Source of the DNA: Branchiostoma floridae
Lineage: Eukaryota > Chordata > Leptocardii > Amphioxiformes > Branchiostomatidae
Assembly: GCF_000003815.2 (NCBI RefSeq)
Contig: NC_049995.1
Coordinates: 5,968,475-6,032,474, forward strand
Direction: 5' to 3'
Length of the DNA: 64,000 nucleotides
The notes under the pieces were generated by a model. It was given only the letters and a program-made list of their open reading frames with translations. It was not told the DNA's origin and did not search any database. Numbering within the stretch: the first letter of the stretch is position 1; each line of letters opens with the position of its first letter. A program made the position numbers and the translations under genes. Below, piece after piece: positions 1 through 64,000 of the stretch.

Positions 1-716
1 TATGAATCGTTGTTGTTAGGCAAGGTAGACTTCCGACCTGTCCTGTATCCACATTCCCCAAACATGTATGGTTTTTAATTAGTTTCTGTGTTGTCTTAGA
101 TGCTGGTCCAAATATCCTTTCTTTGTTGCAGAATAGTCACATTGGTCACACTTGTAGGGTTTTTGTCCTGTATGTGTTCTCATATGTTGAGATAAGTGAG
201 ATTTATGAGCTGCCCTATACCCACACTCTCCACACATGTATGGCTTGTCACCTGTGTGCATGGCTAGATGTTTGTTCAAGTTGGACTTATATGTAGCAGA
301 ATAGTCACACTGGTCACACTTGTAGGGTCTTTCACCGGTATGAATCCTCATAAGTTGTGACAAGTAAGCCTTCTTAGCTGTCTTGTAGCCACACATTCCA
401 CACATGTAGGGTTTCTCACCGGTGTGTTTGGCTAGATGTTGGTCCAAACTGCGTTTTTGTGCAGCAGAATAGTCACACTGGTCACACTTGTAGGATTTTC
501 CACCGGTATGAGTTCTCATATGTTCAAAGAAATGAGACTTCCAAGCTGCCCTATACCCACACTCACCACACACGTAGGACTTGTCACCAGTGTGTTTTGC
601 TAGATGTTGGTTCAAGTTAGATTTCTGTGCAGCAGAATAGTCACACTGGTCACACTTGTAGCCAGGTCTTTCAATGGTATGAGTCCTAATATGTTGTGAC
701 AAGTGAGACTTCTTTG
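1..716 (-). pseudogene. Degenerate C2H2 zinc-finger array (gene fragment)
   Basis: Reading the minus strand gives about seven C2H2 fingers that alternate between two sequence types, CGECGYR and CDQCDYSA, joined by TGEKPY-like linkers. They are presumably DNA-binding and nuclear. The array is broken at both ends. The upstream end opens mid-finger (KKSHLSQH at about 690-716) with no Cys pair or start codon before it. Downstream, a stop at 79-81 follows a seventh finger, and a further finger remnant (CGYRTGRK at about 20-60) lies in another frame with its first Cys changed to Phe. One internal finger also reads SQLMRIH, having lost its first zinc-binding His. The copy resembles the intact array at 6483-7487 and is probably a decayed tandem duplicate. 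A spliced gene with a remote 5' exon cannot be excluded, because an AG lies just before CAAAGAAG, though its pyrimidine tract is poor. Confidence 0.7.
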
Positions 717-3600
717 CTATTTTTTGTTTGGGACTTGTTTGGGTGATTATTTTTTAATTGGTAGGTAGCTGTGTAAAAGCATAGTAAGATGTGTAAGTTT
801 TGGCCACCTAGGGGTTTCGCAGGGGCGTTGAAAGTAATTCTTGTTTTAGGTTTTGAGAAGGAATAATGCAAGAAGGGGTTGGTGGATGTTAATAACTGTA
901 GGTATGCAGACAGCTTACGTAATGATGTACATAATTGTCTACTTGTAATGCAAATTAGGTGGTAATTTGCATCATACAATAGGTATGTGTAGAAACCTTT
1001 TATAGGGCGTGTCTGTGAACAGTCCAGCTGCGTAAGACCATGACAGATTGATCTGATTTTTGGTATGTGGGTAGTTCTTGAGAAGGAGATGAAACGTACG
1101 AGGTGTTTTTTTCGTCTAGTGGCTTCTGACGGTTTTGCAGGGGATGTTTGTACGTGGAAAATGGGTTTTACAGTGGGTATTGCGCAATAGTCCTATATTT
1201 AGGTGATTACGTCATGCCGATGCCAGGATGGGATGCAGTTGTGCATGGACTTACCCCGTCCCCACAGGAAGTGATCCCAAAGGTCATAGTTGCGGCCTTG
1301 AAAATGGTACTATAGGGACAGTACATTATACATGATGGGGTGTACATGTTTCCCATAAGATTTGATAATCTGTAGACCAAGAATAAGGACAATGATGATA
1401 TTGTATACAGGGGGTACATTATACGTTTTAAAAGGGTTGTACATGTAACAGTTACCGGTACAATACATTGTTGAACAAAGCAGGGTTTGTTTTTCACAGT
1501 AACTTGTAGTCATTGATGAGATTGTTTATAGGGATTGTACATTAGACATATGGGATACACAATGTAGTGGACTGCATTGTGAAACAAAGAATGTTACATC
1601 ATCATTATTGCAAGCAACAAGTCGGCAACAATGATCTGTATTGCAGGAGTCGTATATTATACGTAAAGAGGGTTGTACAAAAAAAAACTATATTACTTTC
1701 TGTAAACGTCAATATTGATATGTGCGAAGCTAGGTAGCAATTTGCATATTTAATATCTATAAATATCTCTTTTTTCAGTTACAAAATACGTTTGACTGTC
1801 CTGTTATGAAATGCTGCGGATTAATCAATTGTGCAACCTAGACCCTGGCTTGCATTAATAGAACTTGATTATAGAAGGCATCCCCCAAGTTAGGCCATGT
1901 TGATTTGATTATATGGATGACATCCTTTGGGAACTCCAAAACTGATGCGAGCGAGCGAATAAATAAAAGTTTGGCCAAAAAAAAGTTGCATTCAGTATGA
2001 AATCAAAGTGGCCAAGAAGGTTGAACATAGGACTGGACACACATACTAGTATGGTATACCAACAGTTAGGTGTAGGGACCGATACATCGTACGGGTGCAA
2101 AACATGTTTTTTTCTTGGACCAATCCGAAAAAACAGACCTGACAAAAAATTAGAGGAACAAGTTTCGCCGATTACAAAACGGACACACTATGTCGGCAGG
2201 CATTTGGGGTCTTACCGGGGGCCAAGAAGACAACAAGAGCGAAGTCAAGTAGAGTTTATAGTCAATTGTACCAAGTTTCTACAGTCAAAGGTACAGAGAC
2301 AGTTAGCCTTTATTACATGGAGACGGGATTTTAAAATGCCAGTGGGAGTCCAATAATTCACCAAACAGATTCCTTTGTAGCAAAAGTGACCAATTACAAT
2401 TGTTTCGAGTATTGCCAGTTCTAAAGTTTCCACAATAAGGTCCAGGTTCAGGTTCGGACCTGGAAATGATCCTCTGGACCTGATCCACTGGACCTCCGTA
2501 CATGTACCTCCCCCTACCAATAGATTTTTTTCTTTCTGTCCTTTCACATCTTATTCTTTGACTTTAGATTTATTTTGGCATTCTATGGCTTTAGTTCTCT
2601 GTTTTCTGATACTTTTTTTCAATCGACGGAATATTTGTGCTCATTTTAGCGACGCCTGATGGGCGAGCTTAATAGGATAGTGTACGACCGTTTGCAAAAA
2701 ATTCCAAAACTTCCCCAGGAATGTCAGGAATGTAAGATTCCGCGCGTGCGTAGTTGCATCATGTGGGACTGAACCATTACCTCCACGGGTAAGTTTTCCA
2801 GTCGAAGGGTACCATACCGATATACGTGTGCACAGCAGTGTTTTCCGTATTCGCGCAAGGCGATTTTTGACTGATCGCCGAGCAAAATTGAGAAAAGCCT
2901 AGGACTTCAGACGTACCCGAATTGTAGTATGTAGTATGGTGGTCATGGAAATGTAAACATTTGAAACAGGGGATAAAAGATTGTTGAAATATGTTCTTTG
3001 GAAAATGACCTGTGAGTCGTGGAAATTACTTCCGGGTTCGTTCGTGGTTTATGTGTCCAGGAGTTTGAAAAGTTTGGTGGCCTTCTTCATCCTTAATATC
3101 TTTGTTTCAAAAATGCAAACTAATGTGTGAAACAAGCATTGTTTGAGCTTAAATGATGTATCATGTATAACATGTGGGGGGTTGTGAGATAGCGATGTGA
3201 TAGTTTCCTTTGCCAAGAAGGTTATATTTTGGGTAGCGTTTGTATGTGTGTGTGGTTGTAGAAGACCACCATAAGACCCCATAAGTCAAGAACGCCTGGA
3301 TGGATTGTATTGATATTCGGTATGTGGGTAGGTCTGAGACCTGGAAACGATAAGATTTTTGGCCCCCTACTGGCCTGTTACGGTACTGCAGCGAAACTTC
3401 CTGGTTTGATATCTCGAGTTCTGGACATGCTGCGGCTATGATCTTAAGTGGTAGACAGCTCTTGATGCTGTAAGTAAGTGGTATAGGTTTGGGCCCCCCA
3501 GCGGCTTATCTTCGAACTGCAGGACAGGTTTAGACTTAGGTGTAAGACTTTTAAAGGGAATGACTCAAGAAGGGGTTGACGGATTGTTATGGTTTTTGGT
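717..3600. repeat. Intergenic DNA with diverged copies of a dispersed repeat
   Basis: No credible exon is seen. Diverged copies of one repeat recur at about 780-900, 1020-1150, 3285-3420 and 3480-3610. They share the phrases GATTTTTGGTATGTGGGTAG, TTTTGGCCCCCTA and GGTACTGCAG. The segment at about 1885-1925 (TTGATTTGATTATATGGATG) recurs in inverse orientation at about 4578-4620 and again near 36055-36085. Longer open frames here, such as 1997-2356 on the plus strand, show no recognisable domain. Confidence 0.5.
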
Positions 3601-5740
3601 ATGTGGATAGGTTACGCGATGCTTAATATAATTACATATTAATTATGAAGAATTATGCATTATGTGTTTGTCAGCAGGGCTAGCCCTTTGTAATAGCCAT
3701 AGGCTAGTTGGGCAGCCCTGGCTGTGTGTTCGGTGCAGCCAAACCAATAAATAAATAAAGAATTATGCAGAGTGGAAGCTAATTTGCATAATAAACTGGG
3801 AAATTGTCTAAACATGCTCAGTTCAATTATAGGACCATTACAACATGTGACCTTTGTAACTGAGAAAGAAAAGAATATTGATAGATATTCATTATGCAAA
3901 ATAAATACATAATTTGCATAATTAATGAGAAAATGCTATAATGTCATTTTGGTAAATGACGGGAACTTCTTACTTGTAGCATTTAGAAGTTATGTACAAG
4001 TGAACATCGTTGAACATTAACTATGCAAATTAGGTCCTAATTTGCATAAATTAGCAGAAAAGGTGACAAAAGTCTCCTTTCTTAACATATATTGCGCATG
4101 TCTGTTTGTTGAAGATGATCAAGTTATATAGTTTATGCAAAAGAGAGCCTTGTTTGCATAATTCATGACAAACACAATTTATTCAGCAGTTGTAAAAGAT
4201 CGAATCATTTGGCAAAGGTATGGGGTCGTAGAACTCTAGTTCAACATGTGTGACTCGCTCTGTTTGGTGCGCCGCATCCGAACCATGAAAAACGGCCGTA
4301 TCTTGATGCGTACGTGCGCGTATGACTCTACATCAGTTATCAATTCATACCCGCGTAATACTAGTAGCCAAACATATAGCATATGAAATTTAAAAATAGA
4401 GAAATATCGATAGACATAAAATAATACAAATTGTTATCTAATTTTCAATCTGTAAAACTTACAAACATTAAAACCGTCGCTATGGCAATAATTTTAATTG
4501 CCACACTTTTTACAGCTGCTTTGCACAATTTATTGTGTGGTCGAAAACTTTTTTTTGGAAACGGACGAAAATTGGTACGAGCGCGGATGTCATCCATATA
4601 ATCAAATCAATATGGCCTTATCTAAATCAAAAATCCAAAAATCATGACGATCTGTCAACCCTTCCCGTGTTATTACCCTCCAAAGGGATGATGCAATTCG
4701 CACACGCGGAAGACTTGCTGTAAATTCCTTGAATTTTTACCAATCGGACATACTAGTACACTACTCAGTTAGGCTAATATTTCTCTCTTTGTTAGTTTCA
4801 TGTGTCTTATGTTTGAGTATCTGCTATTATGAAATGAAGTAGGCTTATAAACTGTCCTCATTATCTATGCAAATTAGCCCCTGATTTGTATGATAAAATT
4901 TGATTATGTAAGGCATCTCCTAAGCTCGCTCACTCGCTCGCTCACAGTCCATGACAAAAACTATCTGCATGCCAAATACCATGGCAATCTGTGAACCCAA
5001 ATTATTCCACTGCAAAGGGATGATGCAACTCCATAGGCGCGGAAAAATTCCTGTAGAATTCCGGACAATTTTGCCAATCGGACGTATCATATACTGTTAG
5101 GCTAGCCCCTGAGATGTCTATAAAAAACACCCTCAAACCACCACACCCTCACCCATTTCACGAAGGTTGAGTTCCCCGAACGCTTGTTTTAATCTAAATT
5201 TTGGGACCTTACCTGGTAGATATATGTCATCTGGCCCACCAAATATTACCCGACAGCCTTTCTAGAGCTTTTCTGTCTATCGTTCTGTCTCTTTCTGTCT
5301 TTCTTTCCATCTTCCTATTTTTTCGTTCGTCGATTATAGTGTTTTTTTTTGGTAGTAATTAGCTGTAGGCCACCCAGGTTTGAGTGGAGTGGACAAATAA
5401 ATTTGTCTGGATATGCAGCCTGTGCAGTTCAGTACAAAGAAAGTGTGTGTTACACCATTATGTGGTTTACCAGGTATGCATTGCAAACACATCCTCTCTG
5501 CTCGTCCTTGGTAATGCTTCCAATTAACAGACGCACACGCCCCAAACATAAATATAACAGTAACCTTAGCTATTCTAGCGAAGGTCATAAGGAAACTGTT
5601 TAAAAAACAGCTCTGTTTTATTATAGAACTATTGCAACATGTGATATTTGTAACTAAGAAAGAGAAAAATGTTGATAAATAAATATCATGCAAATATAGA
5701 TCTAATTTGCATAATCAGTCAGGAAATGCTATAATCACAT
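3601..5740. repeat. AT-rich repeat cluster with ATTTGCAT motifs
   Basis: ATGCAAAT / ATTTGCATAA motifs occur repeatedly (about 3785, 3915, 4020, 4045, 4155, 4870, 5690 and 5710), often as imperfect inverted pairs around TTAGG. They appear to belong to one ancient repeat family. Two diverged copies of a roughly 130-bp unit lie at about 4610-4760 and 4960-5095, sharing GCAAAGGGATGATGCAA and CCAATCGGAC. A short AATAAATAAATAAA-tailed retroelement-like stretch is at about 3670-3765. No gene was recognised. Confidence 0.45.
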
Positions 5741-6482
5741 TATTGTGTCAATCAATGGTTTATTCAACGTTGACAAATCAAACATCTCCCCATCCGGTCA
5801 TTACATTGGATGTATGAATTGCGCTCTTATAAGTGAGAGGGTTATTGAGGAGGATGTTGGCCTCCAAGATGGAGACCTCCTGTCTGTCATGAACGACAGA
5901 GTCGTCTAAAGGAACTTTATAGTGTCACCTGACGAGGATGAACTGAACTGAACTGAACTTAAGTGCAGTAAGATATGGTAGTACAGTAAGTATAGTAAAA
6001 TAAAATAGCACAGCTGCAGTAACATATCATAGTACAATAAACATTCAGTTCACATTTTAGATATCAGTAAAGTAACGTTAGCATGCATTGGCCATCTTGT
6101 TGTTCTAAACTCTATTGAAATCTTTACTTGTATTAAAATCTTTAGTTTACCATTTCTCTCAAATGAGATTAGTGGTGTCCAAGCATCATAATGTTTGTTG
6201 TCACAGTGGTACTATCACAATATGGTTGCGTTCAGTAGGTTATCATGTATATAACAAGGTGGTGGTAGTCTGGAGACTGTATAATTTTTCTGTAAAGTTT
6301 TCTTGGGGTCTTGGCGTGATATGACGTCGACTGTATTGTTTTCCTCAACTCCCTACTAGTATGTCCTTTTTCAAGTGTCTGTACATTTACTAATTTGATT
6401 TTTACTACAGCAAGATGATATACGATACTAGTACGCTATCTAAAAGACTTTTCTTAGATATCCTGAAATCATGTAGTGTTCT
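5741..6482. other. Intergenic, nothing recognised
   Basis: Apart from a short (CTGAA)n-type run at about 5938-5960, which recurs at 33706-33720 inside a MITE, no gene or element was identified. Confidence 0.4.
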
Positions 6483-7487
6483 TCAATGGTGGGTTTTACA
6501 ATGTTTGGCCAAAGTGGATTTCTGTGCAGCAGAATAGTCACACTGGTCACACTTGTAGGGTTTTTCACCAGTATGAGTTCTCATATGTTCAAACAAATGA
6601 GACTTCTGAGTTGCCCTGTATCCACACTCCCCACACATGTAGGGTCTGCAATTGCTGCCAGTGTGTTTGGCTAGATGTTGGTCCAAATTGAATTTTCGTG
6701 CTGCAGAATAGTCACAGTGATGACACTTAAAGGGTTTTTCACCTGTATGGGTTCTCATGTGGGTGGATAAGTGAGACTTCTGAGTTGCTCTGTACCCACA
6801 CTCCCCACACATGTAGCGTTTCTCCCCGGCGTGTTGTCGTAGATGCTTGTCCAAAGTGGACTTTCGTGCTGCAGAATAGTCACAGTGATGACACTTAAAG
6901 GGTTTTTCACCAGTATGAGTTCTCATATGTTCGAACAAATGAGACTTCCGAGTTGCTCTGTACCCACACTCCCCACACATGTAGGGTTTGTCACCTGTAT
7001 GTTGTCTAAGATGATCGTTCAAAGTGATTTTCTGTGCAGCAGAATAGTCACACTGGTCACACTTGTAGGGCTTTTCACCGGTATGAATCCTCATATGTTG
7101 TGACAAATGAGACTTCTGAGCTGTCCTGTAGCCACACTCTCCACACATGTAGGGTTTTTCACCGGTGTGTTTTGCTAGATGTTGGTCCAAACTTTTTTTT
7201 AGTGCAGCAGAATAGTCACACAGGTCATACTTGAATGGTTTTTGCCCTGTATGAGTCCTCATGTGCCGGGATAAGTCAGACTTCTTTGCTGTGCTGTACC
7301 CACACTCCCCACACATGTAGGGTTTCTCAGTAGTATTTGCTTCCTGTTGACTGACCAAACTGGTTTTGCTCGCTTTGGGCAGGTCTTTCATTGTGCTTGC
7401 ATCCTTGTCACATAAAACTTCAGTAGGAGACCCATCATAGCAGTTCTGAGGAACAGCAGTAGGAGACCCATGACCTGCCTCTGCCAT
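6483..7487 (-). CDS. C2H2 zinc-finger protein, ten fingers
   Basis: The predicted protein is 334 aa. About 60 residues of low-complexity N-terminus precede ten tandem C2H2 fingers that strictly alternate between CGECGYR and CDQCDYSA/CHHCDYSA types. It is probably a nuclear sequence-specific DNA-binding protein; no KRAB, SCAN or BTB domain is visible. I chose the ATG at 7485-7487 because a strong splice acceptor (long T-rich tract, then TTAG at 7495-7500) lies eight bases upstream. The 33 codons open before that ATG therefore read intron. This implies a 5'UTR intron and a single coding exon. Finger 2 begins KYDLC, so its first zinc-binding Cys is replaced by Tyr. The linker between fingers 8 and 9 is TGSNCRPY instead of TGEKPY. 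The degenerate array at 1-716 is a close paralog. Confidence 0.85.
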   Translation of the reverse strand: MAEAGHGSPTAVPQNCYDGSPTEVLCDKDASTMKDLPKASKTSLVSQQEANTTEKPYMCGECGYSTAKKSDLSRHMRTHTGQKPFKYDLCDYSAALKKSLDQHLAKHTGEKPYMCGECGYRTAQKSHLSQHMRIHTGEKPYKCDQCDYSAAQKITLNDHLRQHTGDKPYMCGECGYRATRKSHLFEHMRTHTGEKPFKCHHCDYSAARKSTLDKHLRQHAGEKRYMCGECGYRATQKSHLSTHMRTHTGEKPFKCHHCDYSAARKFNLDQHLAKHTGSNCRPYMCGECGYRATQKSHLFEHMRTHTGEKPYKCDQCDYSAAQKSTLAKHCKTHH

Positions 7488-7500
7488 GGCTAACCTAATA

Positions 7501-8680
7501 AACAAAAAAAAACAAACAAAAAAACTACATATCAATAAAAACCAGATGGATAACATTTGCAAATAACAAACTTTGTTTACCTTCACCTAGCTAAAAAAAC
7601 TACTGTTTTACTGCTTTGTCTAATCATTCTTACACAAACACATAATCAACGAGCCCCTCCAGCCAGCTCTGTCCGGCCACTCCCTACATTTGACCAGAAA
7701 AATAACGGCGGAGAGACTGTAAGAGGTTAGGTTGGAGAGAGGGAAGCATCTGGAAGTATGAGAACCTTTTGGGTCGGAATTGGGGTATGGATTTGCACCT
7801 CTTTCACCCACCCCCCTCCCCCTTATCAGTTACCTTATAATTTGGAACAGCCTATTATGTAACCAAACACCAAGGGGTGTCTGCTATACCTCCAGTAACT
7901 ATTGTGACAACCATCTGGTTCAGGTCATTGATCATATTTGCTTGGAGAAGAAGAAGAAGCGGAGCTTCCCTTGTTTCCCTTCCGTAAAGTTACTAATATC
8001 CCCCTCCCCACCACATTTTCCTACATCAGGAAAGTCGTACATTTCATATGAATGCCAACATACCATAGATAGGACACATGATATGACTCCTATAGCTCGT
8101 AATAATGCAGTTTATTTTCATGTATATGCCGTTCTTACCTGCTTCCAATGATGATTATTACCTCCGCTCCGCACAATCTTCCGGCCGGAAATCGTCGCGT
8201 CTGTCTAGAGCAGCAAGGGGTGAAAGGTGGCCGTGGGGCTAAAGGTCATTTTCTCGCCTGCTTACCCATTCATTTTGTGGTACGTTTCGTTTACACGTTA
8301 GAGGACCTGCTTTTCTCTCGTATCCTTACTTATTCCTTCTTTCCATTATCTCTGTTTATTTTTTCCGATTTCAAAGCTGTGGGTGATTCACAAACAGTCA
8401 CATGCGTGTATAGTCAGCCTTCCTTTGGGAACAACAATAGGAAATTTGACCCAATTACTAGTATTTTTTACCATAGCGACATGCACTTCTTAGTCAAACC
8501 CAAACAACCAAAGGCGACAGAATCTTCAAAACGCTGACTGTGGTTGTTTCCATATAATGAAGAAGATCTAGAACTTAGACCATAGACCACATCATCACAG
8601 CGTATGACTCGGAATTGTGAGAAGGCCTTTTCTTATTTGCTTGTATTAGGTTGGTTTACGTGCAGTCCCTACAGATAGAC
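7501..8680. other. Intergenic and 5' flank of the zinc-finger gene
   Basis: It should contain the upstream intron and first non-coding exon of the minus-strand zinc-finger gene, but no promoter or donor can be fixed. Plus-strand open frames at 7780-8151 and 8148-8537 have no recognisable domain and no splice context. Confidence 0.35.
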
Positions 8681-8681
8681 T

Positions 8682-9120
8682 AAATACATTCATTTAGATG
8701 GTTTTTGATGAAAATATACCAGGTAGTTACAAATTCTAAGGGATAATAAACTATTTATTCTTGATCTGGCCATACTGTCCGCCATCTTGGATTTGGGCTG
8801 ACGACGTCATCATATTAGCAAACTTTATGCATATCTCATTATGAAAGATATTTTAAATAACATAAGATTTTATTTATGTAACAAAATAGCAGTTATATAG
8901 CAAATAAACGTGAAAAATAAATTGTTAGAACCGAAATTATCGATTTTTGGCAAAACTGCCTGTCAACAAACGGTTGCCATGGCAAAAAAAATGGCAAATT
9001 TGTCAAACTTCGTGAAATTGTTGCCAACAATATTCTAGGAAAATTCACCAAGTTTGGTGGCTCTAGCATTAGCCGTTCTGGTGTTATACGACATCAAAGT
9101 TGGTGCAGACCTCAAGACCT
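8682..9120 (+). mobile_element. Truncated copy of the TTAA-type MITE family
   Basis: This stretch is closely similar over its whole length to the interior of the complete MITE at 56591-57526. Shared landmarks are TTTAGATGGT, CGCCATCTTGGATTT, TTTATTTATGTAACAAAAT, CAACAAACGGTTGCCATGGC and GGTGGCTCTAG. Both TTAACCCT termini are missing, so it is an old internal fragment in the same orientation as that copy. Confidence 0.7.
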
Positions 9121-9152
9121 CAAAGTTCTCTTTCTGGAACCTTTTTTTCTTG

Positions 9153-9266
9153 AAAAATCGTGACCTTTTCCTTTCATCCGTTTTTATCGACCAACGTTTC
9201 CACCAACAAAAAGGTGGAAAGGTCGGTCGATAAAAACGGATGCAAGGAAAAGGTCACGATTTTTTC
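9153..9266. repeat. Long near-perfect hairpin (foldback element)
   Basis: Two arms of roughly 50 bp are near-exact reverse complements around a loop of about 7 bases near 9208 (AACAAAA). The arms include ATCGTGACCTTTTCC, CCGTTTTTATCGACC and TTTCCACC, with only a few mismatches. It sits just after the truncated MITE at 8682-9120. It could be a small foldback transposon or a hairpin-type MITE. No target duplication was identified. Confidence 0.7.
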
Positions 9267-11768
9267 CACCTACCTCTGCTTAGAGAGTAAGGCAGCATGT
9301 GTGACCAAAAACTTTTTAACAGAGAAGTCGGGGTTGGCGTACAAGCTGGGACCGTGACGAATCGTACAGAAGTTTGCTCATGCTTTCAACGAACGGATGA
9401 GCTGAAATACGCAAGTTTATCGTTATACGCTGACAAGAAAACTGTAAGCATAATCCATTTGTAACGTCCATGATCTTTGACTTGTACGTAATCAGGACTA
9501 TTGTTATTTTTGACCGGGGCTTACATAGATAAACTAATTAGTAGAGTCCTGATTATTTGAGCCTGATGAGCGCAGACCTCTGATTGGCTGACCAGAGCAA
9601 ACATTAAGTCATGGCATTGTTAGGTTAGTTGAGCTTGGAAGATGTATTTATCTGATAAGTCAGTTCGAGACCTTGGAGCCTGAGGTATGTACACCTGTTA
9701 TTTAGTCTCTCTGTGTAGATTGTAACTTGTAGCGTAACACGTTGAGACTTTATCTTCCGCTATCTCTGTATTGTAACTAGTTAGACTTGGTAAATCAGAC
9801 ACATTGTATACCTTACACCTTTATAATCGTGAACCTGCTGTAAACTGTATCATAGTACTAGCTTTGGGTTATTACCCGGTAAAATGCCGGCACCTAAAAC
9901 AACTCGGCAGACAACTCATCACCCAGCACACGACAACCATAGGGTTGTAAACAAATAGTACAAGGATTGATAGATTACATGATTCACTTTTTTTTTCATT
10001 TTTTTTTCTTAGCAAAAAGCGTCTACAGATTTGGAATCATTACAAACGATATAGTCGGCAGTCTTATAACAATATTAAACATGACGCCGATATTTACACT
10101 AGCTATCCCGTGAGGTCTAGCAAAATGTTGTTACGGGGAAGGGCGGTTATACCGGATACATAATACAAGCAAGGGGGATTGAACCGCCTTGATACAAGCA
10201 ATAATATTATAGAGAGAAACATCGTGTTTCTGCTCTACGCAGCGTCACCAAACCGAAATTCAAACATCACTGCCAAATTGACTGGATGTGCGCTAAAAAG
10301 CAACATATGCGGTACCAAAACTTGCCACACTGACTTATGGGATATTATAAACCACACTTACGATGCCATTCTGGAGCTGTTTTTTTTTAATTGGCGAGAA
10401 AAAACTTAGAGTAGCTAAAAAAAGTCTGTGTAATGTATAAATGATGTGTAAGTTTTAGACAAGTTTTTGTGCATGCCCTGTGACAATGAGCGAGAAAGCG
10501 GATCAAATTTTCTCACCTGGCGTTAAACACCTGATGTTTACTTTGCAACAAAACACAATCGGAAAGTCGTCCTTTTTGTCCCCTTTAATTATAACGCATT
10601 AGTCATGAAGTGTTAACAACGCCCAAAAGTAGCAATAGCTTTCAAATAAGCAATCTATAGTTTTTGTTAATCAGGGAAATAACAGTCTGTTCTTCATTAC
10701 TTACTCCAAAATATAGCCAGCCATTCCGATCCTAAAGGTTGTCCAATGCACATCAGTGACCAATACTAAGTAAGTGTCTGGCATTGTCTACCCTAAATTA
10801 GTGAAAACAATGAGCTCTCATCAACAGGAGAGAGCATGTTATTACCCGGCGCTGTGCGCCATTCGCACCATTAAATCCCAATGCGATCCATTTTTTAATG
10901 ACCAGTGCGATGTACCGATGTACCTAATACAAGCTAAAGCAGTTTTGCACCGAGTAAACTTGTTTAAAAGACTCCTATCTTTCGTGAGTCTGATAAGACA
11001 ACTTCTTATGAGTTTTGTATACAATGTTGTTTGATGAGCATGTTGTTGTATGAGATTAACTACTGTATTCCCAAGTTAATGTGATTGTTTACAGAGTAAG
11101 ATACAAATCGAGGGGCCAAGGGGATCAAGAACAAAAATCAACAAGACAATATTTGATTTATCTTAATTTATGTATCCGACCGAGACGTAATATGTATCCG
11201 ACCAAGACGTGCAAATATCCAAAAAAAATCGTGAAAACACTTTATTGTAAGTTGTTGGTCATGTTTCCACTAAAAAAAACGCATAAACAGAACCTTCCTG
11301 ACATCCGTGACTACATATATCGGCTATGTTTATGGCCTCCTCCGGTCAATATTGACCATGGTAAAATCCTAATTGATATCAGCCCGACGGTGTCGACTGT
11401 GGCTAAACAGTTCCATGATCCATACGAGAATGACAGTCTCTGCCACACGGGGAACATTTGCAGGCTGACCCATGTCTGTTGCAGAGTTCTTTTGGCAGAA
11501 TCTCCTTCTCTTCTGCCATGCGTATCATACTACAGATATTGACCTTATGATTAAAGTATTCTTCAATCCAAAGAGATAAGCACTCTCCGCGATCAGCAGG
11601 TGCCACACTGTGGCGCACTACAGCGCTTCGTTTTCGTTTCTACACAGACAAAAAATATCCTAGGACACGCGACGCGCGTCGAACGCCGTAGGACATTTTT
11701 AGGGCATTACAAGTAAACTGGGCCATTTTGTGGTTAATGAGTGTGTGTTTTCCTACCCTTTTATACAG
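9267..11768. other. Intergenic, no gene recognised
   Basis: No domain-bearing frame was found. Short frames at 10179-10409, 10774-11034 and 11081-11542 have no splice context and look accidental. CCTAGGACA-like words at about 11660-11695 resemble the minisatellite in the next gene's intron (12940-13085). Confidence 0.35.
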
Positions 11769-11793
11769 GTGCTATGCTATCATCATCAACAAC

Positions 11794-14700
11794 ATGGCTG
11801 CCACAAACCAAGAAACCCACGCCAGGACAGATCAACCTCGGGCCTACCAAGACAAGAGCTACCTACACGGGTTTCTTGGAACTGTGAGTGACTTTCAGAA
11901 GACTGGGGTACTGCAGGATGTCGTCCTTCAAGTCGAAGGCCGATGGTTTCCCTGCCATCGCCTTGTTCTGTCCGCGGCCAGCCCCTACTTCATGGCCATG
12001 TTCACCAGGGGCATGGTGGAAAGTCGACAGACGAAGGTTGTTTTACAGGTGGGAATGAACTGCTTTTGATTCCAAAATACTGTGGCGAGAACGTATAAGT
12101 TCTTTCACAGAGTTGGCTACACATGCGACAGTAATTCTCTGTAATATGTCAAAGGCAAAGAACCCTGAGATGCAAGCAGTCTCGTCTCGTCCACCGTTAC
12201 TATTTTCCCGTTACCCTAGCATGTGTGGTCAAGTCTGTGAAAGAGCTTATTGTTTACAAAAACAATTTACGTTAAACTCTGCTTTAATCTGTCCCCCAAC
12301 TCCCTTCTTATAATTATTTACCTTCCTGGTAGAGGTTTTTGGTCGACTTTGTACTTCAGAAATTATTATGCTGTTTTCTTTAAGTTAGAAGTTAGAGTTG
12401 TATTATGTGCAAATGATGATAAACGCTATGTCGTTGGATTATTAGCATGGGATACTTTTTACATTTACATAATCAAACATTTCAGATTTGTGATATGTTT
12501 CCCTGTATACCACTGTACATGAATTCAAGATAATGGTATCTTATGTGGCAAAAGGTTGAGCATCCTTGCATTGTATTGTTTTGCAGGGTTTGGATGCAGA
12601 CATGTTTGGGGAGATCCTAAGTTATATCTACTCAGGAACCCTCCATGTGTCTATGGACACAGTGCAGCTCCTGTACCAGGCAGCCGACCTCCTCCAACTG
12701 GACTATGTGAGAGACACCTGCAGCAACTACATGGCTATGAACGTAGAGCGCTCCACCTGTGTGGACCTGTACATGTTTGCTGATGTCTTCTCTGTGAACG
12801 TTGTCCGGAAAGCCTGTCTACAGGAGATTGTTAGGCACTTTTCTGAGGTTAGTCTTCACATTATGGGTTACTTAGGCATGTATTCCAAATGACATGGCTG
12901 ATCCCGATCTTAGCATCACTCGAGTTTATTTGGATCCGGGAGTTTGTCCTAGGACAGGTCTTGATTGCAATCTGTACTAGTAGAATCGACGTTTGTCCTA
13001 GGATGGGTCCTGATTGCAGGTCTGTCCTAGGACAAACTCTGATCACGATCTGTCCTAGGACAATCGGCGACTGTCCTGAATCGCAATCTCTACTGTGACA
13101 TATTTATATGAATTCTGTTACATATGTATCTTGGTTTGAAAAGGTTCGGTGTGACAGGTCATTTCGTCTAATATAAAAAGCTACTGGTGTGCTGCATTTC
13201 TGTATAAATTGGCATACACATGTATAATTTTATACCTGAAAACAAGATTAGACTGAAAAAAGCTTGATGTAGTCTGTACTATGTACATCCTCAGCTTGCC
13301 TCCAGTAAGGAGTTTTGCAGCCTGAGTGTGAATCAGCTGACTGAGATCATCAGCAACGATGAGCTGGATGTTAAAGAGGAGACAATAGTGTGGGAGGCTG
13401 TGGTGAGATGGGTGCAGCACAGCAGGGAAGACAGGTGGGTGTATGTGTTTGGAAACACACATTTATTAATGCATAATCAGGTTTTAAACATGCAATGATA
13501 TTAATTGAGTAAGGCATTGCTATGATACTCTAAAAAACATTCTTCCCTGTACCTTACAGACTGCACCACCTACCCAGTATCCTCCCTCACATCCGCTTCA
13601 ACTTGCTGACCTCAGATGACACGGCAGCCATCTTGGATCACCCCCTGGTCAGGGAGGATGCTGGAAGTTTTAAAGTCATCAGGAAAGTAGTAAATGACAT
13701 TTCGTATCTGAGGAAGAGGTTCGGTATGGACACAATGGAAATGGCTCTACTTCTAAGTTTCAGGTTTGTACACTCTAGTGTCATGTCACAACAAAATGCT
13801 GAAAACTGTGTTTTTGCAATTTTGAAGTATTTTACTGTCATTCAACATTTTACTGTCATTCAACACAAAATTTTCTCACTTCGAATTATGTTTTTACAAT
13901 ATTTGCATGATTATATTGCACGATATTAGTTATACTTACGGTTTACAGACATTTGTACAATATACTTTGGGGAAGCAAATGAAATAAAAATCGTAATATC
14001 CTGCAGTTTAGTGTAATAACAATGAATTAGAATTGTTTGCCTCTCATCAGTACTTTTTAGTAAGCCTTGATGTTCGGTTCGGAACCAGCTGCCATGTTCA
14101 CTGTGACGTCATCGATGGAATAATCAACGTTTAATACAATTACCCGGAGTCAGTAATCAAAAATTGGATGTATGATATTGGATTGTGTGTCATGTTCAAT
14201 AACATCAGAAGAGTGTATATTTAGTGCAAATGTCTGTATTCATTGAATGTTACTAATATCATTGACGTCATTAAAAATATGTTGTATTCTGGTGTCATAA
14301 ACACTTTAAGACAACAGTACACATGCATTGTCTAGTCATAGATACTTACACCAGTCGTAAGTCTACTATGTGGACCGTTCTTTGCTTTTGTGCATTTTGA
14401 TAATCTGTAGAGCCTTTGCTGATAATTTTATGGTAAATTTAGCACATTTTTCTTTACTCTCCAGAAAGAAAGAGATTCTCTTCATGAACCCTCGTGAAGG
14501 AAAGTACATCCGCTGCAGTTACGGTCCTAAAGACCATGGTTATATCTCAGCCATGACAGCCACAAGCGATGACAACATCTACATGCTGGCTAGTGACTTA
14601 GAAGATTCTAGTAAGTTGTGCATGTTTAGGTACGAGCATCTGAAGAACGTGTGGGCACGTGTGTGTTCATTATCTGCGTTCATGAAGCCTGGAAATCATT

Positions 14701-15365
14701 GGCTTGGCTACAAAGAGCACCTTGTTGAAGTTGATCAGTGTCTATACTACATTGGCTTGGTACAGAGAAGAAGCGATTCCTTTATATGGATGAGAAAGTA
14801 CAACCAGCAGAAGGACCAATGGCAGGTCTGTAACGGGCTGTATCTTGATGCAGATCTAGATGCATTCCATGGTGCAGTAGTGCCCTGTGGTCCACACCTC
14901 TATTTCATCACCAAGTTAAGACTGTATCGCTACGACCCGAGCCGAGACCTATGGGTACAGAGGACCCCGACGACAAAATGTGGTCTTTCACCCTCGACAG
15001 CCGTCGCCATGGGAACAGAGATCTTCTGCACGGATGCTCTGTTTACCAAGACTATGGTGTATGACACATGGGCAGACAACTGGCAGCAACTGCAAGGCTG
15101 GTCAGCTCCAGAATCGCCCCCTCCCCGGGCCTCTAGATTCTTCGTATTGGAGAACAAGCTGCACATCTTGTTAGAAACCCACGGCACTGGCAACGTTACT
15201 GCCACTGACGGTGCAGCTTTGCGCTATCTCGTGTATGTGTATGACAGGTCTGCTAATGCCTGGAGAGATCTGAAGGCTACCATACCTGGCAATGATTACG
15301 TGGTGTGTGGTTCCATGTGTCTTGTGGCACCACATATGTACCGCCCACATTTGGATGAGCTGTAA
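11794..15365 (+). CDS. BTB-BACK-kelch (KLHL-like) protein, five exons
   Basis: Coding exons are 11794-12048, 12587-12847, 13295-13434, 13560-13763 and 14465-15365. All junctions are GT-AG and phases match, giving 586 aa. The BTB domain (about residues 25-135) has the typical HRLVLSAASPYFMAMF segment. The BACK domain follows, with LTEII..DEL and WEAVVRWVQH. The last exon encodes the whole beta-propeller, with kelch-type pairs such as YDPSRDLW, VYDTWADNW and VYVYDRSANAW. KLHL proteins usually act as substrate adaptors of CUL3 ubiquitin ligases; that role is inferred here. The start is the first ATG after an acceptor at 11767-11768 (CCTACCCTTTTATACAG), which implies a 5'UTR intron; its context is AACATGG. 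A close tandem paralog starts at 17093. Exon 1 is the intact counterpart of the exon disrupted in that paralog. Confidence 0.88.
12925..13085. repeat. Intronic minisatellite with palindromic TGTCCTAGGACA
   Basis: Four to five irregular units of about 30-45 bp recur in intron 2 of the KLHL-like gene. Each has TGTCCTAGGACA or a one-to-two-base variant, followed by a TGATTGCAATC-like segment. The 12-bp core is a perfect palindrome. Confidence 0.6.
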
Positions 15366-17092
15366 TGATTCACGTAGAGGTTTGAATGCACCAAACTACG
15401 ATGAATTAGCTGTCGAAGATGATTTACTTTCATAGTACGTTTTTGATGAACCGAGAGTACAAAATGTGTAGGTGTTGAGTTCACGAGAAAATAGTAGTTG
15501 TGTTTTCTCTTCAGTTAGTTGTTTGTATGAGCATGAATTGACCTGTCATAGTTGGATTCGGCAGGACAGGACTGTTAAATGATCGATATGTCTTGGTACA
15601 ATTCTTTTTTTTTATTGAATGCCCAGACTGTTAATAGTACTGCACTAATTCTTTGATGTTAATCTGAAATTGGTGCTTGTTTCAGCATACAAAGGTATTT
15701 TTTTGCTTCAAACCTGTATTGGTTTTGGGTTAGACATTAGGAAGAATGTTAACGTTAAGAAGGAAATGGAATGTCCTGTCATGACACACCTAATGTACTG
15801 TAAGTGCCTTAAGTTAAAGATTTCAGGACTTCTTTTTTTGCAGTTGAGAGAAAACAGATTCACGATTTGATTTTTTTATCAAGTGTAGATGGCCAAAAAA
15901 CAGTACAAGTATTTTTGCTGTTGTGTTCAGTTTACGTTGAACATGTCACCGCAATAGCTACAAACAGTAAACTTCTGAAAAACTTAAACATTTTGCGTCT
16001 TAAATCTTTATACCAAGGCTGTTGCCTTTATGAATTATTCCAATTCTCTTTCAACTGACCTTTGATTACTAATTTTATTATAACCCATATATACAATTTT
16101 AGACATATTTCCATTGATTTGATGGTTTATCAATCTCATTGCACTATATATAATTTTAAAGCTTATTTTGTATCCTCATGATGCTTAATACGCATTTAGC
16201 ACAGTATACTCATGCATGCATTCGTGCATTTTGTCAATGACACATCGATCCTCTCTACCATTTAATAGAAATAGTTCTTCCTTAAATTCGCCTTGTATAG
16301 GATAGTACTTTGTACATCTAAAGCTAAATATGTTTCTTTATAAAGGCTGTTTTTCTATGAATGACCTGATCATTGCGTCTTAAAACACTCTTGAACGTTT
16401 ATTACTAGACAAGAGCCTTTCTTGAGAATACATGTACTGTTCATTCACTCAAACCCAGAATGAAGATATAACAGTTAGATATCAATACCTGTAAATAACA
16501 CGTTGGCTACTTGTGCATGAAAATCAGTCTTCAGTGAATCTGAATGAATCATACTATTGTACATAATTCAACCAACATTACAATAAACTCATCAACAACT
16601 TCATGTGTGATTCTCTTTTATTAACTGAATGCTGCTGTTTCAAAAAAAAGTTGCTAGAACATAAATGACGAAGACGTAGCTACAGATCGTAACAGATGTA
16701 ATATCAATTGAGGTTGCTATGATGTTTCCTGGTAAGATATAAACAGGGGGATCGACAACTTTGGATTTCTCTACAAGTAACATATCCGACTAACCCACAA
16801 GCACATAACAGAATCTTCAAACCTCTATATGGTAACCTTTGGAACATATTTTCACTACAATATTAAAAGTGATGTCGGTTATTACATAATATGGTAGGAA
16901 CCTGTCTCTTTCAAGATATGATAGTAGCATCCGTACTGCTACGTTATGCGGGTAATCAGTGTTTGCCTTTCTACAATTTGACGCTGAGGTCATACCACCT
17001 TTGCGACAAAAAATGACCACCGTACTTACTGCTACATTATGTGTGTAATCAGTAAGTGCCATTTGACCTGAGGTCATACCATCATCATCAAC
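15366..17092. other. Intergenic between the tandem KLHL-like genes
   Basis: It holds the 3'UTR of the upstream gene and the 5' flank of the downstream copy. A candidate polyadenylation signal is at 16582-16587. Nothing else was recognised; the open frames here lack domains. Confidence 0.4.
16582..16587 (+). terminator. Candidate polyadenylation signal AATAAA
   Basis: A consensus AATAAA lies about 1.2 kb after the stop of the first KLHL-like gene, within an AT-rich region. It is the best-looking site in the gap, but its use is unproven. Confidence 0.3.
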
Positions 17093-17323
17093 ATGGCTGC
17101 CGCTGACCAAGAAACCCACACTATCGCAGTTCGTCCTCGTTGCTACCAAGACGAGAGCTATCTGCACGGGTTTCTTGGGACTGTGGGAGACTTACAGAAG
17201 ACTGGGGTACTGCAGGATGTCGTCCTTGAAGTCGAGGGCCAGAGGTTTCCCTGCCATCGGCTTGTTCTGTCCGCGGCAAGCCCTGTTGGACGCCCGTTTG
17301 AGGCACTTGACATGGTCACGTAA
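17093..17323 (+). CDS. Truncated BTB fragment reading into the inserted element
   Basis: This is the 5' part of the split exon. 64 residues of KLHL N-terminus and BTB (ending LVLSAASP) are followed by 12 residues from the element's left terminus, then a stop. The fragment lacks the second half of BTB, BACK and kelch, so it is unlikely to form a working adaptor. Confidence 0.75.
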   Translation: MAAADQETHTIAVRPRCYQDESYLHGFLGTVGDLQKTGVLQDVVLEVEGQRFPCHRLVLSAASPVGRPFEALDMVT

Positions 17324-17400
17324 AAAAAAGATTAAAAAATTGCGGTGGGCTAAATCAGGCTGTCAAAGGTGTCCTCGTAATCCCCACGAGTTGTTCTATC
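17284..17400 (+). repeat. Left terminal inverted repeat of the giant element
   Basis: It matches the reverse complement of 28828-28944 with about six mismatches. Beyond this point similarity is patchy: ATGGGGGTTTC and CCGGGTC words recur on both sides. Confidence 0.88.
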
Positions 17401-17884
17401 TGCCTTGTGAATCTCAAGCGATGGACTTTTACGAGAAAGTATATATTTGATGTCAAAGTTGACCGATTTTCGACAGCTTTTTCCTATGGTTTCGCCATTG
17501 TTTTCAAGCCGAAATACGCACCGTATGGGGGTTTCGGGGTGTCCGCTTAGTGGGCGAGGTTCAACTGTTTCCGGGTCACGCTATACCGTTGCGGCAGTCA
17601 CTCGGGACCTCACTCGGTAGTGTACACAAGTACTTTTGATGGTGCTGTCAGCGTTTTATCACGTTACGAAGTAATATTGAAATGTCTTTGAAGTATAAGA
17701 CAGCACTATGATCTGTAAGGTGTTATTCCAATAGGTTGCGTCGTGGGTAAAGTGAACTGTAGGTAACGTTACCCGACGAAGGCTTTTTGCATCTGACTGT
17801 TAACTGTTGCATATTAGATACATTGCTCGCGCCTGACTAAGGGATTAACTAAGATTAGAACAGTATATAGCTAATCAATAGCGA

Positions 17885-20800
17885 ATAACGTTCAGAAGAG
17901 AAACTGTGCCAATTTGAATGACACAAAAAATAGCGCCGTAAGAATTGTAACGTTATATAGCTAACTTGTAGCGGAAAACGTGTTCAGAAGACAAACTGTG
18001 TCAATTTGAATGACACATCTAAAGTACCGTTGTGCGCTGCATTAAGTGTATATAGCTAACTAATAGCGAAAAACGTGTTCAGAAGAGAAACTGTCAATTT
18101 GAATGACACACTCACAGAACAGTAAGAACTATAACGTTATGTAGCTACGTATACATGTAATAGCGCAAAACGTGTTCAGAAGACAAACAGTGTCAATTTG
18201 AATGACACACTTGCAGATAGCGCAATAAGAACTGTACATAGCTAACTCATAGCGGAAAAAGCGTTCAGGAGACAAACTGTCAATTTGAATGACACACTTA
18301 CAGGTAGCGCAATAAGAAATGTATATAGCTAACTCATAGCGAAGTGTAACGTGATCAGAAGACAAACTGTGTCAATTTGAATGACACACTTGCAGATAGC
18401 GCAATAAGAACTGTATATAGCAAACTAATAGCGGAAAAAGCGTTCAGGAGACAAACTGTGTCAATTTGAATGACACACTTGCAGATAGCGCAATAAGATC
18501 TGTATATAGCAAACTAATAGCGGAAAAAGCGTTCAGAAGACAAACTGTGTCAATTTGAATGACACACTTGCAGATAGCGCAATAAGAACTGTATATAGCA
18601 AACTAATAGCGGAAAAAGTGTTCAGAAGACAAACTGTGTCAATTTGAATGACACACTTGCAGATAGCGCAATAAGAAATGTACATAGCTAACTCATAGCG
18701 AAGTGTAACGTGTTCAGAAGACAAACTGTGTCAATTTGAATGACACACTTGCAGATAGCGCAATAAGAACTGTATATAGCAAACTAATAGCGGAAAAAGT
18801 GTTCAGGAGACAAACTGTGTCAATTTGAATGACACACTTACAGGTAGCGCAATAAGAACTGTATATAGCAAACTAATAGCGGAAAAAGTGCTCAGGAGAC
18901 AAACTGTGTCAATTTGAATGACACACTTGCAGATAGCGCAATAAGAACTGTATATAGCAAACTAATAGCGGAAAAAGTGTTCAGGAGACAAACTGTGTCA
19001 ATTTGAATGACACACTTGCAGATAGCGCAATAAGATCTGTATATAGCAAACTAATAGCGGAAAAAGTGTTCAGGAGACAAACTGTCAATTTGAATGACAC
19101 ACTGGCAGATAGCGCAATAAGAACTGTATATAGCAAACTAATAGCGGAAAAAGTGATCAGAAGACAAACTGTGTCAATTTGAATGACACACTTGCAGATA
19201 GCGCAATAAGAAATGCACATAGCTAACTCATAGCGAAGTGTAACGTGATCAGAAGACAAACTGTCAATTTGAATGACACACTTGCAGATAGCGCAATAAG
19301 AACTGTATATAGTAAACTAATAGCGGAAAAAGTGTTCAGGAGACAAACTGTCAATTTGAATGACACACTGGCAGATAGCGCAATAAGAACTGTATATACC
19401 AAACTAATAGCGGAAAAAGTGTTCAGGAGACAAACTGTGTCAATTTGAATGACACACTTGCAGATAGCGCAATAAGAACAGTTTATAGCAAACTAATAGC
19501 GGAAAAAGTGTTCAGAAGACAAACTGTGTCAATTTGAATGACACACTTGCAGATAGCGCAATAAGAACAGTTTATAGCAAACTAATAGCGGAAAAAGTGT
19601 TCAGAAGACAAACTGTGTCAATTTGAATGACACACTTGCAGATAGCGCAATAAGAAATGTACATAGCTAACTCATAGCGAAGTGTTACGTGTTCAGAAGA
19701 CAAACTGTGTCAATTTGAATGACACACTTGCAGATAGCGCAATAAGAACTGTATATAGTAAACTAATAGCGGAAAAAGTGTTCAGGAGACAAACTGTGTC
19801 AATTTGAATGACACACTTGCAGATAGCGCAATAAGAAATGTATATAGCAAACTAATAGCAGAAAAAGCGTTCAGGAGACAAACTGTGTCAATTTGAATGA
19901 CACACTTGCAGATAGCGCAATAAGAACTGTATATAGCAAACTAATAGCTGAAAAAGTGTTCAGGAGACAAACTGTGTCAATTTGAATGACACACTTGCAG
20001 ATAGCGCAATAAGAACTGTATATAGCAAACTAATAGCGGAAAAAGCGTTCAGGAGACAAACTGTGTCAATTTGAATGACACACTTGCAGATAGCGCAATA
20101 AGAACTGTATATAGCAAACTAATAGCGGAAAAAGTGTTCAGGAGACAAACTGTGTCAATTTGAATGACACACTTGCAGATAGCGCAATAAGATCTGTATA
20201 TAGCACACTAATAGCGGAAAAAGTGTTCCAGAGACAAACTGTGCATTTGAATGACACACTGGCAGATAGCGCAATAAGAAATGTCATAGCTAACGCATAG
20301 CGAAGTGTAACGTGTTCAGAAGACAAACTGTGTCAATTTGAATGACACACNNNNNNNNNNNNNNNNNNNNNNNNNNNNNNNNNNNNNNNNNNNNNNNNNN
20401 NNNNNNNNNNNNNNNNNNNNNNNNNNNNNNNNNNNNNNNNNNNNNNNNNNNNNNNNNNNNNNNNNNNNNNNNNNNNNNNNNNNNNNNNNNNNNNNNNNNN
20501 NNNNNNNNNNNNNNNNNNNNNNNNNNNNNNNNNNNNNNNNNNNNNNNNNNNNNNNNNNNNNNNNNNNNNNNNNNNNNNNNNNNNNNNNNNNNNNNNNNNN
20601 NNNNNNNNNNNNNNNNNNNNNNNNNNNNNNNNNNNNNNNNNNNNNNNNNNNNNNNNNNNNNNNNNNNNNNNNNNNNNNNNNNNNNNNNNNNNNNNNNNNN
20701 NNNNNNNNNNNNNNNNNNNNNNNNNNNNNNNNNNNNNNNNNNNNNNNNNNNNNNNNNNNNNNNNNNNNNNNNNNNNNNNNNNNNNNNNNNNNNNNNNNNN

Positions 20801-23800
20801 NNNNNNNNNNNNNNNNNNNNNNNNNNNNNNNNNNNNNNNNNNNNNNNNNNNNNNNNNNNNNNNNNNNNNNNNNNNNNNNNNNNNNNNNNNNNNNNNNNNN
20901 NNNNNNNNNNNNNNNNNNNNNNNNNNNNNNNNNNNNNNNNNNNNNNNNNNNNNNNNNNNNNNNNNNNNNNNNNNNNNNNNNNNNNNNNNNNNNGCGCAAT
21001 AAGAAATAAGAAATGTATATAGCAAACTAATAGCGGAAAAAGCGTTCAGGAGACAAACTGTGTCAATTTGAATGACACACTTGCAGATAGCGCAATAAGA
21101 ACTGTATATAGCAAACTAATAGCTGAAAAAGTGTTCAGAAGACAAACTGTGTCAATTTGAATGACACACTTGCAGATAGCGCAATAAGAACTGTATATAC
21201 CAAACTAATAGCGGAAAAAGTGTTCAGGAGACAAACTGTGTCAATTTGAAGGACACACTTGCAGATAGCGCAATAAGAACAGTTTATAGCAAACTAATAG
21301 CGGAAAAAGTGTTCAGAAGACACACTGTGTCAATTTGAATGACACACTTGCAGATAGCGCAATAAGAAAGGTACATAGCTAACTCATAGCGAAGTGTTAC
21401 GTGTTCAGAAGACAAACTGTGTCAATTTGAATGACACACTTGCAGATAGCGCAATAAGAACTGTATATAGCAAACTAATAGCAAAAAAGCGTTCAGGAGA
21501 CAAACTGTGTCAATTTGAATGACACACTTGCAGATAGCGCAATAAGAACTGTATATAGCAAACTAATAGCAGAAAAAGTGTTCAGGAGACAATTTGTGTC
21601 AATTTGAATGACACACTTGCAGATAGCGCAATAAGAAATGTATATAGCAAACTAATAGCTGAAAAAGTGTTCAGGAGACAAACTGTGTCAATTTGAATGA
21701 CACACTTGCAGATAGCGCAATAAGAACTGTATATAGCAAACTAATAGCGGAAAAAGCATTCAGGAGACAAACTGTGTCAATTTGAATGACACACTTGCAG
21801 ATAGCGCAATAAGAAATGTATATAGCAAACTAATAGCGGAAAAAGTGTTCAGGAGACAAACTGTCAATTTGAATGACACACTGGCAGATAGCGCAATAAG
21901 AACTGTATATAGCAAACTAATAGCGGAAAAAGTGATCAGAAGACAAACTGTGTCAATTTGAATGACACACTTGCAGATAGCGCAATAAGAACTGTATATA
22001 GTAAACTAATAGCGGAAAAAGTGTTCAGGAGACAAACTGTGTCAATTTGAATGACACACTTGCAGATAGCGCAATAAGAACTGTACATAGCTAACTCATA
22101 GCGGAAAAAGCGTTCAGGAGACAAACTGTGTCAATTTGAATGGCACACTTACAGGTAGCGCAATAAGAAATGTATATAGCAAACTAATAGCGGAAAAAGT
22201 GTTCAGAAGACAAACTGTGTCAATTTGAATGACACACTGGCAGATAGCGCAATAAGATCTGTATATACCAAACTAATAGCGGAAAAAGTGTTCAGGAGAC
22301 AAACTGTGTCAATTTGAATTACACACTTGCAGATAGCGCAATAAGAACAGTTTATAGCAAACTAATAGCGGAAAAAGTGTTCAGAAGACACACTGTGTCA
22401 ATTTGAATGACACACTTGCAGATAGCGCAATAAGAAATGTACATAGCTAACTCATAGCGAAGTGTTACGTGTTCAGAAGACAAACTGTGTCAATTTGAAT
22501 GACACACTTGCAGATAGCGCAATAAGAAATGTACATAGCTAACTCATAGCGAAGTGTTACGTGTTCAGAAGACAAACTGTGTCAATTTGAATGACACACT
22601 TGCAGATAGCGCAATAAGAACTGTATATAGCAGACTAATAGCGGAAAAAGTGATCAGAAGACAACTGTGTCAATTTGAATGACACACTTGCAGATAGCGC
22701 AATAAGAACTGTATATAGTAAACTAATAGCGGAAAAAGTGTTCAGGAGACAAACTGTGTCAATTTGAATGACACACTTGCAGATAGCGCAATAAGAACTG
22801 TACATAGCTAACTCATAGCGGAAAAAGCGTTCAGGAGACAAACTGTGTCAATTTGAATGGCACACTTACAGGTAGCGCAATAAGAAATGTATATAGCTAA
22901 CTCATAGCGAAGTGTAACGTGATCAGAAGACAAACTGTGTCAATTTGAATGACACACTTGCAGATAGCGCAATAAGAACTGTACATAGCTAACTCATAGC
23001 GGAAAAAGCGTTCAGGAGACAAACTGTGTCAATTTGAATGACACACTTGCAGATAGCGCAATAAGAACTGTATATAGCAAACTAATAGCGGAAAAAGTGT
23101 TCAGAAGACTAACTGTGTCAATTTGAAACACACTTACAGGTAGCGCAATAAGAAATGTACATAGCTAACTAATAGCGAAGTGTAACGCGTTCAGTTGACA
23201 AACTGTGTCAATTTGAATGACACACTTGCAGATAGCGCAATAAGAACTGTATATAGCAAACTAATAGCGGAAAAAGTGTTCAGGAGACAAACTGTGTCAA
23301 TTGAATGACGCATTTATAGAACAGCGATGTATGTAAGAACTGTATATATCAAACTTAAAGCAAAAAACGTGTTCAGAAGACTACCTGTGTCAATATGACA
23401 CATTATAGAACAAAGCTGTTAGAACTGTATATAGCAAACTAATAGCGAAAAACGTGTTCAGGGGACAAACTGTGTCAATTTGAATGGTACACTTGCAGAA
23501 TAGCGCCGTAAGAACTGTATATACATGTAACGTTAGCTAGCTTAAAGCAGAAAGCGTGTTCAAGAGACAAACTGTGTCAATTTTAATGACACACAGAATA
23601 GCGCCAAAAAACTGTATATAGCTAACTTAAAGCATAAAGTGAGTTCAGAAGACTACCTGTGTCAATTTGAATGACACACCTATAGAATAAGCACTGTTAC
23701 AACATGTATATATATTTAACTAACAACGCAACGTGTTCAAGAGACAAACTGTGTCAATTTGAATGACACATTATAGAACAGTGCTGTAAGAACTTTATAT

Positions 23801-24140
23801 AGCAAACTAATAGCGAAAGACGTGTTCAGGAGACAAGCTGTGTCAATTTGAATGGCACACTGACAGAATAGCGCCGTTAAAACAGTATATAACTAACTTA
23901 AAGCGAAAAGTGTATTCAGTAGACTACCTGTGTCAATTTGAATGACAGATTTATAGAAAAGTGCTGTAAGAACTGTATATAGCGGATAACGTGTTCAGGG
24001 GACAAACTGTGTCAATTTGCATGACATACTCACATTATAGCGCCGTAAAAACAGTACATAGCTATCCAATTAAAAAAAAACGTGTTTAGGATACAAAATG
24101 TGTCTATGTGAATGACACATTCATAGAACAGCGAGGTAGA
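17885..24140 (+). repeat. Satellite array, left arm (89-bp unit)
   Basis: Tandem units have a period of 89 bp; for example, CAATTTGAATGACACAC starts at 18373, 18462, 18551 and 18640. A few units lack four bases (GTGT). Each unit carries TGTGTCA and TGACACA separated by seven bases, a potential small hairpin, followed by GATAGCGCAATAAGAACTGT. Two variants alternate: one with CAAACTAATAGCGGAAAAAG and one with CTAACTCATAGCGAAGTG. Units are highly uniform from about 18130 to 23330 and diverged at both edges. From span and period there are about 50 visible units, not individually counted. The array contains an assembly gap. Confidence 0.92.
20351..20993. other. Assembly gap (run of N)
   Basis: 643 N bases interrupt the satellite array. 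The array continues in register type on both sides, so the gap is most likely more of the same satellite, and its stated size may be arbitrary. Confidence 0.97.
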
Positions 24141-25420
24141 TTTATTTTGACGAAAGCTTGCTCTAACAAAAACTTTTTCAATCGGATGATCATACTATTT
24201 GATTATCGCTTTACTTTACTTGTTTGTCATATGAATTGACACAGTTGCCCTCCTAACGAAGTTTTCTGTTGTAAAATGGTTATATGCAGTTCTTACAGCG
24301 CTTTTCTTTAGGTGTGTCATACAAACTGACACAGTTTTGTGTCCTGAACACATTAGCCGTTAAGATTTAGTCATACATTTGTATACTATACGTTCGGCGC
24401 TATTCTACAAATGTATCGAAACAAATCGACACAGCTGTGCTTTTGACTACGTTTTCATCAATAAAGTTGTTAGGTACAGCCCAAAGTACACTTTTTACCA
24501 GTGTGTCATATAAATTGACACAAATTCTTTACTGTCCAACTTTTTCCGTGATCAATTTTACACACGTTAAACAGCGCTTTTCTAATTGTGGGTGATATAG
24601 ATTGACACAGTTGTCCCCCGGAAAAACGTTTTCCATTTTTAAGACACGGTTCAAACATCGCTTACAAAGGTGTCAGACAAATTCACGCAATTTCCCTCCT
24701 GAAAAAGTCGTCCGCCATCAAGACAATTTTACACTGATTTCACATCGTGTTTCATAGCGTGTCATATGAAATAACAGTTGTCCTCCTGACAAGGTTTTCT
24801 GTCATTTGATACAGTTGTCGTCCTGACCGTGAGGGTTTTCCGTTTTGTGAAATTTCAATAAGTTTTAAAAAACTTGTTAATTGACACAGTTGTCGTCCCG
24901 ACCAAGTCTTCCATCAGTTAAATACTGTTTAATCATCGCACTAGTGTGCCATACTATCAGTGACAGTTGTCCACCAAAGTTTCCGTCATGAGGCAGTTTT
25001 ATACTGTTTAACACTCGGTTATTAATTGCAAAGCCGTCCTCCTGACAAAGTTTTCTGTTATAAACTATTGTGTCAATTAATGTGACAAACTAGCAAACTG
25101 AATAGATATGCCTAAATCGTATAATCATTCGATTGAAAAAGTTTTCGGCAGAGCGAGTTTTCCGTCATAAGATAGTTATTATGCGTTTCAAAAGTGTGTC
25201 ATATGATTGACACAGTTTTCAGCTCAGACAGCGCAGTACTAGATTTGACAGTTTACTTGAACAAGTTAGTATTTGAGTTACTTTAAACCCTACCATGGTC
25301 CAAACTCCAGTAATCAGTTGTTAATTGATATGAAATAACCGCATCTAAAGTCATATATATTCGAAGGAACGCCATTTAGTTCGTAAGAAGGGACCTTAGA
25401 ACTTGTCTGACACACTTGCA
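24141..25420. repeat. Diverged centre between the two satellite arms
   Basis: Widely spaced, decayed satellite words (GTGTCAT...TTGACACAG) appear here in the inverted orientation. No protein-coding frame is seen. A short segment at about 25370-25410 (TTAGTTCGTAAGAAGGGACC) resembles 28430-28460 at the outer end of the right arm. This suggests past duplication or rearrangement inside the element. Confidence 0.6.
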
Positions 25421-28400
25421 GAAAAGCGCTGCCTGAACCGCGCTATTATGTAAGTGTGTCATTCATATTGACACAGTTTGTCTCCTGAACACGTATTTTG
25501 CTATTAGTTAGCTATATACAGTTCTTACGGCGCTATTATGTAAGTGCGTCATTCAAATTGACACAGTTTGTCTCCTGAATACGTTTTCGGTATTAGTTTG
25601 TTATATACAGTTATTTGGGCGCTGTCTACAAGTGTGTCATTCAAATTGACACAGTTTGACATTTGAACACGCATTCCGCTTTAAGTTAACTATATACAGT
25701 TCTTACAGCGCTATTCTATAATGCATTGTGTCATTCAAATTGACACAGTTTGTCTCCTGAACATGTTTTTCGCTCCTAGTTAGCTATATACAGTTCTTAC
25801 GGCACTATCATGTAAGTGTGTCATTCAAATTGACACAGTTTGACTCCTGAACACGTGTTTTCGCTATTAGTTAGCTATATACAGTTCTTACGGCACTATT
25901 ATGTAAGTGTGTCATTCAAATTGACACAGTTGGACTCCTGAACACGTTTTCCGCTATTAGTTAGCTATATACAGCTCTTTTAGCTTTGTTCTATAAGTGT
26001 GTCATTCAAATTGACACAGTTTGACATTTGAACACGCATTGCGCTTTAAGTTAGCTATATACAGTTCTTACAGCGCTGTTCTATGAATGCATCATTCAAA
26101 TTGTGTAATTCAAATTGACACAGTTTGACTCCTGAACACGTGTTTTCGCTATTAGTTAGCTATATACAGTTCTTACGGCACTATTATGTAAGTGTGTCAT
26201 TCAAATTGACACAGTTGGACTCCTGAACACGTTTTCCGCTATTAGTTAGCTATATACAGCTCTTTTAGCTTTGTTCTATAAGTGTGTCATTCAAATTGAC
26301 ACAGTTTGACATTTGAACACGCATTGCGCTTTAAGTTAGCTATATACAGTTCTTACAGCGCTGTTCTATGAATGCATCATTCAAATTGACACAATTTTTC
26401 TCCTGAACACCCTTTTTCGCTATTAGTTAGCTATATACAGTTCATTCAGCTTTGTTCTGCAAGTGTGTCATTCAAATTGGCACAGGTTGACACCTGAATA
26501 CGTTTTCCGCGATTTCTTAGCTATATACAGGTCTTACATTGCTGTTCTATAAATGTGTCATTCAAAGTGACACATTTTGTCTCCTGAACACGTTTCTCGC
26601 TATTAGTGAGCTATACACAGTTCTTACGGCGCTATTATGTCAGTGTGTCATTCAAATTGACATAGTTTGTCTCCTGAACACGTTTACGCTATTAGTTAGC
26701 TATATACAGTTCTTACGGCACTATTATGTAAGTGTGTCATTCAAATTGACACAGTTTGACTCCTGAACACGTTTTCCGCTATTAGTTAGCTATATACAGT
26801 TCTTTTAGCTTTGTTCTATAAGTGTGTCATTCAAATTGACACAGTTTGACATTTGAACACGCATTCCGCTTTAAGTTACCTATATACAGTTCTTACAGCG
26901 CTATTCTATAATGCATTGTGTCATTCAAATTGACACAGTTTGTCTCCTGAACACGTTTTTCACTATTAGTTAGCTATATACAGTCCTTACGGCACCATTA
27001 TGTAAGCGTGTCATTCAAATTGACACAGTTGGACTCCTGAACACGTTTTTCGCTATTAGTTAGCTATATACATTTCTTTCAGCTTTGTTCTATAAGTGTG
27101 TCATTCAAAGTGACACAGTTGGACTCCTGAACACGCATTGCACTTTAAGTTACCTATATACATATTTTTTACAGCGCTGTTCTATGAATGCAGCATTCAA
27201 ATTGACACAGTTTGTCTCCTGAACACGTTTTTCGCAATTAGTTAGCTGTATACAGTTCATTCAGCTTTGTTCTATAAGTGTGTCATTCAAATTGACACAG
27301 TTTGTCTCCTGAATACGTTTTCGCTATTAGTTTGCTATATACAGTTCTTTGGGCGCTGCCTACAAGTGTGTCATTCAAATTGACACAGATTGACATTTGA
27401 ACACGCATTCCGCTTCAAGTTAACTATATACAGTTCTTACAGCGCTATTCTATAATGCATTGTGTCATTCAAATTGGCACAGTTTGTCTCCTGAACATGT
27501 TTTTCGCTCCTAGTTAGCTATATACAGTTCTTACGGCACTATCATGTAACTGTGTCATTCAAATTGACACAGTTTGACTCCTGAACACGTTTTTCGCTAT
27601 TAGTTAGCTGTATACAGTTCATTCAGCTTTGTTCTATAAGTGTGTCATTCAAATTGACACAGTTTGTCTCCTGAATACGTTTTCGGTATTAGTTTGCTAT
27701 ATACAGTTCTTTGGGCGCTGTCTACAAGTGTGTCATTCAAATTGACACAGATTGACACTTGAACACGCATTCCGCTTCAAGTTAACTATATACAGTTCTT
27801 ACAGCGCTATTCTATAATGCATTGTGTCATTCAAATTGGCACAGTTTGTCTCCTGAACATGTTTTTCGCTCCTAGTTAGCTATATACAGTTCTTACGGCA
27901 CTATCATGTAAGTGTGTCATTCAAATTGACACAGTTTGACTCCTGAACACGTTTTCCGCTATTAGTTAGCTATATACAGTTCTTTTAGCTTTGTTCTATA
28001 AGTGTGTCATTCAAATTGGCACAGTTTGACACCTGAATACGTTTTCCGCGATTACTTAATAGCTATATACAGGTCTAACATCGCTGTTCTATAAATGTGT
28101 CATTCAAAGTGACACATTTTGTCTCCTGAACACGTTTCTCGCTATTTGTTAGATACATACAGTTCTTACGGCGCTATTATGTATGTGCGCCATTCAAATT
28201 GACATAGTTTGTCTTCTAAACACGTTTATCGCTATTAGTTAAGCTAACATACAGTTCTTACGGTGCTATTATGTAAGTGTGTCATTCAAATTGACACGGT
28301 TTGTCTCCCCAAGGAGGTCTCCCGAACACGTTTTCCGCTATTAGTTCCCTGTATACACTTCTTACAGCACTGTTCTATAAATGTGTTATTCAAATTAACA

Positions 28401-28425
28401 CAGTTTGTCTCCTGATGTCTACGAG
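25421..28425 (-). repeat. Satellite array, right arm (inverted, about 90-bp unit)
   Basis: This is the same satellite read in reverse complement, with TGTGTCATTCAAATTGACAC cores about 90-91 bp apart (for example 25821, 25912, 26002). Higher-order repetition is visible: a block of about three units starting near 25840 recurs near 26120, and another block near 27270 recurs near 27635. With the left arm it forms a palindrome-like structure exceeding 10 kb. Confidence 0.9.
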
Positions 28426-28827
28426 AATGCCAGTTAGTTCGTTCGGAAGGGACCTTACAACCGTTGCAGATTCGCAACGTGGGCCGAGACGATACGAACA
28501 AACACAAACTTAAAAAACGTTCTGCAAGTTCAAACATACTTTCGCCAAGAGTCCCTTAACAAACCTAATTTAACAATATGCGTAAGCCTGACTTGAATCC
28601 TCCTCTACCGAACCTCAGACTGAGACCGTCAAGATACCTGGTGACCCGCGTTCAATGACCTCACTCGTACGACCCGGAAGTATATGATCGTAATCGGTTG
28701 CACGGAAACCCCCATGCAGTGCGAAATCGAGGCCGAAAACAGGCATAAAGAGCCAGTTTGAAGGCTAACTTTGACTCTTCAAATCTCATCCCGAAATAAT
28801 ATTTGAATCAACACGAGTACTGTAGGC

Positions 28828-28944
28828 GATAGAACAACTCGTGGGGATTACGTGGGCACCTTTGACAGCCTGATTTGGGCCACCGCGATTTTTTAATCTT
28901 TTTTTTACGCGACCATGTCAAGTGCCTCAAACGGGCGTCCAACA
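28828..28944 (-). repeat. Right terminal inverted repeat of the giant element
   Basis: Inverted partner of 17284-17400, ending CCAACA immediately before the GCCC target duplicate and the remainder of the BTB exon. Confidence 0.88.
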
Positions 28945-29400
28945 GCCCCTACTTCAGGGCCATGTTTACAAGTGACATGGCGGAAAGTCGGCAGAAGACA
29001 GTTGTGTTACAGGTAGGGTTGGCGTGACGTGTGGTTAGAATAGAGTGAAAAGGGCAACTTTCAAAGTTGCTACTTATCATGGAGAATTTATAACCACGTA
29101 TATATACAATAATAACCACGAGTTCTTGTTAAACTTTTCTCTGATAAGTGTTGTGTTCCTTGTCATGCCCCCTCCCCAGTTCGTACTAACCCCTTTGGTA
29201 TTTCGGGCTTCAAGTTCAACTTTCTAGCCTATAATATTTTCAGTTTTCAAAACTTAGAAATGCTTCCGGTTATAAGCACCAGAGCACGGTGTATAAGTTA
29301 AAATAATGTAGAAAAACGAATGCATGTTAATCATTGATATAAATAATACTTAATCATATTTTAATGTTATGAACGTTTGGATGCTTGAAATCTTTTACAG

Positions 29401-32400
29401 GATTTGAGTGCAGCTATTTTTGGGGAGATCCTGAGATACATTTACTCCGGAAACCTTAATGTATCGATGGACAAAGTGCAGCCCCTGTACCAGCTGCAGG
29501 CAGCCAGCCTCCTCCAACTGGACTATGTGAGAGACACCTGCAGCAGCTACATGGCCATGAACGTGGAGGGCTCCAACTGTGTGAATCTGTACAAGTTTGC
29601 TGATGTCTTCTCTGTGGACATTGTCCGGAAAACTTGTCTGCAGTTTATCTGTAGAAACTTTGTTGAGGTGGGTCTGATATTTTGATACTAGGTCAGTAGT
29701 CACTTTATCCTAGTCACTTCTCTCTCACGATTGGGAGCTTGGAAGCAATGCCATTAATTTTCTAGAAGACGTGTTAATGTACAATTTTTGAAAAATTATA
29801 GTTTTATCATTTCTTGCACTGTAAGTATTGTAAGTACGATGACCATTCTTTTAAAGATCAAATTTTGTGGATGTGTGGGCCTGAGTTAGATGCAATGGTA
29901 GGTGCAGCTCAGACATACTGTACGGGATAGCATCTGGAATTTTGGATGATGACGTTAAACTGATGGCCCAGTGTATGAAAGAGCTTAAGAGTATGCCTCA
30001 AGCGTTAAACCCCTGCACGTAATGGAACCCAACAAACCTATCAACAAAGTGTAGGTGTGATGACCCGATTCGTTTGGTTGAAAACGTGTGACGTGACAAG
30101 GCCACCATGCAGTTTCACGAATTTGGTTACATTTCATTTTCAATTTAACCATCATATCTGTCATCAGGAAAATATTGAAGATTAAAACCCACTTTTCAGA
30201 GCTAGTTTTTCAGTTTCAGAAAATCTTTACCAAGAAAGTTTTTTTCCACAGTTTTACACATCTACAATAAATAACATGTCCACAGATTGCCTCCAGTGAG
30301 AAGTTTTGCAGCTTGAGTGTGAGTCAGCTGACTGAGATCATCAGCCACGATGACCTGGATATTAAAGAGGAGACAACAGTGTGGGAGGCTGTGGTGAGAT
30401 GGGTGCAGCACAACAGAGAGGACAGGTGGGCGCTGTATAATTATCAATATATTTTCCAACCTTGTGTCTTCTTCATTGCATGTATGAAGTCTTGGAGATT
30501 ACTTTGAATGACAAGTTGTTTTTTTCCATGAGGCTCAGTGTCCCTTACCAGGTAACTCAACCACCAAAAACTGCGAAAAATGAATAAAAATTGGCAGGAT
30601 AGAATTCAAAATGTCCAAAAATATTTTCTACACATGACAGGCATATATTATGCAGTATTTTAAGATGGGCAAACTACTATTGAAGATGGCCTACCTGTAC
30701 TATAGTATAATGCAATGGTGCCAGGCTAACCTTGTTTTAGTGCAGTGACCTCAGATGACCCCTAAAATGTATGCCATAGCTGGATTCAAACATATTCCCT
30801 GCAGTGATTTAAAAAAAGTCATCCTATGTACCCTACAGACTGCAACACCTACCCAGCATCCTACCTCACATCCGCTTCAACCTGCTGACTTCAGGCAACA
30901 TAGCAGCCATCTTGGAACACCCCCTGGTCAGGGAGGACCCTGGGAGTTCAAAGGCCATCAGGAATGTGGTAAAGAAGAGGAACCCCAACCTGAAGCCAAG
31001 GCTTGGGATGACCATGGAGATGGCTATTCTATCCAACACAGAGTCTGTATATACTTCTTTTGTTTGACTTTCTAGATTGCGACCTTGCGCATTGTCTTTT
31101 TTCAATTCCAGTTATTTCACCCAAAGCAAACATTAACATGCGCAGCGACACGTGCCTTCCAGGTCTTCCATGAAAATTGTGTAAACCTTATTACAGTCCG
31201 CAATTACAAACACTTGAACATATAATGCAAATATTTTACAGACGTTTAACAATTAACAGGAAAAAAAGTAAGAGGGCCAGCAATCTTAACCTACAATGTA
31301 TTAGTCAGCATTTGTATGTTTCAGGGGTGGGCGCGCTATGTTGAAGGTCCATACACAGGCCGCCTTTCCTGTTGGTGCCTTTGTTTCCTTTTGGAGTATG
31401 TAAAACATTATTTTCAGCATCTCTGCTTATCAATTCGTAGTTAGGTTATGAAACCAGTGTTTTCTACCATATCACCTCATTATAACTGACAGAATGAAGT
31501 GGATGCTACCCGAAACGTTTGACCATCTTCAAAACCATATCGCTTAAGTAATGTTTCTGTTGTGTCATATTACCTGTATATAAATGTTTTACCCTCATCA
31601 ACGCAACATTTTATGTATGTTACCCTTTCCAGGACCGATGAGCTCCTCTTTATGAACCCTCAGCAAGGGAGGTACATCAGCTGCAGTTACAAACCTGAAG
31701 ACATACCTGAAGTCACAGCCTTAACAGCCACCAATGATAACAACATCTACATCCTGGTTAATGAGTATGACGGCCTCGATCAACTGTATATGTTCAGATA
31801 TAACCATGCAGAAAACTTTTGGGGACATGGCGGTATATCAAAAGTATCTAAATTTAAAAGAGTGCACTCAGGTTTGTTAACTCATTGGAATGAGTTCCTT
31901 GTTGAAGTTGACCATGTTTTATACTACGGTGCTGCTGATCTAGGAGAAGGCAATACATTGGTGAGGATGAGAAAGTACAACTGGCAAATGGATCAGTGGC
32001 AGGGTTGTTCACAGTTGCAAATTGATGGAACAGAATCTAGTGAGCTCAGCGTGGCATTGTCCTGTGGTGCACAGATCTATTTCATCATGACCTCAGCAAT
32101 GCATCGCTACGACCCAAGCCAGGACTGTTGGTGCGAGCGGACTCCACCGAATATGAAATCACCTTACTCACATTTCACAGCTGTTGCCATGGGAACGAAG
32201 ATCTTCTATACATATCTTGAATTCACTCAGATGATGGTGTATGATACAGATTCTGACCGCTGGCAGAAACTACAAGGCTGGCCAAACCCAGGAAACCGCA
32301 GCATCACTCACACTCCCAGTCTTTTTGTACTGGAGAACCAGCTGCACATATTGTTGGAAGTATATGACAGGGACACACCGGGATTATCATCAGACTATCT

Positions 32401-32566
32401 GGTATATGTGTATGACAGGTCTGCTGATGCCTGGAGAGATTTGAAGGCCACCCTGCCTAAAAAGGAGTATATAGCACACGGTCCTTCTTGCCCTGTGGCA
32501 CGCATGTATCTACCATACCTTAGAGGGGCGCAAAAACACATTACTGCTTATGCTTGTCAGCATTAA
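29401..32566 (+). CDS. Downstream exons 2-5 of the split KLHL-like paralog
   Basis: These exons encode the second half of BTB (FGEILRYIYSG, DYVRDTCSSYMAMN), the BACK domain (LTEIISHDDLDIKEET and WEAVVRWVQH) and a one-exon kelch propeller (YDPSQDCW, VYDTDSDRW, VYVYDRSADAW). Junction phases are 0, 0, 2 and 2, as in the intact paralog. No inactivating change is visible. An AATAAA lies only seven bases after the stop, at 32573-32578. Whether these exons are transcribed on this chromosome is unknown. Confidence 0.82.
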
Positions 32567-33610
32567 TGCGCAAATAAAGGGCACATGGAGTACAGGGTAG
32601 GACTATACAACAAGAATTTCTTTGCCCCCACAATGGATAGATTTTGTACTAGATGTTACACTTTAGGAATTTATAGAATTTTTTGTTCCTTTTATATATA
32701 AGGGACATATTAAAGTGGAATGATAGTTGTACTTAGATTTTGTGACAACATGTGATTCTATTTGTATATTCCTTACATGGTTTTCTGCAATCACCATTGT
32801 ATTTGTTGAGCAATTGACAGCTTATAACGTCATATTGATGTTACCATTGACAACAGAAGTAGCATACATTATTACTTTTATCTACACTTGCCTTTACATT
32901 GTAGCTTTACGCCACCTTAAAAGGTACGTATTCATTGTCATCAGATTTAGTGGTGAGACCGCTCTTAATAGGGTCAATGCCTAAATAATGTTTTATCTCA
33001 TCAATTGATGGACAGCAAAGATTATTTACTACAACTATTAAAACACAGTAAAAACTATGAAAGAATGGTTTACAACGCGAAACAGTTTCAAAGGCTTTAA
33101 TCAGATTTCTATTCAGCATGCATCAATCTCATGGTTATTAAAACATTATACATGTAGGTACATGAATCATAATGATGTAATAGTATTGACTTCAAAATAG
33201 TTGAAGCATCTTATCTAATTGGTCGCATAAAGGAGTGAATATTAATAGTTTTTCTGGAACAACTTTGATGCAAACGAAAAGAACATTTGTAAAACATTTC
33301 AGAAATCATAACCTCCTCCAGACGTACATTATGCAGAATAAATTGTGATATATGATGCCACTCGAACGTTGTTTATTGTTTATGTGTAGGGGTCGAAGAC
33401 CAAAAGCTTGTAGCAGGCCTTTCAATTCACCTTTACGGCAGTGTAGGTAAAATATATGAGGTAGTGTAGGTAAAATATATGAGAAATTGGAAACACTAAA
33501 AGTGGTTACATTCATGAGTAAACAGAACATTCTTGAATACCCTTGTACCGACTCGTGTAAGATCTTTCAAAACTTAACTTATTTTAAGTGCCTAGAACAC
33601 ACGTAAGGCT
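32567..33610. other. Intergenic after the KLHL-like pair
   Basis: No gene was recognised. A short direct duplication (GTGTAGGTAAAATATATGAG twice, at about 33440-33482) is the only structure noticed. Confidence 0.35.
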
Positions 33611-33825
33611 TTGGTCACATTTTCAAACCGGGGCCCGGCCGGGATGATTTGATTAACGGAAAATTACAATATATTCCCAGAAATATACACAAATAATACC
33701 CATGAACTGAACTGAACTGATGCCCATGAATCTTAATTTTACAATTTGTGTATTTTGATGTATTTTATATCATTTATTTCGCTCCCGAAAGCCGTCCGAC
33801 CGGGCCCCGGTTTGGAAATGTGACC
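33611..33825. mobile_element. MITE with GGTCACATTT...CCGGGGCCCGG inverted ends
   Basis: The left end TTGGTCACATTTTCAAACCG and the right end (reverse complement TAGGTCACATTTCCAAACCG) continue into CGGGGCCCGG-type words, giving about 33 bp of terminal inverted repeat in an element of about 215 bp. The AAGGCTTT / AAGACTTA bases outside may extend the repeats. It contains TTGATTAACGG at about 33648-33658, the intact counterpart of the TTAA site that another element occupies in the relative at 56548-57676. It is non-coding. Confidence 0.8.
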
Positions 33826-33839
33826 TAAGTCTTACACAG

Positions 33840-34500
33840 TGGTGGCAATCACAAAATATCTATCTTTGGGGAAAAAATACATTTCAATTGCATTCAAATT
33901 AGAACATCTCCCCTCTTTGTACATCTCAATCCGTCTGTCTATAAAACTAAAAACATGTACAGCCCCTACCTGTTATAAGGACCAGCCAGTAGATAAATCC
34001 AGTAGCGATAAGTTTCCCACTCATTTTGGCAAACCCGTGCCCGGCACCCTCACACTCAGGGTTGACAATCACGGCAAAGCCTATGATATCAACCCTGACA
34101 AATCAGCCACAGTATTCGGTTATTAGGGGTGCCTTGCTTATGAATATTAATGAGCTTGCCCTTATATGGGCAGTCAGCCGTTGGGGATCGGGCGTTGGCA
34201 TGGTGAGCAAACAAAGTCATGGTAATATGTAACATGATTGGCTGATAGCTTCCCAGCGGCCTTTGCGAGACAGCTTGCGACAACAACAAGCCCAAGGAAG
34301 GCCTGTTCTCTGATTGGTTGACAGCTTAAATTGTTTGTGGCGACAATCATAATACCCGTAGGTAGGGCCTGGGACAGCAGGGCCCCATAAGGTAGTGCCG
34401 TTGGGGACCGGGCGTTAGGAGGATGGTGCCCGGCTGGGCGGATGGTTTCTCAGTTCCTGCTGATAATGCTGAGGTAACGTTACCCTGTACCAGTACAGAA
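33840..34500. repeat. Intergenic repeat-rich segment with GGGCGTTGG/GCCCGGC words
   Basis: CCGTTGGGGATCGGGCGTTG (about 34180) is repeated as CCGTTGGGGACCGGGCGTTA (about 34396), and GCCCGGCTGGGCGGAT (about 34427) is inverted near 36828. These suggest an unclassified, rearranged element. No gene is visible. Confidence 0.35.
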
Positions 34501-34507
34501 ATAATGT

Positions 34508-34685
34508 GGCGTCGTGCGTGGCGTAACCGGTAGAGCGTTCGGCTCGGAATCTAGAGTAAAAGAGTTCGATACCCGCTGTGTACACGACGTTGTGTCCTTG
34601 GGAAACACGACCTTCCTCCATTCACCCAGGTGTAAAAATGGGTACCTGACTTCGCTCGGGGAGATAAAAAAAGACTACCTCTACT
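34508..34685 (+). mobile_element. tRNA-derived SINE
   Basis: A tRNA-like head contains an A box (TGGCGTAACCGGTAGAGC) and a B box (GTTCGATACCC) at normal spacing, with no CCA or clean cloverleaf. A SINE body follows: TTGTGTCCTTGGGAAACACG, then CCCAGGTGTAAAAATGGGTA and a TTCGCTCGGGGAG segment. The body phrase resembles deeply conserved tail domains known from invertebrate SINEs. The match to a named domain is from memory and unchecked. Confidence 0.75.
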
Positions 34686-37248
34686 TTCTGACTGTACTGT
34701 GTATGTGGCACTGCTAATATGAGGTACTGACTTGAGTCCACTGACACATTGTCGTCCTCTGCCCAAAGTAAATAGGAAGAAAGAACGTTGTTTATTCCTC
34801 GTAAACATGCCGCATTAATTTTCGTTCTGTTAAAAATTATACACACCATAGGCTTCATTAGTTCCAAATGGAGAAGCATTCAGATCGTTATCATCTTGCA
34901 ACATATGACTGGTCGAAACCATTGTAAAGACGAGCAGTGAGCATTTTTGAAAAAGGCAATAGAAAACAGACCCCCTCCCCCCAAAAAAACACATTCAACT
35001 TTGAAACAGGTGGATTGTTCTTTAGTAATTATCTAATTTTTCAAAGGACATTTTGGCGATTTTTTCTGCAGTAAGTCAAAATGAATCTGAATTTATTACC
35101 CCCCAATAGAGATATATTACACCCTGACGAATAACGCCCATGTTGTTGTTAGCATCCAATAATAAATGTCAAGCCAAGCAAACTTTATCTGATAATTGCT
35201 TGACGACAGCTTGGCAACGTGTTTATAGTGCATTTGACAATATTGTAACACAATAAAAATCTACGCGGAACTATATTGTACCATGATAAAACCACAAGGC
35301 CCGTGTCACAGTTGCAGGTTCTAAGAAAATGTTGTATAGTGTCTTATACACCAAAATGCTTGGTTACCATGTTTTTGTTCATACCTCGAAGTTACTAGTA
35401 TTCCCAATGGATAAATAATATTTGATCCAGTTATAATGCTTTGCTAGCTATGGTTTGCATTCCTCAAAAGTCATATAAATTGCTGGAAGTCGGGTCTTTA
35501 TCACGAGTTAATTTCTATCTTTCTCAGCAGTTGATTTTATGAATTTGGAAAATGTATGAATATTTAGGCACCCCTATAAAGGTAAGTTACAACGGTGGTG
35601 CACAGGGACAATCTCCACGTGTCATTGAGGCCCCCTAGCATTTCATATCATTTTTGCCGCTATCAGTGATACTCTATACAATTCTCCAAAGTCTGGTGCC
35701 AGGTATTAGTAAATGCGAATTCAGAGAAGTTTTGCAGCATAAAATTATAAATCATAAAGTTATATATGCCTTTTGAATATAAAATGATATAGTCTAAAGT
35801 CTAAGATGTAAAAATAAACTATCGTTCTGAATACAATATTCAGTTTAGTACTATTTAGATTGCTTAGTCATTTATTCAATTTTCATTGTCATTAAGTCAA
35901 CATTCGCCTTATTTCAAGTCTGCGTGGGGTCTTCCTATCTGAAGGGCCACCCCCGGTTACTGTGAGCGTCGCCATAAACCAGCTGTCAGCCAACCAGAGA
36001 ATAGCCTATTAGTTTTCAAAAGGGATCTCGCAAAGGCCCGATTGGGGTATACATTGGATCTCATCCATATAATCAAATCGATTAATGAAGAAAATCTATA
36101 TTTACATTGTTTTGCATTATAGGACTCAAATACATGTAACAAATGTCGCTTGTATGTGGCAGGTGGAAAATTACCAGATAAGAATTTGCATCTTTAATTT
36201 AAATGTGTGCTAATTCTTCTAACTACATGTAGTAGGTGATTCTATTGTCAATAATGTAACCTTGTATGTTGCTTAAAACTTTATATATGAAAGCACGGAT
36301 AATGTAGATGTGGAAGTAATTTGCATAAATAGAATATTTAATCGAGATATGAGGTCTCCGAACTCTTGTTTGTAATGTTTCTAAAATGCCGGTTCAATTT
36401 GAAATTATGGGATAGCTATGGGTCAAGAATGCAAGCAACGTCTGTGTATTTTAGAGGCTTGTTATTGACAGAAATTACTAGGGAGGGGCGGAGGTAGTCT
36501 TGAATAAAGAAAATCGTCATTAGCTTACATTTATCAGTGCGGAAGGTCATATCGTTTTTCTACGCCCATTCAATTGATGAAGGACAGTAAAGTTTTACAA
36601 AGGGAAAGGTCGTCGACATATTTGGAACGATCTGCATGATTGGAGACTTAGGAGGGGCGGAGTTAAAGAAAATCGTCATTAGCTCACATTTCTCATTGCG
36701 AAAGTGTGTAGTTCCTTCCTCGTGAGAAAAGCAACCGTGTGTAGTACTTTTCTACGGGATATACTGTTTTTTTTAACAACACAAGGTACAGTTGTCTGAA
36801 CATTATCAGCGTAAACTAAGAAACTATCCGCCCAGCCGGGCGCGGGTGTGGTGAGATGGGGAGGACACTTGTCGAAGCCGTGATCATCTGCTGGCTGATT
36901 TGTACCACAGGTAGGGACTGTACGCATGTTTAGGTTCGTAAAAAGGTGAATAAAGAAATACAAAGAGGAGAAAGGCTCTAATTCTAAGTTCTGAAATGAA
37001 ATGGTAACTTTTCCCAAAGATAGATACATTGCTATTGTTATACTGTGTCACAGGGACTTTTATGAGATAATGTTTTATAGGAATACAGCTACTTAGTTTA
37101 GTGCGTCGAAAATACAGCATTTGTGAATCCTTCTTGACTGAAGACAGGCTTGTAGTACTTTATATGGGGGTTAGTTTTTTTTATCAGACATACCCTATTC
37201 TGACCACTTCTATTTCATAATGAAGGCAACATTTTATTCGTAAGTTGG
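34686..37248. other. Intergenic, no gene recognised
   Basis: The DNA is AT-rich. A CATCCATATAATCAAATCGA segment near 36063-36082 belongs to the repeat also seen at 1885-1925 and 4578-4620. Two GGAGGGGCGGAG-like segments (36481 and 36650), each followed by AAAATCGTCATTAGC, form a diverged direct repeat of about 170 bp. Confidence 0.4.
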
Positions 37249-37480
37249 CTCACTTTACTCGGTGAAAATGAGTACCTAGCTTCGGCTAGGGCCGTCCCTC
37301 GGATAGGACGTTAAATGGAGGTCCCGTGTCTGGGGAGAGCCATACCCCAGGCACATTAAAGAACCCCCACACGTGCGATTGTGTCATTCTGTCTGACTGG
37401 AGTTGGTGATTCACTACAAATCACCCGGATAGAGGCCTAGCGAACCTCTGCCTTGTATCAGCCTTATGGTGAGTGACATG
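37249..37480 (+). mobile_element. SINE body fragment
   Basis: GGTGAAAATGAGTACC is followed by TAGGACGTTAAATGGAGGTC and CACATTAAAGAACCC. This order is typical of tRNA-derived SINE bodies in marine invertebrates. The tRNA-like head is missing, so the copy is truncated. Confidence 0.6.
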
Positions 37481-37689
37481 TTGGAACATTCATCCGGACG
37501 GGAGACGTGGCGCATCACCGTCTTGCACTCTGCCAAATAAGGGTATATCACCTCAGTCCTGGCCTATGCACATACATACATACATACGTTGGCATCAGTT
37601 TGGGGTTCACAGAGGATGTCATCCAATTTGTTGTGTATTCTTAGTTCGGTTTATATCATTGATGCATGGTTAAATCATGATATCACGCG

Positions 37690-37825
37690 TCTTGTGTGGC
37701 GTAAATAGTGGAGTGTTGGTCTAAAAACATCAGGGGTCCCGAGTTTGATACTCACTGATGTCCCTGGCGTTGTGCCCTTGGGAAAGGCACTTTGCTAATC
37801 CTTTTCGTGACAAGGACTCCAGTAC
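37690..37825 (+). mobile_element. tRNA-derived SINE, degenerate
   Basis: A TGTGGCGTAAATAGTGGAG head and a GAGTTTGATACTC B-box-like segment are followed by GTTGTGCCCTTGGGAAAGGC. This is the same plan as the SINE at 34508, with an impaired B box (TTCGA changed to TTTGA). Confidence 0.65.
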
Positions 37826-38450
37826 TCAATTCTCTAATCCTGTTATTATGAAGGCGAACAAAAGATGGATCAAGTTATCTGGATGGAAAATTAAACATAT
37901 GAAATTTTTATGAAGCATTTTGTGTCACCACATTGTTAGTACCGTAGTATCGAAGTGCTCACACAATGTCCTGTTGTTACTATTATTGTCATGGAAAGTG
38001 TCATAAGGCGACTGTGGAGTTACACAGTTAGTGGAAGTAATGAGAGAGGGAACTCGGAATCGAATGATCATAAGAGCAAAAAAAGACGAAAAGGTATATG
38101 TGGGCGTTTATATAACGGGGGCCGCCCTTGCTGATCTTATTATGCATAAGTACGCCGTGTTTGTTCCTACTGACTATGATGATTAGAGAAGTTAATAAAC
38201 CAAGTCCAAACAACAGCTATTTTTTTTCTATTTAAAATATTCACAAATATTCACTTCCCCTTTTTTAAGACAGAATTTTCACAATAATGTTGAAAGCGCC
38301 GAATCAGTGTGGTCACCTGTTACTAGGTATTGGTGGCTCGTGTTCATAAATAAACAACCAGTAAAAAAAGAACACAAAACTGTCATACACATAAGAAATA
38401 AAGCTTCACAAAACACTACAAATATTGGTATTCAAATGTTTGTTGAGTAA
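37826..38450. other. Intergenic, nothing recognised
   Basis: AT-rich sequence with no supported gene or element. Confidence 0.3.
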
Positions 38451-39300
38451 AAGACCGGCCATGGAAAAAAACAACAAAAGCATCACGAATGTCGGACACT
38501 TCGGCACATGGACACTTCGGCCCCCTGCCAATCAGGACATTTCGGCCCCAAGCCGAGGACACTTCGGCCCCAAGCCGAGGACACTTCGGCCCCGGGTCCA
38601 TTCCACGATAGGTATCTAACACGTAGCCCGAATTGACTAAATAACGTATAATTTAGGACATATAATTTTACTTGAACCTTGCTATACAGTATTATATGGT
38701 ATTCTCCTGTCTACTCGAGAAAATCGCCTTTAGCGAATACGTTTTCTTGCGTTTCCGGGGCATGAAGTCCCTTTTTGCTCCGGATTTCTGCACGACCCTA
38801 GCTTCCATGAAGTCTTACCTACTGCGATGTGGAGTTAGCCGTCTTTAACAGTCCAAAGTACTCCACAACGCGACCTTTTAAAAATATTTTTTTTTTTACT
38901 TCGATTGAACTCATAATTTTTGCTCTCCTAATTTATAGCAAGAGGCGTCGTTGTCTAACAAAGAAACGCGGTCTCTATTGAAAATCATGCTGATTGCTGA
39001 TGCGCGCACGCACGGACTGTCTGACAAAGAAACGCGGTCTCTACTTAATGCTCAATATGTTTTATCGTTGTGTTTCACATAGCTTTTCGATTAATTTGTA
39101 CATTGCAAAGCATGCCCACGCACATAAGAACTAGCGGGGCTGAAGTGTCCTCCGAGCCTGGGCCGAAATGTTCTCGGCCTGTGGCCGAAGTGTCCTGGAC
39201 TTGGGGCCGAAATGTCCGGGCCGAAGTGTCCATGTGCCGATCGAACTGTCCTGATACCAAGCATCACGGCCGTTGTTTTCCCCAGGGCCAAACGATTTGT
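38451..39300. mobile_element. Foldback-type element with GACACTTCGGCC repeats
   Basis: The left side (38451-38600) and right side (39120-39300) are inverted relative to each other. GGCCATGGAAAAAAACAAC pairs with the reverse complement GGCCCTGGGGAAAACAAC, and both sides contain several GACACTTCGGCCC units spaced about 20-24 bp and a shared CACATGGACACTTCGG. The central 500 bp holds a direct repeat (AACAAAGAAACGCGGTCTCT and GACAAAGAAACGCGGTCTCT, at about 38957 and 39021). No transposase is seen, so it is a non-autonomous foldback element. Confidence 0.7.
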
Positions 39301-40343
39301 TAGTCTAACAAATGATTCGTGCCGTCTATAAAAAAGAAACTTCACAGAGTGATGTCGAATATGTTTTCCAATATGTACACAGAGTTTTTTGTTTTTTTGG
39401 CGTTGTCGTTTTTCGTAATGATTTTGTTAGTCGGGCCGCCTCATTCAGTGCATTTCGCCCATTTCCCATGAAAATACGACCTGGATTGTGAAAGATTTGG
39501 CCCTCCTCGCAGGAGACAAGAAGCACACACAATCACAATTCTACTGTGAAAAAGAAGATAATATATAATAAAATTAGAATTTTTATTTATGTTTGTCAAA
39601 ATTGGTCACCAGCTTCCGAAGAGAGCAAATTCCAAAAGCGGGGCAAGTTAGGGCACACTGTCTAACGTATCTCAAAATCGGAATTTCTATTCACGATAAC
39701 GTCCTCGGTGTTTGCCAGTTGTAACGCGGAGGGTGAAGGGTCCATGAACAGTATGGATGCTTTCCTTATTCAAGTATGGTCTCTAGATGAATTTGTTAAA
39801 AATTCGTTGATCAAGACTTGATCACTCTTTGCCAACTCGTGATGGAGCGCCGTAAGTTCGAACGCGTAAAAAAGCGGGCATCTTAAGGCGGCCCCCGTCA
39901 TGTAAGTATGTATACTATGTACATTTATGCAATGCAGTACGTGTGTTTGGGACGCGTGTGCATATGTCTGTGTGCGCACAAATATAAAGAGGAACAGAGA
40001 GAGTGACCAATAGACTCGGCAAAAATAATTCACTTTTTAACGCATATTGTTTGAAAGTGCCCATCCTGGCAATACTCGTGTATCCTACTAAAAGACATTA
40101 GATATGTATCTAAAAGACATAGCATCACAACACAATCAGGAGTGGCAGATACCAATTATGCAAGTAAGTCCCTAATTTGCATGGATATTTCAAAAGTGTA
40201 ATTCTTCTTCTAAGAACAGTAGAAATGGTTGGATCTTTAACATTGTGACCTGTGTCCGAGCATACATTATGCAGATGTGAAAGATATCAGCATTATCATA
40301 ATATCGAATGACCCCCCCCCCCGACTCTTGTCCTCTTCCGTAG
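39301..40343. other. Intergenic 5' flank of the multidomain gene
   Basis: The first recognised exon starts at 40344 with a phase-1 acceptor, so a start codon and signal peptide must lie upstream. None could be identified with confidence here. Confidence 0.35.
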
Positions 40344-40927
40344 TGGCCAATGCGACTAGATGTGGAGTTAACCTGACAGCTCCCTCTGGAGGTCCTGTGA
40401 CGTCACCAAACTATCCCAGCAACTATGGCAACAATGAGAACTGCGAGTGGACGATCACTGTACCAGAGGGAAGCAACATACGTCTCATATTGAATAGTTT
40501 CACTACTGAGATGGGTTGGGACCTTCTATCCATCTACGATGGAGCCAATGATAGTGCACCAGCGTTACAACGGTATTGCATAAATTATCTTTACATTGAA
40601 GCTACATTCTGATAAATACTGTAATAATTGCCGTTTAACAGTGCGACTTGGGATTCAGTGATTACCATTCTATGTGATAAATTCAATACACCAGACTGAA
40701 AGGAACATTTTGTTCTAGAAAATAAAAAGACACCAGACCAAGTACATGAAGTTTGTAAATATTACACTTGTTTGTGTGTCCAGCCTTTATTATTAACTTC
40801 ATGATGTCCAGGCTAACAGGTGGTCACCCGGCTGTCAGCACTGTCACCAGCACATCTAACATGGTGTTCCTGAGGTTCACATCTGATAGCAGTAACACAC
40901 AGGAGGGTTTCAGCATCTCCTACATGG
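40344..40927 (+). CDS. CUB domain, two exons
   Basis: Exons are 40344-40572 and 40812-40927. The first reads [19 protein letters not shown], then [10 protein letters not shown] and [10 protein letters not shown]. The second reads LTGG, then [20 protein letters not shown]. These are CUB hallmarks: the SPNYP turn, the YDG segment and FxSD. The intron inside the domain is phase 2, and the outer borders are phase 1. CUB domains bind proteins or carbohydrates, often with calcium. Confidence 0.85.
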
Positions 40928-41942
40928 GTAAGGTTTATGAACACATTTTTCATAAGAAACATATCTATTTAGATTCGGCGACCCCTCTCTCCCACAAAAC
41001 TACCCCGAAATTTTTATAATTAGCTGCTAAGTCAAATGATTTTAAACGACCGCGTAGTTTTGTAGAAAACAGTAGTCTTTTTAAACCTCATTAGACATGG
41101 TTTAGGAAGACTATCAGGAATACGGATAATCTATTCGTGTTATTAGTAAGTACTTCAGTTAGAAGATATCGAAGTAAACATTTTCGTCTTTTTGTATCTT
41201 TCGTATATTTTTGTAAAGCATTCGACGCCGTTTAGAAAAATGGCCTCCTATATTATTTGACAAGCTGGGTATAAAGGACAAATTTCATCAAACTATCAAA
41301 AATTTGTATTTAGAAACCTTCCTGTGAAGCCGTGTCATGGTCTGACAGAACTTTTTTTTTACAAACTGCGCTGTCCGGCACGGATGTAACTTAGTTCCAA
41401 CTGTATTCAAATAGTTTCTAAGGTATATTAATCTGTCCTTGATAATGATATTTGTAACCCTCCAACTATGTACAGTTAGCAAGTCTCTTGTTTATTGAAT
41501 GCAGATAACTTGGTTCTTTTTTTTTCTGAAACTAGGCAAGGTCGAAAATCTTCATTAAACAGACAAGAAGAATACTTTACACTTGGTACCAAAATGTAAC
41601 GTTAAACTAAGGAAAACAAAGATTGAAAAAAAAAATCAACCAATATTTGTGAGGAACGAGCTCTATAATTTTAAATTGCTTCTTTTAGGCCGTGCTGCAG
41701 GTCATTGTTGGGATCCTGGAGTACCAGCCAATGGGAACAGGGATAACAACAGTAACTTTACATCAGGACAGACAGTCAGGTACACCTGTATGGACGGGTA
41801 CCAGCTGTGGGGGACTGCCAATATAACCTGCCGGTCAAACGGGACATGGAGTCATGCTGCACCAACTTGTGAAGGTGATGCATTGTATTCTTAGAATTAG
41901 TCAAAACTTTTCTCAATGAAAAACGGAGATAATGTGTGTGTT

Positions 41943-41990
<48 letters not shown>

Positions 41991-44900
41991 TTTCTATTAT
42001 ATTCTAGGAAAACTCACCAAATTTGGTGGCTCTAGCGTAAGCCGTTCTGGCGTTATAGGACATCGAAGTTAGCGCGGACCTCAAAAGCCCCCCCCCCCGT
42101 GTACACGAACTTATACGATCGTTCATATTGAAATTTTGCTTTCATAAGGGTTTGCTTCTTGTGTTCATTTCATAATATAAACCTTCTTGATACTATCTAT
42201 TTGCGCTATTACAGTGTGTATTTATTGAAATATATTCGAGTGATATATGGTAGTTTATTGGTGAAACATTACAGATCTGGCGGTGTGGTTTACAAACATG
42301 TATTCGCAACTCGTCTGTGAAAAGGAAACAAATGAAAGAGAGACCTTGCAGACAATCCTAGTTAAATGGGCACAATATACAGTCTTCATACATACCTTGT
42401 AGCGGTATTTCGAAAATTGAACGTAAAAGAATCATGGTACGCAGTTCTAACTCAGTACAAGTAAGAATGTGCCTTTATTGCATTAGGAAATATAACGTTC
42501 GACTCCAAATAACTAGCAAAGTATTGAAAGAAAAGGGTCGACGAAAAATCGTTAATCAACAGACAATTGGTGTGAACTATTCATCCCTGTCCCTCGCGTG
42601 CCACTAGACCAGTACGTGGTAATTGGGTACTTTGCACGTGAAGGGATCGTGTCCTCGCTAGAAATCTACGGGTTGTGTTTTAGTAACGAGCCCCCCCCCC
42701 CCCCCGGTCTGAATAGGGTTAAGAAAAAAATCTATTGACGACTACTGCACATTTATGTGTGGGATTTTTCAGTGTCTTTTGTACATAATAATAGACAAAT
42801 GCAATCTTATAGTTGTAGGTAAATCACAGTACGATTGTGACTTCGAGGTGGATCTGTGTGGTTGGACCCAGTTTGCGGGCGATGACTTTGACTGGATCCG
42901 GCGTCATGGACCCAGTTCATATGTAGTCCTACCATTCGATCGCCCATCAGGTCCGAGTACTGACCACACCATGGGAACAGGTACAACTAGCTATATAAGA
43001 CGTATTTTCTTTTACACACTCAATTTATTGAATCTCACCTGCTGACGTTTCGATGCCTGTCAGACATCTTCATCAGAGCTTCTAATTGGGGTTCGGCTTC
43101 TCGCCGCTAATGGGGCGAGGGGGAGGGGGTACAAACTCAGCCGCGTTTGCGATTATATAGTGTTCTCGCCGTAAAAGCGCCCCTACATCGGCTACATAAA
43201 GCGGCGGGAAGCGGACCTTCACAATTATGCGAAAATAATTGATGTTGCCATGGCAACGGGTTTCTGACAGGCATATTTTAAGAAATTTACTAATTTCAGT
43301 TCAACTTATAATATTTAATGATTATATTGCTATACCACACTTGTTTATCTATATCATTAACATCCTTTGTAATTTTATGTAACATTTATAATCAATTACT
43401 CAGAATTTTTGCTAATTTGATGACGTAATGGGTCAAAATCCAACATGATGGCCAGTGTAATTAGCAATGGCGAATGTAATTAGGTAAATACATGTTATCA
43501 TTACTCAAATTCCGTCAGAATCTTTCTTTGGTTTTATAAAACACATTCACGTGAACCTTTTTAGGCCACTTCTATTGGATTTTGAGGTCACCGTTTCTTG
43601 TGTCAACGTCTGTAACGAAATCATTTTCTGCATGTGCCGTGTAGGTTTAGAAAGGTTGGACTTAATATGAAAAAGATTTGGTCTAGATTTAAAGTGACCA
43701 TTATTTAAATTCATTTCTTTTCTTTACTCAGACCGAGGCTGGTACATCTATTTTAAAGCGTATGGCAAGGACCCGTTCAACGGACCCGTTCTTCTGAGTG
43801 CAGACATCCCGGCTAACCAAACCAAATGTCTGCAGTTCTGGTACCACATGTACGGGGATGATGTGAATGAGCTAAACATCAAACTGTACGCTAATCAGAC
43901 CTTCTCCCAGCCTATCTGGACCAGGCAAGGGAACCAGGGGGAATCATGGCATCAGGCTTATGCATCTGTTAATGGTTTGAGTACTCAATATAAGGTTAGG
44001 CAGCTCTATTACCAAATCGGACTTATAAAACAACTTATATTCCTTGTACCGTATATATGTATATACGTTAGTGGAACATTTTAAGGCAATTCTAATTTGT
44101 GAAATTACCATTAAAAGTGAACGTTCTAAAATCTTTTCATTAGTTTGAATGCTGTCAAACTTATAAAGTAGATCACATCACAAATATATTTCATTCGTAT
44201 TGGCTGTATAGTGAAACCGATTTATTGACAATGTTTATTTTTGCTTCAAAAAAAAAAGATTGCTTTGGAGGCCGGCCTGGTCGGAAGTAAACCAGAATTA
44301 GGTGACATCGCTGTGGATGACGTCACGGTGGCAGACGGGACCTGTCCTCCTGGTGATACGGTCTTACGTATTGATTGAATTATAAATATATTAACCTATT
44401 AACCTACGTACATGCTGGAAATATTACCGACTTGCATCTGGCAGACATTTATCAAAAGATCTTTCAAAAATTGTACAGAAAAAAACAGGTTCCCAATAAA
44501 GTTTTTTTGTATGAAGAAACCATTCAGATTGAAAGTTGATACGTGGTTCTTTGTAAACCTTGCCTGGGTGTAAGTTCACACAAAATTGCCCCAAACGAGT
44601 ACTTATGCAAGTAAGAAGGTGGGAAAACATGGTAACGTCTCTGACTACAACACCAGCGTGTTCGATTTTAAGATATTGATATTTACAAAGTTTTTTTTTC
44701 ATTGTTTTCATTCAGGCCAATGTTTTGATCCTGGTGTGCCTGCCAATGGTTACAGGGATAACAACAGTAACTTTACATCAGGACAGACAGTCAGGTACAC
44801 CTGTAAGGACGGGTACCAGCTGTGGGGGACTGCCGATATTACCTGCCGGCCAAACGGGACATGGACTGATGCTGTACCGTATTGTGGAGGTGATACATTG

Positions 44901-47900
44901 TATTGTTTTTTTCTTAAGACTGTGGTCAAGCCATTTATGTAGCCTACATCAATCGTATGTAGTGAACACGATGACTATCATTGTCCCCACACATGGAGGT
45001 GCCAACAGGGGTGCCCCTTTAGAATCAAATTTTGGGACAGTCAATAGTTGCACGACGAGGTTGATAGAGTAGCTTTATTATCAGTTACTTGCAAATGTTG
45101 CATTCTTGTCATACTTATCATATTATCCCTACATGATTTACACTTGTTAAGTTTTCACCAACACGACAATCAACGCAAACCTGTTGACATCCGGGTTCCT
45201 CACCAATATTTAAACGTCTATATTATGATTTAAATAGTGCAAAATTAAAATCTATGTCTAAGACTATTACACTCATAATAGTGTTGTATTCTATAGCTGC
45301 AGTGTCTTCTGTAAATCAACATAGAAAACATCAACGTGGAATTTTATAATTCTAGGACAATCACATTACGACTGTGACTTCGAGACGGACCTTTGTACTT
45401 GGACCCAGTTTGCGGGCGATGACTATAGCTGGAGCAGGGGCCAAGGAGAAAGTGTGTTCGAATTCACAGGCCCAACTACTGACCACACTCTGGGAACAGG
45501 TACAGCTACACACAGGGGTCGAAATACTTTTTTCTGCATACCTGCATTGATGCAGGTAGCATTGAAAATTACCTGCTCCAGACAAATTTTACCTGCACCA
45601 CTCTGATTTTAGGAAGTATGGAACATACTAAAATTGTTAAAGAGCCATTGCTATTTTTCGTTTTAAATATTATAGCCATGTGTATATATAGGTGGTAAAA
45701 GTCAACGCAGCTACTAACAATCCATATACACCTAAATTGTAGGATATTTATGTATAAAACACAGTATATGGACTAGCTATAGTGCAGGTTATAATCAGGT
45801 GCAAGTAGACACCAGAAATGCCTGCACAGCTCCAGTTTTACCGGCACAACCTGCATAGAAGAAGAAGAAGAAGAACTTTATTGCGCGACAATTGTAGCAG
45901 GTTCAATGTATGGCAATCTGTATTTACATGGGAGTTGAACCATGTACTATTGCAAATATCTAACAACTAATCTAATGCAGGTGGTATTTTGAGCCCTGGG
46001 CCTGGCTACATGCTATCATCCTAGCCTCTATAGTAGTCTCTACTCCAAGGCATTTTTTCGTCCACATTTTGAATCACATATACTCGCATCAGTCCCCAAG
46101 TCAGTATGACCTTATAGTGATTAATAGATAGTCAGGCATAGTAACAAACCACTGATGTAATGCTGTTTGCCTATAGCAGTGCCCGTGCTGTACCCGTATG
46201 GTATACCGTAATTGATAACAAGTACAATGTGCACGTATCCATAAAAAACCGTTAATCTTGACCTTTGTTGTAGTGTTGTTCTATGATTTTTCAATATGTA
46301 TGAAGTTGATCAGCATTCGCTTGCCGTACATGTATTGGACAACAGAATGGATGAATGGAAGTAGCAATATATGGCGAGGGCTTTGTGTGTGTTCTTATGG
46401 TTATGGTTTGAATGCTGCGGTTATATATCCTGCCGTCATTAATTTTAACTCCATATTAAAGTCGTTTGCGAGCTCATTTAAGCCCGGCAAAAATAGACAC
46501 AGAGCAGTGCCTCGTTTACTCCGTATCCCTAACGGTCCCCTTTTAAAACTGTGACCATAGCAGGCTGTAGAAATGCTGAACTTAGAAAAGAGACACAATT
46601 TCGAGTATTTGTCTAGATTTAAAGTGAAAAGTGAATAAATTAATTTCTGTTTTTACTCAGACCGAGGATGGTACACCTACATTTCACCTAGCATGCCATC
46701 GCACTACGGAGCCGTTCTTCTGAGTGCAACCATCCCTGCCTATCAAACCAAGTGTCTGTATTTCTGGTACCACATGTACGGCAGATATGTGAATACTCTA
46801 AACATCAAACTGTACGCCAATCAGACCTTTTCCCAGCCCATCTGGACCAGGCAGGGGACCCAAGGGAAGTCATGGCTCCGGGCTTTTGTGCGTGTCAATG
46901 GATTAAGCACTCAATATAGGGTAAGTGTAATTTACTACCGAAAATAGCCAGATTATGCAAATGCATGCATTCAACATTTATATACTGTAAATGCAGAAAT
47001 GTTCGCGGTGGATTAATGTTCGCGGTTTTCGCGGTTACCACTTCACCGCGAACTTAAAACCACCGCAAACATTTTTCTATTATAGTACTAGACTGCAGTG
47101 TATGGTGTTACCGCGAAATTAAATCCCCGCGAACTTAAATGCATTTACAGTAATTCATTATTGGTTATGTGCAATTTTGAACAACTTACACCCGTTACGA
47201 TTTTGATCGACAAACTATTTATGACTTAGAAGCACTTTTTTACATTCATCATCATCATTATTCATATTTTTTTACATTAGTTATACCAAATAATTAGTAT
47301 CTACACAGGGTACATGTATTTGAGTCCTATAATGAAAACCTTAAAATGTAAATCCTTCCAGAGGTTCTTCAGTTCTGCTGACTAAAAAAAAATCCAGTAA
47401 CGCAAACACACAGACAGACCCACATACGTTCAGACACACAGACAAGGTCTAAATTATATCTTCAATTTTCATGAATAGAAAAAAGCCTTTTTAAGTTATG
47501 AGACCACGTACAGGTTCGAGCTATTGGTGTTTTTAACTAATTTGTCAAATTGCATTGCTATATTAAAAGGAAATTATCCCAAACTTCATAAATTTAGATG
47601 TTGTTTGCCCAACTTCTTTTAAAGTAGATAACATAGATTAAATCACTGAACTTGATTTTTTGTGCAGGTTGTACAGCAAAAGCAACATATTGACAATTTT
47701 CTTTTCATTGTATTGAAAAAAAGATTGCTTTAGAGTCAGTGAAAGGTGTCCGAAGAGAAAGCGACATTGCTGTGGATGACATCACCGTGACAAACGGTTT
47801 GAAAATACATTTTCTATTGTATAATTAGCGTATTTCAGTCAGTTAACTGGCACGGTCAGGATCCTTTCGGTTAGAGCACTGCGTTTGTGGGAAATGGGAG

Positions 47901-50900
47901 TAGACAGTTGCTAGCAACACTACTTATCGAATTGTCGGTAATTAAGAATATGTTGAACATAATATCATTAATTATTCTTGTGAAATTAATGTATCTGATC
48001 TAATGTCACATACAATACGTGAGGTCGTTGATTACACTTTGTGATCTAACAATGTTTTTCTTTATTTGTGAAATGTTTTATATGAGCTGCGCATGTTTTA
48101 CTCTTTCTCAAGGTTTTGTGTATAAAGATAGTGTATAGAATATGATCATCATGATGAAGGAAGAAGACTCGTATAGTTGTACTTGTTTCCTCATGATGCA
48201 GGTCATTGCTGTGATCCTGGTCTACCTACCAATGGTTACAGGGATAACAACAGTAACTTTACATCAGGACAGACAGTCATGTACACCTGTACGGCCTGGT
48301 ATCAGCTGTTGGGGACTGCCAATATAACCTGCCGGTCAAACGGGACATGGAGTAATGATATACCAACTTGCGAAGGTGAGATAAAGTTTTTTTGTTTTTT
48401 TTACTACAAGGCGCTAAAACGTTTGGTAACCCGTTTTACACATGTAAAACGGTAAGATTTAAGCCAGTCTGGACGCATATTGTACTCAAATACGGAGTTT
48501 CATTTTTACTATGGACGCATATTTAACTTAAACACAGAGTGTCATTTTTACATTGACTTTGTTCAATTCGTTTGCTCTAACTTTGTTAACAACGGTTCGA
48601 ATTTGAAAAATGCGTAGGAAGTACAGGCGTGTTTGTTTTGTAATAAATCAATCAATAAACAAATATAAAGATATATATTCAATAGATGCGATATGTTTCG
48701 AAGTACCAGCTATTCATTATTCTATCATATTCATCTAATCCTAAAATCACAGACAGAGTTCTTCACTGCCATTCACTATTTCAAAAGTGATACCTGTCAG
48801 GTCGTATGAGGGAGTTGATGCATGTTTAAAAATAACCAACAACTTTGTATTTCTAACAATATGGCTGTTTTCAATAAGTCATCGGGCAAGAAAATTGCAC
48901 TAAACTATTAATGAAAGGAACCATCTTTAGACCCCAACAGAATCCGTCTTTACGGAGGTTCTGCACAAAACGAAGGACGTGTGGAAGTCCGGCCGGACGA
49001 CAGTAAGATCTGGGGAACAGTCTGCCGCGATCATTTTGACATGAGGGATGCAGACGTTGTTTGCAGGATGTTGGGCTATGTCAGGGCCATAGATGTTATT
49101 TGGGCAGATTACCTTGGTAGGATTGAACTTTTTTTTTTTCAAAATTGTATTCAAAAACACATCAATAATTTTTTTCATGATTTTTTTAAAACTAACAACA
49201 TTTTTTTTGTAAACTTGCAACTATTGTTTTTGTTACAGATTTACCAACAAGGCCAATCTACATGGATGATGTACGGTGTGATGGGAACGAGAGCAGCCTG
49301 TTTAACTGCTCGTACCCAGGATGGGGGATTCACAACTGTTACCATTGGGGAGATGTGGGAGTTGTCTGTGGTACATTAGGATGTGTTTTTAATCAATATT
49401 TAGAGTAAATTAAAAAAAAAACTAGAAAGGCCGGTATTTGCTTATGAGCAAATTCAGCAATTTTTTACTTACTTACTTACTTAATCCTCTTCTGTGCCCA
49501 GTGGCACGTTAGGCTTCAGGAAGTTCTTCCACCGCTGTCTGTCGGCAGCAACTTTTGGTGCCTCATCCAATGAGAAACCCCTCTTCTTCACCTCCTTCTC
49601 TATGCAACGCCTCCATGTCTCTTTCGGCCTTCCTCTAGCTCTCTTTCTCTGTGGGGTCCACCGCAGAGCAGTTCTTGTCAAACTGTCCGGCTTCATGCGG
49701 CAGATGTGTCCTAGCCACCGCCATCCACGTGCCGCTATTTCTTCGTTGACTGGAATTAGTCCTGTTTTGGCATGTAGTCTTTTGTTTGATATGGTGTTAG
49801 GCCAGAAGATCCTCAAGATTCTGCGCAGACACTTGTTTTGAAAAACATTGAGCAATTTTTTACTTCTCCTTAAATATGGACATATATTATCATAAATGAT
49901 GTTTCAAAATCAATGTATACCATAAAAAATTAAACTTGAGATGGTATTCTAGACCCCAGTAGAGTCCGTCTTGTCGGAGGTTCCGCCCGAAACGAAGGAC
50001 GTGTGGAAGTCCGGCCGGTCGACAGTTTCACCTGGGGCACAGTTTGTCAGGACCATTTTGACATGAGGGATGCAGACGTTATTTGCAGAATGCTGGACTA
50101 CCCACGTGCCCAGCAAGTTCTTAATAATGCATATTTTGGTCAAGGTAAGACGTACATTTTGCCGTTTAAATTCAAATTTGAGTCCTGACATATTTTTGAT
50201 CGGTGTTTGATGACTTGCTGAACAAACCTTTTACCCGATAGGAACAGGACCAATCTACATGGATGACCTACGATGTGATGGCCTGAACGAGAGTAGCTTG
50301 TTTAACTGCTCGTACGCAGGGTGGGGGGTTCACGACTGTGATCACGACCAAGATGCAGGCGTGGTCTGTCTTACAAGTAAGTTCATCTAACATCATAACA
50401 CATGGATAGACAAATGGTCATTTTGTAAGCCGTGCTATGCTGCTATAGCACTTTTTCCTGTGTTCTCGCTGGCTGATTGGTTACACAATGACAGTAAACT
50501 GACGACTTGACATGCTTAAAAGGCAAATAGAGCGACGTGGTGGACATTATTCACGTCTATTTTTTTTTACAAAGAATGTCTCCACGTTTAGAAATCATGT
50601 ACTGTAAACATACTTGCATGTGTAGGCTGTATGACCAATTGAAGAAATAGATAGACCCAACATTGCCAGCAAAGCTTTATTTCCACGTCAACGGTGGTCG
50701 TTTGCTAGGGGCAGCTGCAATGGAAGGTTTTAGGTTGCCCGAGCTCCCGTGCGCACCCCCCCCCCCAAAAAAGGCTACCGGTAACTCTGACATCTTTCAA
50801 AAGGTCAGGATATTAGAAAAAAAAACTCGCATCTGCATCGACAAAAGTAAAATGTGTAAATTAGCAGTATGTGCACCCGAGATTGTACCTATTGTGTAAT

Positions 50901-53900
50901 CTTGTTTTTGTGTCTGTGTCCTTAGGCTCCGGTTCTGGAGGCGGACAATGTGGTATGTATCTTGTACACATTTGCAAATCACTATTTGCTTGTAGGCTGC
51001 GACATAAATTGGTGGCGAACGTAACGGACCACGTCACACAGTACAAGCGGGAGATTCAGTTACATTTCTGAGAATGGATATAGGCACATTTTCTGTCCTA
51101 CAGCTGGTAGTACTACCAACATTGCCCGGGGTCAACAAGCACAGCAGTCTAGGACCCAGGTTGGCAATGCTGAAAATACTGTGGACGGGAACACAAACCC
51201 ATCTTTGAGGTCCTGCACATTAACCAGCTACGTAGAGAATCCGTGGTGGCGAGTCGACCTGGGTGTCTCCAAGTGTGTGGACAGAGTCGTCATCACCAAC
51301 CTACGGTCCTGTTGCTCGGAATACCTCAGGTGAACGTTCACTATTACGCAGGATTAGAATTCCATGCTATTCAACTTGATTTGTTAAAAGAAGCCTTTTC
51401 CGACTTGGGAAATGCTGGCATTTTTGAGCTGGAAATTACAAGTAAGGGGTTTGGCTATTTTATTTTGTGAAAATGAAACGCTATGTTTGGGGTCTCCTGG
51501 GCAGTCTAAGATATGTTTGGTGACCCTTGACCTACTCAGGGAGGATAGTAACAGTTCGTTCTGCTGCTGTGTTGGCCTTTACACCGTACGAAAATGACCG
51601 AAACGTTCTAGACAGACAAAATACAAGTCAGAATTTGCTGCCAATTTGGGTTTACCACCGACTAAACCTCAGGTAGGTGACTTTTGACAGCCCTTTTCTG
51701 ACATGTTTTCTACGTATGAGAGACTAAATTGGTGGCCTTTCACACTCAGCGGCTTCAAGCTGTACGTTGGAGACAACCCAACCGTGACCGACAACCCAAC
51801 GTGTGGGGGCGAGCAAGGGTCTACACTGGGCAAGTGGCAAATAACCGTGAGCTGTGGCCTTCGTACCGGCCGGTACGTGGGGATAGCTCTACCGGGCTGG
51901 AATTCCTTCGCCTTGTGTGAAGTGCAGGTCTTTGGAGGTAAGATTGTTTTGCTTTTCCGGGTTGTGGTTTGCTGTTTTCTGTTCTTATTCTCTAGTCTAC
52001 ACTTATTCTAATACTCGCATCCTGTACCTAATACTTAATCATTCAAAAGGGTTCGAGTTGGTTCCGTATCTATATTGTTGCTTATGGCCTTCATACGTAG
52101 TCAAACGCATAATGCGTACCTCATACGCCTTTGAACCATTTTGTGTAAGGTACTCTGGCATAATAGTAAGTTTAAGTAGTATTTCTGATAACTAATATGT
52201 GCTAGATTTGGTTGAAATTTCTTTGTCAAGTTGCCCCAAACAAGTAGTTGTAGTGTTCTGGATGCCGGGTCGATGTTTTTATAACATTCTATAAAGGAGA
52301 ATACATATTATATTATATATTCTGCACTAATATACAAAACGTTTCCCTTACCATGTTTCTCTGGTTCTGGAGGTGGACAAGCTACTCAACGTGGTATGTA
52401 ACTTACACAGATTAAAAACTTGGTATTGACTTAACACCTGGTGTAGACTGGTATATATCTACATGTACTGCCACCCGATTACTTTATATTCTCGGTTGCG
52501 TGTTAGATATTAAAAAAGGCTCTAACTGCTGGTACACCGAATTTATCTGTCGGCTTATGTGATAACATGTGACGCTGATAAACCTCAATTTTTTTCACAT
52601 TATAATGTGAATTACCTTACGTCAAACTTCATTGTTGTTTTGCAGAAAATTCACATACTTTTCACATTTATGCACATCTTAGTGGTATTCCATCACCCAT
52701 GTCCAGTATCAGGGTGAAATGCACGAAGTTGTCCTAAGTTAAGTTAGATGTCTGAAGTTGTCCAAAGTTGTCCAAAGTTGTACGAACTTGTCCGAAGTTA
52801 TGACGTCATCTAAACTTTGGACAGTCAGCCGGGTGGTGTACGGAGTTGTACGAACTTGTCCGAAGTTATGACGTCACGCTAACCATGACGTCATCTAAAC
52901 TTTGGACAGTCAGCCGGGTGGTGTACGGAGTTGTAAGAACTTGTCCGAAGTTATGACGTCACGCTAAGCATGACGTCATCTAAACTTTGGACAGTCAGCC
53001 GGGTGTACTGATCAGGTCGCGTATTCCTAGGAAGATGTCGCCTAGCATGACTTTGGCGATACATATACTACACTACGCGTCTACAAGTTTTCTGTGTTAC
53101 GTTCAAATGTCTCAACTGTCATTTCTAGAACTTTTTTCTAATGTTCTCATCTTCTTAGACGTCACAATCTGACGCTTACGTCACTAACTCAGGTGTTTTC
53201 GTAATTCGAAACCGGAATGCGTTCTTCGAACGGTGTCGTTTTTCAGTCTAACAGTTTGAAACCGTGTGGCGATGAAGTCGCCACGGCTACTTTTTAGTCT
53301 GTGTCTTTGACGAAATAGACTTTTTTAACGGGGGAATTACGGACAATATTATATCATATCATGTCGTGCAGTAAATCTTTGAAGGCTACAGATCTCCATT
53401 CGTCCTAGAGAGTCGAGTTTGACTGGAAGGATTTTCCGGAAGAACTTGTTCAGGTGGGTTAGTCGTATTAATCGCACCTTGATATCTTTTGAGTTCTGAC
53501 TTTTGATTCATAAATCTTATATTCTTTAGAAGTTACATCTTACAAAACAACAGATTTTTTTATCAGAATGCAGATTACTTATCTTTATTAAGATTTGTCT
53601 TATTCTTCACAGGGATGTTGTGCTGTTGCATCTGTTTTGTGCGTGCCAACGGTGGCTGTTTTATATAGCCTTATCACGGTCGCGGCTTTTGCTGTAAGCC
53701 AGGCACAAGTCTCTCCACCTGACACCAAATGGAGGGAAAATGTTCTTCTGTGGACAGCCATCTGTCTGCCAACAGGTAGATTTACTTCTTAACACCTTTT
53801 TATTGTTTCAAATCAAACGTTTGATTCAATGTAGATATAACGTTATATGTTCAAAATTTACAACCGTCATTTCTAGAACCAATACCTTGTCGAACATTCT

Positions 53901-56900
53901 TTTGCTTAACGTCACCAACAGACATTTACGTCATTTGCTCAGGTGATTTTTGAAATTCGAACCCGGAATGCGTTCGTAGAATGGTGTCGTTTTTCAATCT
54001 CTGTATTGCGCCACGGCTGCTTTTATTTCATTTGTTCTATTCTTTCTAAACATCTATTAGCGGGGATCAATGATGATAGGTAAGCGGAAAATTGATTTTT
54101 TAATGTATACAGAATTGCGATGATGTTGATCATTTTTGCGTCGATATCTGTTTCCATAAGGATTATTTATTATACGCTATTCTTAATATAAAGTAGTTAA
54201 AATGACCAGCTACTTAATGTTGTTTACCTGATTTTATTATTTGCTATTGCTTTGTTTAGTTTAGTGTTAGCGTTGTCTTCGAAAAGATAGCATTGATGAG
54301 ATGATTAAGTGTGTCTTGTAAATGAATCGTGAAACGATAAATAGCGACGACAACAATTAACGTTGGCATTAGTGAGTGACAATTTCTTTTTAATTAAAAC
54401 ACAGCGAAGCAGAAGAAGACATGAATAAGTCCATTGAGGCAAACGATGTGATCGGGGGAGAGAAAAGGAAGCTGTGCGCCGCTTCAACGCTGCTGTCTCC
54501 ACTATGTGATGCAGACGATGACTACGACTTTGCTCTGACAACCAATAAAAGGAGATCAATTTAAACAGTCTTTCTATGTAAAAGGGGTGTGACCGTGCAG
54601 GCAGAAAATGGCATACTTCTGTACTAAATGGTGGAAGTACTTCAATTAATTGTTAAATTACAAGGAATAAAATAACAACTACTACTTCTTATGATACAAA
54701 GTAGTGAAAGATGACTGCAATACATGTAGTTTATAAGTAGATAGGGGAGATGTTTTCAGGTACTTGTATTTAGAAGTGACGTAAAAAAAGGGAAATATAA
54801 TATTAAGAGTGAACTTAAATTATTTTGTGTGCATTGTTAAAACGAACGTTAAGAGGAGAAATAAAAGACAAAAAAATTGAAATAAATGAATTTTTTTACA
54901 TTGCATGAACATTGATTTTGTGCTGATTAATGTGCATCTATATTTTATTTGTTTATATGCGTGAGTGGTGTGTATCTTATTTACACATATATAAGTTTTT
55001 ACTATGTATTAATTAACTTGTTGACCTACCCTGCCTACTGTACGAAGTTAGATGACGTCACGTAACTTTGCACAACTTAGGACAACTTTGCACACTTGTT
55101 GACCTACCCTGCCCACTGTCCAAAGTTAGATGACGTCACGTAACTTTGCACAACTTAGGACAACTTTGCACACTTGTTGACCTACCCTGCCCACTGTCCA
55201 AAGTTAGATGACGTCACGTAACTTTGCACAACTTAGGACAACTTTGCACACTTGTTGACCTACCCTGCCTACTGTCCAAAGTTAGATGACGTCACGTAAC
55301 TTTGCACAACTTAGGACAACTTCGCACACTTGTTGACCTACCCTGCCGACTGTCCAAAGTTAGATGACGTCACGTAACTTTGCACAACTTAGGACAACTT
55401 CGCACACATGCCGCCCTACCCTGCCCACTGTCCAAAGTTAGATGACGTCACGTAACTTTGCACAACTTAGGACAACTTCGCACACATGCCGCCCTACCCT
55501 GCCCACTGTCCAAAGTTAGATGACGTCACGTAACTTTGCACAACTTAGGACAACTTCGCACACATGCCACCCTACCCTGCCTACTGTACGAAGTTAGATG
55601 ACGTCACGTAACTTTGCACAACTTCGGACAACTTCGTACACTTGACACCCTACCCTGCCTACTGTACGAAGTTAGATTACGTCATCCAATAAATGTTTTG
55701 ACGTCATCTGTGACTCCCGATATAGCATCAAAGCCAGTGGGAAACGGTTGTAACTTAGTACAACTTCGTACAACTTCGTACACCCTAACTTCGTGCACTT
55801 CACCCTGATACTGGACATAGCTCTATTCCATACACATGTTTACTACTTCGGATGGCCGCGTCTGACCTCAAATTAATTTAGAGCGCCTGTTTGGATGAAT
55901 TACGGATTCTAAACCTTTGTAAAAAGGCTGCGACGTTTTTGGGCCGTAGAATTCATGCAGCAAGAGATATCATACGTTGATGCTATTAAAGAAATATTCT
56001 ATAATTTCCAGTAGAGTCCAGTAGAATCCGTCTCATTGGAACTCCTGGTTCAGGCCCAAACGAAGGGCGTGTGGAAGTCCGGCCGGCCGACAGTTTTAGA
56101 TGGGGGCTGGTTTGCAGTAACAATTTCGACTTGAAGGATGCGGAAGTTGTTTGCAGAATGTTGGGTTATCCTCATGCAGATCAAGTTCGTCCTTCTGAGT
56201 ATTCCTATCCAGGTATATGCTATTTCTCACGCGTAACTTTTCATTACACGTGCCGAAACATATTAATCACTTTGAATTCTCTGCCTTTGTGATGGCCACA
56301 TATCCTCCGCATTCTTTCCTTCTTTACATTTAGGAACAGGACCAATCTACATGGATGGCCTACGGTGTAATGGAAACGAGAGTAGCCTGTTTAACTGCTC
56401 GTACCCAGGATGGGGGATTCATGACTGTAATCTAGTTGGCGTTGCTGGCATCGTCTGCGGTACATGAATATAATACCTGTTTCTATATCTACCTTACTCC
56501 AAGTCGTTTTACAATTTACCTGAAACAGTATAGACGCGATGGAAGGCTTAGGTCACATTTCCAAAAGGGGGCCCGGCCGCGATGTTTTAACCCTCTTCAG
56601 ACCGGGCTTTTTTGGTCATCCCTGGACCGGGGGGGGGGGGCTTTTGAGGCCCTCCATTTCTAAGTCCTATAACTCTAAAACGACGAGCCGTAAGGCCACC
56701 AAATTTATCGGACATAATTTCGACATAATATCTGACAAGTATGTGACGTTTGACGTTACGTTGACGTAAGATGACGTAATCATGACGTCATCAATTTGAT
56801 TACATTGGCCAAACCCATGAAAATTGGGTATTCTCAGAAAACTTGAATGTAAAAAATGTAACATCAAGTGCAGATAACAGAATAATAATGTTTATTACGA

Positions 56901-59900
56901 CTTGCGTTGCCAATAGCAACATCAATGACGTCAATATGACGTCATAAAATGACGTCATGCACATCTAAAATACGAGTTGGGCTCCGCCATATTATATCCA
57001 CCACCTTGAATTTTTAATAAAAAATACTTTTTATTGCAACAAATAATCACAAAGGGCAATGGAAATAGACTAAATTGATGCATTTAGATGGTATTGGATG
57101 AAAAAATACCAGGTAGTTACAAATTTTAACGGATAATTAGCTTGTTATTCTTGATCTGGCCATTCGGTCCGCCATCTTGGATTTTGGGCTGATGACGTCA
57201 TCAAATTAGCATAATTTATGCATATATAATTATGAAAGATATGCTGAATAATATAAGATTTTATTTATGTAACAAAATCGCAGTAATATAGCAAATAAAT
57301 GTGGAAAATACATAGTACCAAAAATAGTGATTTTTGGCAAAACTGCCTGTCAACAAACGGTTGCCATGGCAACAAGAAAAAATGGAAAATTTGTCAAACT
57401 TCATGAAATTGTTGCCAACAATATTCTAGGAAAACTCATTAAATTTGGTGGCTCTAGAGTAAGCCGTTCTGGCGTTATAGGACATCGAAGTAAGCGCGGG
57501 CCTCAACCCCCCCGGTCTGAATAGGGTTAAGAAACGAAAAAAAATAGAATCTATACCTAGAAATATACACATATTATGCCCATGAAACTTATTTTGACAT
57601 TTTTAATGCCTTTTATATCGTTCTTTTTACTCCCAATAGCTGCCCGGCCGGGTGCCGGTTTGGAAATGTGACCAACGCCTAAGGAACATAGTCTCTACCA
57701 GACTCCGGGTCGCTGGAAAACCGTAGAAATGGAACAAATAGAGGAGTAAGCAAGCCTACGATCGCAAGCTGTTTACCAGCCGGCTATACTTCTCTGACCT
57801 GCTTACTCCTCTATTTGTTCCATTTCTACGGTTTTCCAGCAACTCGGAGTCTGGTAGAGACCATGACGAACAAGTGATGCCGTCAAGAGCAATGACCTAT
57901 TTTCACCCTTCAGGACAATTAGCTATAGGATACCACTGATGATTTATTTATATTGTACAATGGAAAATACAATTACAGATTGTTGCTCAAGTAAATGTTC
58001 GTTTAGATTACAGCAGGATCCGCCTTACCGGGGGTTCTGGTCAAAACGAAGGACGTGTGGAAGTCCGGCTGGCCGACAGTTTCACCTGGGGCACAGTTTG
58101 TCAGGACCATTTTGACATGAGGGATGCAGGCGTTGTTTGTAAGATGTTGGGATATCCCCGTGCCCTACAAATTTATAACGATGCCTATTTCGGCCAAGGT
58201 AACATTATGTTTTTGTTTCGTTTTTATACCTAATTCCTTGTTACCTATGCCAAAAAGTTTATATTTTGGGCCAATTCTGTATACTCTTATAAATAAAGCA
58301 TAAATATCTAAAATATAATGTACTAACGTTGCGTTAATAACATATGGACTACTAGTATCATTTTTGTCATGTCCTTAAATTTATTATCATGAGATGACGC
58401 GCATTGTATCCCATGTAGGGAGTGGGCCAATCTTTTTGGATGACATACAGTGTAATGGAAACGAGAGTAGCCTGTTTGACTGCTCGTACCCAGGATGGAC
58501 GATTCACAACTGTGTTCATGGCCAAGATGCAGGCGTGGTGTGTGGTACGTCATTTTGCATTTCACTATAATATGTCTTTGATTTTTGTATCAATTCGTTA
58601 CGTATAATCTCGGCTACAGAAAGTGTCTTAATGTACATCTTTGCTTCTTCCATCATCTTTGTGTATTGGTAACCTTGTTGATTTCTGACCAAGTGCCAGT
58701 TTTGAAAACAGTATGGCCAAGCCAAGACGGTTCCATAATATTGCGAACACAGATTTATATGCTGTAATATCTTGAGAAAGCTAACTAATTTGCTTGTCAA
58801 TGAATAATAACGTTATTTCACGGTACGTGGTATTTAAAAATGTGTTTCTATTTTTTACAACTTCTAATTGTTTTACACTGGGGGGAGCTTGCTCTCAGGA
58901 CACGCGGTATTAATCCTATTTTGATCGTACGTGGGAGTGTCTTCTAATGGCAGCGCCAACTTTCATGTCGCATATAACCTAGACGGCTTATGTTAGAGCC
59001 ACCAAATGTAGTGAGTTTTCCTAAAAATTAATTGGCAACAACCGTTCGTTGACGGACATTTTACGGACGAAATTCGCTAATTTTGTGTTTAACAATGTAT
59101 TTCTTATGTTCGTTTGCTACATTACTGCTATTTTCTTACATAGATAAAATCTTATGTTATCTAAAAAGTAAACACGTCATCGGTCAAAATCCAAGATGGC
59201 AGACCGCATGCCCAGATCAAAATAACTAGCTTATTGTCCCTTAGATAATGTGACTACTTATCAATTTTCCAGCATAATACGTTTAAATGAACGTCTTAAG
59301 TCTATTTCCATTGTCTTTTGCGATTATTTGGTGCACGATTGTTGTTTTTTTCATATTCAAGGTGGTGGATATAAGATGGTAGAGCACAACTAGTATCTTA
59401 GTCATTTTATGACGCCATTTTGCCTTGATCTTCACTTGACTTGATGTAATGTTTTGTTGCATACTAAGTTTTCTGGGAATACCTAATTTGTCGTGGAACT
59501 AGGCAATATAATCAAAACGATGAGGTCACCACTACGTAATAGCGTCAAATTTATCAACCTTTAGACATTGTATATCTTATCCTCTGAAACTTTGGTGGTC
59601 CTATGATAAGTCGCTTAATAATTATAGGAATTAGAACGGACAGGCCTCAAAAGCCCCCATGGTCCAGGATTGACCGACAAGCCCAGTCTGAATAGGGTTA
59701 ATCCCCAACTCATTTGAATGGACATTAATTTAAAATCAAAATACCTTTTTTGATTCATTGACATTACATGCGAATTCCCATCAATATTAGATGAATCTCT
59801 CCTGCTGATTGCTACCAAGAAGGAATTATTGCAAGTTGATGTCCAAGACTGGTCAACGTCAAGAATTGCTTCATCAGGAGCCTTTTCCATTGACTACGAT

Positions 59901-61590
59901 CCTATGACCGAGTTCATGTACTGGACAGATTTAGTTGGAGATAGGAAAATTAAACGGGCTCGCCATGATGGAAGTATGACAGAGACCATTTTTAAATCAC
60001 TACCCGGCTACAGTAGGTGGTGTTTTCTTTGTTACTGTTACAATTCGTCGTTATGCATTATACCTTGCACCACAGATGTTTTAAACATGAAAAACATAAT
60101 TCTGCTATTACAAGGAAAACTCCGGTTGCTCTTGCCAGATTACCCTGTCACTCGCACTTATAATGTTATTTTTTCTGTAACCTAACAATAATATCTCCAC
60201 GCTTAAATCTAGCTATGTTCCTGAGGTTGGACCAAGCTGGGGATAATATTTACTGGACGAACTGGTACGGTAGTACTATCTCGGTGTCCCGGAAGGACGG
60301 ATCGTTCACCAGAACACTTGTGACAACTTGGGCCCTTTATTTGACCCTGGACAGCAGAAATGGGTGACTTTTACAAACAGACAGGCCTTTAAAACCATTG
60401 CAGTTAGGCTATCAAAATCAGATGCACATAATTCTTACAGCCAAGTATTGATGTATTCAAATATTCATCTTTCCATTTCAATGTTGTATTCCGTTTGCAA
60501 GATAGGTCATTTATAACTAAAATAAGTAAAATGATCGTTTATTGGAGTTTTAAAGTTTGGCTTTATTAGTGGCAGCTTACTTTCCTTTTCTGTTATTTCA
60601 TCACCTTTAGTAACCAATGACGCTTTTTATTTCTGTCTTGATATTCAATGGGCAGGCTTGTTTTCACAGTTTCATGTACTGGAGGGTCTTGGATTCAGAT
60701 GGGAACAGAATTGACCGTGCTGCGATGGACGGCAGCAATGTAACTACCATCATTAGTAACCGTTATAATCCCACTGCTCTTACAATAGACTACAAAGGTA
60801 AGACATATGTAGCACATAGAATTCTAATACATTACGTTACTATTCTTCCAATAATCGCGGCATTTCTCCCACGGATGAAGTATTTTTCTTTTTTCAATTC
60901 AATTTTGGGTGATTATTCGAAATTCCATTTGTTTTTAGCCGAAGTGTTTTGAGCTGGTCTATTTTATCGTTTTTCACGATGTGCACTGGAGGAGTCCATT
61001 ATGAAGGGGGGTTAAATATTCATTTCCGGGATTAAGTGTGTTAAGTAGAAGTCATCTTTAAGCATAGAAATTATCTGGGAAGTGTGTTCTTGCATGGGAT
61101 TTGGAGATGACTGAGCTATGCTTCATTTGCTCTCGAGCAAATAAATGTCAGTCTTTTCAGTTAAATCTTGTTTTTCTCCTCATTAGAGAATCGTCTGTAC
61201 TATTCGTCACGGAGAGCGATCTACAGCTCAGACATGCTCGGCAACGATAAACGACGAGTTAACCGTGACTACAATGGACAATTTGTAACTATTTACTCGC
61301 TTGCAGTTGATGATAACTACGTTTACTCGGTGACATCAATAGGTGAACTCGTAAGGTAAGGAAATTACCTTTATCTTTCCTATCTTTCTCGTAGGAAAGT
61401 GTACTAATTATGAGTCAAATTCAAAAGTCACTGTCTTGTGTTCCCCTTAAGTATTACTTCGGAATAATTTGACATATATACCGCACGTTTAGGTTCTCCA
61501 AAACCAACATGAATGAGACTGTTCTGGTTCATGACATGAGTACTCCATATGACATCTACTTGTCAACGGCATCGCCTAACGCCACCAATG
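40344..61590 (+). CDS. Large multidomain extracellular protein (CUB/CCP/MAM/SRCR/lectin/LDLR-B), partial
   Basis: About 27 exons on one strand are linked by matching phases, with phase-1 introns between domains as in shuffled extracellular proteins. Domain order is CUB, CCP, MAM, CCP, MAM, CCP, SRCR, SRCR, Gly-rich linker, fucolectin-type domain, SRCR, SRCR, then a YWTD propeller. It resembles secreted or membrane scavenger-receptor-like proteins of invertebrate deuterostomes that may bind glycans, microbes or matrix; function is inferred from domains only. The signal peptide is not identified, and the gene appears to continue past the window because the last exon ends in a donor. I joined the exons into one gene because no stop codon, polyadenylation signal or new start separates the blocks. 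Two or more neighbouring genes remain possible, especially on either side of the large insertion at 52694-55823. Confidence 0.6.
41701..41874 (+). CDS. CCP (sushi) domain 1, one exon
   Basis: [33 protein letters not shown] and PTCEG contain the four Cys of a sushi domain and its conserved Trp. Both borders are phase 1. Two in-frame acceptors exist: 41687-41688 would add GRAA, whereas 41699-41700 gives the same length as the other two CCP exons and is preferred. Confidence 0.85.
41937..41990 (+). repeat. (GT)n microsatellite
   Basis: A nearly pure GT dinucleotide run lies in the intron after CCP 1. It directly abuts a truncated MITE copy that starts near 41997. Confidence 0.9.
41997..42718 (+). 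mobile_element. TTAA-type MITE fragment, split
   Basis: 41997-42098 matches the 3' part of the MITE at 56591-57526 (GGAAAACTCACCAAATTTGG, CCGTTCTGGCGTTATAGGAC) up to the C run. 42691-42718 supplies the matching terminus (C run, GGTCTGAATAGGG, then TTAA at 42719-42722). About 590 bp of unrelated DNA lies between the two halves at the poly-C tract. Confidence 0.65.
42819..44352 (+). CDS. MAM domain 1, three exons
   Basis: Exons are 42819-42980, 43732-43994 and 44259-44352. They read [14 protein letters not shown] and DHTMGTG, then [29 protein letters not shown] and [11 protein letters not shown], then IALEAGLVG and DIAVDDVTV. This is the complete MAM plan (CDFE...[13 protein letters not shown]). 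MAM domains mediate adhesion or protein interaction. A GTCPPG tail follows the domain. Confidence 0.88.
43044..43076 (-). ncRNA. Hammerhead-ribozyme-like core motif
   Basis: On the minus strand the order is CTGATGA, a stem-loop (GATGTC, TGACA, GGCATC; pairs with one G-U wobble), GAAAC, then GTC. This is the conserved hammerhead core CUGANGA - stem II - GAAA. Such motifs are known in the terminal repeats of Penelope-like retroelements. It lies in an intron of the multidomain gene beside GTCAGCAGGTGAGATTCAAT. Stem III and stem I partners are not clear, so self-cleavage is uncertain. Confidence 0.45.
44716..44889 (+). CDS. CCP (sushi) domain 2, one exon
   Basis: [33 protein letters not shown] and PYCGG form a four-Cys sushi domain that is nearly identical to CCP 1. 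The acceptor (TTGTTTTCATTCAG) is strong and both borders are phase 1. Confidence 0.87.
44890..45355 (+). other. Intron between CCP 2 and MAM 2
   Basis: No element or exon was recognised. Confidence 0.3.
45356..47796 (+). CDS. MAM domain 2, three exons
   Basis: Exons are 45356-45499, 46661-46920 and 47724-47796. They read [14 protein letters not shown] and DHTLGTG, then [30 protein letters not shown] and [11 protein letters not shown], then IALESVKGV and DIAVDDITV. Layout and phases match MAM 1. The last donor (ACG followed by GTTTGA) is weak, and the GTCPPG tail of MAM 1 is lacking, so the 3' border is less sure. Confidence 0.83.
45513..45998. mobile_element. hAT-like MITE in the first intron of MAM 2
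   Basis: The left terminus CAGGGGTCGAAATAC and the right terminus (reverse complement CAGGGCTCAAAATAC) form 15-bp inverted repeats with two mismatches. CCTGCA/TGCAGG words follow subterminally on both sides. CAGGG-type ends are common in hAT elements. GCTACA flanks both sides a few bases out, a possible target duplication. The interior carries (GAA)n followed by ACTTTATTGCGCGACAATTG, perhaps a secondary insertion. Confidence 0.55.
46983..47152. mobile_element. Small MITE with TACTGTAAATGCA ends
   Basis: TACTGTAAATGCAGAAATG at the left pairs with the reverse complement TACTGTAAATGCATTTAAG at the right. GTTCGCGG words are repeated inside both ends. It is about 170 bp, non-coding, and lies in an intron of MAM 2. 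Confidence 0.75.
48202..48375 (+). CDS. CCP (sushi) domain 3, one exon
   Basis: [33 protein letters not shown] and PTCEG form a sushi domain with an extra adjacent Cys (HCC). In place of the DGYQLWG of the other two copies it reads AWYQLLG. Length and phase-1 borders match CCP 1 and 2. Confidence 0.85.
48376..48930 (+). other. Intron between CCP 3 and SRCR 1
   Basis: AT-rich with no recognised exon. A TAATAAATCAATCAATAAAC run at about 48640-48660 could be the tail of an old retroelement. Confidence 0.3.
48931..49370 (+). CDS. SRCR domain 1 (group A), two exons
   Basis: Exons are 48931-49116 and 49239-49370. They read [37 protein letters not shown] and RMLGY, then [26 protein letters not shown] and GVVCG. 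Six Cys over two exons is the group A SRCR pattern (group B has eight Cys in one exon). The domain may bind ligands in scavenging or recognition. Confidence 0.87.
49471..49850 (-). mobile_element. 5'-truncated non-LTR retrotransposon (LINE) end
   Basis: The minus strand encodes the C-terminal end of a LINE reverse-transcriptase protein ([49 protein letters not shown]). At its 3' end is a (TAAG)n tail at about 49471-49482. It is flanked by a 15-bp target duplication, AGCAATTTTTTACTT, at 49456-49470 and 49851-49865. It lies antisense in the intron between SRCR 1 and SRCR 2. The open frame runs to the 5' truncation point, so the insertion is fairly young. The clade was not assigned. Confidence 0.87.
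49953..50376 (+). CDS. SRCR domain 2 (group A), two exons
   Basis: Exons are 49953-50144 and 50242-50376. They read [42 protein letters not shown] and YFGQG, then [26 protein letters not shown] and GVVCLT. It has six Cys and the same phases as SRCR 1. DGLNESS is one residue longer than the DGNESS of SRCR 1. Confidence 0.87.
50926..50952 (+). CDS. Gly-rich linker mini-exon
   Basis: The 27-nt exon reads SGSGGGQC between a good acceptor (TGTCCTTAG) and the donor GTATGT, phase 1 on both sides. It joins SRCR 2 to the lectin-like domain. A decayed duplicate lies at 52364-52392. Confidence 0.6.
51104..51937 (+). CDS. Fucolectin / F5-8-type lectin domain, two exons
   Basis: Exons are 51104-51329 and 51750-51937, joined in phase 2. 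They read [38 protein letters not shown] and [14 protein letters not shown], then [10 protein letters not shown] and TCGGEQ, then [19 protein letters not shown] and LCEVQVFGG. This is the eel-fucolectin/tachylectin-4/pentraxin-1 (FTP) fold signature, with the WWRVDLG and RSCC segments intact. It probably binds fucose-like sugars with calcium; specificity is inferred. Confidence 0.88.
51938..52693 (+). other. Intron after the lectin domain
   Basis: It contains a decayed copy of the linker mini-exon at 52364-52392 (GGTTCTGGAGGTGGACAAGC, then GTATGT) that lacks an AG acceptor. Nothing else was recognised. Confidence 0.45.
52760..53007. repeat. Left subterminal tandem array (85-bp unit)
   Basis: TGACGTCATCTAAACTTTGG starts at 52801, 52886 and 52971, which fixes the period at 85 bp. 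Each unit ends GACAGTCAGCCGGGTG. Confidence 0.92.
53409..54564 (+). CDS. Four-exon gene carried by the 3.1-kb element (3' part)
   Basis: Predicted exons are 53409-53453, 53613-53775, 54061-54079 (a 19-nt microexon) and 54405-54564 with a TAA stop. Junction phases are 0, 1 and 2, and all four fit only when the microexon is included. The protein reads [15 protein letters not shown], then a hydrophobic stretch ([20 protein letters not shown]), then [15 protein letters not shown], an acidic linker (INDDSEAEED) and a charged tail ending TNKRRSI. The order FP.EL - hydrophobic - W...LW....PTG faintly recalls the N-terminal part of DUF3987-type ATPase proteins just before their Walker A motif, which is absent here. 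That link is weak. The start codon and any upstream exon were not found. Confidence 0.55.
55020..55700. repeat. Right subterminal tandem array (78-bp unit, nine copies)
   Basis: GATGACGTCA, or GATTACGTCA in the last copy, starts at 55051, 55129, 55207, 55285, 55363, 55441, 55519, 55597 and 55675: a constant 78-bp period. Each copy has a perfect TGACGTCA palindrome, except that the last reads TTACGTCA. Confidence 0.95.
56012..56459 (+). CDS. SRCR domain 3 (group A), two exons
   Basis: Exons are 56012-56212 and 56334-56459. They read [38 protein letters not shown] and RMLGY, then [27 protein letters not shown] and GIVCG. It has six Cys and phase-1 outer borders. It is more diverged than the other SRCR copies in its first exon (GTPGSG insertion, FDLKDAE). 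Confidence 0.85.
56548..57676. mobile_element. GGTCAC-ended MITE hosting a nested TTAA element
   Basis: The left end TTAGGTCACATTTCCAAAAG and the right end (reverse complement TTGGTCACATTTCCAAACCG) match the MITE at 33611-33825. GGCCCGGCCG words follow on each side. The body (AGAAATATACACATATTATG, CCCATGAA, CTTTTATATC) also aligns with that copy. It is interrupted at its TTAA by the element at 56591-57526. Confidence 0.82.
56591..57526 (+). mobile_element. TTAA-flanked MITE (piggyBac-type signature), complete
   Basis: The 936-bp element begins CCCTCTTCAGACCGGG and ends with the inverted CCCGGTCTGAATAGGG. TTAA lies directly outside at 56587-56590 and 57527-57530. TTAA targets and CCC-initial ends are typical of piggyBac-superfamily MITEs (Kolobok also uses TTAA). 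No transposase is present. Related copies in the window are at 8682-9120, 41997-42718, 58914-59697 and 62819-63563. Confidence 0.87.
57688..57865. repeat. Long hairpin MITE
   Basis: The left arm (GTCTCTACCAGACTCCG, CGCTGGAAAACCGTAGAAAT, GGAACAAATAGAGGAGTAAG) is repeated as its reverse complement on the right (CTTACTCCTCTATTTGTTCC ... GGTAGAGAC). Arms are about 65 bp around a loop of about 45 bp. It sits immediately beside the nested MITE. Confidence 0.8.
58007..58544 (+). CDS. SRCR domain 4 (group A), two exons
   Basis: Exons are 58007-58198 and 58419-58544. They read [42 protein letters not shown] and YFGQG, then [27 protein letters not shown] and GVVCG. The acceptor at 58005-58006 (TTCGTTTAG) was chosen over a nearer CAG because it keeps phase 1 and gives D-YSRIRL, like D-PSRVRL in SRCR 2. 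Confidence 0.86.
58914..59697 (-). mobile_element. TTAA-flanked MITE, inverted copy
   Basis: Reverse-oriented relative to the 56591 copy, with the same order of landmarks. TTAATCCTATTTTGATCG opens it at 58910 and AGTCTGAATAGGG closes it before TTAA at 59698-59701. It occupies most of the intron between SRCR 4 and the YWTD block. More diverged than the 56591 copy, so older or from another subfamily. Confidence 0.75.
59791..61590 (+). CDS. LDL-receptor class B (YWTD) propeller block, five exons
   Basis: Exons are 59791-60012, 60213-60363, 60670-60797, 61187-61355 and 61493-61590, with phases 1, 2, 1, 2 and 1 at successive donors. They read [61 protein letters not shown] and [18 protein letters not shown], then [20 protein letters not shown]. 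These are successive YWTD blades of an LDLR-type beta-propeller. The YWTD signature decays along the block (YWTN, YWRV, YYSS). The last exon ends ATNG at a GTAATA donor, so the protein appears to continue beyond the window. Confidence 0.85.
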
Positions 61591-61907
61591 GTAATAACCT
61601 CTGATGTAATTATGATCGCATTTGTGTGTTGATAGTACTTTATGTTTATTGTTGAACAGCAAACCATGTGAACGGATTACTGATTAGATTGTTAGACACA
61701 GACAGATCAGGAAAAAATGTTTCGCCCTCTCGTGGTTTTTCAAGGTGTTGTATGTCAAGTTCCAACCATATGCTGTAGTCACAGTTTGGGGAAGAAGTAA
61801 AATAGATTTGGATCAATGGTAGATTTTTTGCAGTGTGGGTTTGATTTTGTTATAGTTTGGATAGTTGTGTTTTCATAATTAAATATGCATAAACCATGTT
61901 ACTTTAA

Positions 61908-62814
61908 CCCTCAAGCACCCGACCCTTTTTTGCGACTAAAATGACCGTGTGGGGTCCAAACGGACCCCAACATGTTTTCTTCATAAAATTTCAGTTCCAA
62001 TTCTTATTGATGATCATTGTACATACATTGATTCGTCAATAATAGAGGAATATTTTGTGATGTTAAGGTGTTTGTAATTGAATCTCATCATCATAATTTC
62101 TGCTAAAGATCGGAAGGACCACGTTTTGCACTAAATCTCTTCTGACTAGAGAGAGGAATTTTGAGGGCCTTAGAAAATTTATGTCGTTTAACTCATGAAC
62201 GGCTAGTGATAAAGCTACGAAACTTGGTAATTTATCACAAAATATTGTTAGCAAAAAATTATAGTTAATAAAATAAGTTAATCATTTTTTGGTTACCATG
62301 GCTAGGGAATTATGACAGGCAGAATTTTAGTCAAAATTTTCCAATTTCGATTAAAACAAGCTTTTTTTGAAACTACACTTGATTTCTTACAACAATTAAA
62401 TTCTATAAAATTTGATATAATTTGATATGACGTCAATGGTCAAAACCAAAGATGGCCGACATTATTAGCTAAATTACGTTCATAATGTCGTCACATTATA
62501 TTGGCACAGAATTTTTTGAAGATTTAGTATTACATGTTTAATATCCTCTGAAAGTTTTGTGGTCATACAATAAGTAGTTAAAGAGTTAGTCCCAAAAGTG
62601 TGTTTTAAAACTGCACATTTTTGCTGGGGTCCGTTTGTACTCCAGACGGACGGAATACAGAATCTCTTTATAGTTTCCACATTATTGTACCAATCTTCGT
62701 AAAAACGTAAGAGAAGGTATAGCAGATATTGCCTGACAAAGTCACGGAAGGAATTTTTCTTCAGATCAAAAATGTTCAAACGGTCCAAATGGACCCCACT
62801 CGGGTGTTTGAGGG
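61908..62814. mobile_element. Second TTAA-flanked TIR element
   Basis: The ends CCCTCAAGCACCCGA and (inverted) CCCTCAAACACCCGA differ by one base. TTAA lies outside at 61904-61907 and 62815-62818. GGGTCCAAACGGACCCC and GGTCCAAATGGACCCC words lie subterminally. The 907-bp non-coding interior has the AT-rich, GACGTCA-containing style of the other TTAA family, but the termini differ, so it is a separate family or subfamily. Confidence 0.82.
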
Positions 62815-62818
62815 TTAA

Positions 62819-63563
62819 TAACTTCATCGGACAAAATCCAAGATGGCGGACCACATGACGACATCTAGAATAGTAGCCCATAACCCAATTGAATTTGCAG
62901 TTACTTGGTATTCTTTAATCAAAAACAAGAACGAGAATGAATGTGTTAGTTTACTTCCATCGTATTTTGCGATTATTTGTTGCAAACATGTATTTTTTTT
63001 TTAATTCAAGGTGGTGGATATGAGATGGCAGAGCTATACTGGTACCTTAGATATACATGGCTTCATTTTATGCTATTGGCAACACAAATCGTAACAAACA
63101 TTACCATTCTGATATCTGCACTTGCTGCTACGTTTTTATACCATACCTAACTATCTTCAAGTTTTAAATCTGGAAAAACCGGAAATAGGGTTACAAATAT
63201 AAACATTTTCAGGGGTACGATTCCCGCAGACCATCTACAATGTTCACACCTGTATCGCGTACCACATTGGCTTTCTACCACATTAGTTTTCCTGCACTAA
63301 GATGTCCCCTGCACCTTTTTACATGCTTTCATCCAATACAATGAAATTGATGACGCCATTATTACCCATAGTACGTTTTAATACCGTAAAATTCCATAAC
63401 ATCAATGAATATTGCGTTTACATCATTCTCTGATTTTGGTGGTCGTATGACAAGTCGTATAAGAGTAACTGGACCTAGAAGGGGCGGGCCTCAAAAGCTT
63501 GCCCGGCCCAGATTGACATCAATAGAGCCAGAATTGACATCAATAGAGGTAGCCAGAATATGG
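62819..63563 (-). mobile_element. TTAA-type MITE, truncated inverted copy
   Basis: CAAAATCCAAGATGGCGGAC, GCGATTATTTGTTGC, TTCAAGGTGGTGGATATGAG and GGGCGGGCCTCAAAAGC occur in the same order as in the 58914 copy. It ends in a decayed CCAGAATATGG before TTAA (63564-63567). The opposite terminus is missing where the element at 61908-62814 abuts. Confidence 0.6.
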
Positions 63564-63567
63564 TTAA

Positions 63568-64000
63568 AAGCGTGTAGTAAGACCAAGTTCACAATAAAGC
63601 CATTAGGGCATTAGCCCACTCTATATTTTTTTATTTTGATTTTATTTCATTTATTTGCACATAAAAAAGGGCATACATAGGGTAAAGATAAACAATACTT
63701 AAAATCCGTGCAGGAGTGAGGTAGAAGCCAAAAAAGGCTTACAGAAGCCCTCCTGCTAACAACTAGTAAACACAATTCGAATGAAATAATCGGACAAAAC
63801 GTACACAAACGATAACAAAACATAAATGTGTAACAGCAATTTGATGATTAAGGCAAATTTGAAACAAAAAAAAGAATACAAATCATAAATAAAATTTGCA
63901 GGATCGATTCGCCACGCACCCTCCTCGAAGTAAAGAAATTGTATATTACTCCCGGAAGCAGTATTGAGGTTGACTGTATTATCTCTGTCTGCAGTAACTG
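63568..64000. other. Window end, no exon recognised
   Basis: AT-rich sequence, probably intron of the multidomain gene. TTTATTTCATTTATTTGCAC followed by AAGGGCATACATAGG and AAAAGGCTTACAGAAGCCC resembles the 3' end of a reverse-oriented retroelement, but no coding part is visible. Confidence 0.3.

Follow-up and report, generated by a model that had tools for sequence, protein, structure and literature searches.

A satellite-bearing, probably non-autonomous DNA transposon splits a BTB-kelch exon in Branchiostoma floridae

Results

The split BTB-kelch exon and its paralogs

The window analyzed, a stretch of 64,000 nucleotides from Branchiostoma floridae, carries a BTB-kelch gene whose exon 1 is divided by a long insertion, with a 5′ part of 191 nt (17093–17283, including the left copy of a GCCC duplication) and a 3′ part of 64 nt (28949–29012) that is followed by a GT donor. 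The downstream exons of the same gene lie at 29385–32458 in four blocks having 67–91% identity to the paralog at 12571–15287, and an intact paralogous BTB exon of 255 nt is located at 11794–12048, all on the plus strand. The two halves add up to 255 nt, exactly the length of the intact exon as the initial annotation had stated, and when joined they keep an open frame across the junction, with the translation HRLVLSAASPYFRAMFTSDM. Two unrelated minisatellites were also observed in the window, at 52800–53005 and 55016–55684, the first with a unit of 85 bp (98% matches) and the second with one of 78 bp (96%), and GACGTCA is present in the units of both.

The genome was searched with the joined exon, in which the junction falls at query positions 204/205. 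All 40 scored places (159 candidates) were uninterrupted at 88–95% identity, with matches beginning at 1–6 and ending at 295–350, so the uninterrupted exon is the ancestral state. Among the 40 of 159 candidates scored, no empty allele of the locus 17284–28944 was found in the assembly, the best uninterrupted exon (95% over query 2–295) belonging to paralogs. The predicted protein of the split gene best matches the B. floridae BTB-kelch protein P0002 (98% over 89% of the query), which has 531 aa and the N-terminus MFTSDMAESRQ. This start lies just beyond the right edge of the insertion, so that the beginning of the BTB domain is missing from the gene model as deposited. The insertion is a real exon disruption that breaks the reading frame of one BTB-kelch member. 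At least 40 paralogs of this exon 1 were recorded at 88–95%, mainly on C10, C5 and C17 (the contig holding the window) with most on C10, and the BTB-kelch genes form a large young family in which the loss of one member may be tolerated.

Structure of the inserted element

The element occupies 17284–28944, and the size of 11.66 kb first given for it holds as an assembly length of 11,661 bp, of which 643 are N (20351–20993, within the left array). It is bordered by GCCC copies at 17280–17283 and 28945–28948, and its terminal inverted repeats, at 17284–17400 (plus strand, beginning TGTTGGACGCCCG) and 28828–28944 (minus strand, ending CGGGCGTCCAACA), are 117–118 bp long, 94.9% alike and terminate in TGTTG...CAACA; the inverted ends of about 117 bp, the TGT...ACA termini and the GCCC duplication described initially were therefore all recovered, with ends about 95% alike. 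Inside the ends lie a left unique subterminal module (17401–17854, plus) and a right one (28402–28827, minus), which beyond the ends share one 19-bp block with a score matched by 4 of 500 shuffles, and homology between them is at most weak.

Two oppositely oriented arrays of one satellite with monomers of about 89 bp flank a center of 1.3 kb. The left array (17855–24138, plus) holds 61 well-matching forward monomers and the right array (25436–28401, minus) holds 32 reversed ones, while the central module (24125–25440, minus) consists of diverged monomers, mainly reversed, that the monomer profile detects from about 24207 to 25440, with short forward pieces at 25070–25099, 25196–25241 and 25401–25440, and about 0.4 kb of it was not recognized as satellite. 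The arms are 75–88% complementary in 24 internal arm pairs among the matches listed (24 of 1145), and since the two arrays are complementary the element is a foldback. The monomer of about 89 bp bears the inverted repeat TGTGTCA-n7-TGACACA. The element is accordingly large and satellite-rich, as had been proposed, but it is built of two opposed arrays with a diverged center and not of one block; this foldback layout, the N gap and the sister family described below had been missed.

Distribution, ends and target-site duplications of family A

Copies of the element, referred to as family A, are dispersed in the genome. With the left end as query, 20 of 39 other scored places were 99–100% identical (40 of 135 candidates scored), and when three mismatches were allowed, a 34-base pattern of the end occurred 65 times genome-wide (32 + 33), as compared with 0 for the reversed-pattern control. 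These ends form 28 convergent pairs of 3,897–17,224 bp (median 7,600), the longest of which contains a nested insertion, together with nine single ends and no divergent neighboring pairs within 20 kb. A sample of 30 stretches was taken, giving 31 extracted elements with 25 two-ended copies, and in all 25 the forward array comes first and the reversed array second, oriented by end type. The 11 N-free two-ended copies contain 10–37 forward and 6–31 reversed monomers. In most cases all three modules are 96–99.6% identical to those of the window copy, the central module being 96–99.5% alike in most copies. L019 is older, with left, central and right modules 94, 76 and 87% identical to those of the window; the right module of L011 is 93% identical, and L018 has no central module and contains 100 N.

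Target duplications were scored in the 24 two-ended copies with both flanks, C341 being left out because it has no left flank, and comprised 17 exact 4-bp duplications, two of 5 bp and five copies with none. When the flanks were re-paired, more than seven exact 4-bp duplications never arose in 10,000 shuffles, and this, together with the end counts, rules out chance. The sequences of the 17 exact duplications reveal no fixed target. The five copies without an exact duplication are L010, L016, L019, L024 and L030, and the right terminal bases of L024 are altered. The dispersed copies sharing ends and target duplications make family A a terminal inverted repeat (TIR) transposon; insertion of a transposase type, and further copies with these ends and 4-bp duplications as the check on it, had been put forward in the initial annotation, and both are borne out by the 65 ends and the 17 of 24 exact duplications. 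The first base of the small, 13.8-kb contig of L009 (G000:C341) coincides with an element end; besides one complete copy, this contig contains another left end in reversed orientation. A third end type, TGTTRSACGCCCATTTGAGGCATAAGACATGGTCA, was observed as two single ends at G000:C9:913436 and C11:8074823, for which no partner end was found within three mismatches. An exact 32-mer of the element end had no match in viral contigs.

Age of the copies and behavior of the arrays

The unique modules of family A differ by a mean of 1.75% between pairs over the 14 copies holding all three modules, and the window copy differs from its nearest relative, L020, at 13 of 2429 sites (0.54%). Heterozygosity in amphioxus is given as 3.2–4.2% (PMC12500494). 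Judged by this difference, the window insertion is estimated to be younger than a typical allele pair and is probably polymorphic in the population, and family A is young.

Within one copy, the divergence among monomers of the same arm is 13.5% (forward) and 19.6% (reversed), and between copies it is 14.0% and 20.3%, respectively. As the within-copy and between-copy differences are about the same, the arrays predate the spread of the family and were carried along in their existing state. The outermost monomers differ between copies by 4.2% and 3.0%, as compared with 10–13% and 13–20% on the center side; outer monomers that are near-fixed with inner ones that are not agree with gains and losses of monomers in the interior of the arrays. 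These comparisons cover 23 of the 31 elements, leaving out L009b, L016, L022, L023, L033, L034, L037 and L038, as well as monomers with more than 10 gaps; the same eight elements are left out of the TGTCAA and monomer-conservation results given below.

A sister family with a different satellite

A search with the left module (40 of 62 candidates scored) found five listed places matching a 131-bp part at 85–86%, corresponding to element positions 169–299 (window 17452–17582). These places lead to a second family, B, which starts sharply, with 18 listed copies beginning at positions 164–166 of L039, one of the five places, and one at 153. It begins TGTTGACCGCCGAAAAGAGGCACAAGACATCGTCACG, which aligns without gaps to the family A end with 27 of 37 positions identical; the 131-bp shared part lies at an equal distance from the end in both families, and positions 1–168 of the two give a similarity score of 50, where the highest of 500 shuffles reached 47.

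Behind the family B end in L039 lies a 105-bp tandem repeat, whose consensus scores 70 against that of the approximately 89-bp monomer in the same orientation (shuffle maximum 67, n = 500). The family A monomer profile gave 22 forward-strand matches on the L039 array, starting at profile positions 13–15, the best of them at 10.1 bits (E 0.003), and 14 of them score above every one of 21 control sequences (at most 5.7 bits), as compared with three reverse-strand matches of at most 4.1 bits. These signals are weak singly and consistent together, and they suggest a similarity between the two satellites.

The ends of family B form 18 convergent pairs of 1.9–15.0 kb; the underlying count of 57 + 57 ends covers all types, and the pairs were partly assigned by position and by matches to the L039 start. 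A search for the family B satellite, with all 25 candidates scored, gave 209 matches, about 150 of them listed, at 21 loci, with 17 loci lying within end pairs, three beside a single end and one, C9:9442289–9445643, next to a match to the left module for which no end was listed. For the 1.9-kb pair on C1 no satellite occurred among the matches listed. Among those listed (about 150 of 209), the satellite runs in one direction at every locus, as in the copy on C4, where it fills 92660–96623 of 91565–97167 one-way, and family B therefore does not look like a foldback. At G000:C7:8983475–8998515, a family B pair 15 kb apart has a middle of about 9 kb (roughly 8986000 to 8994990) without a listed satellite match, which may be a nested insertion or an autonomous copy.

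Coding capacity and search for a partner element

Seven frames from the unique parts were compared with Pfam and none reached the cut-off, although one weakly resembled a phage tail protein (15.1 bits, where 24.2 would be required), in agreement with the lack of visible coding capacity noted earlier. None of the seven gave an integrase-like match, which a non-autonomous copy would lack anyway. Six of the 31 extracted elements have frames of at least 130 aa, which lie within, or extend into, what look like insertions. End-pattern searches of the genome revealed neither a transposase nor an autonomous copy, the family B interiors searched being part of L039 and six newly found family A end loci standing outside the search.

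Two candidate partners were rejected. In L033 (G000:C12:10871606–10888829), a family A copy, the left module is interrupted by a nested insertion of 7.5 kb, and this insert was set aside because it has AT repeated at its edges and inverted ends of its own; its frames presumably resemble a DDE transposase and a YqaJ-type nuclease, and the frames of L037 and L038 have what we take to be a reverse-transcriptase look. L040 was rejected because its shared stretch lies inside a larger repeat. That different young repeat (L040:1–988 and L041, C7:10022500–10026000) is 97–99% alike at 39 other scored places, has a sharp right edge near L040:987 and holds a stretch 85% like the right module and end of family A, which looks like a captured fragment since the sharing of the repeat extends to the left of it. 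The end-like 38-mer of this repeat occurs at 64 genome places, its CTAG edge gives the impression of a Helitron, and the 41-aa frame beside the shared stretch had no Pfam match.

Discussion

Proposed mechanism and its alternatives

By established transposon biology, inverted ends and 4-bp duplications shared by scattered copies mean DDE-type insertion. We consider it probable (about 0.88) that the element belongs to a young multicopy family of non-autonomous DNA transposons that are mobilized in trans, insert at a 4-bp stagger and have a satellite body. A transposase supplied in trans would recognize the ends of about 117 bp, cut out the whole unit and join it to a target staggered by 4 bp, which would produce the 4-bp duplication. 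The cargo is a large satellite in two facing arrays of one monomer of about 89 bp around a fixed center, and on this account the arrays gain and lose monomers internally with their outer edges fixed, so that copies of family A differ in length. The window copy landed in exon 1 of one BTB-kelch member, breaking its frame. Mobilization in trans is reached by elimination, because coding is absent and no transposase or autonomous copy was found, and we infer movement by cut-and-paste. The five of 24 copies without an exact duplication and the two with 5 bp speak against this account.

An assembly chimera, to which the 643-N gap inside the element could point, is exceedingly improbable in the face of 28 convergent pairs at separate places, 17 of 24 exact duplications and a frame-true exon join; the element is real, not an artefact, and has many relatives. 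The supplier of the transposase bears on another proposal, namely that family A is a non-autonomous derivative of Ginger1 or Ginger2 moved by a Gypsy-integrase-like transposase. As far as described in PMC2836005, these have TGTNR-type ends, inverted repeats of 40–270 bp and 4-bp (sometimes 5-bp) duplications, Ginger1 duplications being CCGG- or CCGT/ACGG-specific and the Ginger2 target RTATAY, and both occur in lancelet. The TGTTG ends, 117-bp inverted repeats and 4-bp and 5-bp duplications of family A fit this description (PMC2836005). However, none of the 17 exact duplications is CCGG, CCGT or ACGG, none is TATA as in Ginger2/Tdd, and the seven frames gave no integrase-like match. We therefore rejected membership on target sequence and regard this origin as unlikely; the Ginger1-like ends suggested initially did not survive the target comparison, in spite of the fitting TGTNR termini and 4-bp size. 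Chapaev, Sola and Academ also make 4-bp duplications, and a transposase from such a superfamily, for which the size of the duplication speaks, is less likely than not.

Role of the satellite

The satellite could be passive, having colonized an older transposon and grown there through unequal exchange without contributing to transposition, and we lean slightly towards this explanation. Transposition tolerates the variation between copies (10–37 forward and 6–31 reversed monomers in the 11 N-free ones), and in family B (27 monomers, one copy) the palindrome core is not the best conserved window, which argues against a simple binding-site hypothesis. Set against passivity are a weakly similar satellite in the same place in two diverged families and the palindromic core within the most conserved 19-bp window of both family A arms. 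In 627 forward and 584 reversed monomers from 23 elements, conservation in 19-bp circular windows is highest for those starting at 88 (forward) and 86 (reversed), at 0.986 and 0.962 against medians of 0.901 and 0.869, and these windows cover core positions 1–19 except for one and three bases, respectively. Families A and B carry a related array in the same place behind related ends, of about 89 versus about 105 bp and facing versus one-way. Each 117-bp end also contains two copies of TGTCAA, a motif chosen after the satellite had been seen (P 0.001 and 0.0015 by mononucleotide shuffling). A protein-binding function of the palindromic monomer core is speculative, and we think it rather unlikely that the satellite is a working inherited organ whose palindromic protein-binding sites would aid assembly of the transposition complex or counter host silencing.

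Relation to known elements

Like family A, the Tetris foldback of Drosophila virilis, as far as portrayed in PMC4079207, is non-coding with inverted ends and no autonomous partner found, is ordered as flanking domain, variable tandem-repeat domain, inner domain and middle domain, and varies in repeat number between copies. Tetris has repeats of about 220 bp (three or four in the left arm of compared allelic copies), 8–10-bp duplications and three structurally complete copies (PMC4079207), whereas family A has monomers of about 89 bp, mostly tens per arm, 4-bp duplications and 28 convergent pairs, and only the outer 117 bp or so of its flanks are alike. The foldback trait of long inverted tandem-repeat arms around a middle domain is present in all 25 two-ended copies; the 8–10-bp duplications of the Mutator-type foldbacks are absent from the 24 copies scored (17 of 4 bp, two of 5 bp, five none). 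Galileo, a foldback-like member of the P superfamily, likewise has tandem repeats inside its long ends, and these carry extra transposase-binding sites according to PMC4079207. Unlike Galileo, family A makes 4-bp duplications and its membership of the P superfamily is not supported. P-type target duplications are 7–8 bp long. The Helentron-borne satellites of Crassostrea gigas resemble family A as arrays dispersed by a non-autonomous element, so far as sketched in PMC7492417. Family A differs from them in having inverted ends and target duplications. To our knowledge, Helitrons have neither. No description of such an amphioxus element was found in the literature covered, most subscription journals and Repbase lying outside its scope, and on the best reading family A is a variant of foldback-type, satellite-bearing transposons for which we found no description in print.

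Significance

The findings indicate that a TIR transposon carries kilobase satellite arrays ready-made from place to place, which is one answer to how satellites become dispersed in euchromatin. The insertions of family A are young and include one in a coding exon. If the satellite were a working organ of the transposon, such elements would carry finished arrays of several kilobases into euchromatin and exons at once. Population tests are practicable, since the copies are less divergent than typical alleles, and because families A and B are related and yet carry different satellites, one can now ask whether transposons are able to maintain a satellite as one of their own components.
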